The translations under genes were made by a program, and so were the position numbers. The notes beneath the pieces are model-generated. The model saw nothing but the letters and a program-made list of their open reading frames with translations. It was not told the origin of the DNA and did no database searches. 64,000 bases of DNA. Source: an uncultured Paracoccaceae bacterium (lineage in GTDB: Bacteria; Pseudomonadota; Alphaproteobacteria; Rhodobacterales; Rhodobacteraceae). Where the stretch lies: contig CANMKS010000001.1 of assembly GCA_947498645.1 (NCBI GenBank), forward strand, positions 1,154,032-1,218,031, in the 5' to 3' direction. Positions 1 through 64,000 of this stretch are shown in pieces (position 1 is the stretch's first letter; each line of letters opens with the position of its first letter).

Positions 1-57
1 GTGATTGGTGTTCTTGCAGCACTTTTGATCGCAGCAGCGGTCAATGAAGCTGACTAA
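1..57 (+). CDS. 3' end of a gene that begins outside the window
   Basis: The first 57 bases read as an open frame of 18 codons ending in TAA at 55-57. The peptide is hydrophobic with an acidic end (ALLIAAAVNEAD). A hairpin with a T-run follows at 83-107, which fits the end of a plus-strand transcript. The visible part is too short to assign a family, and it could be the end of a membrane segment. The GTG at position 1 is just where the window opens and should not be taken as a start. Confidence 0.4.
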   Translation: MIGVLAALLIAAAVNEAD

Positions 58-82
58 GACATAGATCCTTGATCTTGAGCGA

Positions 83-107
83 AAGGCAGGCCTTGGCCTG
101 CCTTTTT
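83..107 (+). terminator. Rho-independent terminator
   Basis: An inverted repeat of AAGGCAGGCC with GGCCTGCCTT is followed by a run of T. It lies 26 bases after the stop at 57. It also faces the end of holA, so it may slow minus-strand transcription too, although the T-run on that side is weak. Confidence 0.75.
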
Positions 108-112
108 GCGTC

Positions 113-1135
113 TTACCTGCGTGCCATCATTGCAAGACGGATCAATGTACGTTCCATCAGCGCATCAGGGGGTGCGGTGTTGGCGGACCGCAGTTGCAAG
201 TCCACATCCGTAAGTGCCGTCAAGGCACGTTCCAGCCGGTCACGGCCCCAGTTGCCCGCCTGCCGCACGATCTTTTCCCGCCGCGGTCCAAATACCGGTG
301 GGCGCAACCTGCCGGCACCCGCAGCGGGCCCACCCGGATCAGACGCAACAACATGCAAGCGCCGGAAATGGCGCATCGCCCCAATACACAGCGTCACCGG
401 GGCAACCCCTTGCGCGGACAGGTTGCGCAGCAGCGGTCCCAGTTTGTCGGCCTGACCGGTCGTCACAACGTCCAGAACGTCGTCCACGTCAACTTCGGCT
501 GATTGCGGCGCGTTCATCATCACGTCCTCAATCGAAAGCGGCGTCGGATCATCCAGCTTATATAAGCTGACCTTCTCAAGCGTCTGGCGAAAGTCACCCG
601 GTTCCAGTGAATTCGCCAGCGCCATCAGCGCATCCATGACGTCACGTTCCGGCTGTTTCAGGCCCGCCTGCGTCAGTGCCTGTTCGATATCGGCAATAGA
701 GGGGGGATCATCATAAAGACCAATCGCCACGGCATTTCCATGCCCCTCAACGGCCTTGCGCAATGCCGATTTCGCGGTCAACTGTCCTGCGGCAATGACG
801 ATTTGTGCGTCGCCCGCCTGCCAATCGGCGATGGCTGCCGTGATCACCTTGGCCAGACCATCAGTGGCGTCCTCAACAAAGGCGACGCGATGCCCCGGAA
901 AGAACCCTTGCGCCTTGATGGCATCGTTCAATAAGGCAGGGTCCTTGCGCAAGTCAGCAGCATTGATGCGCGTCAGGCGCATTTCTTCCTCGCCCTGGGG
1001 GCCGACAAGTGTCTCGATCACATGCTGGCGTTTATCGGCAACACGCATCGGGTCCGCGCCAAAGATCAACAAGGCTGTATGCGCAGGATCAGGTTTGCGC
1101 AGATAGCTCAGCGCGGCTGCGCCCGTCATCTTCAT
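113..1135 (-). CDS. holA: DNA polymerase III subunit delta
   Basis: 340 residues, the usual length for the delta subunit of the clamp loader, which opens the beta sliding clamp in the replisome. The N-terminal half reads like the AAA+-like domain of the HolA family (LLIFGADPMRVADKRQ near residue 22), and the helical collar region follows. The ATG at 1135 overlaps the TGA of lptE by four bases, which suggests translational coupling. leuS-lptE-holA is a conserved alphaproteobacterial order and supports the call. A second in-frame ATG two codons later could also be the start. Confidence 0.93.
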   Translation of the reverse strand: MKMTGAAALSYLRKPDPAHTALLIFGADPMRVADKRQHVIETLVGPQGEEEMRLTRINAADLRKDPALLNDAIKAQGFFPGHRVAFVEDATDGLAKVITAAIADWQAGDAQIVIAAGQLTAKSALRKAVEGHGNAVAIGLYDDPPSIADIEQALTQAGLKQPERDVMDALMALANSLEPGDFRQTLEKVSLYKLDDPTPLSIEDVMMNAPQSAEVDVDDVLDVVTTGQADKLGPLLRNLSAQGVAPVTLCIGAMRHFRRLHVVASDPGGPAAGAGRLRPPVFGPRREKIVRQAGNWGRDRLERALTALTDVDLQLRSANTAPPDALMERTLIRLAMMARR

Positions 1136-1617
1136 GCTGGCGTGGCCAGATTAATGACCGACAAGCGGCTGACGATGCGGTCCGCCAGTAGAATGGCCAA
1201 CCGTTCAAGCGCATCGTCACGTGTTGATTGCGTGGCAATGGTAGAACCAATGGCAGAATAGCTGGTGAAACCTTCGACCTTACCTGCATCGACCCGCGCT
1301 CCGCTTGCGATATCGGTCAGTACCCAGTCGGCAGAGCCGATGACGTTCAACCGCGCGGTATCCCCCTCAGAGGTGATCGCCGCCGCGCGTTCGTTGTATC
1401 GGATTGATGTCCGCAACACATAACGCGGTGCTGCACTGAAACCCAACCGCTCTTCCAGCCGCTCGTTCAGGCGATACCCGGCGACCGTGTCGTCGCTTTC
1501 AAAGGTGATCTGCTCTCGCATCCCATTCCCGGCGCCATAGATTGGCGCAAAGCCGCAGCCAGATAAGGCGAAAAGGCCCAACAACAGCGTGCGGCGTGAG
1601 AATGGGTCAGATGACAA
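1132..1617 (-). CDS. lptE: LPS assembly lipoprotein LptE
   Basis: 161 residues with a twin-arginine/hydrophobic N-terminus and a lipobox (LSGC, Cys near residue 21), so it is a lipoprotein. LptE plugs the LptD barrel in the outer membrane and helps deliver lipopolysaccharide to the surface. The remainder has the short beta-rich character of the family ([19 protein letters not shown]). It overlaps the 3' end of leuS by 11 bases and the start of holA by 4, so the three genes form one tight operon. The family diverges quickly in sequence; gene order carries part of the call. Confidence 0.88.
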
Positions 1618-4150
1618 TGTTCACAATCCTGCCTGGCACAACGATCAGTTTTTTGGGGGCCGCCCCGTTAAGTGCATTCTGAACGACATCCAGCGCAAGC
1701 GCCATCTCCTCGATGGCCTGCTTGCTGGCATCTGCTGCCACGTTGATCTCGGCCCGGCGTTTGCCGTTGATCTGTATCGGCATGGTGACGACATCCTCAA
1801 CCAGCATTGCCTCATCGGCCACGGGCCAGGCAGCGTTTGCAATCAGACCTTCGCCGCCCAACATTGCCCAGATTTCCTCGGACAAATGCGGGGTCATGGG
1901 CGACATCAACTGCGCCAGAACCTTGGCCGCTTGACGCTTGGCCTTGCCGCCCGCCTTGGATTTTGCCAGCACGTTGGTAAAGGCGTAAAGCTTTGCAATT
2001 GCTGCATTAAAACCAAAAGTTTCGACGCCCATCGTTACATCATGGATCGCCTTGTGCATCGCGCGCAGCAGATCGTCGTCACCTGCGCCAGTGCCATCGT
2101 CCATCGCCGCAATATCGGAAGCGACCCGGTACACACGGTTGAGGTGCTTATAGGTTGCCTCTGCGCCAGAGGCTGTCCATTCTACGTCACGCTCTGGCGG
2201 GCTGTCAGACAGCACAAACCAACGGGCGGTGTCGGCACCGTATTTGGCGAGGATGTTATCGGGATCCACGACATTCTTTTTTGACTTGGACATCTTTGCC
2301 GACGGTATGATTTGCACCTCTGTGCCGTCAGCCAGTTGTCCGTCGGTCACATCCTCAGGCAGGTGATAGACCGGGCGGCCTTTGGTGTCAGTCGTCTGGT
2401 AAATCTCGTGTGTGACCATGCCTTGCGTGAAGAGCGCCTTGAATGGCTCCTCGGTGCCTTGTGGCAGGTGACCGGTCATATTCATCGCGCGGGCAAAGAA
2501 GCGGCTATAAAGCAAGTGCAAGATCGCATGTTCGATCCCGCCGATGTACTGATCGACGTTCATCCAATAGGCGGCGTCATCAATATTTGTCGGTGTATCC
2601 GCATGAGGGGCGGTAAAGCGCGCAAAATACCACGATGAATCCACGAATGTGTCCATCGTGTCTGTTTCGCGCTGTGCAGGCTTGCCGCACGACGGGCAGG
2701 CGCAGTTGCGCCATGTCGGGTGACGGTCCAGAGGGTTACCGGGTGTGTCAAAGCTTACGTCATAGGGCAGCTCAACCGGCAGGTTGTCTTTCTTTTCGGG
2801 CACCACGCCGCAGTCATCACAATGGACAACAGGGATCGGGCAACCCCAATAGCGCTGACGGGACAAGCCCCAATCGCGCAGGCGGAACTTGGTCACGCCC
2901 TTGCCAATGCCGTTCGCTTCGCAAAAGGCGATGGCCGTTGCGATTCCATCATCGCCGGTCTGCTCGGTTTCGCCAGCAAAGCCACGGACATAGATGACAG
3001 CCTCAGACTTTGGCGGCACATAAGCGTCACCACCATCCTCGGGCAGCATCGTGTCGTCGTCGTTGACGGGTGCGTAGGTGCTGACAACCGGCAGCCCATA
3101 CTTACGCGCAAAATCAAGGTCGCGCTGGTCATGCGCCGGGCAGCCAAAGATCGCCCCTGTGCCATAATCCATCAGGATAAAGTTCGCGATATAGACGGGC
3201 AGGTCAGGCTGCCCTTCCAGCGGATGCTTGACGGTCAGCCCGGTGTCATAGCCCAGCTTGTCGGCCTTTTCGATTGCTTCGGCGGTGGTGCCACCTTTGC
3301 GACATGCGGCGCAGAAAGCCGCGACCTTTTCATCGTTGGTTTCCAGTTCTTTTGCCAGCGGATGATCCGGCGAGATGCCAACAAAGGATGCGCCCAGCAA
3401 CGTATCGGGCCGTGTCGTGTAGACCTCGATCTCACCGCCATCGGTGCGCTGAAAGGCAAACTGCAAGCCGCGTGACTTGCCGATCCAGTTGGCCTGCATC
3501 AGCTTGACCTTGGCGGGCCAGTCGTCGAGCGTATCAATCGCTGTCAGCAGTTCCTCGGAATAATCGCTGATCTTGAAGAACCATTGCACCAACTCGCGCC
3601 GCTCAACCTCGGCCCCGGAACGCCAGCCCTTGCCGTCGATGACCTGTTCATTGGCCAGCACTGTCATATCCACCGGATCCCAGTTCACGACCGCCTTTTT
3701 GCGGTAAATCAGACCTTTGGACAGGAAATCGATGAACAGGGCCTGCTGCTGGCCGTAGTATTCGGGGTCACAGGTCGCAAACTCGCGCGACCAGTCGATC
3801 GACAGGCCCAGCGGCTTCATCTGTGCCTTCATGTCGGCGATGTTCTGGTAGGTCCAGTCTTTGGGGTGGCCGCCAGAGGCCATCGCCGCGTTCTCGGCGG
3901 GCATCCCAAACGCATCCCAGCCCATCGGGTGCAGGATATTGTGGCCGGTTGCCAGCTTGTAGCGCGCGATCACGTCACCCATCGTGTAGTTACGCACGTG
4001 ACCCATGTGGATACGGCCCGAAGGGTAGGGGAACATCTCAAGCACATAGTATTTGGGCTTGTCCGCACTCCGCTCTGCCTTGAAGGTCTGGGCTGTGGCC
4101 CAGGCATCCTGCCATTTCGCTTCAAGCGTTGCGGGAGTGTAGGTGGTCAT
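1607..4150 (-). CDS. leuS: Leucyl-tRNA synthetase
   Basis: 847 residues, typical of bacterial class Ia LeuRS, which charges tRNA-Leu. The HIGH motif appears as HMGH at residues 48-51 and the KMSKS loop at residues 619-623. Between them lie the CP1 editing domain ([12 protein letters not shown]) and a zinc-type cysteine module (CDDCG ... CPSCG). The C-terminus ends in [11 protein letters not shown], typical of the family. It is the first gene of the leuS-lptE-holA operon. About 160 bases separate it from the porin terminator upstream, so its promoter must lie there. Confidence 0.98.
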
Positions 4151-4266
4151 GATCGAAGTCTTTCAGAAAAAGCAAAACACCGGGCAGGTGGCCCGGCGGT
4201 ATTCATAATGGGGGATGGGGGGGATGGCTATAGGGCGCAGTCAGGAAAGGCTGCCCCAAAAAGAAA

Positions 4267-4288
4267 GAGCGGCCCCGATGGGCCGCTC
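4267..4288 (-). terminator. Rho-independent terminator of the porin gene
   Basis: A nine-base GC-rich stem (GAGCGGCCC with GGGCCGCTC) and a four-base loop. On the minus strand it is followed by a T-rich stretch (CTTTCTTTTT). It starts 26 bases beyond the porin stop codon, so it should end the single-gene porin transcript before leuS. Confidence 0.88.
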
Positions 4289-4314
4289 AAACTTAGCTGA
4301 AGTGCTGGTTTCGC

Positions 4315-5436
4315 TTAGAATGCGAAGGACAGCTCAACAGTTGTACCTGGCAGGTATTCGTTGGCGCCGATTTCGTCTTCCTGGTCGCCATCGTCGTCTT
4401 CGGCGTAGGACACGAGAAGCTCTGCACCGCCGCCCAGGTCATAAGTACCTGCAACGTAGTAGTCAGCGTCGTCGCCTTCGTTCTCGTTCTGCATACCAGC
4501 GAGAAGTGTCAGGCCGTTACCAACATCGTAAGAACCGTCCAGGTTCCACTTGTCGGTACCCTGGTCGAAATCGTAGTCAGCTGTGACTGCAATTGGGCCA
4601 TCTGCGTAAGCGACAGTTACACCATAGTTGTCTTCGTCGGAGTCATTGTCATCCTCAGATACGTAGTAAACTGTACCTGTGACCGGCCCGAACGGGTAAG
4701 CAACCTGGATACCGGTTGAGCTCTCGTCAGTTGTCTGGTTCGAAGCGTAAGCAACTGTGATGTCTGCGCCACCAAAAGATGCACCAACGGAGAGACCGAA
4801 CATTTCGGATACGTTGTAGTCACCATTCGCTGTGTTTGCTGCAGCACCGAACGCAGCGTCTGCTTCTTCCTGATAAACAGCAATCACTGAGAACTGGCCG
4901 AGATCAGCAGTTGCACCGATCGACAGCTGGTCAGTTTCGCCTTCTGCGCCAGCAGTGTCGCTAACAAGAACGCCAGCAGCATCGCTGATTGCGTAAGAAA
5001 CAGATGCGTCTACGCTTCCAACAGTGACGTCACCGCGAAGTACGTTTTCACCGTCTGCTGCGGAGAAGCCGTCAGCTTCCATATCGCCGGCGCTGGACCA
5101 ATGTGTTTCTGCTGCGAAAGCTGTGTCGCCGAAGAACAGGCCAGCATTTTCAGACTCCAGAGACAGGACGTAGCCATCTGAAACAGTTGCCTGACCATTT
5201 GTGTCGTCAACAATGTCAAATTCGAACGATGCCGTTGCAGTAACGCCGTTGTCGAGCGTTGCAGACATAGTTACATCAAGGTCAGCGCCCCAGTAGAAGC
5301 CGTCTTCGCCAAATGTAGCGTCATCGTTGTAGCCAAGTGATGCGTCGCCGCCGAAGCTTACGCCAGCGTGTCCATCAGCAGCAGCAGCGCCGGCAAATGC
5401 GACGATAGCTGTTGTTGTAAGAAGGATGCTTTTCAT
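4315..5436 (-). CDS. Outer-membrane porin (Rhodobacter type)
   Basis: 373 residues with a clear signal peptide (MKSILLTTTAIVAFAGAAAADG). The mature protein is rich in Asp, Gly, aromatic residues and alternating hydrophobics, and it ends in Phe (VELSFAF), the classic outer-membrane barrel C-terminus. It resembles the 16-strand general porins of Rhodobacterales that let small solutes across the outer membrane. It stands alone with its own terminator, and about 220 bases separate it from the divergent yggS. Codon choice looks strongly biased, as expected for an abundant protein. The substrate preference cannot be read from the sequence. Confidence 0.9.
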   Translation of the reverse strand: MKSILLTTTAIVAFAGAAAADGHAGVSFGGDASLGYNDDATFGEDGFYWGADLDVTMSATLDNGVTATASFEFDIVDDTNGQATVSDGYVLSLESENAGLFFGDTAFAAETHWSSAGDMEADGFSAADGENVLRGDVTVGSVDASVSYAISDAAGVLVSDTAGAEGETDQLSIGATADLGQFSVIAVYQEEADAAFGAAANTANGDYNVSEMFGLSVGASFGGADITVAYASNQTTDESSTGIQVAYPFGPVTGTVYYVSEDDNDSDEDNYGVTVAYADGPIAVTADYDFDQGTDKWNLDGSYDVGNGLTLLAGMQNENEGDDADYYVAGTYDLGGGAELLVSYAEDDDGDQEDEIGANEYLPGTTVELSFAF

Positions 5437-5662
5437 GGATATTTTCCCTCGTGTTATGCATTCCCAAGAATGCCAGTTTGCCTAGCATTGCGGACTACCT
5501 GCGCCTTACGCTGCGGACACTCAAGCGAATTAGGCCTTAAATGGCCCCGTTTGGCAAAAATGGTGCATCAATGACACACAAATTTTTCGAACATGACAGG
5601 CTGTCAATTTCGGACTATTTCAGCCCGAAACCTGCCGTGATCCTTATTTTTCGGAGCCTGCC

Positions 5663-6316
5663 ATGTCCCTAGCCGAAATTCAGGCCCGTTGCGCCGCCGC
5701 TTGTGATAATGCGGGTCGTGATGTGACTGAAATTAATCTTATTGCAGTTTCCAAGGTGCAACCCAACGCACGGGTTGAGTCGATTCTGGATGAAGGTCAC
5801 CGCAGTTTCGGTGAGAACAAGGTGCAGGAGGCCGCTGGCAAATGGCCCGCCTTTCGTAAACGCTTTGACGGGATCAAGCTGCATCTGATCGGCCCGTTGC
5901 AGACCAACAAGGTCAAACAGGCCATGCAACTGGCTGATGCTATCCACACGGTGGACCGTACCAAACTTGCCAATACAATCGCGCGCCATGCACAAGATAT
6001 TGGAACTTGTCCGGACCTGTTCATTCAGGTCAATACAGGTGAGGAAGAGCAAAAGGCAGGCGTCCTGCCCGGCGACGCAGATGCGTTTATTGCCGAGGTA
6101 CGTGCGCTTGATCTGCCATTGCAGGGGTTGATGTGCATCCCGCCGGTTGATGAGGAACCATCGTTGCATTTTGCCCTTTTGGCCAAGATTGCCGCCCGCA
6201 ATGATCTGACAGGTCTGTCGATGGGAATGAGCAGCGACTTTGAAAGCGCCATCGCCCTTGGCGCCACGCATATCCGCGTCGGCTCTGCCATTTTTGGTGA
6301 GCGTGTCTACGGGTGA
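5663..6316 (+). CDS. YggS-family pyridoxal phosphate homeostasis protein
   Basis: 217 residues, close to the family length. This single-domain TIM-barrel protein binds pyridoxal 5'-phosphate and buffers its level; it has no known catalytic role. Lys31 in AVSKVQ is the expected Schiff-base lysine. Family motifs FGENKVQE, HLIGPLQTNK, VNTGEEEQKAG, LSMGMSSDFE and IRVGSAIFGER all follow in order. The start is the ATG at 5663. The stop overlaps the GTG of the next gene by four bases, so the two are translationally coupled. Confidence 0.95.
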   Translation: MSLAEIQARCAAACDNAGRDVTEINLIAVSKVQPNARVESILDEGHRSFGENKVQEAAGKWPAFRKRFDGIKLHLIGPLQTNKVKQAMQLADAIHTVDRTKLANTIARHAQDIGTCPDLFIQVNTGEEEQKAGVLPGDADAFIAEVRALDLPLQGLMCIPPVDEEPSLHFALLAKIAARNDLTGLSMGMSSDFESAIALGATHIRVGSAIFGERVYG

Positions 6317-6960
6317 GCGATGACTACAACCCACCGCAGGATCCGCTCAACATCCTGCATGACGATCACGAGGTCATTCTGGTAGACAAACCAAGTGGTT
6401 TGCTGTCTGTGCCGGGCAAGGGTGAACATCTGGCTGATTGCCTGATCGCGCGGGTACAGGCAGTCTTTCCCACAGCCTTGCTTGTGCATCGGTTGGACCG
6501 CGACACGTCGGGCGTGATGATTTTTGCACTGACGCCCCATGCGCAACGCCATCTGGGGCTGCAGTTTGAAAAGCGGCAGACTAAAAAAACTTATGTCGCG
6601 CGCGTCTGGGGTGAGATGGCCGAAAAGACAGGGACCGTTGATCTGCCTTTGATCGTGGATTGGCCGAACCGCCCCAGACAGATGGTCGACCATGAGAATG
6701 GCAAACAGGCGGTGACAGATTGGCGCGTGGTTCGCGTCAAGAATGGTGAAAGCCGCGTGCGCCTGATGCCCCGCACGGGGCGGTCGCACCAGTTGCGGGT
6801 GCATATGCGCGCACTGGGCCATCCGATCCTTGGTGATCCGTTTTATGCAGAGGGCGCGGCGCGGGATTACCCGCGCCTGATGTTGCATTCCGAAACGTTG
6901 CAGTTTCGCCATCCCGATGGCGGGCAGGGCATGCGCATCACTGCGAAGTGTCCGTTTTAA
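6313..6960 (+). CDS. RluA-family RNA pseudouridine synthase
   Basis: 215 residues, starting at a GTG that overlaps the yggS stop. It carries the RluA signature HRLDRDTSG with the catalytic Asp at residue 62, then KKTYVARVWG and RTGRSHQLRVHM, which complete the catalytic fold. It has no S4 domain, which points to the short RluA/RluF-like group that isomerises uridine in 23S rRNA or tRNA. The exact target base cannot be told from sequence. Its stop overlaps the convergent dioxygenase gene by four bases. Confidence 0.92.
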   Translation: MSDDYNPPQDPLNILHDDHEVILVDKPSGLLSVPGKGEHLADCLIARVQAVFPTALLVHRLDRDTSGVMIFALTPHAQRHLGLQFEKRQTKKTYVARVWGEMAEKTGTVDLPLIVDWPNRPRQMVDHENGKQAVTDWRVVRVKNGESRVRLMPRTGRSHQLRVHMRALGHPILGDPFYAEGAARDYPRLMLHSETLQFRHPDGGQGMRITAKCPF

Positions 6961-7886
6961 TCTTCCAACGGCTGCAATGTTCTTTGCAGTTTCGCGCGCA
7001 GGTGTTCGTGCCGACTGGGTAGCTTGAGCGCCTCACCAAGGTGGGCCGTGTCTTCATCACGATCAAAGCCGGGTTCGTTGGTTGCGATTTCAAACAACAC
7101 GCCGCCGGGTGTGCGAAAGTAGATGGCATAGAAGTAGTCGCGGTCAATCACGGGCGTTACCTGATACCCGGTATCGAGCAATGCCTCGCGAACCTCCAAC
7201 TGGCGTGCGCGGTTCTCGACTGCAAAGGCGATGTGATGGACAGAGCCTGCGCCTTGCGTTGCATCCCCGGTATCAGGGTGCGCTTCGATATCGATCATGT
7301 TCGCGTCATTGCCACCGGGCACTATGAAGCGCGTGACGTTGTCTTGGGTGTCCAGCTTCTCGTATCCCATAAAGCCAAGCAGTTCGGCGCTGGCGTCCGG
7401 GTCGCGCAGGCGCATGTCGGCAGAATGGAAACCGTGGATGCCCATCTCAGCACCCACACCGTTGCCGGTCCATGGTGTACGGTCGTCGTCGCTTTCCACC
7501 AAAGCAAACTGGTCGCCGTCGGGGCCATCAAACAATACACGCTTTTCGCCAAAACGGGTGTCTTGAGCGATGCCATCCACGCCAAAGGTGACCAAGCGGT
7601 CAAGCCAGGCCTGTGACGATTCGGTTGGAATGCTGAAAGCTGTCCGGCCAACCTCACCTATGCCTTTTTCACCGCGTTTGGCATTGGTGAACGGAAAATA
7701 GGTCATGATGGTGCCGGGCGTGCCTGCCTTGTCACCATAGTAAAGGTGATAGACGTCGGGCGCGTCAAAATTCACAGTTTTCTTGATGCGGCGCAGGCCA
7801 AGTATATTGGTGAAGAACGCGTTGTTCTCGCGGGCGTCACTGGCCAGTGATGTGACGTGGTGCAGGCCCTTGATTTGTTTGAGCAT
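6957..7886 (-). CDS. Ring-cleaving dioxygenase, glyoxalase/VOC fold
   Basis: 309 residues made of two VOC modules. The first begins with GLHHVTS near residue 7. The second holds GSVHHIAFAVE and GGVLFEIATNEPGF, which supply the His and Glu metal ligands. The pattern matches the MhqA/MhqO group that opens hydroquinone or catechol rings with Fe2+. Typical members answer quinone or electrophile stress under a MarR-type regulator, but no such regulator is next door. A strong Shine-Dalgarno (TAGGAG) precedes the ATG at 7886. A near-palindrome in the leader is listed separately. Confidence 0.88.
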   Translation of the reverse strand: MLKQIKGLHHVTSLASDARENNAFFTNILGLRRIKKTVNFDAPDVYHLYYGDKAGTPGTIMTYFPFTNAKRGEKGIGEVGRTAFSIPTESSQAWLDRLVTFGVDGIAQDTRFGEKRVLFDGPDGDQFALVESDDDRTPWTGNGVGAEMGIHGFHSADMRLRDPDASAELLGFMGYEKLDTQDNVTRFIVPGGNDANMIDIEAHPDTGDATQGAGSVHHIAFAVENRARQLEVREALLDTGYQVTPVIDRDYFYAIYFRTPGGVLFEIATNEPGFDRDEDTAHLGEALKLPSRHEHLRAKLQRTLQPLED

Positions 7887-7896
7887 CGTTATCTCC

Positions 7897-7913
7897 TATT
7901 CGTTAACTGAATA
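7897..7913 (-). promoter_or_regulatory. Near-palindromic AT-rich element in the dioxygenase leader
   Basis: The motif TATTCGTTAACTGAATA sits immediately upstream of the dioxygenase gene and overlaps its ribosome binding site. The arms TATTC and GAATA flank a GTTAAC core but are offset by one base. It could be an operator for a repressor such as a MarR-type protein. No regulator gene is adjacent, so this is a guess based on position and symmetry. Confidence 0.3.
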
Positions 7914-7945
7914 GATAGATCAAATCGCAGCGCACGTAATGCCGA

Positions 7946-7970
7946 CAGGCGCACCCAAAAGGTGCGCCTG
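7946..7970 (-). terminator. Strong hairpin downstream of the aldehyde dehydrogenase gene
   Basis: A perfect ten-base stem (CAGGCGCACC with GGTGCGCCTG) and a five-base loop begin 12 bases after the aldehyde dehydrogenase stop. No T-run follows on the minus strand. It may be a weak or factor-assisted terminator, or it may protect the 3' end of the mRNA. Confidence 0.5.
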
Positions 7971-7981
7971 CGCACATGCTG

Positions 7982-9421
7982 TTATTCGGCCGCCCAGCCA
8001 GAGATCGCTTTCACTTCGAGGAATTCTTCAATTCCCCAGACACCGCCTTCGCGGGCGCGGCCTGACATCTTAACGCCACCAAAGGGTGATCCGGCCGCAC
8101 GATCCTGACCGTTCATCTCAATCATGCCCGCACGCAGGGCCAGCGCCATGCGATTGCGTCGTGCGCCATCCTGGCTTTGGACATAGTTCGTCAGACCGTA
8201 AGGCGTGTCATTGGCGATGGCGATTGCGTCTGCCTCATCCTCAAACGGGATGATCGACAGGACCGGGCCAAAAATCTCTTCGCGGGCGATACGCATGTCG
8301 TTGTTGACGTCAGCAAAGACTGTTGGTCGGACATAGAAGCCGCGGTTCACACCTTCCGGCAGGCCGGGGCCACCGGCAACAAGGCGCGCGCCTTCATTGA
8401 TGCCAACCTCGATCATGTCCTGTATCTTGTCCCATTGCGTCTTGTTCACGACCGGGCCGATATGCCGACCGGGTTCGGACGCGGGGCCAACCCCGATCTT
8501 GCCCGCAATTTCGGCTGCGGTTTCGACCGCCTGGTCGTAGATCGATCGTTCCACCAGCATGCGGGTGGGGGCGTTGCAGGATTGCCCTGAGTTGTTCATG
8601 CAGTGGATCACACCACGCTTGACCGCCTTCTCATCGGCATCCGCAAAGATCACATTGGCGCCTTTGCCACCCAACTCAAGCGTCACTCGTTTGAGCGTTT
8701 CTGCTGCCGCCAATGAGATGGCCTTGCCCGCGCGGGTCGAGCCTGTGAAGCTGATCATCGCCACATCTTCGTGACGCGACAACTGACTGCCGACGCCCAT
8801 GCCGTCACCATTCACAAGATTGAAGACGCCCGGCGGCACGCCGGCATCATGCACGAACTCTGCAAAGAGAAGCGAGGACAGCGGCGCCTCTTCGGACGGT
8901 TTCAGCACCATCGTGCAGCCTGCCAGCAAGGCAGGGATTACCTTGAGCGTGACCTGATTCATTGGCCAGTTCCACGGCGTAATCAGACCAACCACACCAA
9001 TAGGTTCCATTGCGATCCTGTCATTGGGGGCGTGTGGCCCAAGCGGACGGACCCATTCGATTTCCTTGAAAGCCTCTAATGCGTTTTCCAGATGCCATGG
9101 CAGGCATGGAGCCTGACTGCTGTGGGCCATGTCGATGGGCGCGCCCATCTCGATGCTGATGGCTTGGGCCATTTCCTCAACGCGGGCTTCGTATTGCGCA
9201 AGGATGGCCTTCACATATTCCGCACGCTTGGCCGGATCGGTTGCCGCCCAGGCAGGGAAAGCCTGGGTCGCAGCAGCAACAGCCGCATCCGTGTCCGCCT
9301 GATCTCCAAGTGAGATGACCGCACAGACCTCTTCGGTTGATGGATCGATAACGTTGTGGTCGCGGGCCTTTACGGGGGGGACCCAAGCGCCGTTGATGTA
9401 AAAGTCGCGGTGCGCGATCAT
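7982..9421 (-). CDS. Aldehyde dehydrogenase family protein
   Basis: 479 residues, the normal length for NAD(P)-dependent aldehyde dehydrogenases that oxidise aldehydes to carboxylates. The oxyanion Asn is in PWNWP (residue 151), the general base Glu249 is in LELGGKGA and the nucleophile Cys282 is in NSGQSCNAPTRM. The closing motif EEIFGPVLSIIPF is also present. The substrate is not clear: this subgroup includes enzymes annotated for betaine, vanillin and general aldehydes. It is transcribed in the same direction as the dioxygenase but separated by a 95-base gap with a hairpin, so it probably has its own transcript. Confidence 0.93.
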   Translation of the reverse strand: MIAHRDFYINGAWVPPVKARDHNVIDPSTEEVCAVISLGDQADTDAAVAAATQAFPAWAATDPAKRAEYVKAILAQYEARVEEMAQAISIEMGAPIDMAHSSQAPCLPWHLENALEAFKEIEWVRPLGPHAPNDRIAMEPIGVVGLITPWNWPMNQVTLKVIPALLAGCTMVLKPSEEAPLSSLLFAEFVHDAGVPPGVFNLVNGDGMGVGSQLSRHEDVAMISFTGSTRAGKAISLAAAETLKRVTLELGGKGANVIFADADEKAVKRGVIHCMNNSGQSCNAPTRMLVERSIYDQAVETAAEIAGKIGVGPASEPGRHIGPVVNKTQWDKIQDMIEVGINEGARLVAGGPGLPEGVNRGFYVRPTVFADVNNDMRIAREEIFGPVLSIIPFEDEADAIAIANDTPYGLTNYVQSQDGARRNRMALALRAGMIEMNGQDRAAGSPFGGVKMSGRAREGGVWGIEEFLEVKAISGWAAE

Positions 9422-9547
9422 CGCGTGCCTCCTGAATTATGTTTCGAGACGTTTTTGCAGCCTGTGTTGGTCGGTGCAAGCGGTGGTGGCGCTTGCCCCA
9501 AGTCGTATCTATATATTACCCATGCAATTCTAGAGAGGATCATAACC

Positions 9548-10201
9548 ATGTCTCTGCGTATTAACGACACTATCCCTGATTTAACTGTCGAAACCGACCA
9601 GGGCACGTTTTCGCTGCATGACTGGATCGGCGACAGCTGGGCGATTCTGTTTTCGCACCCCAAGGATTTCACACCTGTTTGCACGACCGAATTCGGTGCT
9701 GTTGCGCAACTGGCTGATGAATGGGCAAAGCGTGGGACCAAGGTGATTGGCGTCAGTGTTGATGGCGTTGAAGACCACAAGAAGTGGAAAGGCGATATCG
9801 AGGCTGTTGGCGGTGCCCCTGCGGGGTTCCCGATCATTGCCGACGCTGGATTGGAAGTGTCCAAGGCGTTCGATATGCTGCCGGCAGAAGCCTACCTGCC
9901 CGATGGGCGCACGCCCGCCGACAGTGCAACTGTGCGTTCGGTCTTTATCATTGGGCCTGACAAACAGCTTAAGTTGTCCATGACCTATCCCATGACCGTT
10001 GGTCGCAACTTTGCCGAAGTTTTGCGCGCGCTGGATGGTTTGCAAACTTCAACAGGGCGCGGCGTTGCGACACCGGCCAACTGGAACGTGGGTGATGATG
10101 TGATCATTCCCGCAACGGTCAGCGATGAGGACGCCAAGGCGAAATTTGGCGATTTCACTAAAGTGCTGCCGTATCTCCGGACAACGCAGTTGAAAGACTG
10201 A
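9548..10201 (+). CDS. 1-Cys peroxiredoxin (Prx6 type)
   Basis: 217 residues from the ATG at 9548, which is preceded by AGAGAGG at a good distance. The frame stays open further upstream, but that part overlaps the divergent aldehyde dehydrogenase start and looks non-coding. The peroxidatic Cys45 is in DFTPVCTTEF. Length and the C-terminal arm (ATVSDEDAKAKFGDFTKVLPYLR) fit the Prx6/AhpC-TSA long form, which reduces peroxides in the cytoplasm. It lies beside the aldehyde dehydrogenase and a dioxygenase, a small group of detoxification genes, but it is read divergently. Confidence 0.93.
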   Translation: MSLRINDTIPDLTVETDQGTFSLHDWIGDSWAILFSHPKDFTPVCTTEFGAVAQLADEWAKRGTKVIGVSVDGVEDHKKWKGDIEAVGGAPAGFPIIADAGLEVSKAFDMLPAEAYLPDGRTPADSATVRSVFIIGPDKQLKLSMTYPMTVGRNFAEVLRALDGLQTSTGRGVATPANWNVGDDVIIPATVSDEDAKAKFGDFTKVLPYLRTTQLKD

Positions 10202-10214
10202 TCGCATTGAACGT

Positions 10215-10242
10215 GCAGGCCTGTCGAGCGTGATGGGCCTGC
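10215..10242 (+). terminator. Hairpin after the peroxiredoxin gene
   Basis: GCAGGCC and GGCCTGC form a seven-base stem about 14 bases after the peroxiredoxin stop. The loop is long and there is no T-run, so termination is uncertain. Confidence 0.3.
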
Positions 10243-10317
10243 GACATGTACCAACGACCGGTCTGGCATTTTGGACCCACTCAATTCAACGCCACTAGAG
10301 GGTCGCAATTTACTCCT

Positions 10318-11205
10318 ATGACCAGCTCCGCCATTCCGTCGATCAGTGTTGTTATTCCCACTTTCCACGATTGGGACAGGCTTGCGCTTTGCCTCCGGGC
10401 ACTGTCGCGTCAGTCACTCAGCCAAGGCGCGTTTGAGGTGATAGTAGCCAACAATGCACCTGACGATCCGCCACCGGAAACCTTTGACGTCGCAGCCAAC
10501 ACACGCGTCATTCCTGTGCCCGAACGTGGGTCTTACGCTGCACGCAATGCCGCACTGAAAGAGACCCGCGCCGCCCTGATTGCGTTTACAGATTCAGACT
10601 GCATCCCGGATGAAAACTGGCTGTCAAATGCGGTGACCTTATTGGATGAGCGGCAAGATGTTGGTGTTGTTGCCGGTGCAATTGATCTTTTCTGGAAGGG
10701 TGCGCGGCCAACAGCAGTTGAGTTATGTGACAGCGCGTTCTTCTTGCAGCAGGAAAGATATGTCGCCGACGGGTTCGGGGCGACGGCGAATGTGATCACG
10801 CGTCGATCCGTCATCAATGGCGTTGGTGAATTTGATGCGTCGCTCATGTCGGGTGGCGATAAGGAATGGACGATGCGCGCCGTTAGAGCGGGATATGAAC
10901 TGGTGTATGGACCAGATATCAAGGTGCAGCATCCAGCCCGATCTGATCTTTCATCAATCCTGAAGAAGTCGCGCCGTCTTGCGGGGGGTGTGATTGCCAA
11001 GAAAAAGGCCGCCGGCAAGCGGTTCCTGATCCCACAATTTGATCGCCTTATCCCTTCGGTTCGCGTGGCGCGTAAAATCTATCAACGCGAGGGGATAGGT
11101 CTGTGGGACGGGATACGCGTGTGGTGCGTCTTCTATGTGATCCGCGTCGCCGTCTTGCTAGAGCAAATCCGGCTGCTACTGCCCTGGAGCAAGTATCAGA
11201 CCTGA
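10318..11205 (+). CDS. Family 2 glycosyltransferase
   Basis: 295 residues if started at the ATG at 10318, where the protein opens with PSISVVIPTFHDW, the standard GT-A beginning. An in-frame ATG at 10246 would add 24 residues that do not look like the family. The DxD-type metal site is DSDC (FTDSDCIPDENW), and SGGDKEWTMRAVRAGY matches the acceptor-side ED-like region. The C-terminal segment is basic and then hydrophobic (IRVWCVFYVIRVAVLLEQI), so the protein may attach to the inner membrane. It probably adds a sugar to a surface glycan. Donor and acceptor are unknown, and no glycan cluster adjoins it. Confidence 0.85.
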   Translation: MTSSAIPSISVVIPTFHDWDRLALCLRALSRQSLSQGAFEVIVANNAPDDPPPETFDVAANTRVIPVPERGSYAARNAALKETRAALIAFTDSDCIPDENWLSNAVTLLDERQDVGVVAGAIDLFWKGARPTAVELCDSAFFLQQERYVADGFGATANVITRRSVINGVGEFDASLMSGGDKEWTMRAVRAGYELVYGPDIKVQHPARSDLSSILKKSRRLAGGVIAKKKAAGKRFLIPQFDRLIPSVRVARKIYQREGIGLWDGIRVWCVFYVIRVAVLLEQIRLLLPWSKYQT

Positions 11206-11215
11206 TTTCGCAAAT

Positions 11216-11242
11216 GGGCCCCGCGTCGTGGCGGGCCCCACC
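11216..11242. terminator. GC-rich hairpin between convergent genes
   Basis: The segment between the glycosyltransferase stop (11205) and the end of the convergent outer-membrane gene (11259) holds GGGCCCC and GGGCCCC arms that can pair with one bulge. It could serve both genes. No clear T-run is seen, so this is a tentative call. Confidence 0.4.
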
Positions 11243-11258
11243 CGAAAACATGTGTCGG

Positions 11259-11849
11259 TTAGAAACGATAGCTGACCGCGATCCCTGCATAAGGCAAAGC
11301 CGGCAGGTCGGACAGGTCATCATTCAGAGAGTCAATCTCATCCTGAACGGCGGTGTCTGTACTGTCTGAGCTGGCCTCCAATGAAGAGATGACGATGCCG
11401 ATATCGCCGGAGAATGACCAGCCCGGCGCGAATTCTGTATTGAACCCTGTGGTGATAACCGGCGCAATGTCGTTCTTCAGCGCGATTTCACCGTCAAAGC
11501 TTTCAGGCCCAACAAAGTCACCTGAAATCTCGGAGTTTGACAGCAGCAAACCACCCGACACCCGCCAGGCATTTAGTAGCGGATAATAGTCAGCAAAAAC
11601 AGCAACGCCGCCAAGCTTTGCTTCTCCATCGACGTCGTAGTCCTCAAAATCGAAGGTCTCGCTCTCGTTGATCCCGCCCATGATCATACCGCGTACGCCC
11701 AGATTGGGTGCCGCGCGATATTCGCCGTGCAGGGAAGGGCCGAAGGTGGTGATACCTGCGCCGACCGACGTTTCGCCGACGTCCTGCGCATTAAGTACGG
11801 ATCCTGTGATTGTGAGGGCTGATGCAGCCAACAATGTTCTAAATATCAT
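11259..11849 (-). CDS. Small outer-membrane beta-barrel protein
   Basis: 196 residues from the ATG at 11849, chosen because AGAGGA precedes it by seven bases and a signal peptide follows (LLAASALTITGSVLNAQ). A longer frame from 11891 adds a His-rich stretch that would spoil the signal. The mature part is acidic with repeated barrel-like strands (GVRGMIMGGI, GVAVFADYYPLL, GWSFSGDIGIVIS) and ends in AVSYRF, a typical barrel terminus. It resembles small OmpW/OmpA-like eight-stranded barrels of unknown role. A terminator-like hairpin separates it from the convergent glycosyltransferase. Confidence 0.8.
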   Translation of the reverse strand: MIFRTLLAASALTITGSVLNAQDVGETSVGAGITTFGPSLHGEYRAAPNLGVRGMIMGGINESETFDFEDYDVDGEAKLGGVAVFADYYPLLNAWRVSGGLLLSNSEISGDFVGPESFDGEIALKNDIAPVITTGFNTEFAPGWSFSGDIGIVISSLEASSDSTDTAVQDEIDSLNDDLSDLPALPYAGIAVSYRF

Positions 11850-11977
11850 CTTGTTGTCCTCTCTATGGTGATGTGGGTCGATACAATGCAATCGTTAAAA
11901 TACTTGATGCCAACCTCATAGGTTACTGGCAGAGCCATGAATGCAGAGTTGGGCGATTTTTCGCCGCTCTAAGGGCA

Positions 11978-12011
11978 AAAAAACACCCGGTCAAACTGAC
12001 CGGGTGTTTTT
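11978..12011 (-). terminator. Rho-independent terminator of pnp
   Basis: AAAACACCCGGTCA pairs with TGACCGGGTGTTTT around a three-base loop, a 14-base stem flanked by A and T runs. It lies about 25 bases after the pnp stop, and its symmetry would let it act in both directions. Confidence 0.92.
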
Positions 12012-12034
12012 GGTTTGTACAATAAGGGGGCGGT

Positions 12035-14167
12035 TTACTCCGCCGCCTCCTCTTTGGTGATCTCTTCGCCAGTTTCCTGATCAACCATCTTCATGGCCAG
12101 ACGGACCTTGCCGCGATCATCAAAGCCAAGCAGCTTGACCCAAACTTCCTGACCTTCCTTGAGGACATCAGAAGGATGGTTCAGACGACGGTTTTCGATC
12201 TGCGAGACATGCACCAGACCATCGCGCTTGCCAAAGAAGTTCACGAAAGCACCAAAGTCGACGACTTTCACGACCGTGCCTTTGTAGATCACGCCTTCTT
12301 CCGGCTCGGCCACGATCGAGTGGATCATGTCATAGGCCCGCTTGATCGCCTCGGCATCGTTGGATGCCAGCTTGATCACGCCATCATCGTTGATGTCGAC
12401 CTTGGCACCGGATGTCTCGACAATCTCGCGGATGACCTTGCCGCCGGACCCGATGACTTCACGGATCTTGTCAGTTGGGATCTGCATCGTCTCGATCTTG
12501 GGTGCATGCACAGAAAATTCCTGTGCGCCGGTCAGGGCTTTGGCCATTTCGCCAAGGATATGCAGACGGCCAGCTTTCGCCTGGGCGAGCGCTTTTGACA
12601 TAATCTCAGGCGTGATGCCTGCGATCTTGATGTCCATCTGCAAGGATGTGATGCCGTTTTCGGTACCCGCAACCTTGAAGTCCATGTCGCCAAGGTGGTC
12701 TTCGTCGCCCAGAATGTCTGACAGGATCGCATAAGACCCGTCATCTTCCATGACCAGACCCATTGCCACACCTGCAACCGGTGCTTTCAACGGCACGCCC
12801 GCATCCATCATGGACAAAGAGCCACCGCAGACGGACGCCATTGAGGACGACCCGTTGGATTCAGTGATCTCTGACACCAGACGGATGGTGTAAGGGAAAT
12901 CCGTTGCCGCGGGCAGAACCGCCTGAAGTGCACGCCATGCCAGCTTACCATGACCAATCTCGCGACGGCCCGGCCCCATCACACGGCCAACTTCACCGAC
13001 AGAGTAGGGTGGGAAGTTGTAGTGCAGCATGAAGTTGGATTTATACATGCCGGTCAGCGCGTCGATCATCTGCTCGTCATCGCCAGTGCCCAACGTGGTC
13101 ACAACCAGACCCTGCGTTTCGCCACGTGTGAACAGAGCAGAACCATGTGTCCGTGGCAGAATGCCGGTTTCAGACACAATCGGACGGATGGTGTCGAGGG
13201 CACGGCCATCAATACGCTTGCCGTTCTTGACGACATCACCGCGCAGAACACTTGATTCCAGCTTTTTCAGGGCCGCACCTAGGTTGCCATCTTCCTGCTG
13301 CTCTTCGGTCAGTGCGTCGATGATTTCCTGCTTGGCGGCTGCAACGGCGGCGGTGCGCTCTTGCTTGTCTGTGATCGCATAGGCGGCACGCATCTTGTCT
13401 TCGCCAGCAGCTTTTACAGCGGCAGACAGGTCAGAGTAATCGACCGGCTGGAAGTCAAATGGCTCTTTCGCGCAATCTTCGGCCAGATCAATGATCAGGT
13501 CGATGACAGGCTGGATTTGCTCGTGTGCGAATGTGACCGCACCCAGCATTTCGTCTTCTGTCAGCTCGTAGGCCTCGGATTCGACCATCATCACGGCGTC
13601 TTTGGTGCCGGCGACGACAAGGTCCAGACGCTGCTCGGGGTTCATGCGCAGATTGTGCATGTCGTCGATTTCGGGGTTCAGGATGTATTCACCGTCTTCA
13701 TAACCAACGCGGCAGGCGGCGATCGGTCCCATGAAGGGGGCGCCGGATATGGTCAGCGCCGCAGAGGCTGCGATCATCGCAACCATGTCGGGGTCGTTAA
13801 CCATGTCGTGTGACAGCACCGTGCACATCACCAGAACTTCGTTCTTGAAGCCGGGGACGAACAGCGGGCGAATGGGACGGTCGATCAAGCGGGCAGTCAG
13901 CGTCTCTTTCTCGGTGGGACGCGCTTCGCGCTTGAAAAAGCCGCCAGGCACTTTACCGGCGGCATAGTATTTCTCTTGGTAGTGGACGGTCAGCGGGAAA
14001 AAATCCTGCCCCGGCTTTTGCTTACGTGCATAAGTCACGTTCGCCATGACGCTGGTTTCACCCAATGTCGCGATGACAGAGCCATCGGCTTGGCGGGCAA
14101 CCTTGCCCGTTTCCAGTGACAGCGTTTCCTCGCCCCACTGAATTGATTTCTTCACTTCATTAAACAT
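12035..14167 (-). CDS. pnp: Polynucleotide phosphorylase
   Basis: 710 residues. PNPase degrades RNA from the 3' end using phosphate and works with RNase E in the degradosome. Two RNase PH-like domains (starting [18 protein letters not shown] and [19 protein letters not shown]) flank the helical linker. A KH domain follows ([20 protein letters not shown]), then an S1 domain ([20 protein letters not shown]), and the C-terminus is acidic. In most alphaproteobacteria pnp directly follows rpsO. Here four plus-strand genes lie between them, so pnp needs its own promoter in the 340-base region upstream. Confidence 0.98.
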
Positions 14168-14506
14168 GATGTTTTCCTAGTTGGCCTCATTGGGCCTTTT
14201 TGCGTAGGGGGCGTATTCCCCCTCATCCCCATATCTTGCTATGGCGCTGGGATGCGGGCGCCTGCTTCTCAAGATTTGCGGGACTTAGCGGGTTTTAGGC
14301 GGTTTGGGAAGGGGGGCTGCCCTTGTTGGGTGACTTCACGACAAACGTAGAAAGTCGCCGACGGCGATTCATCTTATTCAGGCCAAATTGTGAACAAAAT
14401 GTTTTACCAGAACACTCCTGAGCGCTTTCGAGGGCATAGATTTCGTGTAGTTGATCGAAATTGCGCCTACTGTTGGCAAATTGAGAACAATTGTCCGGAT
14501 AATCAC
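14168..14506. other. Intergenic region between pnp and the small membrane protein gene
   Basis: About 340 bases lie between divergent genes. The pnp leader on the minus strand contains a short GGCC/GGCC inverted repeat near 14182-14200. This could be a processing or autoregulation site, as known for pnp leaders in other bacteria. The half near 14370-14506 is AT-richer and should hold the promoter of the three-gene cassette. I saw no further gene in it. Confidence 0.5.
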
Positions 14507-14737
14507 ATGAAACCCATTCTGACCCTCAGCATCGTCTATGTCTTCGTGATGTCGGCACCTGCCATGGCATATATTGACCCGGTGACGGGCAGCTTCCTAT
14601 TGCAAGCGATCATCGGTGGTTTTGCGACTGCGCTGGTTGCCATTCGCCGCGTAAGAGAAAAGCTCCTGACCCTTCTTGGTATCCGAAAAGCACAAACTGA
14701 TGATGTTGGGGCGTCTGAGGACAAGTCAGAATCATGA
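14507..14737 (+). CDS. Small membrane protein of the YIDPxTGS type
   Basis: 76 residues from the ATG at 14507, which gives a signal-like N-terminus (LSIVYVFVMSAPAMA). The motif AYIDPVTGSFLLQ follows, then one hydrophobic segment (AIIGGFATALVAI), a basic patch (RRVREKLLTLLGIRK) and an acidic tail. A longer in-frame start at 14390 lacks this logic. From memory, small proteins with a YIDPGTGS signature occur beside membrane sulfatase/LtaS-like genes in several phyla, with no known function. The stop overlaps the next ATG by four bases, so it is coupled to the methyltransferase. It may be an accessory subunit of the enzyme encoded two genes downstream. Confidence 0.72.
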   Translation: MKPILTLSIVYVFVMSAPAMAYIDPVTGSFLLQAIIGGFATALVAIRRVREKLLTLLGIRKAQTDDVGASEDKSES

Positions 14738-16146
14738 GGTCTCCAGAGCGGGACCCCGGATCCTTTCGGGATCCGTCGGGGTATGTCTTTACGGAAGGTA
14801 GCCGTATCCTGCGGGCCGTCATGGCTCCGGCGGAAAAGACGTTCGGTGAAATTTATCGAAGTGGCCTTCTGCGCGAACTTGCAGACAAGAATTTGATGAT
14901 TGACTGCGTGCGCATTGATGCTGATGCAGAAATGCTGTCACAGTACAGGGGCGCACGCGGCGATACGGCTGTGGCGCTCTATGAACACCCCCGCGTGCCG
15001 ATGCTGACCTATCCGTATGAGTGGTGCTTTTCGCAACTAAAAGACGCGGCCCTTGCACATTTGGATTTACAGCTTGCAGCGCTTGAAAAGGGGTACGAAC
15101 TGTCCGATGCAACAGCATATAACATGCAATTCATCGACGGTCGTCCCGTGCACATTGATGCGATGTCACTGCGTCCCTACGTCGATGGCGTTCACTGGTC
15201 GGGGTACAACCAGTTTTGCCGCCAGTTCCTGTTGCCCCTTTTGCTAGAAGCATGGGCCGGTGTTGCATTTCAGGGTATTTATCGTGGGTCCCTCGACGGT
15301 ATTTCGTTCGAAGACGCTCTAGCTATTCTGCCGCGACGCAAGATTTTCACCTCGGCTAGCGGTATCATGCACGTCTATCTGCATGGCCGCGCGGTCCTTG
15401 CAAAATCGTCAAAGGCCGAGAAACAGGTCGATCTAGACCGGAAGCTGCCCAAAACGCGATATGTAGCTATGATTCAACAGTTGCGCGACTTTATCGGCGG
15501 ACTTGAGTCAGCCAAGAGGCCCTCCAGCTATTGGAATACCTACGCCACCATCAACAGCTATTCAGAGCCAATGCGTGATACCAAGTTGCAATTCGTCAAG
15601 GATTGGGCGGCATCGGCGAAACCAGATCTTATCTGGGACATCGGCGGAAATACCGGTGACTTTTCTTTGGCCGCCATCGAGGGCGGGGCTGGGGCATCCG
15701 TTGTTCTTGATGGTGATCTTGATTCATTGGAACGTGCCTACAGATTGCGCGTCAGGAAGGGCGAAAAACTGCTTCCGATGCTGATGAACTTGGTCGATCC
15801 AACGCCAAACATGGGCTGGCGGCAAGTCGAGCGGAAGGGTTTGAATGAACGGGCCGACGCGGACGGCGTGATCGCACTGGCCGTGATTCACCACATGTGT
15901 ATCGGTGGCAACCTGCCACTGGCCGAAGCATTACGCTGGCTGCTTTCGCTGGCGCCGACGGGTGTTATCGAATTCGTTCCAAAGGGTGACCCGATGGTCG
16001 ATCAGTTGCTGGCCGTTCGTGACGATATCTTTCACGACTATGAAGAGGACGTTTTTCTGAAAACGATCACAGAAAACCACGACATCACCGCAGAACACAA
16101 GTTTGCTGAAAACGGTAGGCTTTTGGTCGGATACAAAGCGAGATGA
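14734..16146 (+). CDS. SAM-dependent methyltransferase with an N-terminal kinase-like region
   Basis: 470 residues. The C-terminal part is a class I methyltransferase: motif I is WDIGGNTGDFS (residues 301-311), the acidic loop is VVLDGDLD, and VIALAVIHHMC lies near motif IV. The first half begins with FRDPSGYVF and contains SDATAYNMQFIDGRP then IDAMSL (near residues 124-145). This has the D-x4-N ... ID spacing of APH/HipA-like kinase catalytic loops. Related proteins have been annotated as nodulation protein NoeA. The substrate is unknown. The start at 14734 overlaps the upstream stop, and the end overlaps the sulfatase-like gene by four bases. The three genes therefore behave as one unit. 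Confidence 0.78.
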   Translation: MRSPERDPGSFRDPSGYVFTEGSRILRAVMAPAEKTFGEIYRSGLLRELADKNLMIDCVRIDADAEMLSQYRGARGDTAVALYEHPRVPMLTYPYEWCFSQLKDAALAHLDLQLAALEKGYELSDATAYNMQFIDGRPVHIDAMSLRPYVDGVHWSGYNQFCRQFLLPLLLEAWAGVAFQGIYRGSLDGISFEDALAILPRRKIFTSASGIMHVYLHGRAVLAKSSKAEKQVDLDRKLPKTRYVAMIQQLRDFIGGLESAKRPSSYWNTYATINSYSEPMRDTKLQFVKDWAASAKPDLIWDIGGNTGDFSLAAIEGGAGASVVLDGDLDSLERAYRLRVRKGEKLLPMLMNLVDPTPNMGWRQVERKGLNERADADGVIALAVIHHMCIGGNLPLAEALRWLLSLAPTGVIEFVPKGDPMVDQLLAVRDDIFHDYEEDVFLKTITENHDITAEHKFAENGRLLVGYKAR

Positions 16147-17591
16147 CCCCTCTACGTCTACGTATGATCGCGTTGGGTGCCCTATCTAGCGCGGCGCTCT
16201 TGCCGCACCTGTCTGCCATGAACTATGGCATAGCGTCATTCGAGATGATTGTTGGGATTACCCTGGCGGTTGGAAGTGGTGTGCTGCTTGGGCTAATCTC
16301 GGTCAGCCGTCTGAGTTTTGGAATCATCTTGGGCGCCCTGATCTATGTTATCTTGGATGCCTTCTTTCTGACGGGTGTTGCGGCGAGTAGCGCCGCCCTT
16401 GTCTGGTGCGTGATGCTCACGCCAATATTGCTGAAATTTGCGCCGAACGGGATTCCGCTTGCGGCTTCTGTCTTTGGGCTCATTTTTGGGCTCCAAGCTT
16501 TCTTTTCGCCAGCAAAGCCACTGTTCGCAGTCCAAGCTGCGGAGGTCGCGGTAGATGAGCCGAAACCGGGTTTTGCATACCTCCATATTGTCTTGGACGA
16601 ACAGATGTCGCCGACGGCAACGGTTCCCGGACTGACGCCAATCCCCGCCGCAGACATTGTTTTGGCGACCTATCGTGACAATGGATTCAAGACCTATGCG
16701 CACGCTGACTCAATTTGGCCGATGACTTTCATTGCTTTGACTGCAATGTTCGGACTGACAGATGATCTCGACAATTTCACCGAAGATCTTGATCGGGTCA
16801 CCCACGACTATTCCGTTGCAGACAATGCCATGGTCCGGCGGTTGGCGGCAAACGGCTTCTCCACAACAATCATAGAAAGTGACTACATCGGGTTGTGTAG
16901 TGATAACCCGACTGTGAACTGCCACACATACAGTTCCAGGGCCAATGCCGCCATTCTTGAAGAGATGGACCTTTCGCTCTGGGATCGGTTGGATCTGATG
17001 TTTGTAAACCTGCATGAAGGGTACGCTTGGCGTGGGCAGGAGCTGTTCGCCTATCGCAGCGTCGTTGACGCTGTGACACGGCTGCGGGGATATGCCGAGC
17101 CGGTGACGCGCGGTCAGGTCACGATGACCATGACTGGCATGAAAATCTTGGATGACCTCGCTGTCACTGCGCCAAACCTCGAGCCGGGCGAGGCGCTGAT
17201 AGCGCATGTCATTGCTCCGCATTATCCGTATGTTTTTGACCGCGAATGCAATTTTTTGAATCTGGATGACTGGCGCAATCCTGTCCGATATGAATTAGAG
17301 CCGAACGCTGCCCGCTCTTATGTTGCGTTTTGGGAGCAGTCGATCTGCGTACACAACAAGATCGAAGCGATCCTTGCGGCAGTCGAAGACCGCGACGATA
17401 TCGTCATCCTGATTCACGGAGATCACGGGGCACGCGTGCTGTCAAAAAGGCCGGAGAGGACGCGGAATGATCTACAGGCCACGTTCCTTGCCATCAAGGG
17501 ACCCAACATCGCGCCTGAATTGCTCTTGGATACGGTCAACCTTCAAACGACCTTTGCCGAAGAGTTTAACGCGATTTTCGGGCCCGATTGA
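16143..17591 (+). CDS. Membrane-bound sulfatase/phosphoethanolamine transferase-like enzyme
   Basis: 482 residues. About four membrane helices fill residues 1-123, followed by a periplasmic alkaline-phosphatase-superfamily domain. Metal-site candidates are Asp152 (IVLDEQM), APHYPY (His360) and IHGDHGARV (Asp427, His428). A Thr at 195 or 200 in WPMTFIALTAMFG is the likely nucleophile. The layout is like LtaS, OpgB and EptA enzymes that move a charged head group onto a glycan or lipid. The product is unknown. It is coupled to the methyltransferase by a four-base overlap. No terminator is obvious after it. Confidence 0.8.
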   Translation: MTPLRLRMIALGALSSAALLPHLSAMNYGIASFEMIVGITLAVGSGVLLGLISVSRLSFGIILGALIYVILDAFFLTGVAASSAALVWCVMLTPILLKFAPNGIPLAASVFGLIFGLQAFFSPAKPLFAVQAAEVAVDEPKPGFAYLHIVLDEQMSPTATVPGLTPIPAADIVLATYRDNGFKTYAHADSIWPMTFIALTAMFGLTDDLDNFTEDLDRVTHDYSVADNAMVRRLAANGFSTTIIESDYIGLCSDNPTVNCHTYSSRANAAILEEMDLSLWDRLDLMFVNLHEGYAWRGQELFAYRSVVDAVTRLRGYAEPVTRGQVTMTMTGMKILDDLAVTAPNLEPGEALIAHVIAPHYPYVFDRECNFLNLDDWRNPVRYELEPNAARSYVAFWEQSICVHNKIEAILAAVEDRDDIVILIHGDHGARVLSKRPERTRNDLQATFLAIKGPNIAPELLLDTVNLQTTFAEEFNAIFGPD

Positions 17592-17847
17592 ACGGCCAGA
17601 ACGCCTGATCAGATCTTGATTGCGAGCTTCATGAACACCTTGCCTGGGACCAGACGGCGGGTACATTTAGCTGTCTGCCCTAACCTGGCAAGGCTGTAGG
17701 CTCTGGACGGTTTGCCAAGAATGAACCCTGTTGAAGGCCGGCGTCACAGCAGCCCGCAATTCTTTTTGCAAATCGCAGAATAAGACCGCTCTCTGGTGCG
17801 TAACCACTGTGGAAACCCACTATGCAACCCAAACAGAGAGTAAGAAG

Positions 17848-18570
17848 ATGACTTTATTGAAATCCACAACATTGGCAGCGCTTTTTGTCACCAGCACCGC
17901 TACTTTTGCAACTGCGCAGGCATTCAACCTTGAGATTGACGGGCTGGATCTGGCCCCATCGATCAGCGATGGTTTCGGCGCCGATGATGATCTAGGACGC
18001 GAGCCGTCTCTGCGTGCCACGGCAGGATACACATTTGCCAATGGCGCAGGTCTGCGTCTGCAATTATGGGACATGGATATGTCCTATGATGAAGGCAAAA
18101 ACGGCAACCCAACCGAAATTCAATCGCAGCAGCTCGACCTGATTGGCTTTAACGAATTTGAGGTGACGCCTGGACTGGATCTTGAGGTCTCGGCCGGGGT
18201 TCGGAAGCTGGACTTTGAAGACTTGAACTTCGCTGACGGTGGCCTGACGAATGCGCATGAATTTGACGGCATTGGCGCTGTTTTTGGCGTAAAGGCGACG
18301 CAGGCCATGTTCGAAAATGGCGGGGTTTACGGCAGCTTTGAAACAGCGGCCTTGTTCGGCGATCTGATCGACAACGGAGACGCTGATCCACAGTCGCATC
18401 TGTCGCAGCTGGCTATCGGGTTGGGCTATGAACACAAATTCTCTGTTGGTCCAACGACCACAACGCTGAAGGTCGGCTATGAGGCGCATCAGTGGACCGG
18501 AATTGAGGACAGTTCTGATGGCGCTTTTGGCTTTGATGGCCTTGTCGTAGGTGCTGCTGTTTCCTTCTAA
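17848..18570 (+). CDS. Outer-membrane beta-barrel protein
   Basis: 240 residues from the ATG at 17848, preceded by AGAGAG. A signal peptide follows (LAALFVTSTATFATAQA). An upstream frame from 17731 is open but lacks a secretion signal at its start. The mature protein has regularly alternating strands (GLRLQLWDMDMSYDEG, LDLEVSAGVRKLDFEDL, TTTLKVGYEAHQWTG) and ends in GLVVGAAVSF, the C-terminal Phe of an outer-membrane barrel. It looks like a small orphan porin-like protein. It is convergent with rpsO and shares its terminator. Confidence 0.8.
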   Translation: MTLLKSTTLAALFVTSTATFATAQAFNLEIDGLDLAPSISDGFGADDDLGREPSLRATAGYTFANGAGLRLQLWDMDMSYDEGKNGNPTEIQSQQLDLIGFNEFEVTPGLDLEVSAGVRKLDFEDLNFADGGLTNAHEFDGIGAVFGVKATQAMFENGGVYGSFETAALFGDLIDNGDADPQSHLSQLAIGLGYEHKFSVGPTTTTLKVGYEAHQWTGIEDSSDGAFGFDGLVVGAAVSF

Positions 18571-18599
18571 GACCAGCAGCATGCCCGAACGAAGAAACA

Positions 18600-18630
18600 A
18601 AAAACGCCCACCATTTGGTGGGCGTTTTTC
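18600..18630. terminator. Bidirectional terminator between the barrel gene and rpsO
   Basis: AAAACGCCCACCA pairs with TGGTGGGCGTTTT, with A and T runs at the two ends. It sits about 30 bases from each convergent stop codon, so it can end both transcripts. Confidence 0.92.
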
Positions 18631-18655
18631 TATTCCTGTGGCTGTTTTTGTCGCT

Positions 18656-18925
18656 TTAGCGACGCAGACCCAGACGCTTGATCAGGTCCTGATAGCGGGC
18701 CTCGTCCTTGCCTTTGGTGTAATCCAGAAGCTTACGGCGCTGGGCGACCATCTTAAGCAGGCCGCGGCGGCCGTGATTGTCTTTTTTGTGGGTCTTGAAG
18801 TGCTCTGTCAGCGTCGCGATGCGGCTGGACAGGATTGCAATTTGCACCTCGGGGGAGCCAGTGTCGCCCTCTTTGGTTGCAAAATCCTTCATGATCTTTG
18901 CTTTATCTTCAGCAGTAATCGACAT
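18656..18925 (-). CDS. rpsO: 30S ribosomal protein S15
   Basis: 89 residues, exactly the family length. S15 binds 16S rRNA helices 20-22 early in 30S assembly. The sequence is canonical: [51 protein letters not shown] and [11 protein letters not shown] good GGAGACC-type ribosome site precedes the ATG. The gene is on the same strand as truB upstream and pnp downstream, but both are displaced by inserted genes. About 137 bases to the RTX gene leave room for its own promoter and for the leader hairpins that S15 often uses to repress itself. Confidence 0.98.
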
Positions 18926-19062
18926 CGGGGTCTCCTTATTTCTAAAGGTTGATGGCGCGATCCGGGATGTCGTCCAGAAAGGCCCGTGGAGGGTCCGACC
19001 AAGGGGAACCTTGTGCGGATGCGTCGCTTTAGGGGGATTCCCCGCAAAAGGAAAGGTTTTTG

Positions 19063-19905
19063 TTAGACCGCGATCAGGGTGACGCTATCTGTGTCCAACT
19101 CAACAAGATCAAGGAAGGTCGCAATCACCTCTTCTCCGGCCATCAGCACAAGCCCGTCCTCGGTCAGGGTTGTCCGTAGTTCCGGCGCGTCGCCTTCATA
19201 GGTGATCTCGATCTTGTCAATCTGCGCGTCATAATCCTCGACAATCACGTCGTTGTGGGCCTTCAGCGCAAAGAGGTCCGCGCCGGTTCCCCCGTTGAGC
19301 GTATCACCCGCACCACCCATCAGCACATCATCCCCGGCACCGCCGTTGATAAAGTCGGGATCATCATCACCGCGGTCATACAGCATGTCGTTCCCTGATC
19401 CGCCATGCAGCGTATCTGCACCCGCACCGCCGACCAGCACGTCATCGCCCAGCGAGCCCAACAGGGCGTCATCCCCGTCGCCCCCCATGAGCAGATCATT
19501 CCCGCCACCACCGTTGAGCATGTCATCGCCATCGCCACCTTGCAGGATGTCATCGCCCACATGCCCGTTCAGGTGGTCATCCCCGCTACCGGCATCCAGT
19601 TGGTCATCCCCTCGTCCCCCGTGCAGCACATCATCCCCAGCGTGACTGATCAAAAGGTCGTTGCCGTCCTCCCCGTCAAGATGGTCGTCACCAATGCCGG
19701 TCACGATTGTATCGTCACCGTCGCCCGCAAAGATCACCGTGTCGTTGTCACTTGGGGCAACCAGGTCGTCGATTGGTCTGATCGACTGGCTGGGGTCGTC
19801 CTGATCGGGGTGCCGATCTTCGTCTGGCGCGGGGGCATCGTCGTCTGTATCTGCGATGAAGAATGCCGTTGCGGCGACCCCCATCAATCCCAAGATTGCG
19901 AGCAT
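19063..19905 (-). CDS. Membrane-anchored RTX calcium-binding repeat protein
   Basis: 280 residues. The N-terminus is a short hydrophobic segment ([17 protein letters not shown]) and then a Pro/Asp-rich linker to about residue 55. Nonapeptide RTX repeats GGxGxDxLx run from about 60 to 200 (for example [17 protein letters not shown]). Such repeats fold into a Ca2+-filled beta-roll outside the cell. The final 60 residues resemble the C-terminal cap seen in exported RTX proteins. No ABC exporter is nearby. The N-terminal hydrophobic stretch is unusual for a type I substrate, so it may be tethered. The start at 19905 is preceded by a plausible site, but an extension cannot be excluded. Confidence 0.82.
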
Positions 19906-20016
19906 GTCAGTTACCAGTGCGTATTCGAGTCGCCCCCGACCCGCAGGACATTTGATACCACAGCTGGACCGCTCAAAGATGTCGAAAATGATTGAATGGT
20001 TAATGCTGCAAGGGTT

Positions 20017-20529
20017 TCAGGTCACGACCCAAAGCGTCGGGTGCTGGCTGTAGCTGATGTAAAGCGGGTGCTTGGGGTGCCCGTGTTTGCTTAGCCCCAA
20101 AGTGTAGATCGGTTTGCCAGTGGCGCGCAGCACAGCTTCCATTTCCGGGCCTCGGTTCAGATGTTCTCCATGGGTGCCCCATGCGGCAATCACCTGATCG
20201 GCCCATGCCACCCCGTCGCGGATGATCACATCATTGTCCGGACCGATCGGATCAACGGCCTTGCGCATCATGGCCGGATTAGTTTCTCGCCATGCGAAAA
20301 TGTTGGTCACCTGAAATGCGCCGAACCCCAGCGCACGTGCGCGCCTTTCGCACCGCTCGACCGTCGGGTCGTTTTGTACCTCGGTCGCCTTGGAAGGGTT
20401 CAGCATGACAAAAAGCACACGCTTGCCACGTGGATCCCAGGTGCGCGTTAACCCGTAGCGATATCTTTCGCATTCAGAGTAGACAGCCGTGGACGGCGCA
20501 TCATCCTTGATATGCGTGCGGGTGATCAC
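20017..20529 (-). CDS. DUF1643 domain protein
   Basis: 170 residues. The family pattern is clear: [47 protein letters not shown] and VIAAWGTHG. The function of DUF1643 is not established. The conserved Asn, Ser and Asp residues suggest a nucleotide- or base-related binding pocket, but this is inference. Translation starts at a GTG at 20529 that overlaps the truB TGA by four bases, so it is coupled to truB. That coupling hints at an RNA-related job but does not prove it. Confidence 0.88.
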
Positions 20530-21440
20530 GTCTGCGGGGGCACAAAGACGCGTGAGGGCTGCATTTCACCACCACGATAGGTGCCCACGGCAATGGCCCG
20601 CCCTTCGTAAGAGGCCCAGACCTCTTCGCCAAAGTCGATCCCGCTGGCGATCACCGGGGCCGGGTTTCCATTGCGTAGCTTGTCGACGCTTTCGGCAGGG
20701 CAACGCACCTCGGCCAGGTCAGCCAGACCGACTTCCAAAGGTTGCAGGAATTGATCTAGCTCGGGTGTTTTGGCAAGCGCATCAACCTGATCCATGCTCA
20801 CACCATCTGTCGCCTCGAAGGGGCCCGACCAGACGCGGCGCAGCGATTTGACATGGGCCTTGCATCCAAGCGCCTCTCCCAGATCACGGGCGATTGACCG
20901 AACATATCCGCCTTTGCCGCATGTCATCTCAAGCTCTGCATGGTCGGGATTGGGACGATCAATCAACAACAGCTCTTCTACCCATAACGGACGGGCGGAT
21001 AGTGCCATCTCTTCGCCCTCGCGCGCCTTCTTGTAGGCGCGTTCGCCGTCAACCTTTACGGCCGAGAATTGCGGCGGCACTTGCATGATATCCCCAACAA
21101 AACCACTCAGGGCGGATTTGATGGCGTCGTCGTCAGGGCGCAGGTCAGATGTCGCAATCACTTCGCCTTCGGCGTCATCGGTATTGGTGGCCTGCCCAAA
21201 ACGTACGGTGAAACGATAAGCCTTCAGCGCGTCGGTGATGTAGGGAACGGTCTTGGTGGCTTCGCCCAAGGCCACGGCCAGAACGCCCGTTGCTTCAGGG
21301 TCCAGCGTGCCGGCATGGCCTGCCTTCTTGGCATCCAGGGCCCAGCGGACCTTGTTCACTACTGCGGTCGAAGTGATACCCGCGGGCTTATCAACAACCA
21401 CCCAGCCTGAGATATCCCGCCCTTTGCGTTTGCGCGCCAT
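20526..21440 (-). CDS. truB: tRNA pseudouridine-55 synthase
   Basis: 304 residues. TruB makes pseudouridine 55 in the T-loop of tRNA. The catalytic Asp47 is in [14 protein letters not shown]. It is preceded by [13 protein letters not shown] and followed by the family motifs [42 protein letters not shown] and [19 protein letters not shown]. In many alphaproteobacteria truB precedes rpsO directly; here DUF1643 and an RTX gene have come between. The upstream neighbour recQ is 145 bases away on the same strand. Confidence 0.97.
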
Positions 21441-21585
21441 GTCATGCCCTTTTCAGAATGGACGCTTGCTAGTGGGAAGTGGTGCGGGGGTCAATGCTCG
21501 GGCTGACGCAGGTGATCGCGGTTCACGGGCTGCCAGCGCATTCATGTGCCGACGTAGATGGCCCATTGTTTGATAGGGATGGCCT

Positions 21586-23622
21586 TTAGCGGCTCTCCAG
21601 AACTTCAAGAAACGCCTCGCCAAACCGCTCTGCATATTTGTCGCCAATCAAACGGATAAGATTGTCCATATCGGCCGCATGTAGCTGCGCGACCTTGGCC
21701 ATCATTGATGCGGAACAACTCATCGGTTTATCTGCCCCATGTGGGCCACGGCTAAGCACCGCCTGTGCCTGCATCAGCTGATCATAAACCGCGCCTTCGT
21801 CACGCCCGGCCAGTTTGCGCCGCATCGGGTGAACCTCTTCAACCGCCCCGGCAATCACTTCAAGGAAATCGCGCCCGTAGTTTTCCAGCTTTTTGGCCCC
21901 GATGCCGCCGATATGCGCCATTTCATCAAGGTTCATCGGGCGTTTCTCTGCCATCTCGATCAGGGTACGATCGTTGAAGATGATATAGGCTGGCGCATTG
22001 GCCTGTTCCGCCAGATAGCGTCGCTTGGCCTTGAGCGCTGACAGCAGCGGCGCGTTTTCTTCGCTGACAAGCATCCGCACCCTGGGGCCACTGCCGCGCG
22101 CCGCCTTGATTGTGTCACGCCGCAGCTCAATCGTGGCCTCGCCGCGCAGGATCGGGCGGGCGTGTTCGGTCATGCGCAACGCGCCGTGCCGCTCGCGGTC
22201 GGGGCGCAACAAGTCATGGCCCATCATCTGCCGAAAAATCGCCTGCCACTGGCGTTTGTCATATTCTTTTCCCACCCCAAAGGTGGGCAGGCTGTCATGG
22301 CCGCGCTGCATGATTTTATCGGTCGGGTTGCCCATCACAATATCGATAAGATGGCCCGCGCCGAACCATTCTTCGGTGCGCAAGGCCGCAGACAGCGCCA
22401 TGCGCACTGCTGTCGTCCCGTCAAAAATCTCCGCTGGTTTGTCACACAGGTCACAGTTCCCGCAGGGTTGTGGCGTTTCACCAAAATACTCCAGCAGGTT
22501 CTGCCGCCGACAGCGCAGCGCTTCGGCAAGTCCGAGCAGTGCATTCAGCCGTCCATGATCTGCTGCGCGGCGCTCGGGTGGCGCCAACCCTTCATCAATT
22601 TGTTGGCGGCGATAACGAATGTCATCAGGTCCGAACAACGTCAGTGTTTCGGCCGGTGCGCCGTCACGGCCGGCACGCCCGATTTCCTGGTAATAAGCTT
22701 CGATCGACTTGGGAAGATCGGCGTGGGCGACCCAACGAATATCAGGTTTGTCGATCCCCATCCCAAAGGCGACAGTGGCGCAGACGATCAGCCCATCTTC
22801 CTGCTGAAAACGGCGTTCGACGATGCGCCTGTCTTCGGCCTCCATCCCGCCGTGGTAGTGGCATGCACTATGACCCACTTCGCCCAGGGCATTGGCCAGC
22901 GTCTCGGTCTTGGCGCGGGTGCCGCAGTAGACAATCCCGGACTGGCCCTTGCGTGCCGCCGCGAAGTTGAGGATCTGGTTGCGCGGTCCGTCCTTAACGG
23001 CAAAGGCAAGATGGATGTTCGGCCGATCAAAGCCGCGCAGAAATGTCGCAGGCTGCTGTCCGTCAAACAGCTTTTGCACAATCTCATCACGTGTATCTGC
23101 GTCAGCGGTCGCGGTGAAGGCGGCCAAGGGAACGTCCAGGGTGCGGCGCAGATCGCCAATGCGTAGATAATCTGGCCGAAAGTCATGCCCCCATTGGCTG
23201 ACGCAATGCGCCTCATCGACCGCGATCATATTAACACCGGCACGGCGCAGCATGTTGATCGTCCCACCAGAGGCGAGCCGTTCGGGCGCCATATAAAGCA
23301 ACTTGAGCGTGCCAGCCTCCAGCGCGCCCCAGACGGCCTCGGTTTCTTCGGGCGTGTTGCCTGATGTGAGCGCGCCTGCCTCGACCCCAGCTTCGCGCAA
23401 ACCGCGAACCTGATCCCGCATAAGAGCAATCAGTGGAGAAATAACGACCGTTACGCCGTTGCGTACCATAGCGGGCAGTTGGAAACACAGCGACTTGCCA
23501 CCACCCGTAGGCATGATGGCGAGGGTGTTTTGGCCGGCAATGACCGCCTCAACGATCTCTTGCTGACCGGGGCGATAGGCATCAAAGCCGAAAACATCGC
23601 TAAGAAGTGCGGTCGTGGACAC
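21586..23622 (-). CDS. recQ: ATP-dependent DNA helicase RecQ
   Basis: About 678 residues. The helicase core has Walker A (PTGGGKS), DEAH-type Walker B (VDEAHCVSQWGHDFRPDY) and motif VI (QEIGRAGRDG). The zinc module with CGNCDLC, the winged-helix region and an HRDC domain at the C-terminus follow in the usual order. It unwinds recombination intermediates 3' to 5'. I prefer the GTG at 23622, which has an AGGG site; the frame also opens with TTG one codon before. The upstream DNA carries a near-match to a CtrA box at 23680-23694. Confidence 0.96.
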   Translation of the reverse strand: MSTTALLSDVFGFDAYRPGQQEIVEAVIAGQNTLAIMPTGGGKSLCFQLPAMVRNGVTVVISPLIALMRDQVRGLREAGVEAGALTSGNTPEETEAVWGALEAGTLKLLYMAPERLASGGTINMLRRAGVNMIAVDEAHCVSQWGHDFRPDYLRIGDLRRTLDVPLAAFTATADADTRDEIVQKLFDGQQPATFLRGFDRPNIHLAFAVKDGPRNQILNFAAARKGQSGIVYCGTRAKTETLANALGEVGHSACHYHGGMEAEDRRIVERRFQQEDGLIVCATVAFGMGIDKPDIRWVAHADLPKSIEAYYQEIGRAGRDGAPAETLTLFGPDDIRYRRQQIDEGLAPPERRAADHGRLNALLGLAEALRCRRQNLLEYFGETPQPCGNCDLCDKPAEIFDGTTAVRMALSAALRTEEWFGAGHLIDIVMGNPTDKIMQRGHDSLPTFGVGKEYDKRQWQAIFRQMMGHDLLRPDRERHGALRMTEHARPILRGEATIELRRDTIKAARGSGPRVRMLVSEENAPLLSALKAKRRYLAEQANAPAYIIFNDRTLIEMAEKRPMNLDEMAHIGGIGAKKLENYGRDFLEVIAGAVEEVHPMRRKLAGRDEGAVYDQLMQAQAVLSRGPHGADKPMSCSASMMAKVAQLHAADMDNLIRLIGDKYAERFGEAFLEVLESR

Positions 23623-23679
23623 CAAAATGACCCTGTTGGTTTTTGCTCATGGGCTGCTCTTGAGCGTCACAATCCCACG

Positions 23680-23694
23680 CTAAGAATCGGTTAA
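23680..23694. promoter_or_regulatory. Near-match to a CtrA box upstream of recQ
   Basis: CTAA-N7-TTAA, one base off the symmetrical TTAA-N7-TTAA site, lies about 60 bases upstream of the recQ start. It differs from the perfect boxes elsewhere in the window only in the first half-site. It could be a weak CtrA site or chance. Confidence 0.3.
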
Positions 23695-23724
23695 CAAGTG
23701 GTCAGGGCGCCGCAAAACGAAAAA

Positions 23725-23750
23725 GGCTGCACCTGATATCAGGTGCAGCC
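23725..23750 (-). terminator. Terminator after the tandem secreted-protein genes
   Basis: This is a perfect 26-base palindrome (arms GGCTGCACCTGAT and ATCAGGTGCAGCC). On the minus strand it is followed by TTTTTCGTTTTG. It lies 33 bases after the stop of the first paralogue and should end their common transcript. Confidence 0.88.
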
Positions 23751-23782
23751 CAAGTGGACAGTGGGGGAGCGTCCAGGGGAAT

Positions 23783-24115
23783 TTAGCGGTCGATGTCGAA
23801 GTCGCGCTCAGCAACTGTCTCACCACCGACTTTCAACAGCGCGATGACGTCAGAAGATGGGCGGATGCCGACATTCACACGTACATCTGCGTTTGCACCT
23901 GCATTCACCATTTCGGTGCCCAGCAGTTTGCCGACTTCGCCTGTGGAATAGTCGTAGATTTCAACAACGCCAGCGCCTTCGGCAGTTACCAGACCGAGGT
24001 CCAGAATGGACGAGCTATCGAGGCGCTCACCGTATTCGAAGTAGCTGTCAGCGGAAGCGACAGAAGCCGTTGCGGCGATTGTTGCGGCGACGAGTGCGAT
24101 TGATTTGATGGACAT
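23783..24115 (-). CDS. Secreted 110-residue protein of unknown function, copy 1
   Basis: 110 residues with a signal peptide (ALVAATIAATASVASA, cleavage near residue 22), then about 88 mature residues. The mature part has ERLDSSSILDLG, GVVEIYDYSTGE, GKLLGTEMVNAGANADVRVNV and a C-terminal VGGETVAERDFDIDR. It contains no Cys and no obvious metal site, and the alternation suggests a small beta-sandwich. About 90 per cent of residues match copy 2 immediately upstream on the same strand (99 of 110 by my count). The changes cluster at the C-terminus and at residues 87-88. I do not recognise an established function. Confidence 0.78.
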   Translation of the reverse strand: MSIKSIALVAATIAATASVASADSYFEYGERLDSSSILDLGLVTAEGAGVVEIYDYSTGEVGKLLGTEMVNAGANADVRVNVGIRPSSDVIALLKVGGETVAERDFDIDR

Positions 24116-24181
24116 GGTTATTTCCTTTTTATTTGGTTGGTACGGCTTGATGCCGAGAACAGGGAGAGAGTCTTTGGGGGA

Positions 24182-24205
24182 GCAGCAGCCATCAGCGGCT
24201 GCTGC
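24182..24205. terminator. Hairpin between the two tandem paralogues
   Basis: GCAGCAGCC and GGCTGCTGC form a nine-base stem with a six-base loop between the two genes. On the minus strand no T-run follows, so it may be a partial terminator or an mRNA-stability element. It could set different levels for the two copies. Confidence 0.45.
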
Positions 24206-24217
24206 CTTTTGGGGGGG

Positions 24218-24550
24218 TTAGCCGTCGATGTTGTAGTCACGCTCGGCAACGGTTTCGCCGCCAACTTTCAACAGTGCGATCACGTCTTGCTTGGGGCGGA
24301 TCCCAACATTGACACGAACGTCTGCGTTAGCGCCGACATTGACCATTTCAGTGCCCAGCAATTTGCCGATTTCACCTGTGGAGTAGTCGTAGATTTCGAC
24401 AACGCCAGCGCCTTCTGAAGTCACCAGACCGAGGTCCAGAGTAGATGAGCTATCGAGGCGCTCACCGAATTCAAAGTAGCTGTCAGCGGAAGCGACAGAA
24501 GCAGTTGCGGCGATTGTTGCGGCGATGAGTGCGATTGATTTGATGGACAT
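24218..24550 (-). CDS. Secreted 110-residue protein of unknown function, copy 2
   Basis: 110 residues from the ATG at 24550, which has an AAAGGAA ribosome site. The frame extends further upstream to 24862, but that part has no signal peptide at its start and reads like non-coding DNA. The signal peptide (ALIAATIAATASVASA) and mature core match copy 1 closely. Differences include SS to KQ at 87-88 and FDIDR to YNIDG at the end. It is promoter-proximal, so copy 1 is likely read through from it. The function is unknown. Confidence 0.78.
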   Translation of the reverse strand: MSIKSIALIAATIAATASVASADSYFEFGERLDSSSTLDLGLVTSEGAGVVEIYDYSTGEIGKLLGTEMVNVGANADVRVNVGIRPKQDVIALLKVGGETVAERDYNIDG

Positions 24551-25032
24551 GTTTTCGTTCCTTTTCAGTTTGTTATCTACGGCGGGAGAACCGTGTTTGA
24601 TGTCGTGTGCAGCGGATTGTGCTGCGTTTCGATGAGTTGAAGATTGTGCTTTTGAGGCCGTTCGAAAAGGGCAGCGTCGATCACGAAAATGGTGATCAAT
24701 GTGATCGCGCTTGGTGCTTGACATGAGGAATTGGGCACCGTCGGGTGCGTACTGCGCATTGGTGCACAGAAACCCATCCAGATCTGTGCGACAGTGGACC
24801 GAAGGCCCCACCAAACTGGACCAATATTTTTTCAGCCGTTCACAGATTTCAGTCTGGCGCAAATCCGTGAGCGTGCATTATTTCTGTGTTCTCGCGCGGC
24901 TGTGACGCATGTGACATGCACGAGGTGTCAATCCGCGGGCATCGGCCCCGGAAACAGGGGCCACAGGCGCAGTTCTGAGTCGTTGCAAAGCAGGTGCCCA
25001 CCTCGTAACTCTATACCTTCAGGAGGATTTGT
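24551..25032. other. Long intergenic region before the histidine phosphatase gene
   Basis: About 480 bases lie between divergent genes. Short open frames here have no ribosome sites or recognisable motifs, and I judge them non-coding. The region should carry the promoter of the tandem secreted genes and that of the phosphatase-GST operon. GATC-containing repeats occur around 24675-24705 (GGTGATCAATGTGATCGCG), without a clear identity. Confidence 0.45.
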
Positions 25033-25677
25033 ATGGGCGAAGTCATATTGGTGCGGCATGGGCAGGCGAACTCCGGTGCGACGGATGAAGAAAGCTATGA
25101 CCGCCTGTCTGATTTGGGCCACCAGCAGGCCAAATGGCTGGGCGATTACTTCAGAGATCGCGAAGCACCCTTTGACAAGGTCATTTCGGGCAGTCTGCGC
25201 CGCCATCGCGAAACGGCTGCCGGCATCGGTTACGCCGCACCCGAGATTGATGAGCGCCTCAACGAGATGGATTACTTCAATCTGGGTCAGGCGCTGGAGG
25301 ATTTGCACGGCGTGCCTTTCCCCGGACCAGAAGAATTTGCGGCCCATGTCCCCCAAGTGATGCGTGCCTGGCACAATGCAGAGATCAAGGGCGTCGAAAC
25401 CTTCGCTTCGTTCGAGGATCGCGTCACATCTGTCTTGCAGGAAGCCGCCAAACCGGGTGCGCGTGTCCTTTGCGTGACGTCGGGCGGTGTGATCGGCATG
25501 ATCATCCGGCATCTGCTGAACCTTGACCCCACCCGCATGGCGCATGTGTTGCTGCCGATCATGAACAGCTCGGTCCACCGGGTACATGTGATCCCGCAAG
25601 GGCCGATCCTGGCCGGCTTCAACGCCATTCCGCATCTGGACCACGATGACCGTGCCCATGCCATGACCCACTATTGA
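25033..25677 (+). CDS. Histidine phosphatase family protein
   Basis: 214 residues starting with MGEVILVRHGQANSG, the RHG signature with phospho-accepting His9. The second catalytic pocket appears as VLCVTSGGVIGMIIRHLL. The ribosome site AGGAGG is strong. The branch includes phosphoglycerate mutase-like and alpha-ribazole phosphatase-like enzymes. Nothing here fixes the substrate. It stands 12 bases before a GST gene and leads a four-gene operon, so a role in small-molecule or peptide metabolism along with the GSTs is possible but unproven. Confidence 0.88.
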   Translation: MGEVILVRHGQANSGATDEESYDRLSDLGHQQAKWLGDYFRDREAPFDKVISGSLRRHRETAAGIGYAAPEIDERLNEMDYFNLGQALEDLHGVPFPGPEEFAAHVPQVMRAWHNAEIKGVETFASFEDRVTSVLQEAAKPGARVLCVTSGGVIGMIIRHLLNLDPTRMAHVLLPIMNSSVHRVHVIPQGPILAGFNAIPHLDHDDRAHAMTHY

Positions 25678-25689
25678 AAGCGCGACCAA

Positions 25690-26292
25690 ATGCTGACACT
25701 TCATTATGCTCCCAAAACGATCTCAATCGCAGTGGCCATTGCGCTGGAAGAGCTGGATCTACCGTATCAGGCGGTCCGCGTCGATTTCGCCAGTGCCGAG
25801 CAAACCAAAGAGGACTATCGCAAGATCAATCCAAAAGGCCGCGTGCCCGCATTGGTGACGCCAGAAGGTATTTTGACGGAAACGCCAGCGATCCTCGAAT
25901 ACGCAGCCCCCTCTCTTGTTCCCGGTGACGCGTTTGCCGCCGCGAAAATGCGCGAGTTGATTTCTTATCTGAATGCAACGATGCACCCTCATCATGCCCA
26001 TGGCATCCGGGGCGAGCGTTGGGCGGATGAGGAAAGCTCTTTTGCCGATATGAAACGCAAGGTGCCCGAGCGGATGGCAGATTGCGCGGCATATCTGGAA
26101 GAAACCCTGCCAAGCCTCCCATACGAGATCGGAACAATGGAGGTCCTGTCGGATGCTTACCTTTATGTGGTGCTGAGTTGGTTGCCCGGAGATGGCGTTG
26201 ATATTTCAAACTACCCATTTCTTGCGGCTTTTCAGGGCAAGATGAACGAACGCGCATCTGTGCAGGCCGTCCTTGCCAAAGGCATGCTGTGA
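25690..26292 (+). CDS. Glutathione S-transferase
   Basis: 200 residues, a standard two-domain GST. The N-terminal thioredoxin-like part reads LTLHYAPKTISIAVAIALEEL, then INPKGRVPALVTPEG and the glutathione-binding LTETPAILEY. The catalytic position near residues 8-10 holds Pro-Lys-Thr rather than the usual Ser or Tyr, so a beta-class-like or atypical activity is possible. The C-terminal helical domain starts near residue 85. It is tightly coupled: the next gene starts in its stop codon. Confidence 0.88.
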   Translation: MLTLHYAPKTISIAVAIALEELDLPYQAVRVDFASAEQTKEDYRKINPKGRVPALVTPEGILTETPAILEYAAPSLVPGDAFAAAKMRELISYLNATMHPHHAHGIRGERWADEESSFADMKRKVPERMADCAAYLEETLPSLPYEIGTMEVLSDAYLYVVLSWLPGDGVDISNYPFLAAFQGKMNERASVQAVLAKGML

Positions 26293-27341
26293 TGCCGCAT
26301 TTATGGGTCCGGTCAGAACAGCGCGCCAATGAGGAACGTGTCGGGCTGACACCGCAGGGTGCGGCCAAGCTTTTGGCCGCCGGGTTTGCCATCACGGTAG
26401 AGCAAAGCGCGCAACGCAGTCTGCCGATTGCCGATTATGCGGCCCTGGGTTGCACCATTGCGCCAGAGTTTTCGTGGGTCGATGCGCCAAATGACGCGAT
26501 CATCTTTGGCCTGAAAGAACTTCCCGAGGATGGCACGCCGCTGCGCCATCGCCACATCATGTTTGGCCACGCTTACAAAGGGCAACCGGCAGGACAGGCG
26601 CTGTTGCAGCGGTTCAAGGCTGGCGGCGGCACATTGCTTGATCTTGAATATCTAACAGACGCTGATGGGCGGCGCGTGGCAGCGTTTGGGTATTGGGCGG
26701 GATATGCGGGTGCGGCTGTGTCCCTCATGTGCTGGCTGGCCCAGCAAAAGGGCAATGTGGCCGGACCGGTCAAGACATATCCAAGTGCTAACCATCTGCT
26801 GATGGCCCTTCAGCAGGACCTGATGGCGCTGGGCACCAAACGGCCCACGGCACTGATCATCGGGGCCTTGGGGCGTGTTGGCAGCGGGGCTGCCGATCTT
26901 TGTCAGGCGATGGGAGTTGCGACAACGCGCTGGGACATGGCTGAAACCGCGTCTGGCGGGCCGTTCCCAGAGGTGTTGGCTCATGACATCTTTCTTAACT
27001 GCATTCTGGCGCGTCCCGGAACGCCGGTGTTTGTGCCCGCAAATGCCAAGGCGATGCCGCGGCAATTGTCCGTCATTGGTGATATCGCATGTGACCCTGA
27101 CAGCGATTTTTCACCCATCAAGGTCTATGACCGCACAACGACCTGGGATCAGCCAGCATTGCGGGTGCATGATCAGCCCGTGCTGGACGTCACAGCGATT
27201 GACAACCTGCCGTCGATGCTACCGGCCGAAAGCAGTGTGGATTTTGCGGAACAGCTTTTGCCACATCTTCTGACCCTCGAGACGGACGCCGATGGCGTCT
27301 GGGGCCGCGCGCAAGACTGGTTTGCAAGGGCTGTTGCCTGA
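26289..27341 (+). CDS. Saccharopine dehydrogenase (NAD+, L-lysine-forming)-like protein
   Basis: 350 residues. The N-terminal domain has the alanine dehydrogenase/transhydrogenase look (LWVRSEQRANEERVGLTPQGAAKLLAAGF), and a Rossmann-type domain carries LIIGALGRVGSGAADLCQAMG near residue 195. The family either splits saccharopine to lysine or works in reverse. Fungal Lys1 is the best-known member. The GTG at 26289 overlaps the GST stop; an ATG follows at 26292. Bacteria usually make lysine through diaminopimelate, so the role here is more likely degradative or on a related imino acid. It lies between two GST genes, which is unusual. Confidence 0.86.
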   Translation: MMPHLWVRSEQRANEERVGLTPQGAAKLLAAGFAITVEQSAQRSLPIADYAALGCTIAPEFSWVDAPNDAIIFGLKELPEDGTPLRHRHIMFGHAYKGQPAGQALLQRFKAGGGTLLDLEYLTDADGRRVAAFGYWAGYAGAAVSLMCWLAQQKGNVAGPVKTYPSANHLLMALQQDLMALGTKRPTALIIGALGRVGSGAADLCQAMGVATTRWDMAETASGGPFPEVLAHDIFLNCILARPGTPVFVPANAKAMPRQLSVIGDIACDPDSDFSPIKVYDRTTTWDQPALRVHDQPVLDVTAIDNLPSMLPAESSVDFAEQLLPHLLTLETDADGVWGRAQDWFARAVA

Positions 27342-28258
27342 TGGGGTATATGGTTGAAGGAATTTATCACGAAGGCGACGACATCACAAAGACGCTGCCC
27401 ACTGGAGAATGGGAACGTAGTCGTAGTTCGGTACGCAACTGGATTGGTGATGCCGATTTCCCGGTAGAGGCCGCGCGCTATCACCTGTTTGTTGCCTGGA
27501 ACTGCCCTTGGGCGCATCGCACCTTGCTGATCCGCGCCATCAAGGGGTTGGACGCGATCACAGTGTCATACGCCAAACCCAATCGAGACGCACAAGGGTG
27601 GGTTTTCGATGCAGAAGGCGACTTTGCCGACCCGCTCTTAGGCGTACGTGCCGTGCATGAGATCTATAGCGCGGACCCAATGCGCTATACGGGGCGACTG
27701 ACTGTGCCGGTGCTTTGGGACAAGGTGCAGGGGCGAATGGTCAGCAACGAAAGCGCCGATATCGTGCGCATGTTGAACGCCAACTTTGATGGGCCGGATT
27801 TGTACCCCGATGGATTGGCAGAGGACATCAATCGCTGGAACGACCTTATCTACGATACCGTCAACAATGGCGTCTACCGCGCGGGGTTTGCCTCAACGCA
27901 ATCAGCTTATGAAAAAGCTGCGCATCAGGTCTTTGAAACCTTGGACAGGATTGATGCCCATCTGGCGGAAAACCTTTGGCTTTGCGGTGATCAATTCACC
28001 GAAGCGGATCTGCGGCTTTTTCCAACATTGGCGCGATTTGACGTGGCTTATCACTATGCATTTCGGTGCAATCTGAAGAAGCTCTCGGATTATGCGCATC
28101 TATGGCCTTATGCCAAACGCATCTACGCCATGCCCGGTGTGGCGGAAACGGTGCGGTTCGACATCTACAAACGCGGCTATTTCAGCCCCAGCGAAAAACG
28201 CAATCCGCTGGGGATCATCCCCATCGGACCGATCATAGATTGGGGCTGCGGGAGCTGA
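27341..28258 (+). CDS. Glutathione S-transferase, glutathionyl-hydroquinone reductase type
   Basis: 305 residues, longer than ordinary GSTs. WNCPWAHRTLL near residue 52 carries the catalytic Cys of the Xi class (ECM4/YqjG), which removes glutathione from glutathionyl-hydroquinones. Further motifs include RYTGRLTVPVLWDKVQ, VSNESADIVRML and WLCGDQFTEADLRLFPTL. The start overlaps the previous stop by one base (TGATG). With the VOC ring-cleaving dioxygenase at 7 kb it suggests capacity for quinone detoxification, though the two loci are 20 kb apart. Confidence 0.92.
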   Translation: MGYMVEGIYHEGDDITKTLPTGEWERSRSSVRNWIGDADFPVEAARYHLFVAWNCPWAHRTLLIRAIKGLDAITVSYAKPNRDAQGWVFDAEGDFADPLLGVRAVHEIYSADPMRYTGRLTVPVLWDKVQGRMVSNESADIVRMLNANFDGPDLYPDGLAEDINRWNDLIYDTVNNGVYRAGFASTQSAYEKAAHQVFETLDRIDAHLAENLWLCGDQFTEADLRLFPTLARFDVAYHYAFRCNLKKLSDYAHLWPYAKRIYAMPGVAETVRFDIYKRGYFSPSEKRNPLGIIPIGPIIDWGCGS

Positions 28259-28260
28259 TT

Positions 28261-28587
28261 CTAGGCTGGACGATAAAGATCATCTTCTGCTGCGACCGCA
28301 TTTGCGCCCAGTGCTTCCATCCCAGCCTCTAGGTGATCAGAAAGATGCGGCGATCCCTTGAGGTAGTCCGCGGTTGGCGTTGTCGCCTCACGCGCGGCTG
28401 TTTCCAGCGCATCGTCAAGGTCTTCCGGCTCAAAACTACCGCGCCCGATCCAGAAGACCGCCACAAGCCCAACCTTTTCGTCGTCGGTCAGCTGATCCAC
28501 AAAGCCGTTGAATTCATTCTCTGCCCGGTCAAGCTCGCGGGCCAGAATAATAACCTCAGCGATTTTGTCAGCGGAAATTGGTAGCAT
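28261..28587 (-). CDS. DUF3775 domain protein
   Basis: 108 residues from the ATG at 28587, which has a perfect AGGAGG site seven bases upstream; the longer frame from 28650 is not needed. The protein is acidic and helical (ISADKIAEVIILARELDRAENEF, VGLVAVFWIGRGSFEPEDLDDALETA). Family members of this length are widespread in Rhodobacterales and other alphaproteobacteria with no known role. It is convergent with the GST gene two bases away. Confidence 0.85.
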   Translation of the reverse strand: MLPISADKIAEVIILARELDRAENEFNGFVDQLTDDEKVGLVAVFWIGRGSFEPEDLDDALETAAREATTPTADYLKGSPHLSDHLEAGMEALGANAVAAEDDLYRPA

Positions 28588-28671
28588 GTTGCGTCCTCCT
28601 TTGGCCTGAACATGGCGCAGGATAGCACAGCCGGCCTTGATCTGGCGCAAGGCAGACGCATGCTGCCGCGA

Positions 28672-28848
28672 TCACTTCTTGTCGCGGGCTGCCTTCTCTT
28701 CTTTGGTCAGTTTGTTGTTCCACTGATTATTGCTCAGCCCAAGCTCTGCCGGGGGTGGCTTGGTTTTGCCAACATTGACCTTGCCACCCTTGTTCAGGAA
28801 TTCCTGAATGAGGGCATCATCAGTTGTGGGTTTGGGGACATGTTTCAT
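28672..28848 (-). CDS. Small basic hypothetical protein
   Basis: 58 residues from the ATG at 28848. The frame opens earlier at 28884 only with a non-ATG codon. The protein is soluble and charged (MKHVPKPTTDDALIQEFLNKG, LTKEEKAARDKK) and Lys-rich at the C-terminus. I believe such short proteins recur in Rhodobacterales, but I cannot name a family. Length and composition would suit a small nucleic-acid-binding or regulatory protein; nothing direct supports that. Confidence 0.6.
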   Translation of the reverse strand: MKHVPKPTTDDALIQEFLNKGGKVNVGKTKPPPAELGLSNNQWNNKLTKEEKAARDKK

Positions 28849-28963
28849 AACTCTGACGGTAGCCGAGGTCGGCCAAGGCAGCAATAACTGCTTACTGACC
28901 CGATCACAGACACAGTATTAGCCTTCTTTCAATTTAGGGATTGGCGATACTGATCAGGTTGCA

Positions 28964-28978
28964 TTAAGAAAGAGTTAA
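28964..28978. promoter_or_regulatory. CtrA-type box 1 upstream of the TbpB-like lipoprotein
   Basis: Perfect TTAA-N7-TTAA followed by C. This matches the full site bound by the cell-cycle/motility regulator CtrA in alphaproteobacteria. It lies 94 bases upstream of the lipoprotein ATG and 116 bases upstream of the divergent 58-residue gene. Two perfect copies within 90 bases in a GC-rich genome are unlikely by chance. Confidence 0.65.
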
Positions 28979-29039
28979 CGGTGGGTGTTTGTTGGGCGCC
29001 GTGTCAGCGGATTCTAGTGCCAGTGGTTGGCTTAGGGTC

Positions 29040-29054
29040 TTAATGTTTGGTTAA
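29040..29054. promoter_or_regulatory. CtrA-type box 2 upstream of the TbpB-like lipoprotein
   Basis: Perfect TTAA-N7-TTAA, ending 17 bases before the lipoprotein start codon. A further TTAAC lies at 29066-29070 at the start codon edge. Its position close to the gene could mean either activation at a -35 region or repression by blocking the start. Confidence 0.65.
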
Positions 29055-29071
29055 TAAGTTACGGGTTAACG

Positions 29072-29881
29072 ATGAAAAAACATATTCTACTTATGCTCAT
29101 GGGGCTTGCCGCATGTTCAAGCTCCGACGACTCCATAGAAACAGTCACAGTTACCAGCGAGACCGTTGCAGTTGGCAGTGTACCTGTCGATGTGCGGTAC
29201 GATGCCGGATCTGACAGTGTTATCTACTCAATTGGTGGATCAGATGTTGCCACGATGTCCCGCGAGGCGACGCTTGATCGCGGCTCGTTCGAGGCGTTTG
29301 AAGATGCCACGAACGGACACTATGCGTTTCGGTCTGTTTCGGCTTCTGGTGACTCTGCAATCACGGTTGGTGCGGCCGAGGATACATTCAACATCCTCAG
29401 CGCGAACTATGAACGCGTTATTGACACCGCGCTGCCGGTTTCTGGGACAGCCACCTACAATGGAGACTATCTGGGTCTGATCACTGTATCCGGCAGCACT
29501 GACCTGCGGTCTGTTGTGACTGGCGATATGAGCCTGACAGCGAACTTTGGTACGTCAATGGTGTCCGGTTCTATCACCGATCGCGTTGTTGCAGGTATTG
29601 ATCCGCTTGCCCCCAATGACGAAGCGACGACCGACATGGTGCTCAATGCTACTGCCATAGATGACCAAGGCGGATTTTCGGGTGAAGCTTCAGGTAGCAC
29701 CTTCACAACTGACGCAGGCACAAATGCGTATACGATTATGTCAGGCAGGTATACTGGGCTGATCAGTGGTGCGACGGCCGATGAAACTATTGGCGGTATC
29801 GTCATCACCTATGAGAGATCGTCAGGCTCTGGCGGCCCATCCGGGCTTGTGGAAACCGGCGGTTTTATCGCCACTGAGTGA
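29072..29881 (+). CDS. Lipoprotein with TbpB-like C-terminal beta-barrel
   Basis: 269 residues. A short signal ends in a lipobox (MLMGLAACSSS, Cys15). The C-terminal half has the eight-strand pattern of transferrin-binding-protein-B-like and factor-H-binding-protein-like domains: ATYNGDYLGLITVSG, TADMSL-like strand GDMSLTANFGTSMVSGSITDR, GGFSGEASGSTFT and an ending of ITYERSSG...GGFIATE. Such proteins sit on the outer surface and bind ligands or host proteins. In a marine bacterium the ligand is unknown. It is a single gene with its own terminator and two CtrA-type boxes in front. Confidence 0.82.
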   Translation: MKKHILLMLMGLAACSSSDDSIETVTVTSETVAVGSVPVDVRYDAGSDSVIYSIGGSDVATMSREATLDRGSFEAFEDATNGHYAFRSVSASGDSAITVGAAEDTFNILSANYERVIDTALPVSGTATYNGDYLGLITVSGSTDLRSVVTGDMSLTANFGTSMVSGSITDRVVAGIDPLAPNDEATTDMVLNATAIDDQGGFSGEASGSTFTTDAGTNAYTIMSGRYTGLISGATADETIGGIVITYERSSGSGGPSGLVETGGFIATE

Positions 29882-29905
29882 TTGCTGGACCTACCGGCGA
29901 CGATC

Positions 29906-29932
29906 AAGGGCAGGGCTTCGGTCCTGCCCTTT
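29906..29932 (+). terminator. Rho-independent terminator of the lipoprotein gene
   Basis: AAGGGCAGG pairs with CCTGCCCTTT around an eight-base loop, and a T-rich stretch follows. It begins 25 bases after the lipoprotein stop and lies just before the convergent SDR gene. Confidence 0.82.
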
Positions 29933-29943
29933 CACATTTTGGC

Positions 29944-30681
29944 TCACTTCGCTCCAAACAGTCTGTAGTACATCCAGTCCGGCATGAACTGAGACAGCCG
30001 GAAAACCCAGGAAAACACCATTGGGAAGCTTTTCTTGAAGGTATCGGTGTTCATGTGGTCGAATACCTCTTTCGCGGCCTCTTCGGGCGACATGATGAAC
30101 GGCATGTTGAAGTCGTTCTTTTCCGTCAGCCGCGTCTTGATAAAGCCGGGGTTGATCAACTGCACGTCAATCGGCGACGTCCGCAAATCCGCCTGCATCG
30201 ATTCCGCCAGTGACATCATGCCAGCCTTGGACGAACAATAGCCAATGGCCCCCGGCAAACCACGGAAACCAGACAGCGAACCGACAAGCACGATGTGACC
30301 CACATTCTTGGCGACCATGTCCTTGATGACCGCGCCAACAACGCGCGAGGCGCCAAGGAAATTCACCTCGCCCATCATGTCTGCCTTCTCGTTGTCCCAG
30401 TCCTGGGCTTTCATGGGCCAGTAGACCCCCGCCAGATAGACAACACCGTCGATATCGCCGATCTGTTGCGCCGCTGCTTCCACCGCAGCGCGGTCCGTGA
30501 CATCAACGGTAACGTAAGAGGCTTTGCCGGGTAGTTCTTCCACCAATGCCTTCAAACGGTCCTCGGATCTGGCAGAGACGATCACCTCGGCCCCGGCGCG
30601 ACTTAGACAAAAGGCCACTTCGCGGCCCAACCCTTCGCTTGCCCCGACAAGCCAATAGCGTTTTCCTGACCAGTTCTTCAC
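29944..30681 (-). CDS. Short-chain dehydrogenase/reductase (SDR)
   Basis: 245 residues from the GTG at 30681, which has GGAG at good spacing; an ATG at 30702 would add seven residues. The Rossmann motif GASEGLG is near residue 15, the YCSSK active site follows Ser in LVGSLSG, and NPGFIKT is at the usual place. It is the last gene of the five-gene operon led by the FAD oxidoreductase. From memory, R. sphaeroides has an SDR gene at the same place (RSP_1087), in the RpoE singlet-oxygen regulon. The substrate is unknown but is likely a lipid or lipid-derived carbonyl. Confidence 0.9.
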   Translation of the reverse strand: MKNWSGKRYWLVGASEGLGREVAFCLSRAGAEVIVSARSEDRLKALVEELPGKASYVTVDVTDRAAVEAAAQQIGDIDGVVYLAGVYWPMKAQDWDNEKADMMGEVNFLGASRVVGAVIKDMVAKNVGHIVLVGSLSGFRGLPGAIGYCSSKAGMMSLAESMQADLRTSPIDVQLINPGFIKTRLTEKNDFNMPFIMSPEEAAKEVFDHMNTDTFKKSFPMVFSWVFRLSQFMPDWMYYRLFGAK

Positions 30682-30682
30682 A

Positions 30683-31258
30683 TCATTCTCCGGCGTAAAC
30701 ATTTTCTTTGGGCCGCATGGTTGCGACCAATTCGGCGACCTTGATCCCGAACTTGCGGAATTGGCTGCGGTTCATGATATTGCCGTTGGCCATCAGATAC
30801 ATCCAGTCGGTGACGTCCAGCGCGTGGCCTCCTGCCTCCTTGGTTAGTTTGATGCGGTAGTTCAACAGCACTGCTGACCCACTTTGTTGGCCCGTACCAG
30901 TTCCAACGACATCGGGGGCTTCCGCCTTGATCCGGCCATCGTTGCCAAGGGTCAGGGTCCAGACCCGATCTTGCACCTGCCCGCTGTCATAGTGGAATTT
31001 TTCAACCATGGTGCAGACGTTACCGTTCCACGTGGCCACAAAATCAGCCACGAAGCGTGAAGACACCTTGCCAGTTGGTCCGTAGATGACGCCTTCGCAC
31101 TGTACCGGGCCATTGAACCGCTCGCGGATATCGAAGATCGGCCCATCTGCGTAGTCATCGGACGTTTGCGCTCGGAACGACATATAGCGCGTCTTGGCAA
31201 AGACGGCAGCACACACCAGGGCCGCACCGATCGTCAAATATGTCAGAACCGACATCAT
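30683..31258 (-). CDS. DUF3833 domain protein
   Basis: 191 residues. An N-terminal hydrophobic segment (VLTYLTIGAALVCAAVFA) probably anchors it to the membrane or acts as a signal. The rest follows the DUF3833 pattern (IFDIRERFNGPVQCEGVIYGPTGKVSSRFVADF, DVTDWMYLMANGNIMNRSQFRKFG). It may be lipocalin-like, though this is inference. It abuts the MFS gene with no gap and overlaps the SDR start. The R. sphaeroides counterpart lies in the same operon order. Confidence 0.9.
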   Translation of the reverse strand: MMSVLTYLTIGAALVCAAVFAKTRYMSFRAQTSDDYADGPIFDIRERFNGPVQCEGVIYGPTGKVSSRFVADFVATWNGNVCTMVEKFHYDSGQVQDRVWTLTLGNDGRIKAEAPDVVGTGTGQQSGSAVLLNYRIKLTKEAGGHALDVTDWMYLMANGNIMNRSQFRKFGIKVAELVATMRPKENVYAGE

Positions 31259-32485
31259 CTAGTCCTCAAGTTTCGTCACCAACAGCAGGCCGATGGCGAC
31301 AAGTTTCAAAAGCGACGGCACAAGTGCATAAAGCACCGTCAGCATCGTGATGGCTTCGGCTGGCAAATCGGTTGCTCCAGCCTGAAAACCCGATCGTTCA
31401 AGAAGCGGCAACAAGAGTACCGCGGCGAAGGCAAGCGTGAACTTGTTCACCAGGTTCCAAAGTCCAAACCCCTGCCCTCCATTGGGCGAGATCACGGACA
31501 AGCGCCTGGCAAACATCGCAGGCAACAAAGTAAGGTCTGCCCCGATGGTCGCTCCACTTAATACGCAGATAACTGCAAAGGGGATCACATCGCCGGACGA
31601 CAAAGTGAGCGTGTAGCCAAATGACGCAACGGCCAACAGCATCGCAGCGATGAGTATGGGCTTGGATCCGAACTGTTTCGCCAGCGCCGACCAGACCGGC
31701 GAAGACAGCGCCGCAGCCAGAAAGAACAACACCAGAAGCGCCCCTTCCCAGCCTACAGCGCCCAGTTTGCTTTCTACATAGAACAGGAACAATGTTGACG
31801 ATACGGCCAGCGGCGTGGCGTTTACCAAGGCCAGTATCAGCAGCTTGCGTGCTGTTGTGTCCCGGATTATTTCGCGGATCTGCGATGGTTCTTGGCTGAC
31901 CCGTTCCTTCCATTCTGGCCACATGACGATGGCGGCGATCAGCGTGAGGGCCGCAAATCCATAAGCGAAGGCGGCAAACGGATCGGCGACAATACCGATC
32001 AGCACCGTTGGAACAACGGCGGCAATACACACCCCCAGCAGCGCCCCGCTTTCGCGCCAGGCGGCCAGCCGGACGTGTCCCTGCGGATCGTCGCCTGCCT
32101 TGCTGACCCCTTGGGCGTAGAAGTTGATTGTCAGAAAGCTGAACGCGGTGAACAGGCCGGTCACGGTGATCCCGAACCACCACAGTGGGTCAATTGGAGG
32201 GGCGACTGCAAAAAGGCCAATCATCGATAGCGCCATGACAACGGCGGTGATGGTGATGGTAGGCTTCTTGCCTCCTCGCAGCCTTTCACTGATCCATCCC
32301 AGTATTGGATCCTGGACCATGTCAAACAGCCGCATCGCAAAAAGCAGGGCCCCTAACGCAGCAAGGCTCACGCCAAATGTGTCGGCATAGTACTTGGGCG
32401 CGTAGATATAGATCGGCAGGCCAGCCCCGGACAACACGGCCGCAAAGACCGAGTAAGCAGGCAGCCGCTCTGCGAGCGCTTTCAT
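31259..32485 (-). CDS. GPH-type MFS transporter
   Basis: 408 residues from the ATG at 32485, whose ATGA overlaps the stop of the DUF1365 gene; a longer frame to 32542 would overlap it more. About 12 hydrophobic segments are present, along with the GPH/melibiose-permease signature MRLFDMVQDPILGWISERLRGG near residue 45. Members are annotated as sugar:cation symporters, but in this operon a lipid, lysolipid or fatty-acid-related cargo seems more likely. The third gene of the operon. Confidence 0.9.
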   Translation of the reverse strand: MKALAERLPAYSVFAAVLSGAGLPIYIYAPKYYADTFGVSLAALGALLFAMRLFDMVQDPILGWISERLRGGKKPTITITAVVMALSMIGLFAVAPPIDPLWWFGITVTGLFTAFSFLTINFYAQGVSKAGDDPQGHVRLAAWRESGALLGVCIAAVVPTVLIGIVADPFAAFAYGFAALTLIAAIVMWPEWKERVSQEPSQIREIIRDTTARKLLILALVNATPLAVSSTLFLFYVESKLGAVGWEGALLVLFFLAAALSSPVWSALAKQFGSKPILIAAMLLAVASFGYTLTLSSGDVIPFAVICVLSGATIGADLTLLPAMFARRLSVISPNGGQGFGLWNLVNKFTLAFAAVLLLPLLERSGFQAGATDLPAEAITMLTVLYALVPSLLKLVAIGLLLVTKLED

Positions 32486-33240
32486 CTGCTGACCTCTTCG
32501 GTCGGCGGCTGTGGCTGGGACCGGAAGGTCGCGCCTTTCCACCAGAGTTTAAGCGCTTGCCAATGGATCAGCGCCAACACGCGCCGAGATCCGAAGGGCC
32601 TGCGAAACGCTGCCTTGATGATAGAGGCATTGGTGATCGGTTTGCGTGCCCCGGTCAATGTGGCGATCAGACCGCCATTGCCCCGCGAATAGTCGATCCA
32701 TATGCCAATGCTGTCGGGTTGGATGTCAAAACGGAAAGTATAGCCGCCCTCAACAGGCTGGAACGGCGACACATGCATCAGTTTTTGCGCCGACAGTGTT
32801 TCTTGCTTGGTGATCACGCGCCCGTCTTCATGGCGGCACAGGTAGGAATGACGGTCGCCGAAGGTGTTGGTTACCTCTGCAATGACAGTCGTGAGCGCAT
32901 CATCTACATTGTAGCAAAGCCAGAATGAGACAGGGTTGAACACATGGCCCAGGACGCGCGGTTGGGCGAGCAGTTCAATCCTTTTGGCGTCACGGATGCT
33001 ATGCGCCGCGAGCACATCGCGCGCCCATGCAGCACCTTTGCCTTGCTTTGGCGCGCCGCCGTGATCGCTGTCCTGCAAGGACATCAGGTTGCCGGCATTG
33101 CGTGAAAACAGGCCCGGCGTCTTGGGCGTAACCTCTGCATCCATCAGCACATAGTCGATCGAGTAACGAAAGGCGTTTTTGGTTGCCCCACGCCGCCCGT
33201 GATAGGTTTCGGCTGAGATATGATGCACGACGGCCGTCAC
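32482..33240 (-). CDS. DUF1365 protein, putative furan fatty acid pathway enzyme
   Basis: 252 residues from the GTG at 33240, which overlaps the FAD oxidoreductase TGA by four bases; the frame extends upstream but that part is inside the other gene. It opens with VVHHISAETYHGRRGATKNAFRYSIDYVLMD, and PRVLGHVFNPVSFWLCY is the family hallmark. From memory, the R. sphaeroides homologue is RSP_1090, implicated with RSP_1091 in converting methylated membrane fatty acids to furan fatty acids (UfaD/UfaO). Which of the two bears which name I am not sure of, so no symbol is given. Confidence 0.88.
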   Translation of the reverse strand: MTAVVHHISAETYHGRRGATKNAFRYSIDYVLMDAEVTPKTPGLFSRNAGNLMSLQDSDHGGAPKQGKGAAWARDVLAAHSIRDAKRIELLAQPRVLGHVFNPVSFWLCYNVDDALTTVIAEVTNTFGDRHSYLCRHEDGRVITKQETLSAQKLMHVSPFQPVEGGYTFRFDIQPDSIGIWIDYSRGNGGLIATLTGARKPITNASIIKAAFRRPFGSRRVLALIHWQALKLWWKGATFRSQPQPPTEEVSR

Positions 33241-34535
33241 TCTGCCGCCAGCTCCATTTGCTTTACTGCGTTCAAGGAATGCACAACGTCCAGCGCACTG
33301 GACAAGCCATCTTCGTGAAAACCGTTCTTCATCCAAGCACCACAGAACCAAGTGCGGTTCGATCCGTTGATCGCAGCTGCTGCCTCTTGGGCTGCAATTG
33401 CCTCTAGATCATAGACCGGGTGGCGCAAAGTGACCTCATCCCAGATCAGCTCTTCCTTGATGGGGCGATTGGAATTCAGCGTGACCATCATATCATCGCC
33501 CTTCAACCAGGGCTGGAGGGAGTTCATCCAATAGGTCAGGTTAATCTCAGTGTCGGTTCGCTGGGTATCCTCGGAGTAAATCCACGACGACCAGACCTGC
33601 CGCCGCTTGGGCATGATCGAGGTATCGGAATGCAGTACGATCCTGTTGGGTTGATAGCGGATAGCACCCAGAATCGAGGTTTCGATCGCGGTGGCGTCGG
33701 ACAGTAATGCCAGCGTGTCGTCGGAATGGGTGGCAAAGATGACTTCGTCAAAATGTTCCCATTCGCCGCCACTCGCCTTTACATCTGCGCCGATGTGCGT
33801 GCGACGCACGGCATTGACCGGCGCGCCAAGGCGCGTGTCGATCCCGCGGTTGCGCATGTCCACCATGAGCCGTGACACATAGGCCTGAGATCCGCCTTCG
33901 ACCGTATACCACTGATGCTGACCGGTTGCCCCCAACAGAGCGTGATTGTCGAAAAAGCGCATCATCGCATAAGCGGGGAAATCAAGGATCTTTTCTTTGG
34001 GTGTTGACCAGATCGCCCCAGAGAAGGGCAGCAGATAATGGTCCCGAAAAAAGTCGCTGAGGTTGAGTTTCCGCAGCAGCTCTCCAATGGTCAGCGTCTC
34101 ATCCTTGCTCGCCTCCAGCCCATTGGCATTGAAGTGCAGGATGTCGCGTACCATACGCAGGAATTTTGGGCTGGCGACGTTGCTGCGCTGCGCGAAAAGC
34201 GCGTTCAGACTGGCAAGCCCGTATTCCATCCTGCCCCCGCGAAATGACGCGCCAAAGCTCATGTTGCTTTTGGTGACGGGCACATCAAGGTGGTCAAAAA
34301 GGCGAGTCAGGTTGGGATAGTTTGCATAGTTAAAGACGATAAAGCCGGTATCGACCGGCTGATCGCGGTTCTGTCCTGCCATCCGTGTGCGGGCATGGCC
34401 GCCCAGGCGTGTTTCGGCCTCGAACAGAACGACGCGGTGGTCTTTGGCAAGCGCATGCGCTGCCCCCATCCCCGAAATGCCTGCCCCAATGACCGCGATC
34501 TTTCTGGGCACGGCCGTCCCGGTCTCAAATGGCAT
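33237..34535 (-). CDS. FAD-dependent oxidoreductase, amine-oxidase fold (COG2907)
   Basis: 432 residues. An N-terminal FAD motif, IAVIGAGISGMGAAHALA, is followed by FEAETRLGGHARTR, and a C-terminal WFCGAWMKNGFHEDGLSSA closes the fold. COG2907 proteins are often annotated as cyclopropane fatty-acid synthesis accessories. In R. sphaeroides the homologue is thought to act as a desaturase or oxidase on 11-methyl fatty acyl chains in the furan fatty acid pathway. It is the first gene of the minus arm and has a TGATCC/TAAGAA promoter 35-65 bases upstream. Confidence 0.92.
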   Translation of the reverse strand: MPFETGTAVPRKIAVIGAGISGMGAAHALAKDHRVVLFEAETRLGGHARTRMAGQNRDQPVDTGFIVFNYANYPNLTRLFDHLDVPVTKSNMSFGASFRGGRMEYGLASLNALFAQRSNVASPKFLRMVRDILHFNANGLEASKDETLTIGELLRKLNLSDFFRDHYLLPFSGAIWSTPKEKILDFPAYAMMRFFDNHALLGATGQHQWYTVEGGSQAYVSRLMVDMRNRGIDTRLGAPVNAVRRTHIGADVKASGGEWEHFDEVIFATHSDDTLALLSDATAIETSILGAIRYQPNRIVLHSDTSIMPKRRQVWSSWIYSEDTQRTDTEINLTYWMNSLQPWLKGDDMMVTLNSNRPIKEELIWDEVTLRHPVYDLEAIAAQEAAAAINGSNRTWFCGAWMKNGFHEDGLSSALDVVHSLNAVKQMELAAE

Positions 34536-34571
34536 TCCTGCAGCACTCCGTCTTTTTCTTGGCGTTCTTTT

Positions 34572-34601
34572 TTCTTACGCACCACCACCTTAGCTGGATC
34601 A
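34572..34601 (-). promoter_or_regulatory. RpoE-type promoter of the FAD oxidoreductase operon
   Basis: On the minus strand TGATCC (34601-34596) is followed by 18 bases and then TAAGAA (34577-34572). This matches the R. sphaeroides RpoE (group IV sigma) consensus of TGATCC-N18-TAAnA as I recall it. Transcription would begin near 34565, giving a leader of about 30 bases to the ATG at 34535. Confidence 0.88.
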
Positions 34602-34622
34602 TAAGAAAATTGGCATCCGAAG

Positions 34623-34652
34623 TGATCCATTTGATTTTCTGCTGCGTAATAA
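34623..34652 (+). promoter_or_regulatory. RpoE-type autoregulated promoter of rpoE-chrR
   Basis: TGATCC (34623-34628), 18 bases, then TAATAA (34647-34652). Spacing and hexamers equal those of the divergent promoter on the other strand, and the two -35 elements lie back to back about 21 bases apart. Predicted transcription starts near 34659. That rules out the ATG at 34657 as the start codon. Confidence 0.88.
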
Positions 34653-34761
34653 CGTCATGTTGATGGAAACCACTGCCCCCTCCAAAGCTGAAGTTCCTGC
34701 TGCAATTGCGGTCAAGGGTGCTACGGTGCAGCAACAATATGTGAAGGTGGGGAAACGCAAA

Positions 34762-35313
34762 GTGACAGCCGACGCGGCAAGCAAGCGCATGGCCTGGGTT
34801 GTTCAGGTCTACGCGATACGTGACAGTCAGGACCGCACCGCGTTCTCGGAATTGTTTGCGTATTTCGCGCCGCGCGTGAAGTCATTTTTGATGAAGTCGG
34901 GTGCCAGCCCCGATCTGGCAGAAGAATGCGCACAAGAGGTCATGGCGACCCTTTGGCACAAGGCCCATATGTTTGATCCGGCCAAGGCGAGTGTGTCCAC
35001 CTGGATCTTCACCATCGCCCGAAACCGCAAGATCGACATTCTGCGTAAGCAGCGCAGGCCGGAACCGGAAGAGCTGCCATGGGGACCGGAAGCAGAGCCT
35101 GATCAGGCTGACGCGATTGGTCTGCAACAAGAAACGGAACAACTCGGGCTAGCGATTGCCGCGCTCCCCGAGGAACAAAGGAAACTGATCGAACGCGCCT
35201 ACTTTGGCGAGTTGAGCCATAGCGAAATCGCCGCCGAAACCGGCCTGCCGCTTGGGACGATCAAATCGAGGATTAGGTTGGCGCTGGATCGCCTGCGCCA
35301 TGCAATGAAATGA
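34762..35313 (+). CDS. rpoE: ECF sigma factor RpoE (singlet-oxygen response)
   Basis: 183 residues from the GTG at 34762, preceded by GGTGGGG. The frame is open back to an ATG at 34657, but the promoter above would start transcription after that codon. The shorter form also has the length I expect for R. sphaeroides RpoE. Region 2 reads AFSELFAYFAPRVKSFLMKSGASPDLAEECAQEVMATLWHKA and region 4 reads LPLGTIKSRIRLALDRLRHAM. It directs RNA polymerase to TGATCC promoters when ChrR releases it. Its stop overlaps the chrR start by four bases. Confidence 0.92.
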   Translation: MTADAASKRMAWVVQVYAIRDSQDRTAFSELFAYFAPRVKSFLMKSGASPDLAEECAQEVMATLWHKAHMFDPAKASVSTWIFTIARNRKIDILRKQRRPEPEELPWGPEAEPDQADAIGLQQETEQLGLAIAALPEEQRKLIERAYFGELSHSEIAAETGLPLGTIKSRIRLALDRLRHAMK

Positions 35314-35972
35314 TGACAGATATGACAAAGATAAGACACCACCTGACCGAACCTCTCTTGATGGGTTATGCCGCGGGCACCTTGCCTGAGGCCTTTAACC
35401 TCGTGATCGCAACCCACATCACCATGTGCGATACTTGCCGTGCCGCGCTGGCCGAATACGAAGCTGTCGGCGGCGAGGTAATGCTTGAGGCAGAACCGGT
35501 CGATGTTGCCGAAGATGCGCTGGCGGCGACCCTCGCAAGGATTGATGGCAGCCCGGTACAAGAAATGTCGCGCCCTGCGCGCAAGGCCGACAGCATCTTC
35601 CCTGGCCCACTTCAGGATTATATTTCGGGCGACCTTGATACACTGAAATGGCGCAAGGTCGGCGGTGGTGTCAGTCAACTGGTGCTGAAGACCTCTAAGG
35701 ACGCCAGCGTGCGCCTGCTGCGCATCCCTGCCGGAACCGCAGTGCCCGACCACGGCCACCGGGGCACAGAACTGACACTGGTTCTGCAAGGGGCCTTTAC
35801 GGATGAAGAAGATCGCTTTGGCACCGGCGATGTTGAGGTTGCGAACGAAGACCTGAACCACACCCCAGTGGCTGAAAGCGGGATGGATTGCATTTGCCTC
35901 GCCGCAACGGACGCACCTCTGCGTTTTAACGGATTGATACCACGGATCGCCCAGCGATTTGTCGGTATCTGA
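35310..35972 (+). CDS. chrR: Zinc anti-sigma factor ChrR
   Basis: 220 residues. The N-terminal anti-sigma domain keeps the zinc ligands His11, His36, Cys40 and Cys43 (HITMCDTC), with the same spacing as ChrR. The C-terminal cupin has VPDHGHRGTELTLVLQGAF and the later DLNHTP, giving the His-His-Glu-His metal set. ChrR holds RpoE inactive and lets it go after singlet oxygen damage. The start is ambiguous among ATGs at 35310, 35313 and 35322; the last gives a protein with only one residue more than R. sphaeroides ChrR before His-His. Translationally coupled to rpoE. Confidence 0.95.
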   Translation: MMTDMTKIRHHLTEPLLMGYAAGTLPEAFNLVIATHITMCDTCRAALAEYEAVGGEVMLEAEPVDVAEDALAATLARIDGSPVQEMSRPARKADSIFPGPLQDYISGDLDTLKWRKVGGGVSQLVLKTSKDASVRLLRIPAGTAVPDHGHRGTELTLVLQGAFTDEEDRFGTGDVEVANEDLNHTPVAESGMDCICLAATDAPLRFNGLIPRIAQRFVGI

Positions 35973-35993
35973 CCCGGAGCCCTGAGCGCTCGC

Positions 35994-36025
35994 AAATGCC
36001 TCGGCGACAGCCGGGGCATTTTTTT
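35994..36025 (+). terminator. Rho-independent terminator of rpoE-chrR
   Basis: AAATGCCTCGGC pairs with GCCGGGGCATTT (one T-G pair) around GACA, and a run of T follows. It starts 21 bases after the chrR stop. Confidence 0.92.
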
Positions 36026-36092
36026 GTGGTGTTTCCAATGGCGTTGCTGCAATCACGACGGGCCGAGCATATTTTCCAACAAGGTGAGATAG

Positions 36093-37091
36093 ATGACCCT
36101 CTCCGAGAGCAACCAAGTAGATTTTGTCACAATCGTCTTCAGCGGCGAGATTGAGTTACTTCGTTTGCAAGCGAGATCGATGGCGAAGAACGTTTCTGCG
36201 GACCTTGTTGGAGAAATTATTGTTGTCATCAATGATGCTGATGAATTGACGTTGGCCAGGCGTGTTGAAAACCTCAGACATGAATACGGGCCACATAGAC
36301 TTAAGCTTCGGGTCTGCCGACCACACGAAATACTTTCAAGACCAAGAAGCATAAGGCAGCATGTGGATCGCTTCAATACGCTTTACGGACGCAAGTTCTC
36401 GTTGCAGAAAAGGAGTGGTTGGCGCGGAAACCCTGGGTGGCTCGTACAGCAAGCCCTGAAGATTTTGGCAGTCCGTGTTACGAATTCAGACTTCATAGTG
36501 GTCCTTGATGCAAAGAACCTATTTTTGCGTGAAATCCAATTTGTCGACTTCGTTGATGAGAACCGGAAACCAAAGACTTATTGGCTCAAGCCGGGTGATA
36601 AGCAACGAAAGTGGGTGGACGGGTCTTTTGAGGCGCTTGCCGCAGCAGGACTGAAAGGTGATGGGTATGTGACCCCGACTATCACACCGCTGGTTTTTGA
36701 TCGACGTTGGCTGTCAGATGCAGCCAATCAGTTGGAAGCAAAGCTGGGGTTGCTAGACTGGTATTTTGTTTCCAAGAAAAGGCGCGGAACCGAGTTTATG
36801 CTTCTCTTCGCAATTGCTGAAACTAGTCAAGGAGGGTCCCATCACTATTTTGGTGCTGGCCTCGCCGAGCCGCTCACCGTGTTCACCAGTGCGACAAGTG
36901 AAGTCATCGATCGCGTATTTGATCACGCACTAGCCGGTAAATCGCCTTTTTTTTCCGTGCACCGCCGCCAGTTTTCAGGGCTTTCTTCTGATCAGACCAG
37001 AAAACTTTCTTCCATATGGAAAGCGGCAGGCGTTGCGAATGGAAAGAGAGAAGCTGAAATCATTCTCGCTACCGTGCTCGAAAATAACTAG
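36093..37091 (+). CDS. DUF6492-like protein, possible glycosyltransferase
   Basis: 332 residues. The beginning is GT-A-like (VDFVTIVFSGEIELLRLQARSM, EIIVVINDADE). An acidic active-site-like segment IVVLDAKNLFLREI lies near residue 140, and the pattern fits the family annotated DUF6492. The start has a good AAGGTGAG site. By eye the gene is AT-richer and less codon-biased than its neighbours. It stands alone between the chrR terminator and rmuC, so it may have been acquired by transfer. The target glycan is unknown. Confidence 0.68.
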   Translation: MTLSESNQVDFVTIVFSGEIELLRLQARSMAKNVSADLVGEIIVVINDADELTLARRVENLRHEYGPHRLKLRVCRPHEILSRPRSIRQHVDRFNTLYGRKFSLQKRSGWRGNPGWLVQQALKILAVRVTNSDFIVVLDAKNLFLREIQFVDFVDENRKPKTYWLKPGDKQRKWVDGSFEALAAAGLKGDGYVTPTITPLVFDRRWLSDAANQLEAKLGLLDWYFVSKKRRGTEFMLLFAIAETSQGGSHHYFGAGLAEPLTVFTSATSEVIDRVFDHALAGKSPFFSVHRRQFSGLSSDQTRKLSSIWKAAGVANGKREAEIILATVLENN

Positions 37092-37207
37092 AGTTGTGGA
37101 TGAAGAGATCTATTGATTGACTGAAACGGCTGCGTAGCCTGAAGGTGGGTAGCCGCAAAAGTCGGCGTTTCACCACCAACAGTGGCCGAGCCCGCTTCAG
37201 CTTGCGC

Positions 37208-38443
37208 TTACTCTTTCGGGGGAATCAGGGGGCTGGCATCAGCCGTTTCCGGCGCCAGTTCCTCAAAATCAAAGTTATCCAGGCGATCCGCTCGCTTACC
37301 TGCCCGTGTTGCCGCAGTCAGCACACCTGACACATCGTCACCGGCCTGCCGCAGGTGGATTTCCAGTTTGCCTGCTTTCTCACCAATGATTTCGACATCG
37401 CGGTGCAGCAACCGCAGTGCCTTGCGGATTTCGCCGGCCTGTTCGCGCATACGGGCATCTTTGAGGATGGCGCGCATGGTGTTCAATGTCGCCATGCAGG
37501 TTGTGGGGGACACGATCCAGACACGGGCGTCGAAACCTGCGCGCACCACATCGGGCAGGCGCGCGTGGAGTTCGGCATAGACGGCCTCGGAGGGAAGAAA
37601 CATGATTGCGCCGTCTGCTGTTTCGCCCTCGATGATATAGCGCTCTGCGATATCCTTGATGTGCTTGCGCACTGCATTCCCCAGATCGCGCAGGGCGATT
37701 TTTTGCAGCTCCTGCGTGTCGGCGGCGGCATAGGCTTCGTAAGCCTCGAACGGGAACTTCGCGTCAATCACGATGGGGCCGGGTGGGTTCGGCAGGTGCA
37801 CCAGACAGTCCGCACGCTTGCCGTTCGACAGCGTATACTGCAACGCATAGCTATCGGCTGGCAGCGCTTTGGAGACGATATCATTCAGTTGGATTTCGCC
37901 GAACATCCCGCGTCGCTGCTTGTTGGACAGGATATCCTGCAAAGACAGCACATCGCCTGACAGCTTTTCGATATTTGTCTGGGCCCTGTCGATGGTGGCC
38001 AGCCGCTCCTGTAGTGCTGTCAGGCTTTTCGTTGTCTTTTCGGATGATCCAGCCAAGGTGTCTTTCATCCGTTCCTGCATTTCGGCAAGGGAACGCGCAG
38101 ATCTCACGGCATTGTCTGAAAGGCGCTCTGCCATTTGGGCCTGCACCTCGGCCAGTCGCGTTTCCATCGTTTGCACGACTTTTACCTGCGCATTGGCCTG
38201 TGCGTCGCTGACGGTCTGGATATTCCCGGCCAACTGGTGCTGGCCTTGGCCCAAAGCATGTACGTCTTGTGACAGGCGGCCCACCTGTGCGGCGACATAT
38301 TGCACCGCATCCGTGGACTTGCCTGCGCGGCGCACGGTCATGGTCAGCAGGATCAGGACAAGAACCGCCACCGCCCCTGCGATCACCGCGGCCAGCGTCA
38401 GCGGATCGTTCAGATCAATCATCGTGTCGCCAAGCTGGATCAT
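37208..38443 (-). CDS. rmuC: DNA recombination protein RmuC
   Basis: 411 residues. The N-terminus holds one transmembrane helix ([21 protein letters not shown]) and then a coiled coil from about 40 to 170 ([29 protein letters not shown] is one part). The nuclease-like core follows ([45 protein letters not shown]). RmuC limits recombination at inverted repeats by an unclear route. Its ATG overlaps the mutL stop by four bases, so the two repair genes are coupled. Confidence 0.93.
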
Positions 38444-40251
38444 GTGCGCCCGAACAGCCGTTCAATATCGGCCAGTTTAAGCTCAACATAGGTGGGCCGC
38501 CCGTGATTGCACTGCCCTGACAGGGGGGTTGCTTCCATCTCGCGTAGCAGGGCGTTCATCTCGGCGGCCTGCATCCGGCGACCAGACCGGATGGAGCCAT
38601 GGCAGGCAACCCGGCTCAGGATCGCTTCGATCTTAGATTGCACCGATGCGGTTTCATTCTGATCTGTCAGCTCGTCAAGAATATCGCGGATCATGGCGAC
38701 GGCGTTGACCTCGCCCAGAATGGCGGGCGTTTCGCGGACGGCAATAGCGCCGCCGCCGAAAGGTTCGATCGTCAGGCCAAAACGGGCGAGGTCAGCCGCA
38801 TGTTCGAGCAAATGGTTGGCTTCACCATCCGTCAGTTCAACGATTTCGGGGATCAGCAGCGCCTGAGCGGCAACGCCGTTTTCGGCCATCTGCGCCTTGA
38901 GTTTTTCATAGACCAGCCGTTCATGCGCGGCGTGCTGATCCACGATCACGATGCCCTTTTCAGTCTGGGCGATGATATAGTTCTCATGCACCTGTGCGCG
39001 AGCGGCACCCAGCGGCAGGTCATCGGGTTCATCCTCGACCACCGGTTCAATACGGGCAGAGGGCGCTTCGGAAAATCCCGGCGCCTGCGCCTGAAACGTC
39101 ATGGATCGCGCGCTGAAGCTTGGCCTGTCCATCTGATAGACACGCGGTTCAGTTGGTTCCGGTGTGATCGCGCCCAGCGTTGCATTGGCAACAGTGGTTG
39201 AGGCGCGATGCCCGGCTTCGGCCAGTGTATGGCGCAGTCCGGAGACGATCAACCCGCGCACGGTGCCGGGGTCGCGAAAGCGCACCTCGGATTTGGCGGG
39301 ATGCACGTTTACATCCACCAGTGTGGGATCGCAGTCGATGAAGAGTGCCGCCACAGGATGCCGCTCGCGCGACAGCACATCCATATAGGCGGCGCGCAGC
39401 GCGCCCAGCAGCATTTTGTCCCGCACGGGCCGCCCATTCACAAACAGATATTGCGCCACCGCAGCGCCGCGTGAATAGGTGGGCAGGGCGGCATAGCCCG
39501 TCAGGTGAAACCCTTCGCGCATGGTATCAATACGCAGCGCGTTTTCGGCAAAATCCTTGCCCAGCACGGTGCGCAACCGCCCGTGCAAAGCGTCAAAAAG
39601 ATCACCGGTTTCGGCCTCTGCCCGGAACATCGTGCGGCTTTCACCCGCGGACGTGTCGCGCAGGATGAATGTTGTGAACGGTTCGGCCATCGCCAGCCGT
39701 TTGACAACATCGGAGACCGCCTGCGCCTCTGCCCGGTTGGTGCGCAGAAACTTCAGCCGGGCAGGGGTGGCATAGAACATGTCGCGCAGGGTGATGACAG
39801 TACCGGCGGAGAGTGCGGCAGGTTTCACTGCCTCCATCTGTCCACCCGAAACGCTGATTGTGGCCCCCGTGCCATCTGCGGTGCGTGATATGATCGATAA
39901 ACGGCCCACCGCGCCAAGCGAGGGGAGCGCCTCGCCCCGGAAACCAAATGAGGTAATATTCAGAAGATCGGACCCGTCGATCTTTGAAGTGGCATGGCGG
40001 GCCAGCGCCAGCGGAAGATCATCCGCATTCATGCCGCATCCGTCGTCGGTGACGCGGATCAGTGTCTTGCCACCATCGGCGATCGCGACCTCGATCCGGG
40101 TCGCGCCGGCATCAATACTGTTCTCGACCAATTCCTTTACCGCAGATGCAGGGCGTTCCAGCACCTCGCCCGCCGCAATCCGGTTGATTGCGGCGTCATC
40201 AAGCTGCCGGATGATAGGCTGCTGCTTTATCTGGGGGTCTGCGATGGCCAT
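38440..40251 (-). CDS. mutL: DNA mismatch repair protein MutL
   Basis: 603 residues. The GHKL ATPase lies at the N-terminus: [36 protein letters not shown] and the HATSKI box are plain. [12 protein letters not shown] follows near residue 105. The C-terminal dimer domain contains [12 protein letters not shown] and CNHGRPTY. Most alphaproteobacteria use a MutL with a nicking site; the motif [12 protein letters not shown] is present, and the full metal motif would need alignment. It works with MutS. The next gene upstream is the M16 peptidase pair. Confidence 0.96.
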
Positions 40252-40292
40252 GCCACAAGTTGTAGCATGGCAGGCAGCGATTCTGCGAGGGG

Positions 40293-41603
40293 CTATTGTG
40301 TGGATTCGAGCCCTTCCGGCTTACCCACCACAACGAAATGCAAATCCTCCGGTTGCAGCAGTTCCGACGCCACGCGATTGACATCTTCCAGCGTCACCGC
40401 CTCGATATAATCATTGCGGTTCACGACATATTCCGGGGGCAGCCCGATCATCTGCATACCGACCATGATCTTTGCAATCTCGGCATTGCCATCAAAGCGC
40501 AGAGGGTATTCGCCGGTGAGGTAGGTCTTGGCTGTCGTCAGCTCCTCTTGCGTCACGCCTTCGTCTGCCATGCGCGCCCATTCAGCGCGCGTGACCTCAA
40601 TCGCCTCGGCAATTGTCGCGTTGGCAGAGGCAACAGAGCCAAACACCATCTCGGCATGAAACTTCGACACCAGATAACTGCGGATCCCGTAGGTAAGACC
40701 GCGCTTTTCGCGCACCTCCGTCATCAGTCGCGATTCAAATCCGCCAGCGCCCAGCACTTGGTTCAGCACAAAGGCCGCAAAGAAATCAGGATCGTCCCGT
40801 TTCAGCCCAGCATGACCAAAGAGCGCAACAGCCTGCGGTGTGTCATAGTCAATAACGGTGATCCCGCCTTCAAGGCCAAACGCCACGTCCTCGGCCAGCG
40901 GCGGTCCTTCTGCGGGCAATGCGCCCAGCAGATCGTCCAGCATTTCGCCCACGGCCTCTGCTGTTGTATCGCCAACAACCGAAACAAAAACCCGGTCCCG
41001 CGTCAATGCGTTGCGGTGCGCGTCGAACATGTCATCGCGGGTCAATGTGGTGACGCTCTCAACGGTGCCATCAATGGATGATCCATATGGGTGATCCCCA
41101 AAAGCGGCTGCATCAAAGGCCGCGCCTGCAATGTCGTTGGGGTTCTTGGCGTCGCTTGCAATCCCCGAGAGAACCTGCGCCCGCACCCGGTCCAAGGCGT
41201 CCTGATCAAAGCGCGGATCGACCAAGGCCTGCCGCAAAAGCGCCAGTGCCTCTGTCTTGTTTTCAGTCAGAAACTGCGCAGAGATCGACAAGGTGTCGTC
41301 AAAGGCGCGAAAGCTATAGCTGGCCGCCAGCGCCTCGCGCGCCGTCTGAAACTCCTGCGCGCTCATCTCACCCGCGCCTTCCTCTAGAAGACCGGTCATC
41401 AGATTGGTGGCCCCCCGTTTGCCGGGAAGGTCAAGCGACGCGCTGCCCCGAAAACGGATTTCCAGCGCGACAAAGGGGATCGAGGGTTCTTCAACGACCC
41501 AAGCGTTTATGCCGCCGGGTGACGTGACCTGCTTGATGTCGATCTCGGCCCGCGCGGAGCTGGTGATGATGATCATGCATAGGCTCAGGACAATACGCAG
41601 CAT
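40293..41603 (-). CDS. M16 family peptidase, non-catalytic partner
   Basis: 436 residues from the ATG at 41603, which shares one base with the upstream stop. A signal peptide is present ([14 protein letters not shown]). The usual HxxEH zinc site is absent ([18 protein letters not shown] stands at its place). The motif [16 protein letters not shown] supplies the Arg and Tyr that complete the active site of a catalytic partner. Such pairs work as a periplasmic heterodimer in other alphaproteobacteria. The substrate is unknown. Confidence 0.9.
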
Positions 41604-42934
41604 TACATCGCCTCTTCTTCGCTGGGCACGACCCATCCCGTTACGGATTGGTCGCGGTTAAGAACTTTGGCGGCAACGGCCTTGATATCTTCGGGTGTCA
41701 CGGCTTGCAGAATGTCAGGCCATGCCTGTACGTCTTCCACTGTCAGGCTTTGGGTCAGTGCCGCACCATAGCGGCGGGCGATGCCGGATACATCGTCCAA
41801 CGCATAGACCTGCGAAGCGCGCAATTGCGTGCGGATGCTGTCCATGCGGGTTGCGTCAATTTCCGATTCCATGAAATCGGCGATGACCTGATCCATCGCG
41901 GCCTCGGCGGCGGACAGTGTTACGCCCTCAGCGGGCACCACGGCAAAGGAAAACGCCGTCGTGTCCAAGCTACTGCCGCTGTAAGAGGCATTCGTATATA
42001 TGGCGGTCTGAGTATCAAATTGCAGGGCTTGCCCAAGGTCGGATGTGAACGATGATCCACCCAACAATTCGGCCAGATAGACCAAAGCGGCTGCCTCTTC
42101 CTGCGCGCCGGGGTCACGCTCTGGGGCAAGGTAGTTGCGGATCAGGAACGGCTGGCTGACGCGGGGATCAACATATGTGATGCGGCGCTCGGCTCTCTGC
42201 GGTGGTTCCTGTGGGCGGATACGTTCAGGCAGTTGGTCCTCGGCAGGGATAACGCCATAGTATTTCTCGGCCAGTGCCAGCACGTCGTCGGGTTCCACAT
42301 CCCCGGCCACAACCAGAACCGCGTTGTTGGGCGCATAGTAGAGGTCATAGAACGCCTGCGTGTCGTCCAGATCCAGCTGCTCCATCTCGTGCTTCCAGCC
42401 GATAATGGGCACGCCGTAACGATGGTTCTGGTACAGGGCTGCGATGAACTGTTCGCGGGCAAGCGCATTGGGGTTGTTCTCGGTCCGTTGATTACGTTCT
42501 TCCAGCACCACATTCCGCTCGGTCACGATATCTTCGGGCGTCATCCGCAGATTGTTCATCCGGTTGCTTTCCATCTGCATCATCAGTTCCAGCCGGTCGG
42601 CGGCGATGCGTTGGAAATACGCGGTGTAATCATAGCTGGTGAAGGCGTTGTCGTTGCCCCCATTGATGGCGACGGTTGCGGAGAATTCACCTGATTCCAA
42701 AACATCAGTAGCCTTGAACAACAGGTGTTCCAGAAAATGCGCCACGCCGGACGCGCCGACAGGTTCGTCCGCAGACCCGACTTTATACCACAGCATATGC
42801 ACAACCACGGGTGCGCGGTGGTCTTCGATTACGACAACCTCCATCCCGTTATCGAGGGTGTAGGTCGTGACCTCTTCCGCGGTGGCCGTATGCGCCGCAA
42901 AGATCATCGCCAAGCTGGCAAGCAGTCGTTTCAT
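41603..42934 (-). CDS. M16 family zinc peptidase, catalytic subunit
   Basis: 443 residues from the ATG at 42934 (GAGGAA site), with a signal peptide (LLASLAMIFAAHTATA). The inverted zinc motif HxxEH is present as HFLEH in ASGVAHFLEHLLFK near residue 70, with the further Glu downstream in TERNVVLEERNQR. It should be periplasmic and cut small peptides or misfolded protein pieces together with the following non-catalytic gene. It forms a block with purH, lspA and the small lipoprotein on the same strand. Confidence 0.93.
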   Translation of the reverse strand: MKRLLASLAMIFAAHTATAEEVTTYTLDNGMEVVVIEDHRAPVVVHMLWYKVGSADEPVGASGVAHFLEHLLFKATDVLESGEFSATVAINGGNDNAFTSYDYTAYFQRIAADRLELMMQMESNRMNNLRMTPEDIVTERNVVLEERNQRTENNPNALAREQFIAALYQNHRYGVPIIGWKHEMEQLDLDDTQAFYDLYYAPNNAVLVVAGDVEPDDVLALAEKYYGVIPAEDQLPERIRPQEPPQRAERRITYVDPRVSQPFLIRNYLAPERDPGAQEEAAALVYLAELLGGSSFTSDLGQALQFDTQTAIYTNASYSGSSLDTTAFSFAVVPAEGVTLSAAEAAMDQVIADFMESEIDATRMDSIRTQLRASQVYALDDVSGIARRYGAALTQSLTVEDVQAWPDILQAVTPEDIKAVAAKVLNRDQSVTGWVVPSEEEAM

Positions 42935-43018
42935 GGGCAGAAATTCCTCACAAGATTGCACTGAACCTACGCTGTGCGGCGCAGTCTTCAAGTCATCATA
43001 CGCGGATGTGAGGTGGGG

Positions 43019-43219
43019 TTATCGTATCGCCCGGTTCACACCACCGGGTGTTGGCTGTGGCAACGTGCGCGTGGGGGGTGTTGCCAGTGGTGCTGCCGGT
43101 GTCACGAAAAACGTGCTTTGCTCGGGTCCAACGTCGCGGAAAGCCATGCCATTGTCAGGGGCACCGCTACATGCAGCGACCCCAAAGATCAAAACAAACA
43201 AAGTAAGAGCGCGCATCAT
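43019..43219 (-). CDS. Small lipoprotein related to DUF3035
   Basis: 66 residues with a lipobox (LIFGVAACSG, Cys17). The C-terminal LATPPTRTLPQPTPGGVNRAIR resembles the LPxPTPGGxN motif found in the longer DUF3035 lipoproteins that lie between lspA and M16 peptidases in this order. Here the protein stops right after that motif, so it may be a shortened form. I base the link on motif and gene order only. The function is unknown; it is probably exported to the outer membrane. Confidence 0.68.
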   Translation of the reverse strand: MMRALTLFVLIFGVAACSGAPDNGMAFRDVGPEQSTFFVTPAAPLATPPTRTLPQPTPGGVNRAIR

Positions 43220-43268
43220 TCATACCTCTGGGTCATTACCGTGTAGTTATCGCAAGGCGCAGGCAAGG

Positions 43269-43778
43269 TCACGTCGCTTTCTTCTTGTCGTCGGCCAGAA
43301 AGGCCAATCCTACGGCCCCCGCAAAGATGGCGACATCGGCGACGTTGAAGGCATAGGGGTTGTTGATCCCGCAGCAGGACATGTTCAGAAAATCCGCGAC
43401 TGCCCCGTAAAATAAGCGGTCAATGACATTGCCCATTGCCCCGCCAATCAAAAGACCACCGGCGATATATACCCATTTGGTGCCCCCCGCCCGGTTCAAC
43501 CACCAGATCACGGCCGCAGAAATGACGAAAGCTACACCGATCAGCACCCAGCGCATGTCGAATTCGGCAAAAAGCCCAAAGTTGACACCTCTGTTCCATG
43601 CCATCCGCAGGACAAGGAAGGGCGGAAACACCTCAACCTCTGGCGGGTAGGGGAACCGGGTGGCGGGGTCAGTAACCTGCCCCCAGGTCAGGCCGAAGAC
43701 ACGAAACAGGACAAAGAACTTGATTGCCTGATCAACCAAGAACACTCCAAATCCCGTCAAGAACATCAGCCGCATCAT
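43269..43778 (-). CDS. lspA: Lipoprotein signal peptidase
   Basis: 169 residues, four membrane helices. The catalytic aspartates are Asp129 in YGAVADFL and Asp148 in FNVADV, and GNVIDRLF precedes them. LspA removes the signal peptide of diacylglyceryl-modified prolipoproteins at the inner membrane, for example those of lptE and the small lipoprotein here. The gene is six bases after purH on the same strand. Confidence 0.96.
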   Translation of the reverse strand: MMRLMFLTGFGVFLVDQAIKFFVLFRVFGLTWGQVTDPATRFPYPPEVEVFPPFLVLRMAWNRGVNFGLFAEFDMRWVLIGVAFVISAAVIWWLNRAGGTKWVYIAGGLLIGGAMGNVIDRLFYGAVADFLNMSCCGINNPYAFNVADVAIFAGAVGLAFLADDKKKAT

Positions 43779-43784
43779 TAACCC

Positions 43785-45374
43785 CTAGTGCCGGAAGTGG
43801 CGCATGCCGGTGAAAACCATGGCGATGCCGGCCTCATCTGCGGCGGCGATCACTTCGTCATCACGCATCGACCCACCGGGTTGGATCACACAGGTGGCAC
43901 CTGCGGCGGCGGCTTCCATCAAGCCGTCGGCGAAAGGAAAAAACGCGTCAGATGCAACCGCAGAGCCTTTGGTCAGCGGCTCGGGCAGTTCCATTGCCTC
44001 GGCCATACGCTCGGCCTTTTTGGCGGCAATCAAAGCGCTATCAAGCCGCGACATCTGGCCGGCGCCTACGCCCACGGTTGCCTTGTCCTTCACATAGACG
44101 ATGGCATTGGATTTGACGTGCTTGGCAACTTTCCAGGCGAACAGCAGATCCGCCATTTGATCATCCGTCGGTGCGATCTTGGTGACAACCTTCAGATCAT
44201 CCATACCAACATAGCCAGTGTCCTTGTCCTGCACCAACATACCACCCGCAACCTGACGGTAGGTCGTGATAGGCGCCTTCACATCAGGCAGCCCATCGGT
44301 TGTGAGCAGGCGCAGGTTTTTCTTTGCCGCAAATACGGCCTTGGCCGCGTCAGAGGCGCCGGGTGCGATGACGACTTCGGTGAAAATTTCGACAATGGCC
44401 TTGGCCGTGACTTCATCAAGCGGCTGGTTCAACGCAACAATGCCGCCAAAAGCGCTGGTGCGGTCACAGTCAAAGGCGTGTTGGTAGGCCTCAAGCAATG
44501 TCGCACCACGCGCCACACCGCAGGGGTTGGCATGTTTGATAATGGCGACGGCAGGGCCGTCAGCGGGGTCAAACTCTGCGACCAGTTCGAAAGCGGCGTC
44601 GGTGTCGTTGATGTTGTTGTAGGACAGCTCCTTGCCCTGATGTTGGACGGCTGTCGCCACTCCGGGGCGGCCGGTGCCATCTGTATAGAACGCCGCAGAC
44701 TGGTGGCTGTTTTCGCCATAGCGCATGGTTTGTTTGTACGTACCGCTGAACGAACGACGGCGTGGTGTGTCCTGCGCGATCTCACCAGCCATCCAGGTAC
44801 TGACGGCGGTGTCATAGGCGGCCGTCCGAGCGTAGGCGGTTTGAGCAAGGCGCTGGCGCAACGCAAGCGTGGTCTGACCATCATGCGCGTCCAACTCGGC
44901 TAGCAATGCGTCGTAATCTTCAACATCAGTTACAACTGTAACATATGCGTGGTTCTTGGCAGCAGAGCGGATCATCGCAGGGCCGCCGATGTCGACGTTT
45001 TCAATGCAAGTGTCAAAATCGGCACCTTTGGCGACGGTCTCTTCAAACGGGTAGAGGTTCACAACCAGCAGATCTATTGGTCCGATGTTATGCGCGACCA
45101 TCGCGTCGCGATGCGCTTCCAGATCACGGCGCGCGAGCAGGCCGCCGTGGACCACGGGGTGCAACGTCTTGACCCGCCCATCCATCATCTCGGGAAAGCC
45201 GGTTACATCCGCCACATCGCGGACCTCAAGCCCGGCGTCGCGCAGTGCCTTGGCCGATCCACCGGTCGACAACAGTTCAACCCCGCGCGCGGCCAGCGCT
45301 TTTCCCAGGTCAATCAACCCGGTTTTGTCAGATACAGAAAGCAGTGCGCGGCGCAGAGGGGCAGGGTCGGTCAT
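43785..45374 (-). CDS. purH: Bifunctional AICAR transformylase/IMP cyclohydrolase
   Basis: 529 residues from the ATG at 45374; an earlier codon at 45389 would add five residues. The N-terminal MGS-like cyclohydrolase domain begins [19 protein letters not shown] and contains [13 protein letters not shown]. The transformylase domain has [21 protein letters not shown] and [22 protein letters not shown]. It completes the last two steps of IMP synthesis. The heparinase-type gene precedes it by 11 bases, so the two are probably co-transcribed. Confidence 0.97.
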
Positions 45375-45385
45375 GGCGGTCCTTA

Positions 45386-47137
45386 TCAAGCTAACGATGG
45401 GTCCAGCGGATCGACCTGCCCCAAATCACGTACCACAGTGGGCGTGTCTTGGGTCTTGGCCAGTGACCAGCGGACGCGCGTCGCATAGGACATTGCGCGT
45501 CCGGATAAAACCACCTGTTGTGTCGCACGCGGCTTTAATCGCCCATTTTCCAGATAAACCGACCCGGAAAGCGCCAATTCAGCCACGCCATCATGCTGAA
45601 GCAGCCAAATCTCGCCTGACTTGAGGGTCAATATGGCAGTGCGGCCATCGTCGGCCAACGCGGTTTGCACATCAGGGTGCAGGTGAAACCGCACACTGTA
45701 AGGCAGTGCTGATCCATTGGTTTCCGCACGGGCCTGATCAAAGATCGCCTTGTCGTCATCTGTCAACGTGATCAGGTGGTCGTCACCGGTCAGACGGCGG
45801 CCATCAACAGACAGTGACAGAACACGCGCGTGGGTCAGACCATGACTGGGCTGGTAGCCATTGTGGGCCATCTCCAACTTATGCAGCCCGTCGCCATTGC
45901 TGAAATCGCATTGCACGCGGCTGGGCAGATCAGTGAGAAGCTCGTCACTGGTCATCGACCGGTCCGGTGGTGCCAGATGCGAGGATGAGACACCATTCAG
46001 CATCATCGTCGAATGGCTGGGCGTCGCACGGCTGGCCCGTCGCCAGTCATCGCCAAACCGTGCCCCAGAGCCACAGCTGACAATAAGTGGTCTGCGGCCT
46101 GAGGTGAGTTCGAACGCCAAAGTGCTTGCATTGGCGTTGAGCGATGCGGGCCCGCTTGGCGGTGCCGCCGCGTCGACGATCAAAGATGTGCGTGCGCCCG
46201 TCAGACGCGCATACCCCATATGCAGGCCGGGCGACGGCAGCGCTTTGACACCAGTTGCGGCCAATGCTTCATCCAACCGCCCCTCGATGCCGCGCCCGCC
46301 GCCGTGAAACCGCGCGAGCGTACCATCGGCATGGCGTACCGCGCGCAGTGTCGGGGCAATCTGTTCAATAGCATCCAGAATTGGACCGGGCACGCCTTGA
46401 CCCGACGTATTCAGCACTTGCCAAGTCAGATTGAGTAGCATCAGCGTTTCAAGCAGTTCTTCTGGATTGCGCGTGGCGATGCCGCCGTCGCTGCTGATCC
46501 GGGTCTGACAAGTGGCGGCCAAAGCCGCAACTGCTGGTTCTACGTGGCTTTGCATGCCGTCCAGAGTCAGGCCCGCGTAGATCATGCCTGCCATGGCTTC
46601 GAACTGATGCAGGCTGGGCGGCGCGGCCCGCCAGCGTTGCGACAGGAACAATGTCTGCCTTGCCAGACTTTGGAGGAACCGGGCCTCTTGCGCTGCGTCC
46701 TGACCGCGCAGGATGAACTGGGCATGGTTGATCCACCGGATCAGCCGGCGCCCGGTCACGCCCGGTGTCCAGCCCGCGTCATTGCCGTCGCCGAAACGAT
46801 CAATCCAATCAAAAACCCAGCGCTGCGCGCGTATGCGCGCGCTCTCAGTTCCGACAGCAACAAGATCGTCCAGCCAGGCACAGCCCTGAATTTCGCTCGA
46901 GATCAGCAAGTTGTCTGATGTCACGTCCCAGATCGACCGATCCGGACCTTCCACCATATGCCCCGAAAACAGAAAGTTCCCTGCGATCAATTGCTCGCCA
47001 CGTGCAATCTGGCCAATGGTGCGTGGCTCTGGCTGGGTGACAAAGCTGGTTGTGATATCAGCACGCCCAGCGCGCCGGGCATGGACCCGATGGATAAAGC
47101 GACGACGACGCGCGCGCCATGTATTGGAGTGGGCCAA
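45386..47137 (-). CDS. Heparinase II/III family protein
   Basis: 583 residues. An N-terminal helical toroid ([41 protein letters not shown]) is followed by the beta-sheet domain with [27 protein letters not shown], the signature of the heparinase II/III fold. It lacks an obvious signal peptide. In Rhodobacterales a homologue is almost always found before purH, so it is a core gene and not a sign of heparin use. Its true substrate is not known; a polysaccharide lyase activity on uronate polymers is one idea. Confidence 0.88.
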
Positions 47138-47206
47138 CTGCTCTAATCTCGATCTGTGCCGATATGTCCGTTCTTGGCAGGATCATAGAAAACCGCTGAG
47201 GCTAAG

Positions 47207-48481
47207 TCACGCGGGCTTTGTCAGTACCGCCACATAAAAGCCGTCCATCCCGCCCAAGTCCGGCCAATAGTCGGGGCGCAAGCGCAAGCCGCCTTCGGGG
47301 GTGATCCAGTCAGGATCAATGCCGGGCAGGTCAAATGCTGCGGGGTTGGTGGTCAGACCGGGATGCCGCGCAAGCGCTTCTTCCGCTTGCACTTCGCCTT
47401 CGTCAGGCAGCAGAGAACAGGTGCAAAAGACCAAGCGGCCACCGGGTTTAAGCAGGCCCAGCGCGTGGTCGATCATCGTTTCCTGCTGGTCGATCAATGC
47501 GCCAAACTCGGCCCCATCCTTGGCATAGACCAGATCGGGGTGGCGACGGATCGTGCCTGTTGCAGAACAGGGCGCGTCCAGAAGCACCGCATCAAAACCG
47601 CCATCTTCAAAGGCGAAAGCATCACTGATGACGATTTTTGCGTCCAACCCGACCCGCGCAAGGTTCTCAGACACCCGCGCCATCCGCTTTTCCGAGACAT
47701 CCACCGCCGTGACCTTGGCGCCGCCAGCGGCAAGCTGCATGGTTTTGCCACCGGGGGCTGCGCAAAGATCCAGCACCTTCAACGCTGCCAAATCGCCCAA
47801 GGCCTTGACGGGTATGGCAGCGGCGGCATCCTGCACCCACCAATCGCCCGTCTCGTAGCCCGGCAAGGACGACACCTGGCCTGCATCCATGACCCGGACC
47901 GTGCCGGTAGGCAGAACCGTGCCATTCACTGCGCCAGCAATCGCCTCGGCATCGTGCTTCACCGACAGATCAAGTGGCGCGCCTGCAAAATGTGCAGCCT
48001 CCATCGCCGTCACAGCTTCGCGCCCCCATGCTGCAACTAGCGGTTGCCGCAGCCAGCCGGGCGTCAGTGGCACAGCACGTTTGTGCCAGCCATCAGGGCC
48101 CTCCTCTGCGATCTTGCGCAGAACAGCATTGGTCAGCCCTTTCATGGTCTGTGTGCGCTTGTTGCGCGCGACAATCTCAACATAGCTGTTCACAACGCCA
48201 TGTGCCGCCTCTCCGCTGCACAGTTCAATCACGCCAAGGCGCAAGGCGTTCATCACATGCTCTGGCGGTGCCTTTTTCAGGTAAGGCTTCAACATCCGGT
48301 CTGCCCGATCGAGCCCGCGCAAGGCTGCCGTCGCAAGGCGCTGGGCACGTGCGCGATCATCCGGCGCCAACCGCTCTAGCGCACCTGCAACAATCAATTC
48401 CGCCATCAGACGGCCTTCGCCTGTGATCTGCATCAGCAGGTAATGGGCGGTGCGGCGGGCGGGCAGACCTGTTTGGCTCAT
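47207..48481 (-). CDS. RsmB/NOP-type RNA cytosine-5 methyltransferase
   Basis: 424 residues from the ATG at 48481. The frame is open further upstream, but that stretch overlaps the divergent DUF1674 gene and is not credible. The N-terminal NusB-like domain reads LPARRTAHYLLMQITGEG. The SAM domain has CAAPGGKTMQLA, and the two catalytic cysteines are in LDAPCSATG and CTCSLLPDEGE. It should methylate C967-type positions in 16S rRNA or a tRNA. The exact site is not proven. Confidence 0.93.
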   Translation of the reverse strand: MSQTGLPARRTAHYLLMQITGEGRLMAELIVAGALERLAPDDRARAQRLATAALRGLDRADRMLKPYLKKAPPEHVMNALRLGVIELCSGEAAHGVVNSYVEIVARNKRTQTMKGLTNAVLRKIAEEGPDGWHKRAVPLTPGWLRQPLVAAWGREAVTAMEAAHFAGAPLDLSVKHDAEAIAGAVNGTVLPTGTVRVMDAGQVSSLPGYETGDWWVQDAAAAIPVKALGDLAALKVLDLCAAPGGKTMQLAAGGAKVTAVDVSEKRMARVSENLARVGLDAKIVISDAFAFEDGGFDAVLLDAPCSATGTIRRHPDLVYAKDGAEFGALIDQQETMIDHALGLLKPGGRLVFCTCSLLPDEGEVQAEEALARHPGLTTNPAAFDLPGIDPDWITPEGGLRLRPDYWPDLGGMDGFYVAVLTKPA

Positions 48482-48550
48482 GGCAGTCTCACTTGAAGAT
48501 GGGTGCGCGGGGCGTATATCAAAGCGGAGCCATCGACAAGGAAAGCCTCC

Positions 48551-48727
48551 ATGACCGATCAGCCCAAAGATTTGCCGCCCGCAGCGCAACGTGCCTTGGC
48601 CGAAGCCGAAGAGCGGCGCAAGAAGGCGGACGCCAACGCCTTGCCTACGGAACTGGGCGGGCGTGATGGGCCGGAACCAGTGCGCTACGGCGATTGGGAG
48701 AAAAAAGGGCTCGCCATCGATTTCTAA
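48551..48727 (+). CDS. DUF1674 protein, SDHAF4-like
   Basis: 58 residues from the ATG at 48551. The C-terminal motif GGRDGPEPVRYGDWEKKGLAIDF is the hallmark of the DUF1674 family, which in mitochondria is succinate dehydrogenase assembly factor 4 (binds FAD-SdhA). The N-terminal part is a charged helix (AAQRALAEAEERRKKADA). No sdh genes are nearby, so its role here would be in trans. Confidence 0.88.
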   Translation: MTDQPKDLPPAAQRALAEAEERRKKADANALPTELGGRDGPEPVRYGDWEKKGLAIDF

Positions 48728-48816
48728 AGCGGGTGCTTGGAAATTTTTGCGGCAAAATGCTGTCGTATGCGGCACGAGCAGTGTAGGTTTTGCGGGCTGC
48801 TCGAAAGGAATCACCT

Positions 48817-49932
48817 TTGTTTGTTCAAAGATTATTTGCTGTTGTCGCATGCTGTGCGCTGGCTGGATGTGGGTTGCCCCGTGGGGCAGGATTCCAATCC
48901 GAAGTGCTCGCAGCGTCGAACGCCAATACAGCCGCTGAAGGCGAAGAACCCATCTATGACTTTGCAGTTTATGAGGTGACGCGCGACACGTTGCCTGTCA
49001 TCGGGGCTTGGCCCGTGACAGGGGCACGTAGCTTGCCCTGGCCTGCGATGCAGGAACAGCCTGCATCGCTGATGCTTGCGCCGGGTGACACGGTTCAGCT
49101 GACGATCTGGGACGCAGAGGAAAATTCCCTGCTGGCTGGCGCTGGGCAACGGGTGACAGCGCTCCAGCCTGCGCAAGTCAGCTCAAACGGGCGTATTTTT
49201 GTCCCGTATATTGGTGAATTACGCATCTCCGGGATGGCACCCAGCACCGCGCGTGCGCGGATCGAAGAAGAGCTGGTGCGCACGATCCCCTCCGCCCAGG
49301 TACAGTTGGTTGTAGAGCCTGGGCGCGCAAACACCGCCAACCTGTCATCGGGAGTGGCGGCGCCGGGTCTTTATCCGCTGCCGGATCGCAACTTCAAAAT
49401 CCTTGATCTGTTTTCGCAGGCCGGTGGGCCGCGCCCAGACATTGTGTCGCCACAGGTTCGGCTTGTGCGCAATGGGCGGACATTTGGTGTGCCGTTTGAA
49501 CGTCTGTTGAATCAGCCGCAACTGAACGTCGCCGTGCAAGGCGGGGACCGGATTTATGTTGTAGATGATGACCGCAAGTTCATCACGTTGGGTGCAACAG
49601 GCTCGCAGTCGCTCTTTGATTTTCCAGAGACGGACTTGTCTGCGCTGGAAGCCATCGCACTGATTGGCGGGGTCAACGCGGGTAGCGCCAACCCCGAGGG
49701 CCTGTTGATCTTGCGCGAATACGCCCCAAGCGCCGTCAAAGACGGGATCAGCGGCCCGCCGAAAGAACGTGTCGTTTTTACCATTGATCTGACGTCGGCC
49801 GATGGTTTGTTTTCGGCGGGACGGTTCATGCTCGAAGGGGATGATCTGATCTATGGCACGGAAAGTGTGCTTGGCCCCGCACTAACCCTTGTCGGCCTGA
49901 GCAATACGCTGACGTCTTTGGCGACAAACTAA
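48817..49932 (+). CDS. Polysaccharide export lipoprotein, Wza type
   Basis: 371 residues from the TTG at 48817, which is preceded by GAAAGGAA at proper spacing; an upstream TTG at 48790 has none. A signal ends in a lipobox (VVACCALAGCG). The protein has the poly-export domain (LMLAPGDTVQLTIWDAEEN), then SLBB-like units (GLYPLPDRNFKILDLFSQAGG, DLSALEAIALIGGVNAGSAN). It should form the outer-membrane channel for a capsule or exopolysaccharide. No inner-membrane polymerase or tyrosine kinase adjoins it. The convergent RTX gene ends three bases away. Confidence 0.88.
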   Translation: MFVQRLFAVVACCALAGCGLPRGAGFQSEVLAASNANTAAEGEEPIYDFAVYEVTRDTLPVIGAWPVTGARSLPWPAMQEQPASLMLAPGDTVQLTIWDAEENSLLAGAGQRVTALQPAQVSSNGRIFVPYIGELRISGMAPSTARARIEEELVRTIPSAQVQLVVEPGRANTANLSSGVAAPGLYPLPDRNFKILDLFSQAGGPRPDIVSPQVRLVRNGRTFGVPFERLLNQPQLNVAVQGGDRIYVVDDDRKFITLGATGSQSLFDFPETDLSALEAIALIGGVNAGSANPEGLLILREYAPSAVKDGISGPPKERVVFTIDLTSADGLFSAGRFMLEGDDLIYGTESVLGPALTLVGLSNTLTSLATN

Positions 49933-49934
49933 CC

Positions 49935-52160
49935 TCAGAACAGGCTGATATCATCGGCCAAGGCGACGGGATCGGTGATGCCGTCGATATGAAGGATATT
50001 GCCGTCGCCCAGATCAATACTCATGCGGCCATCCGCAAAGCTGCCGTAATAAAGCAGAACATCCGCCGCAGAGGTCAGCCCGGTCCAGAGTCCGGCATCA
50101 AGCGTCAGGTGATCGACCCCCTGTTCAAAATCACCGATAACGTCGGTGCCACCGTCGAACACAAAAGTGTCTACCCCCATACGCCCCCAAAGAAGATCGT
50201 CGCCGGCACCTCCTGACAAAACGTCATCGCCGGTGCCGCCGTTCAGATAGTCGTGCCCATTGCCACCGGTCAGTATGTCATTGCCACTGCCACCAAACAG
50301 CGTGTCAGCACCGTCGCCGCCGCTCAACTCATCACGTCCGCCGTTCCCGAAAATTGTATCATTTCCCGCCAGGCCACTGGCGATATCGTCACCACCACCG
50401 GCAAGGATCAGGTCAAACCCATCGGCCCCGGTCAGCGTGTCAGCCTGATCTGTGCCACTGATCACCATGCCGTCGGGCGCCGGTTGCACGGTCGTGTCGC
50501 CCAGACTGTCACGTAGGGCGTCCAGATTTGCCTCTGCGATCAGCTGCAAGGCGGTCAACATCGAATTTGCGCCACCTTGATCCGCAGGCGGGTCGTCCGG
50601 ACCCGCCCCTGTGTTGGGCGGGGGGGTGGCCGGGCCGGGGTAGCCCGGCGTGATACTGCTCGGCAGGCGGGAAGCGCCGATCAGATCAGCGGTGGACAGA
50701 TTGCGATAGTCGATGGGGTTGCCGTCAGCGCTTTGCACGATCAGTTGCTCATCTCCGTAGGTGATCAGCATCCCGTCCGGGCGCAGGCTGATGTAAAGTT
50801 GCGAGATGTCGCGCAGCATGGGCCACAAGGACAGATCAATACTGTCTTCGCCGGGTGTGAAGTCCGCAATCGTGTCGGTCACACCGTCCGCGGAAAGGAT
50901 GAAAAGGTCGGCACCTGTCCCACCTGTCAGCGTGTCACTTCCATCGCCATCACGCAGGATATCATCCCCGTCGGATGCGTCGATGATGTCATTGCCGTTG
51001 TGGCCTTGCAGAACGTCCGCACCCGCCGAACCACTCAGCAAACCGCCGCCCATTGCCGCGGTCAACACAACACCGGGCAGGCCCGTGTCAAAACGGAGTT
51101 GGGTGACACCGGGTTCGCTGCTGCTGGCCACATAGATATCAAGCTCATCGCCACGCACGCGGGCCACGATATCGCTGATGTTATCAAGGCTGATATCGAC
51201 GGTATCTTCGATCTGGTCACGATGCACCAGCAGCCCACCCTCAAGCAGGACAAAGACCGAAATGCCATCATCCCCACCACCCGCAATCACGTAGGTTTTG
51301 CCGCCCGCCTCAACGATGTCGACGGCCGCCGCACCGCCAAAGCGCGTGTCACGCGCATCAAGGATGTGGTCACGCACGATCATGCTGCCGTCTTGCGCGA
51401 TTTCGATGACCGTCAGACTGTTTGATCCGGCGGCGGCCAGAACAACGTAGGTTGCCCCGCCAACCGTTGCCGTGGCCAAGGCGGTCGGTGCGCTGATCCA
51501 GAGGCTGTCATCCGCTCCAATGGTCGTCGCGGCACCTGCCACACCGGCGTCATTGATGGCGCGGCTGGTCAGGGTGTTTTGGCCAGCACTGGTGGTGAGG
51601 ATAAAGCGAGCCGTGCCAACAGTCGCAACAGCGGTCGCGGCAATCTGGCTGGTGCCTGCATCATAGGCGATCGCGCTGCCTTGCAAATTGCCGTTTGGGT
51701 CAAAGGTCAAGAATGCAAGCCCCGGCGCACCCGCTAGTGCGCCAAAGGCGACCAGGCTACCATCGGTGAGGGTCAGAGTGCTTGCGTGTTGGAAGCCACC
51801 GAACTGCGCAGCCAATCCCGTCAGGGCCGTGGCAGAGCCCAAATCACCACCGGCATTGATGTCCAACAGCTGCAATGCGCCACCCGTGCCGCCGCCAGTC
51901 AAAAGCTGTGTGTCACCATTGAAGGACAGTGTGACGATGCCGCTGACGCTCCCCGCCAGATCAGGGCCAACAAAGCTCTGGCTGTCGCCAGCGGTCAGGT
52001 TGCCCCCGGCAAGGCGCCATTGTTGGACTAGCCCGTCAAGACGGGTGCTGCTGAAAAGATGATCGACCCCTTTAACATTGACGATTGTCAGATCAGTGAT
52101 CCGTGAATGCAGATCACTGCCCGTCGCCGCAACGTGGGTCACAACAGTCAATGTAGGCAT
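49935..52160 (-). CDS. Large RTX calcium-binding protein with propeller-like N-terminal half
   Basis: 741 residues. Residues 1 to about 370 form repeated beta segments (SVSGIVTLSFNGDTQLLTGGGTGGALQLLD and similar blocks), likely a propeller. Two RTX blocks follow: the first near 375-430 (GSAGADVLQGHNGNDIIDASDGDDIL), the second near 590-690 (GGDGADTLFGGSGNDILTGGNGHDYL). They are separated by a Pro-rich linker. It has no N-terminal signal; the C-terminus fits a type I secretion substrate. No exporter genes are in the window. Its position between an export protein and sugar-nucleotide genes suggests a surface or matrix protein. Confidence 0.87.
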   Translation of the reverse strand: MPTLTVVTHVAATGSDLHSRITDLTIVNVKGVDHLFSSTRLDGLVQQWRLAGGNLTAGDSQSFVGPDLAGSVSGIVTLSFNGDTQLLTGGGTGGALQLLDINAGGDLGSATALTGLAAQFGGFQHASTLTLTDGSLVAFGALAGAPGLAFLTFDPNGNLQGSAIAYDAGTSQIAATAVATVGTARFILTTSAGQNTLTSRAINDAGVAGAATTIGADDSLWISAPTALATATVGGATYVVLAAAGSNSLTVIEIAQDGSMIVRDHILDARDTRFGGAAAVDIVEAGGKTYVIAGGGDDGISVFVLLEGGLLVHRDQIEDTVDISLDNISDIVARVRGDELDIYVASSSEPGVTQLRFDTGLPGVVLTAAMGGGLLSGSAGADVLQGHNGNDIIDASDGDDILRDGDGSDTLTGGTGADLFILSADGVTDTIADFTPGEDSIDLSLWPMLRDISQLYISLRPDGMLITYGDEQLIVQSADGNPIDYRNLSTADLIGASRLPSSITPGYPGPATPPPNTGAGPDDPPADQGGANSMLTALQLIAEANLDALRDSLGDTTVQPAPDGMVISGTDQADTLTGADGFDLILAGGGDDIASGLAGNDTIFGNGGRDELSGGDGADTLFGGSGNDILTGGNGHDYLNGGTGDDVLSGGAGDDLLWGRMGVDTFVFDGGTDVIGDFEQGVDHLTLDAGLWTGLTSAADVLLYYGSFADGRMSIDLGDGNILHIDGITDPVALADDISLF

Positions 52161-52369
52161 GTCTGGCCCCCGACCAACACCTCTGAGTACCAGCTGAGAC
52201 TGGCGCAGAGGGATGCGAGATCAGTTAAGAAAGCCAAGCATAAGCTGGATTTCTGTCGCGGATTTGGTTCAACAAAATGAAAGATTTTAATTGAATGCTG
52301 TCGGCATTTAATACGTTACGACACAGCATGCCTCTGGCATAAAGCGGATGTATTTTGATGAGGATTGTT

Positions 52370-53749
52370 ATGGCACCTAAATTCGGCACCAGCGGCCTGC
52401 GCGGCCTTGTAACTGAGCTTACGCCGGACTGTGTCTCAGGCCATGTCCAGGCCTTCATTGCGTCTTGTCCGGTTGGGACCGGCCTTTTCATTGGTCACGA
52501 TCTGCGAGACTCATCGCCCGCCTTGGCGCAATATGTGGCCGATGCTGCACGCCGATCAGGTATTGCGGCAACCCTATGTGGCCCGGTGCCGACCCCCGCA
52601 CTGGCCTTGGCCGCTATGTCTGCCGGGGCCGGGGCCGTCATGATCACCGGCAGCCATATCCCGGCGGATCGCAATGGGCTGAAGTTCTATACGCCAACAG
52701 GTGAAATCACGAAGCAGGAAGAGCAGGCGATCTTGCAGGCGCTGGATCAGGATCGGCAGGATGTAGCGGGACCAGAACCGCGCGTAAATAATACCGCTGT
52801 CACGGCCTATCAGGAACGCTATCAGGCCGCTTTCGATGGCAGTTTGCGCGGCCTGACCATCGGCATCTATGACCACTCCGCCGTTGGCAGGGATATGCTT
52901 GCATCGCTTCTACAGTCTCTGGGCGCGACTGTGATCTCGCTGGGGCGTTCCGATATCTTTGTGCCCGTCGACACCGAGGCCGTGTCGGATGAGATGCGCG
53001 ATCAGCTGCGCGTCTGGGCCAGGGAACACCCGCTTGATGCGATTATTTCAACGGATGCGGATGGAGATCGCCCTTTGCTTGCTGATGAAACCGGCGATGT
53101 TGTGCCCGGCGATATTCTGGGACAGATCACCGCGCAACAGTTGCAGGCGAAGCATGTGGTCACGCCAATCTCATCGAATACGGGCGTTGATCTGTTGGGT
53201 GATTTTGCAAGAATTATCCGGACAAAGATCGGATCGCCTTTCGTTATCGCTGAAATGGAGGCCATTGGAGGCAATGTTGTCGGCTACGAAGCAAACGGCG
53301 GGTTTCTACTGGGGTTTGAGGCAAAGGGACCATCCGGCCTCGTGCCAGCGCTGATGACGCGCGATGCAGTCTTGCCTTTGCTGACAGTGCTGACCGCATC
53401 GCGCGACGCGGGGGTCGCAGCTTTGGTTGCCGCACAGCCCCTACGCTTTACGGCGGCTGACCGATTGCAGGGGGTCGCAACCGATAGGACGGCCGCACTG
53501 TTGGCCCGGATGATTGCCGTGCCAGAGGTGCGCAATGCGATCCTGCGTGACCTTGGATTGGAGTTGGCAGAAATTGATCAAACCGATGGTTTGCGCATGA
53601 CAATGACTGACAGTTCAGTCCTGCATTTTCGGCCCTCGGGAAACGCTCCCGAAATGCGGGTTTATGTCGAAGCCGCGACCGCAGGCGAAGCGCGCCAACA
53701 CCTGAAAGCCGCCATGAAACGGGTGGCGCAGGAATTATTATCGCCATGA
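52370..53749 (+). CDS. Phosphomannomutase/phosphoglucomutase family enzyme
   Basis: 459 residues from the ATG at 52370, chosen because GAGGA precedes it and family proteins begin MxxKFGTSGLRG. The phospho-serine is Ser95 in MITGSHIPADRNG, the metal loop is DADGDRP (Asp229, 231, 233) and the sugar loop GYEANGGFLLG is present. It probably makes mannose-1-phosphate for GDP-mannose, which gmd and fcl downstream would use. A GDP-mannose pyrophosphorylase is not in the window. Glucose-type activity is also possible, as the family mixes both. Confidence 0.87.
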   Translation: MAPKFGTSGLRGLVTELTPDCVSGHVQAFIASCPVGTGLFIGHDLRDSSPALAQYVADAARRSGIAATLCGPVPTPALALAAMSAGAGAVMITGSHIPADRNGLKFYTPTGEITKQEEQAILQALDQDRQDVAGPEPRVNNTAVTAYQERYQAAFDGSLRGLTIGIYDHSAVGRDMLASLLQSLGATVISLGRSDIFVPVDTEAVSDEMRDQLRVWAREHPLDAIISTDADGDRPLLADETGDVVPGDILGQITAQQLQAKHVVTPISSNTGVDLLGDFARIIRTKIGSPFVIAEMEAIGGNVVGYEANGGFLLGFEAKGPSGLVPALMTRDAVLPLLTVLTASRDAGVAALVAAQPLRFTAADRLQGVATDRTAALLARMIAVPEVRNAILRDLGLELAEIDQTDGLRMTMTDSSVLHFRPSGNAPEMRVYVEAATAGEARQHLKAAMKRVAQELLSP

Positions 53750-54009
53750 CTTTCACCAATGTGCCAAAACGCACATAGTTTGACTCCGAGAAGTGGTTAA
53801 CGTGCTTTTGGGGACGTTCTGAGTGGTAATGGTTAACGATTTCTCTTCATTGCGCCTTGTGTTTGTTGGCACAAGGCGCTTTTGATTCAAACACCCTTGT
53901 ACCCATCCTGAAATTTGAATTGCCACGCCCGCGACCAATGCGTTCGTTGCGATGTCTCCCGTTGGTGTCGGACAGGTCTGGCAACTTTGGCAGGTGGGAT
54001 CAACGCGCC
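53750..54009. other. Intergenic region between phosphomannomutase and fcl, possible sRNA
   Basis: 260 bases between convergent genes. It holds two GGTTAACG words, at 53790 and 53831, and then the terminator at 53852-53884. TTAACCAT, a CtrA half-site, is present on the minus strand at 53829-53836. A short RNA ending at the terminator would fit, but no promoter can be shown. I found no credible open frame. Confidence 0.35.
53852..53884 (+). terminator. Rho-independent terminator
   Basis: GCGCCTTGTG pairs with CACAAGGCGC and is followed by TTTTG. It is about 100 bases past the phosphomannomutase stop, further than usual. It may end that gene or a small RNA encoded between. Confidence 0.8.
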
Positions 54010-54978
54010 CTAAGATGCGCGCAGATGATGGCCAGCGGCACGTTGTGCTTTGTACCAAGCGTAAGTCTGGGCGATTCCATCGCGCAAGCCCGTCCGTGCA
54101 GACCAACCAAGCGCAGTCATTGCAGAGGTGTCCAGCCGTTTGCGCGGCGTGCCGTCCGGCTTGGTCGTGTCGGTCAGGATTTGGCCTTGAAAACCCGTCG
54201 TCCGGGCGATCATTGCGGCCAGATCCATGATGCTGATTTCCTTGCCAGTACCTACATTGAGATGGCTGCACATCGGCAAAGTCGCGGCCTCGTATTGCGT
54301 TGTGGGCAAGGCAGACAGGAACATGATTGCATCTGCCAGATCGTCAACATGCAGAAACTCGCGTCGCGGGGTGCCGCTGCCCCAGATGGTCACACTCTCA
54401 TCGCCGCGTTGTGCTGCGCAATGAAAACGGTCCAGCAGACTGGGCAGCACATGCGCATTTTGCGGATGGAAATTGTCGCCGGGTCCATAAAGATTTGTGG
54501 GCATCAATGAGCGATAGTCACGACCATACTGGCGATTGTAGCTCTCACACAGCTTGATCGCTGCTATCTTGGCGATGGCATAGGGTTCGTTCGTGGGGTC
54601 CAGCGGGCCGGTCAGCAGGGCGTTTTCGGGGATCGGTTGCGGGGCATCGCGGGGGTATATGCAGGATGATCCCAGCTGGATGATCCGTTGAACATCCGCC
54701 TGATGGGCCGCGTAAATGACATTGCTGGCAATCATAAGATTGTCGTGGATAAACGCCGCAGGCATCATGTGGTTGGCCAGAATGCCACCAACTTTGGCCG
54801 CGGCAAGGACGATCAGGTCTGGGCGACGCGCCTTGATGAATGCCTTCACTGCCGTTTGATCCCGCAGATCAAGCTCTGCACGGGTAGCAATGACAATGTC
54901 ATTGCCGCCATCGCTGATCAGGCGGCGCAAAACGGCGCTGCCGACCATGCCTGTGTGGCCCGCCAGGAAGACCCGCAT
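54010..54978 (-). CDS. fcl: GDP-L-fucose synthase
   Basis: 322 residues from the ATG at 54978, two bases after the gmd stop. The frame is open further up, but that overlaps gmd. The NADP motif GHTGMVGS is at the N-terminus, the SSCIYP Ser motif follows, and YAIAKIAAIKL carries the SDR Tyr and Lys. PTNLYGPGDNFHP and WGSGTPRREFLHVDD are typical of Fcl. It epimerises and reduces GDP-4-keto-6-deoxymannose to GDP-L-fucose, an activated sugar for surface polysaccharide. Confidence 0.95.
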   Translation of the reverse strand: MRVFLAGHTGMVGSAVLRRLISDGGNDIVIATRAELDLRDQTAVKAFIKARRPDLIVLAAAKVGGILANHMMPAAFIHDNLMIASNVIYAAHQADVQRIIQLGSSCIYPRDAPQPIPENALLTGPLDPTNEPYAIAKIAAIKLCESYNRQYGRDYRSLMPTNLYGPGDNFHPQNAHVLPSLLDRFHCAAQRGDESVTIWGSGTPRREFLHVDDLADAIMFLSALPTTQYEAATLPMCSHLNVGTGKEISIMDLAAMIARTTGFQGQILTDTTKPDGTPRKRLDTSAMTALGWSARTGLRDGIAQTYAWYKAQRAAGHHLRAS

Positions 54979-54980
54979 CG

Positions 54981-56102
54981 CTAAGCCTCCAGCGCCACGG
55001 GCAGTGCCAGACCGTGTTCCTTGAGCAGCGCGTGCCGATGCGCAGACTTGAGGTCTTCGGCCACCATTTCGGCGCACATCTCTTGTGGGGTGATCGTGGG
55101 GCTCCAGCCAAGTTGCGACTTTGCCTTGCCCGGATCGCCCAGCAATGTTTCAACCTCTGCTGGACGGAAATAGCGCGGATCAACCCGCATCACGACATCA
55201 CCGCGGCGCACGTTTGGTGCGCGGTTCGGGTTTACGCGGACGACAGTTGCGATCTCTTCAACACCGGTGCCGCTGAATTCCAGGTGCATGCCCAGTTCCT
55301 GCGCCGTCCATGACACGAAGTCACGCACGGAGTGCTGCGTCCCAGTGGCAATCACATAATCCTCGGGCTGGTCCTGTTGCAGCATGAGCCACTGCATCTG
55401 TACATAGTCCCTAGCGTGCCCCCAGTCGCGCAACGCATCAATATTGCCCAGATACAAACAATCGGACAGGCCCAACGCCACATGAGCCAACCCTCGGGTA
55501 ATCTTACGGGTGACGAATGTTTCACCACGTCGCGGGCTCTCGTGATTGAACAGAATACCGTTGCAGGCGAACATTCCGTAGGCCTCACGGTAGTTCACAC
55601 AGGTCCAATAGGCAAAGAGCTTGGCCACCGCGTATGGGCTGCGGGGATGGAAGGGCGTTACCTCGGTTTGGGGCGCCTGACGTACCTGACCATAAAGCTC
55701 TGAGGTGGAGGCCTGATAGAATCTGGTCTTGTTCTCCAACCCCAGAAACCTGATCGCCTCAAGCAGACGCAATGTGCCAATTGCATCCACATCGGCGGTG
55801 TATTCCGGCGCTTCAAAACTGACGGCCACATGGGATTGCGCGCCAAGGTTATAGACCTCGTCGGGCTGTACCTGTGACAGAATACGGATGAGGTTTGAGC
55901 TGTCGGTCAGATCGCCGTAATGCAGGATCAACCGAGAGTCTTCGGTCTGGGGATCCTGATAGATGTGGTCAATCCGGTCGGTATTCAGTGACGAGGCGCG
56001 GCGCTTGATCCCGTGTACCTCATACCCTTTGCCCAGCAAAAGTTCGGCCAGGTATGATCCATCTTGCCCGGTGATCCCGGTGATCAATGCAATCTTTGTC
56101 AT
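54981..56102 (-). CDS. gmd: GDP-mannose 4,6-dehydratase
   Basis: 373 residues from the ATG at 56102. The NADP motif [12 protein letters not shown] opens the protein, [11 protein letters not shown] is a Gmd hallmark, and STSELYG ... [11 protein letters not shown] gives the catalytic triad. Product release to Fcl makes the pair a two-step fucose pathway. It is the promoter-proximal gene of the minus-strand pair, and a CtrA-type box lies 67-81 bases upstream of its start. Confidence 0.96.
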
Positions 56103-56168
56103 CGGCTTTGGCCTCTGCAACGCAGCGAATCGTAAAGCTGCCGTTAACCAATAGTGAGAGGAGAGGTC

Positions 56169-56183
56169 TTAAGGATGCATTAA
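56169..56183. promoter_or_regulatory. CtrA-type box between gmd-fcl and the DUF2793 gene
   Basis: Perfect TTAA-N7-TTAA followed by C. A further TTAACCAAT, resembling a half-site, lies at about 56140. The box stands between divergent genes, 67 bases from gmd and 84 from the DUF2793 start, so it could act on either or both. Confidence 0.65.
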
Positions 56184-56266
56184 CTTGCGCGCGGTGGTGT
56201 AAGGCTTGATTTGCAATTTGGGCGAATAGTGCAGGCCAATTTCAACGCAGCGGAAGGCGCGACCAC

Positions 56267-56758
56267 ATGCCCGACACGACCCCAAATCTTGATTTGCCAT
56301 TCATCATGCCCGCTCAGGCGCAAAAGCACGTCACCCACAACGAAGCGATTGAACTGCTTGATATGGTTGTGCAGCTCACGCTCGAACAGGTCGAGGCGAC
56401 GGTGCCGCCAGGTACGCCAAGTGAAGGGCAGGCATGGGCGCTGGGCAGCGGCACAACCGGGGCCTGGGCAGGGCAAGGTGGCGCGATTGCCACGTGGCGC
56501 GGGGGTGGGTGGCTGTTTGTCACACCGCGCGAGGGCTGGACCGCCTGGGTGAAGGCCAGCGGCACCCTGCAGGTCAATGACGGTGGCGCCTGGGTTCCGC
56601 TGGCCGCCGCCGGTGGGCATGGCGCAGTGGGTGACCTTCTGCAACTGACGCCAAGGGCACCTGCTCCCGGCTCACCAGCCGCAGGTGATGTCTACTTTGA
56701 TTCCGCAACAGCCAGGTTGCGCTGCTTTGACGGGACAGTTTGGCAGGATCTGTTCTAG
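56267..56758 (+). CDS. DUF2793 protein, GTA tail-fibre-like
   Basis: 163 residues. It begins TPNLDLPFIMPAQAQKHVTHNEAIELLD, the DUF2793 signature, and ends in a domain with PAAGDVYFDSATARLRCFDGTVWQDLF, a beta-helix or fibre-tip look. As I recall, DUF2793 occurs in phage-tail-fibre-like proteins, and the Rhodobacter capsulatus gene transfer agent has an unlinked fibre gene (rcc00171) of this kind. The protein here is short, so it may be only a tip or an adapter. It has its own terminator. No other GTA gene is in the window. Confidence 0.78.
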   Translation: MPDTTPNLDLPFIMPAQAQKHVTHNEAIELLDMVVQLTLEQVEATVPPGTPSEGQAWALGSGTTGAWAGQGGAIATWRGGGWLFVTPREGWTAWVKASGTLQVNDGGAWVPLAAAGGHGAVGDLLQLTPRAPAPGSPAAGDVYFDSATARLRCFDGTVWQDLF

Positions 56759-56787
56759 CTTCACACTCAACAACGATTGTCTGGATA

Positions 56788-56818
56788 AAGCGCGCGGCAG
56801 GATTGCCGCGCGCTTTTT
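56788..56818 (+). terminator. Rho-independent terminator of the DUF2793 gene
   Basis: AAGCGCGCGGCA pairs with TGCCGCGCGCTT and ends in a T-run. It begins 30 bases after the DUF2793 stop and isolates the gene from the atp operon. Confidence 0.92.
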
Positions 56819-57072
56819 CGTGTTTTTGGCGATACCTGTGGATAAATCGCGCCTTTCTTGCCTTATTTGCTGTTCGGACGCGCAGTTCGCCTCATATGAG
56901 TCGATAAGGCAGGGATTCTTGTCGCAGGGTGCTTGCGACACCAAGAGGGCTCTGCTACATCGCGCAAGATTTTGCCGCTCTCGCATTCGTGAGGGCCAAG
57001 GAAGTTGCTCTCCCGCTGTCCGGTCACTCCCGGGGCCTGCGGGACTGGGCCCAAGATATCGGAAGGCTACAC
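56819..57072 (+). promoter_or_regulatory. Leader and promoter region of the atp operon
   Basis: About 250 bases without a credible gene lie between the DUF2793 terminator and the atpH start. The region must contain the atp promoter. An inverted repeat (TCGCAGG/CTTGCGA) lies near 56920-56940. I could not single out -35 and -10 boxes with confidence. The open frame into atpH begins upstream of its true start. Confidence 0.45.
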
Positions 57073-57632
57073 GTGTCCGAAACTGCTGGTATTTCGACAG
57101 GCATTGCCACGCGCTATGCAACCGCTGTGTTCGACCTCGCCAAAGAAGGCAAGGCGATCAAAGCGCTCGAATCAGATGTTGCGACTTTGGAAGCAGCGAT
57201 GGCCGAAAGCGCCGATCTGCGCACATTGCTGACCTCACCGCTTTACAGCCGTGAAGAACAGTCTGGCGCGATCTCTGCTGTCGCCAAGAAAATGAAACTC
57301 TCAGACACTACAAGCAATGTATTGGCGCTGCTGGCAAGCAAGCGCCGTTTGTTTGTATTGCCTCAGCTTTTGGCTGTTCTGCAGGACATGCTGTCCGAAG
57401 AGCGTGGCGAAGTAACCGCAGAGGTCACAACCGCCAAGAAGCTGACCAAGGCACAAGCTGACAAGCTTGCAAAAACACTCAAGGCCCAAGTGGGCAAATC
57501 TGTCACCATCAAAGAAACCGTCGATGTAAGCATCATCGGCGGTCTTATTGTCAAAGTGGGCTCTAAGATGATCGATACCTCGATCGCCTCCAAGCTCAAC
57601 GCACTCCAGAACACAATGAAAGAGGTCGGATA

Positions 57633-57633
<1 letters not shown>
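57073..57633 (+). CDS. atpH: F1Fo ATP synthase subunit delta
   Basis: 186 residues from the GTG at 57073, preceded by GGAAGG; the upstream extension lacks family similarity. The N-terminal helix bundle ([20 protein letters not shown]) and the C-terminal [28 protein letters not shown] are typical OSCP/delta motifs. Delta links F1 to the stator. It starts the five-gene F1 operon; the Fo genes must be elsewhere, as usual for this order. The stop and the atpA start overlap (TAATG). Confidence 0.95.
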
Positions 57634-59168
<1,535 letters not shown>

Positions 59169-59194
59169 ATCTTTGAGACAAAGGAGACTTTGCT

Positions 59195-60067
59195 TTGCCT
59201 AGTCTTAAGGACCTGAAAAATCGGATCGAGACGGTCAAATCGACCCGCAAGATCACAAAGGCCATGCAGATGGTCGCGGCCGCAAAACTGCGCCGCGCCC
59301 AAGACGCGGCCGAGGCCTCGCGCCCTTACACAGAACGGTTCAACGCCGTGATGGGTGGGCTTGCGGCATCGGTTGGCGGGTCAGATTCTGCACCAAAACT
59401 GCTGTCCGGTACGGGCAGCGATCAGGTGCAGTTGCTGATTGTCATGACGGCAGAACGCGGGCTTTGCGGCGGCTTTAACGGCAACATCGCCAAGCTGGCC
59501 AAAGCACATGCACAAAAGCTGCTGGCTGACGGCAAAACTGTGAAAATCATCACGGTTGGCAAGAAAGGCCGCGACGCGATGAAGCGTGACCTTGGCGATC
59601 ACTTTGTTGGTCACGTGGACCTGACAGAGGTGAAACGCGTGGGGTATGCGGACGCACAAGGCATCGCCAAGGATATCCTTGGCCGCTTTGACGCGGAAGA
59701 ATTCGATGTCGCGACAATCTTCTTTGCGCGCTTTGAAAATGTTGTGACCCAGCACCCAACGGCCCAGCAGATCATTCCTGCCAAGTTTGAACAGGAAGAC
59801 GACGCAGAAGCCACGCTGTACGACTACGAACCAAGCGAGGAAGAAATCCTTGCGGATCTTCTGCCCCGTGGCGTGGCCACTGCCATTTTCAGCGCCTTGC
59901 TGGAAAATGCAGCGTCCGAGCAGGGCGCGCGGATGTCCGCAATGGACAACGCCACGCGCAACGCGGGTGAGATGATCGACAAGCTGACGATCCAGTACAA
60001 CCGTTCGCGTCAGGCCGTGATCACGAATGAGCTGATTGAAATTATTTCGGGCGCGGAAGCGCTCTAG
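59195..60067 (+). CDS. atpG: F1Fo ATP synthase subunit gamma
   Basis: 290 residues starting at a TTG, with a strong AAGGAG eight bases upstream. It begins [35 protein letters not shown], the coiled-coil shaft, and ends [22 protein letters not shown]. Gamma rotates inside the alpha-beta ring. The TTG is surely used, as the family begins at that residue. The gap to atpA is 26 bases, and atpD follows after 18. Confidence 0.97.
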
Positions 60068-61510
<1,443 letters not shown>

Positions 61511-61522
61511 GGAGAAGCCATC

Positions 61523-61948
61523 ATGGCAAACCTACAATTCGATCTGGTCTCGCCCGAACGTCGCTTGGCACAGTTGCAGGCGACCGAGGTGCAAATCCCC
61601 GGTGCCGACGGCGACATGACAGCAATGGCTGACCATGCACCAACCATCACAACCCTGCGCCCCGGTATTCTGACCGTGGTGCATGGCGGTGGGTCTGATG
61701 CCTATGTGGTGTCCGGCGGCTTTGCCGAGATCACGGCAACAGGCGTGTCCGTTCTGGCCGAACAGGCGTTGCCGCGCGACGAGGTGACGCAAGAGGTCTA
61801 TGACCAGATGGTTGAGGACGCAAAGACCGCTTATGGCCGCGCGCAAGAGACCTTCAAGAACGAGCCTGGCCCGGTTGATGACGCAGCCAAACTGCTGTCT
61901 GACATGGTGGCGATCGGCGGGCACATTGGTCTAACGGCCAAGAACTAA
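61523..61948 (+). CDS. atpC: F1Fo ATP synthase subunit epsilon
   Basis: 141 residues. The N-terminal beta-sandwich has [37 protein letters not shown], and a C-terminal helical tail follows ([21 protein letters not shown]). Epsilon couples rotation and can inhibit hydrolysis. A GGAG site precedes the ATG 12 bases after atpD. It is the last gene of the operon. Confidence 0.97.
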
Positions 61949-61968
61949 GGTTCTACGGCAATCTTTGG

Positions 61969-62000
61969 AAAGGCCCTGCCGGTTCTGGCGGGGCCTTTTT
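61969..62000 (+). terminator. Rho-independent terminator of the atp operon
   Basis: AGGCCCTGCC pairs with GGCGGGGCCT (one T-G pair) around a six-base loop, followed by a T-run. It begins 21 bases after the atpC stop. Confidence 0.93.
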
Positions 62001-62103
62001 CGTTTCGAGAACCGTCAAAGGTAATAACTGATCATCCAAGCGCATCTGGCGCGCGATGGAAGTACGTCAATCATCTTGGCACAAGATGCCACGGTTGCTC
62101 ACT

Positions 62104-63162
62104 TCAGGCCTGCTGCTCATCCTCGACCGTATCGGCCAACAGAACGGCCACAAACCGGGTTTCTTCGAACGCGCCAAGAACAATAGCAATGATCGAGGTC
62201 AACGGAACCGCGAGGATGGCACCGGCAAGACCCCAAAGCCCGCTAAAGACCGACAGGCTAAGCAGGATGACAAGCGGCGACATGTTAAGCTGCTTTCCGA
62301 TCATCCGTGGCTCAAGATAGTTGCCGACCCACAGCTGAGCAACCAGCAACAACGCCAAGACCAGCGCACTTGTCTGCAAAGTACCGAATTGCGCCATGCT
62401 AAGAAGGACCGGAAGGGCGACACCAAGCAACGAGCCGACGTAAGGAATGTAGTTGAGCAGTGCGATAAGGATGGCCCAGAATAGCGCGAAATCTACACCA
62501 AGCACGAACAGGATTGCGAAGGAAATGACACCAAGGATGACGTTGATCGCCGTTTTCGTCGCCAGATAACTCCCAATCTGATTGTTGATCTCCGTGACGA
62601 TTGAAAGCACTTTCTCCGCCTGTTTGGGGCTCGTCGCCGCTACATGAATTTTGCGAATGAACCTGCCGCGCTCTGCCAAAAGGAAAAGCGCATAGATCAG
62701 GATGAGAAACAGCGTACCACCCGCGGAGCTGAGCGACGACAACAGCGACAAGATAGTTGCTTGCAGGTCGATCTGCCCCAGTGTTGAGGCATAAATCTGC
62801 TCCCAGTCCAACGTGCTACCGCGCCCCGACAGTGCAAAAAACTGTAGGATTAGTGTCTCGACATTGGCTTGATAGGCAGGCAGTCGCGCCAGCAGCTCTT
62901 GGCTTGTTGATACCACCACACCAAAAAATGCGACAGCGATCACAGCCAGGATGACCAGAGCCATCAGCCGCAAGGACCACACCGGACACCAGGTAAGGCC
63001 GGGAACTTTCGACAACCGCTCGGCTGTGTGCGCCAACACATAGGCGACGATGGCCGCAATAAAGATCGGAACGACGATGCTCTTTCCGACGACAAAGATA
63101 GAGCCAAGCAGAACCGCAAGAAGCACTGCACAGGTAAGCGTGACGAGGGGACTAGATTTCAT
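62104..63162 (-). CDS. AI-2E family transporter (PerM type)
   Basis: 352 residues with about eight membrane helices. The family signature near the C-terminus reads NYIPYVGSLLGVALPVLL and GNYLEPRMIGKQLNMSPLVILLSLSVFSGLWGLAGAILAVPL. Members carry out varied export tasks (some export autoinducer-2, others exchange Na+/H+); the cargo here is unknown. The gene follows the cupin genes on the same strand by eight bases and may be co-transcribed with them. Confidence 0.92.
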   Translation of the reverse strand: MKSSPLVTLTCAVLLAVLLGSIFVVGKSIVVPIFIAAIVAYVLAHTAERLSKVPGLTWCPVWSLRLMALVILAVIAVAFFGVVVSTSQELLARLPAYQANVETLILQFFALSGRGSTLDWEQIYASTLGQIDLQATILSLLSSLSSAGGTLFLILIYALFLLAERGRFIRKIHVAATSPKQAEKVLSIVTEINNQIGSYLATKTAINVILGVISFAILFVLGVDFALFWAILIALLNYIPYVGSLLGVALPVLLSMAQFGTLQTSALVLALLLVAQLWVGNYLEPRMIGKQLNMSPLVILLSLSVFSGLWGLAGAILAVPLTSIIAIVLGAFEETRFVAVLLADTVEDEQQA

Positions 63163-63170
63163 GCCTGTGA

Positions 63171-63563
63171 TTAAGCCTCGACCTTGGTCAGGTGGTCCAT
63201 GTCCAGCAGCGTGCTTTCATCATCGTCCAGAAAGCGGCATTTGCCGTGATGGGTAAAAAACACAACAAGCTCGCTCTTGGCGGTGATTTTGTCAAATGTC
63301 CCGCCTTCCTCGCGCACATAGTCGCCGCGCTGAAAGGCCGTGCCATCCGCAAAGGCGCCGTTCCCGCGTACGACAAATACCTCGCATAGCTCATCGTGCT
63401 GGCGCTTTGGCAGACAGGATCCTGCTTCAATCCGCATGACAGCAGACCAGATCGGAGTGTCCTCTTTCATGTTCATCGGCTTAAGGCCAATGCCCCCAAG
63501 CTCTGGGATCGGGAGATATGGCCGGTTTTCAGTCGGCACCATAAAGTTGGTTGCAACAGTCAT
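63171..63563 (-). CDS. Cupin domain protein
   Basis: 130 residues. A single cupin fold is seen: VMRIEAGSCLPKRQHDELCEVFVVRGNGAF and GDYVREEGGTF. Metal ligands are partly missing compared with the classical HxH motif (one His is replaced by Arg-Gln), so it may not bind metal in the usual way. Its neighbour in the same direction is a second cupin of a different type, four bases upstream. The function is unknown. Confidence 0.8.
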   Translation of the reverse strand: MTVATNFMVPTENRPYLPIPELGGIGLKPMNMKEDTPIWSAVMRIEAGSCLPKRQHDELCEVFVVRGNGAFADGTAFQRGDYVREEGGTFDKITAKSELVVFFTHHGKCRFLDDDESTLLDMDHLTKVEA

Positions 63564-63567
63564 TGTC

Positions 63568-64000
63568 CTATTTCTTTCCCTTGAACATTTTCCAAACGGT
63601 GATGAAGAAAAACCGTTTCAGTGACCGTCTGAACGGTCCCATTTCCATCTGTGATTTCATATATTTGGCGTCACTCACATAGAGCGTTGCACCGGACGGT
63701 TTGGTAAAGACACCGGGTCCGTAGCTGGTCATGTAGAGCACGATATCATCTTCGGCGTGCACCGGGCTGTGAACCGCGTCTATCGGTTCGTAGGCATATG
63801 TACCCGGCTCGAAATCACCGGCTTCTTTGTGGGTGCCTTGACCTTCGATGATATAGAACTCGGACGCGCCGACATGTTTGTGCGGTGGCAATGTGCTGCC
63901 TGCGTGCATGTGGATCTTGACGGTCCAGACGCCGTTTTTCTCATCGGCGTGAAAGATCTGCATCTCGATACCGGGCGCGAGCGGCGTCCATGGCGTGTCG
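63568..64000 (-). CDS. Cupin protein, dihydroxyacetophenone-dioxygenase-like, 5' end outside the window
   Basis: The frame stays open to the edge, and the residues beyond the ATG at 63963 (TPWTPLAPGIEM) are family-like, so that ATG is internal and the gene continues past 64000. Visible motifs include HMHAGSTLPPHKHVGASEFYIIEGQG (His, His and Glu ligands) and AVHSPVHAEDDIV. This is the ChrR-like/2,4'-dihydroxyacetophenone dioxygenase cupin type, which binds Fe2+. The basic C-terminal tail (FRRSLKRFFFITVWKMFKGKK) is unusual for the fold and could touch a membrane. Confidence 0.82.
   Translation of the reverse strand, partial: DTPWTPLAPGIEMQIFHADEKNGVWTVKIHMHAGSTLPPHKHVGASEFYIIEGQGTHKEAGDFEPGTYAYEPIDAVHSPVHAEDDIVLYMTSYGPGVFTKPSGATLYVSDAKYMKSQMEMGPFRRSLKRFFFITVWKMFKGKK

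Follow-up and report, generated by a model that had tools for sequence, protein, structure and literature searches.

The gene module and its setting

The stretch of DNA analyzed here (64,000 nucleotides from an uncultured Paracoccaceae bacterium, hereafter the window) carries three genes on one strand that are joined by two four-base start/stop overlaps, as an earlier note on this DNA had described. Both overlaps read ATGA, and the coordinates were confirmed. The features are as follows.

12035-14167, minus strand: pnp, by Pfam; flanks the module
14507-14737, plus strand: gene 1, small membrane protein of 76 aa, by ORF reading
14734-14737, plus strand: ATGA overlap of the gene 1 stop and gene 2 start, by sequence
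14734-16146, plus strand: gene 2, NoeA homologue of 470 aa, by ORF reading and similarity
16143-16146, plus strand: ATGA overlap of the gene 2 stop and gene 3 start, by sequence
16143-17591, plus strand: gene 3, assigned as a NoeB-type inner-membrane enzyme of the alkaline-phosphatase (AlkP) superfamily, 482 aa, by ORF reading and alignment
18656-18925, minus strand: S15/rpsO, by Pfam; flanks the module

In a mechanical ORF list, the frame of gene 1 starts at a GTG at 14390 and encodes 115 aa. Compared with a same-genus copy in genome G337, genes 1, 2, and 3 are under purifying selection (dN/dS of 0.245, 0.061, and 0.138, respectively).

The earlier note placed the module inside a normally contiguous rpsO-pnp pair. 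It does lie between these two genes, but the contiguity is not the rule in the genus, where the pnp start fell inside the 1.5-kb flank in only 5 of the 30 rpsO loci fetched (a set that includes the window's own locus and one locus, L160, without flank on the pnp side). Since this interval varies in the genus and the module copy in another of its genomes (G018) sits at a different locus, the position is incidental. The module is also patchy in the genus: 2 of 36 genomes carry NoeA and 5 of 56 the small protein, with one weak match among the latter. A foreign base composition was considered, and the GC contrast between the module (approximately 0.52 to 0.55) and most of pnp (0.55 to 0.58) gives no strong signal. 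Likewise, a role in anti-phage defense was set aside, as PADLOC returned no match of note (best E value, 0.032). No nod genes were recognized among the five flanking proteins scanned.

Gene 2 encodes a NoeA homologue

By sequence comparison, gene 2 is firmly identified as a full-length homologue of NoeA, with approximately 40 to 42% identity and 95 to 99% coverage relative to Sinorhizobium/Ensifer NoeA (20 plasmid matches listed of 65). The proposed fusion of a kinase-like domain and a methyltransferase is borne out: an N-terminal kinase-like domain with D125, N130, and D142 precedes a C-terminal class I methyltransferase with the motif DIGGNTGD at residues 302 to 309, and the three residues and methyltransferase motif I are invariant in an alignment of 67 NoeA rows. 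We term D125, N130, and D142 kinase residues by analogy with a 2022 report of NoeA as a kinase plus methyltransferase with conserved neighbors (PMC9758233). The AlphaFold2 (AF2) model has a mean pLDDT of 94. Its fold matches in the PDB, and the sequence-profile matches, are methyltransferases; these include WbdD, which is not the top match (rank 36 by fold; profile E value of 0.002 to 0.004, confined to the methyltransferase motif region). Neither Pfam nor the PDB gave a credible sequence match to the kinase domain, and a kinase fold is suggested by the motifs, the order of secondary structure elements, and PMC9758233.

Gene 3 encodes a distant NoeB-type membrane enzyme

The last gene had been described as encoding an LtaS-like membrane enzyme of the AlkP superfamily, and the metal-ligand residues and fold matches support an LtaS/EptA-like membrane enzyme. 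Five N-terminal helices that we read as transmembrane (TM) precede a catalytic domain whose nucleophile position is occupied by Thr195. In an alignment of 44 AlkP rows, D152, H360, and D427 are present in all and H355 is present in 43; position 195 is Thr in 40 and Ser in 4, and position 428, in the D(H/E)G motif, is His in 36 and Glu in 8 (the window protein reads HGDHG at 425 to 429). The AF2 model (pLDDT, 86) matched MCR-1, sulfatases, PbgA, LtaS, and EptA in Foldseek with low TM-scores of about 0.3 to 0.4, true sulfatases scoring like the transferases. LtaS, EptA, MCR-1, and PbgA share with gene 3 the combination of N-terminal membrane helices and an AlkP domain, at 8 to 15% identity among the Foldseek matches listed. 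Identity to NoeB is approximately 21% over 58% of the length. The sulfatase family PF00884 had no match to gene 3 at an E value of 10, while Ensifer NoeB and the PP1Y homologue do match. By family, the product is a distant NoeB-type membrane enzyme of the AlkP superfamily.

The label "sulfatase" that the earlier note attached to this enzyme is doubtful. The active-site signature of formylglycine-type sulfatases, C/S-x-P-x-R, is absent from the window protein, in which Thr195 is followed by FIAL, and the relatives carry Thr or Ser at the nucleophile position. LtaS and EptA use Thr as their nucleophile. Because of the Thr at this position, gene 3 is probably a phospho-transferase rather than a sulfatase.

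Gene 1 encodes a conserved YxDP membrane protein

The 76-residue membrane protein with a YIDPxTGS motif is indeed present, and its family is conserved. The window protein reads MSAPAMA-YIDPVTGSFLLQ and has all family features: a predicted signal peptide ending in an AxA site (AMA), a mature N terminus (YIDPVTGS) with Y-x-D, one TM helix containing a Gln, and a basic C-terminal tail. Across 87 homologues, the window protein included, the Tyr, the Asp, and the Gln in the TM helix are invariant, whereas the Thr and Ser of the octapeptide are present in 71 and 74. Ala occupies position -1 in 84 and position -3 in 78 of the 87, and in every one of them the stretch after the TM helix is more positive than the mature N terminus. 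The AxA site, the conservation, and this charge pattern suggest cleavage by a signal peptidase before the Tyr and a topology with the N terminus outside. The window protein matched the family profile with an E value of 3.0e-21, being itself one of the 37 profile rows. The small-protein profile was built on 60 of the 93 loci, chosen by motif.

Co-occurrence of the three families

Co-occurrence of the three families proved to be wide. Among 93 nonredundant NoeA loci (101 minus eight dropped for more than 90% identity; L016 and L021 are pieces of one genome's NoeA on two contigs), the small protein was found in 87, an AlkP gene within 2.5 kb in 83, and all three families in 81; with the purifying selection on the three genes, this shows that the trio is not linked by chance. 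No AlkP gene was found within 2.5 kb in the other 10 loci, seven of which have approximately 10 kb on each side. The small/NoeA joint is a four-base overlap (ATGA, GTGA, or TTGA) in 38 of 87 loci, as is the NoeA/AlkP joint in 19 of the 54 loci in which an AlkP gene follows closely in the same orientation. The values of 87/93 and 81/93 describe near relatives, since the named loci are the top 80 of at least 582 matches to the window NoeA. Only 7 of these 80 bear Rhizobium, Sinorhizobium, Mesorhizobium, or Bradyrhizobium names; the others include Pelagibacter, Legionellales, Planctomycetota, and Nitrospirota records.

Genomes of the host class, the host phylum, and a second phylum were drawn irrespective of similarity to the window. 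NoeA was present in 17 of 289 genomes of the class, 15 of which have the small protein; none was found in the other two (G164 and G176), whose NoeAs are distant. In the host phylum (299 genomes), 177 genomes matched NoeA, of which only the 7 with full-length matches (>300 bits) were retained, and all 7 have the small protein; the dropped matches, among those listed, are short, lie around the methyltransferase motif, and score below 36 bits, the rest being weaker. In the second phylum, the small protein and NoeA occur in the identical 38 of 199 genomes and are unlinked in five. These 38 are not independent: grouping the 20 fetched NoeAs at 60% identity leaves 12 groups, and the small proteins of four of the five unlinked cases closely resemble one another. 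At the 20 fetched loci, the small gene adjoins NoeA in 19, and an AlkP gene lies in the short flank in 5. The small protein is thus an almost obligate partner of NoeA; AlkP is not an obligate one. Divergences of the three proteins are correlated (Mantel r of 0.52, 0.38, and 0.32; each P = 0.001, with no tree correction).

Eleven host-class genomes have the small protein without NoeA. Five of these show it together with a TagF-like enzyme, either fused to it or as a neighbor: in three, it makes up the N-terminal part of a protein of family PF04464, and in two, its gene has an AlkP gene on one side and a PF04464-like gene on the other (the PF04464 match in L115 is below the curated cutoff). Two others have no recognized partner, and four have only a distant YxGPG form.

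Clustering of 1,047 neighboring ORFs (at least 110 aa) from 70 long loci gave NoeA and AlkP as the families with a consistent place beside NoeA. The next families, named by eye as ABC-transporter-like (13 loci) and epimerase-like (10 loci), are at scattered positions. Glycan-cluster context was rejected as a clue to the substrate, as genes near the trio are no richer in glycan families than distant genes: among the 25 families listed of 154 (near) and of 128 (distant), the genes closest to the trio (99 of 119 genes, the trio itself excluded) had 3 nucleotidyltransferase, 2 PGM/PMM, and 2 GT2 matches, and distant genes of the same loci (89 genes) had 3 epimerase and 2 GT2 matches.

Discussion

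The earlier note knew of no described system with this set of genes. The set corresponds, however, to the noeA-noeB nodulation genes known from the rhizobia of alfalfa, as the similarity of gene 2 to NoeA, the gene order in Sinorhizobium/Ensifer, and PMC9758233 indicate. In Sinorhizobium/Ensifer, the same three families occur in the same order (nodL-small ORF-noeA-noeB), but the upstream neighbor in the window is pnp on the opposite strand rather than nodL. Legionella anisa has a related neighborhood in Lani_1193-1194-1195, with a kinase-methyltransferase NoeA homologue and conserved neighbors that were found at frequencies of 65% and 38% of 816; an alkaline phosphatase fold was predicted for Lani_1195, and the product of Lani_1193 is not stated in the text (PMC9758233). 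For the tightness of the association between the small ORF and NoeA, we found no account in the open-licence literature.

We tentatively propose, with slightly less than even confidence, that this NoeA/NoeB-type cassette adds a phospho-group to a cell-surface or secreted glycan or lipid; its chemistry and substrate are inferred. Gene 1 would be cleaved after AMA, placing YIDPVTGS in the periplasm and the tail in the cytosol, and might tether the cytosolic NoeA at the membrane beside gene 3. NoeA could then phosphorylate a membrane-linked acceptor and subsequently methylate the phosphate or its carrier, in the manner of WbdD on O-antigen mannan, while gene 3 may transfer or remove a periplasmic phospho-substituent via a phospho-Thr intermediate and set acceptor specificity. 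The order put forward in the earlier note, a head group first and a methyl group after it, would be compatible with the findings. The precedent for phosphorylation followed by methylation of the phosphate is suggestive by analogy: Escherichia coli O9a WbdD, as described in PMC3482155, combines kinase and methyltransferase in a single polypeptide that acts in this order on a membrane-linked glycan. The domain order differs, in that WbdD has the methyltransferase first, then the kinase and a C-terminal coiled coil, whereas in gene 2 the kinase-like domain comes first. WbdD is not known to have a small-protein or AlkP partner. Besides the domain order, several findings weigh against the proposal: the lack of glycan-gene enrichment near the trio among the families listed, the kinase domain without a credible sequence match, the loci with no AlkP gene nearby, the two class genomes with NoeA and no small protein, the small-AlkP pair in G339, the small-only genomes with no recognized partner or only the YxGPG form, and the low TM-scores of the AlkP enzyme.

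Some other genomes have a TagF-like enzyme where NoeA would stand, which gives the small protein the look of an adaptor that serves cytosolic phospho-donor enzymes in general. Extending this, it is conceivable, if doubtful, that the YxDP microprotein serves as a general adaptor at the membrane in a modular machinery for envelope phosphodecoration, linking interchangeable cytosolic phospho-donors (NoeA or TagF-like) to a fast-diversifying periplasmic AlkP transferase, giving strain-specific surface chemistry.

Alternatively, the small protein may chiefly serve the AlkP enzyme within the membrane, as its subunit or activator, with the NoeA or TagF-like enzyme acting upstream and unbound. Such a role could account for the small-AlkP pair in G339 (L163), where NoeA was not found in the 16 kb read, for the small gene beside AlkP in L175, and for G725, in which the small gene adjoins AlkP (L265) and NoeA lies elsewhere in the genome; also, the invariant TM Gln and conserved YxDP face could touch a membrane enzyme. 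We nevertheless regard it as somewhat unlikely, given that the small protein tracks NoeA more closely than AlkP does, both in the distribution over second-phylum genomes and in adjacency at the loci fetched there, and given the fusions to a PF04464 enzyme in three genomes, while none to AlkP was noticed in the loci examined. The PF04464 fusions also fit an anchor better than a substrate, the role the small protein would have if its new N terminus or the Thr/Ser of YIDPxTGS were the target of the AlkP enzyme or of the kinase. That a strongly conserved octapeptide, predicted to be periplasmic, is encoded beside a Thr-nucleophile enzyme is in line with the latter role, which is nonetheless quite improbable, as the Thr and Ser are less conserved than the invariant Tyr, Asp, and Gln and the kinase is predicted to be cytosolic, on the opposite side from the motif.

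Modification of a secreted signal, i.e., lipo-chitooligosaccharide in rhizobia and another exported oligosaccharide in this host, would fit the presence of nodL upstream in Sinorhizobium/Ensifer and the description of noeA and noeB as host-range nodulation genes (PMC9048898 and PMC4053727, citing Ardourel 1995). A modification of the Nod factor has been hypothesized for them (PMC9048898), and that 1995 paper is the source cited for their control over the nodulation of particular Medicago species. Yet few of the named loci are rhizobial, a noeA orthologue is present in a nonsymbiont too (PMC3899959), and no published account of the NoeA/NoeB chemistry or modification was found in the open-licence literature, so we consider a signal substrate unlikely. 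Indeed, because the cassette is found far outside rhizobia, its basic role is probably envelope chemistry and not symbiosis. That the genes are chance neighbors on a mobile segment is scarcely credible: the patchy distribution and the other locus in G018 would agree with it, but the families co-occur in two phyla, are unlinked in five genomes, and are under purifying selection.

With a tiny membrane protein as its steady companion, NoeA, and with it a long-unexplained gene set, becomes easier to test; the co-occurrence without linkage in the second phylum lends worth to the question of direct binding between the two. Should the small ORF prove to be a required subunit, studies of NoeA by itself would miss a part, and if the adaptor proposal is true, the small ORF would complete the classic nodL-noeA-noeB host-range operon as its missing fourth gene. 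In Sinorhizobium meliloti/Ensifer, a small ORF with the motif YLDPGTGS lies directly upstream of noeA, and two plasmid records list it as a "hypothetical protein."

Identity and gene order of the trio

The three plus-strand genes lie between pnp and rpsO, in the following setting.

12035-14167, minus strand: pnp, polynucleotide phosphorylase (Pfam)
14507-14737, plus strand: gene 1, small membrane protein, 76 aa
14734-16146, plus strand: gene 2, NoeA homologue, 470 aa
16143-17591, plus strand: gene 3, membrane enzyme of the alkaline-phosphatase superfamily (AlkP), 482 aa
17731-18570: gene separating the trio from rpsO; weak match to an outer-membrane protein
18656-18925, minus strand: rpsO, ribosomal protein S15 (Pfam)
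19063-19905: gene for an RTX calcium-binding-repeat protein, past rpsO and adjoining it

An earlier note, whose interpretation of the trio is partly supported by our analysis, had described the three genes as joined by two four-base overlaps; the coordinates are confirmed, and both joints read ATGA. An RTX-repeat-like protein is encoded beside rpsO in all 30 same-genus loci fetched, including that of the window, and an outer-membrane-protein-like gene lies beside rpsO in two other loci (L140 and L148).

All three window proteins fall outside the curated Pfam and NCBIfam models. Among plasmids, gene 2 matched 65 records (57 from Sinorhizobium), with 80% or more of gene 2 covered in every case; the 20 matches listed are 40 to 42% identical, and some are annotated noeA. 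Two plasmids, Ensifer canadensis pT173b and S. meliloti ml47 pSymA, carry nodL followed by a 71-aa hypothetical protein and then noeA and noeB, and the Ensifer 71-aa protein (...PAHA-YLDPGTGSMLVQ...) belongs to the family of gene 1. Gene 3 resembles NoeB at about 21% identity across 58% of its length. Given these matches and the shared gene order with the small ORF, the window trio belongs with noeA-noeB, and the trio is present too on a Novosphingobium plasmid. The earlier view that no described system has this exact set can thus not be upheld, and the novelty of the set is modest. What we add is that the small protein is an almost constant partner, that its enzyme slot is exchangeable, and that AlkP changes fast.

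Passages in four papers cite noeA/noeB as host-range nodulation genes (PMC9048898, PMC4053727, PMC10945364, PMC3899959), and the passages on noeA that we found give no account of the small gene; a literature search on the small-protein motif returned no paper. A Legionella study describes the NoeA homologue Lani_1194 as a kinase plus class I methyltransferase, with Lani_1193 and Lani_1195 as neighbors in 65% and 38% of 816 neighborhoods; NoeB and Lani_1195 are both predicted there to adopt the alkaline phosphatase fold (PMC9758233). Lani_1193 may be the small protein.

Linkage and co-occurrence

A GTDB contig scan for NoeA gave at least 582 loci, of which the best 80 were taken; further NoeA loci from other searches brought the set to 101, or 93 once those more than 90% identical were dropped. 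A profile built from 60 of these loci found the small protein in 87 of the 93, upstream of NoeA on the same strand in 85 and divergent in 2 (L015 and L048). It had no match at six loci: L016 and L073, with NoeA at the contig edge, and L017, L018, L025, and L051. In 83/93 loci, AlkP is encoded no more than 2.5 kb from NoeA: 65 have it downstream in the same orientation, 15 upstream (9 in the same orientation), and 3 downstream in the opposite orientation; it was not found in 10, seven of them covered by about 10 kb on each side. Four-base overlaps occur at 38/87 small protein/NoeA joints and 19/54 NoeA/AlkP joints. At one locus (L010:2891-4374), the AlkP gene by NoeA is split into two ORFs that overlap but are out of frame with each other, through either a frameshift or a sequencing error.

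The co-occurrence of the three families, which the earlier note had proposed as a check, is borne out: 81 of the 93 NoeA loci hold all three, and the small protein and NoeA are coupled in all three draws of genomes, each chosen without regard to similarity to the window. Within the class (289 genomes), NoeA occurs in 17, the small protein in 26, and both in 15 (Fisher p 2e-16); the two NoeA genomes lacking the small protein (G164 and G176) encode distant NoeAs. Within the phylum (299 genomes), all 7 genomes with full-length NoeA are among the 13 with the small protein (Fisher p 4e-11). In a second phylum, that of a Thermoanaerobaculia record (L097), with thresholds of E up to 1e-15 for NoeA and 0.001 for the small protein, NoeA was found in 38/199 genomes and the small protein in the identical 38, which are not independent, as clustering 20 fetched NoeAs at 60% identity leaves 12 groups. 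The small protein was adjacent in 19 of these 20 NoeA loci, and AlkP lay in the short flanks of 5. In five of the genomes (G650, G716, G725, G777, and G785), the small protein and NoeA genes are on separate contigs or at a distance of over 300 kb, which makes shared need a likelier cause of the co-occurrence in this phylum than linkage. The four of these five with sequences compared look like one lineage.

The two enzymes

NoeA has invariant residues R27, D125, N130, and D142 and invariant methyltransferase positions 302, 304, 306, and 308 (67 rows). In our reading of its AF2 model (pLDDT 94), a kinase-like strand-helix order around the catalytic loop would be followed by a Rossmann methyltransferase. 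Foldseek (50 rows listed) and a PDB profile search gave mostly methyltransferases, WbdD among them though not at the top, and the kinase domain alone had no credible sequence relative in our searches. WbdD is described as phosphorylating the terminal mannose and then methylating that phosphate (PMC3482155).

The predicted structure of gene 3 comprises five membrane helices followed by the AlkP domain. TM-scores are modest for all of its Foldseek matches, of which MCR-1 is the best, followed by choline sulfatase and other sulfatases, PbgA, LtaS, and EptA. D152, H360, and D427 are present in 44/44 sequences; at position 195, Thr is found in 40 and Ser in the other 4. Because Thr at the nucleophile position is a mark of phospho-transfer, the sequence points to that activity over formylglycine sulfatase chemistry. 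Hence, of the proposed "LtaS-like sulfatase," the membrane AlkP fold with LtaS and EptA among its matches stands, and the sulfatase chemistry is doubtful.

Compared with the copy in same-genus genome G337, the window proteins are 93% (NoeA), 91% (small protein), and 81% (AlkP) identical, with dN/dS values (NG86) of 0.061, 0.245, and 0.138, respectively; for G018, also of this genus, identities are 83, 68, and 39%. AlkP diverges much faster throughout (mean pairwise identity in 75 loci, 17% versus 45% for NoeA), yet the distance matrices of the three proteins, not tree-corrected, correlate, and we therefore read the cassette as a conserved core on which AlkP is the variable part that would set specificity.

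The cassette is patchy in the genus, with NoeA in 2/36 genomes and the small protein in 5/56, one match being weak. The window genome and G337 both have the trio next to pnp; in the 21 kb around the G018 copy, neither rpsO nor pnp was found. The earlier note placed the module inside a normally contiguous rpsO-pnp pair. This interval (14168-18655 in the window) varies in the genus, measuring about 330 to 370 bp in L133, L157, and L158, and the position of the trio therefore says nothing about its function.

The small protein and its partners

Among 87 small-protein homologues, the Y, the D, and a transmembrane (TM) Gln are invariant, and P follows D in 81. Conserved Ala at -1 (84/87) and -3 (78/87) suggests a signal-peptidase I site right before Y. 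The mean net charge is -1.0 for the mature N terminus and +3.8 for the post-TM stretch, which by the positive-inside rule predicts an N-out, C-in orientation.

Eleven class genomes carry the small protein without NoeA. At three loci (L119, L123, and L127), it is fused as the N-terminal portion of a PF04464 (TagF-like) protein, and in two (L113 and L115, the latter with a Pfam match below cut-off), its gene lies between AlkP and PF04464-like genes; no partner was recognized in the flanks at L118 and L120. Mainly because the cytosolic enzyme is swapped (NoeA or TagF-like) and the small protein can be fused to PF04464, we propose that the cleaved small protein would anchor a cytosolic phospho-donor enzyme at the membrane beside the periplasmic AlkP. 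In G339, of the window's genus, the 16 kb covered (L163, G339:C3:167000-183000) contain a small protein and AlkP but not NoeA, possibly a half-cassette or an outcome of loss.

Four of the small-only class genomes (L122, L124, L125, and L126) have a distant form with YxGPG in place of YxDP, as do L128 and L176-L180. Of five such loci inspected, only L126 had no recognizable sulfotransferase-type neighbor; Pfam identified a Sulfotransfer_3 gene at L124 and L128 and an arylsulfotransferase-like gene at L122, and a sulfotransferase-like ORF was seen by eye at L125 and L122. Possibly, the YxGPG proteins constitute a sister adaptor family.
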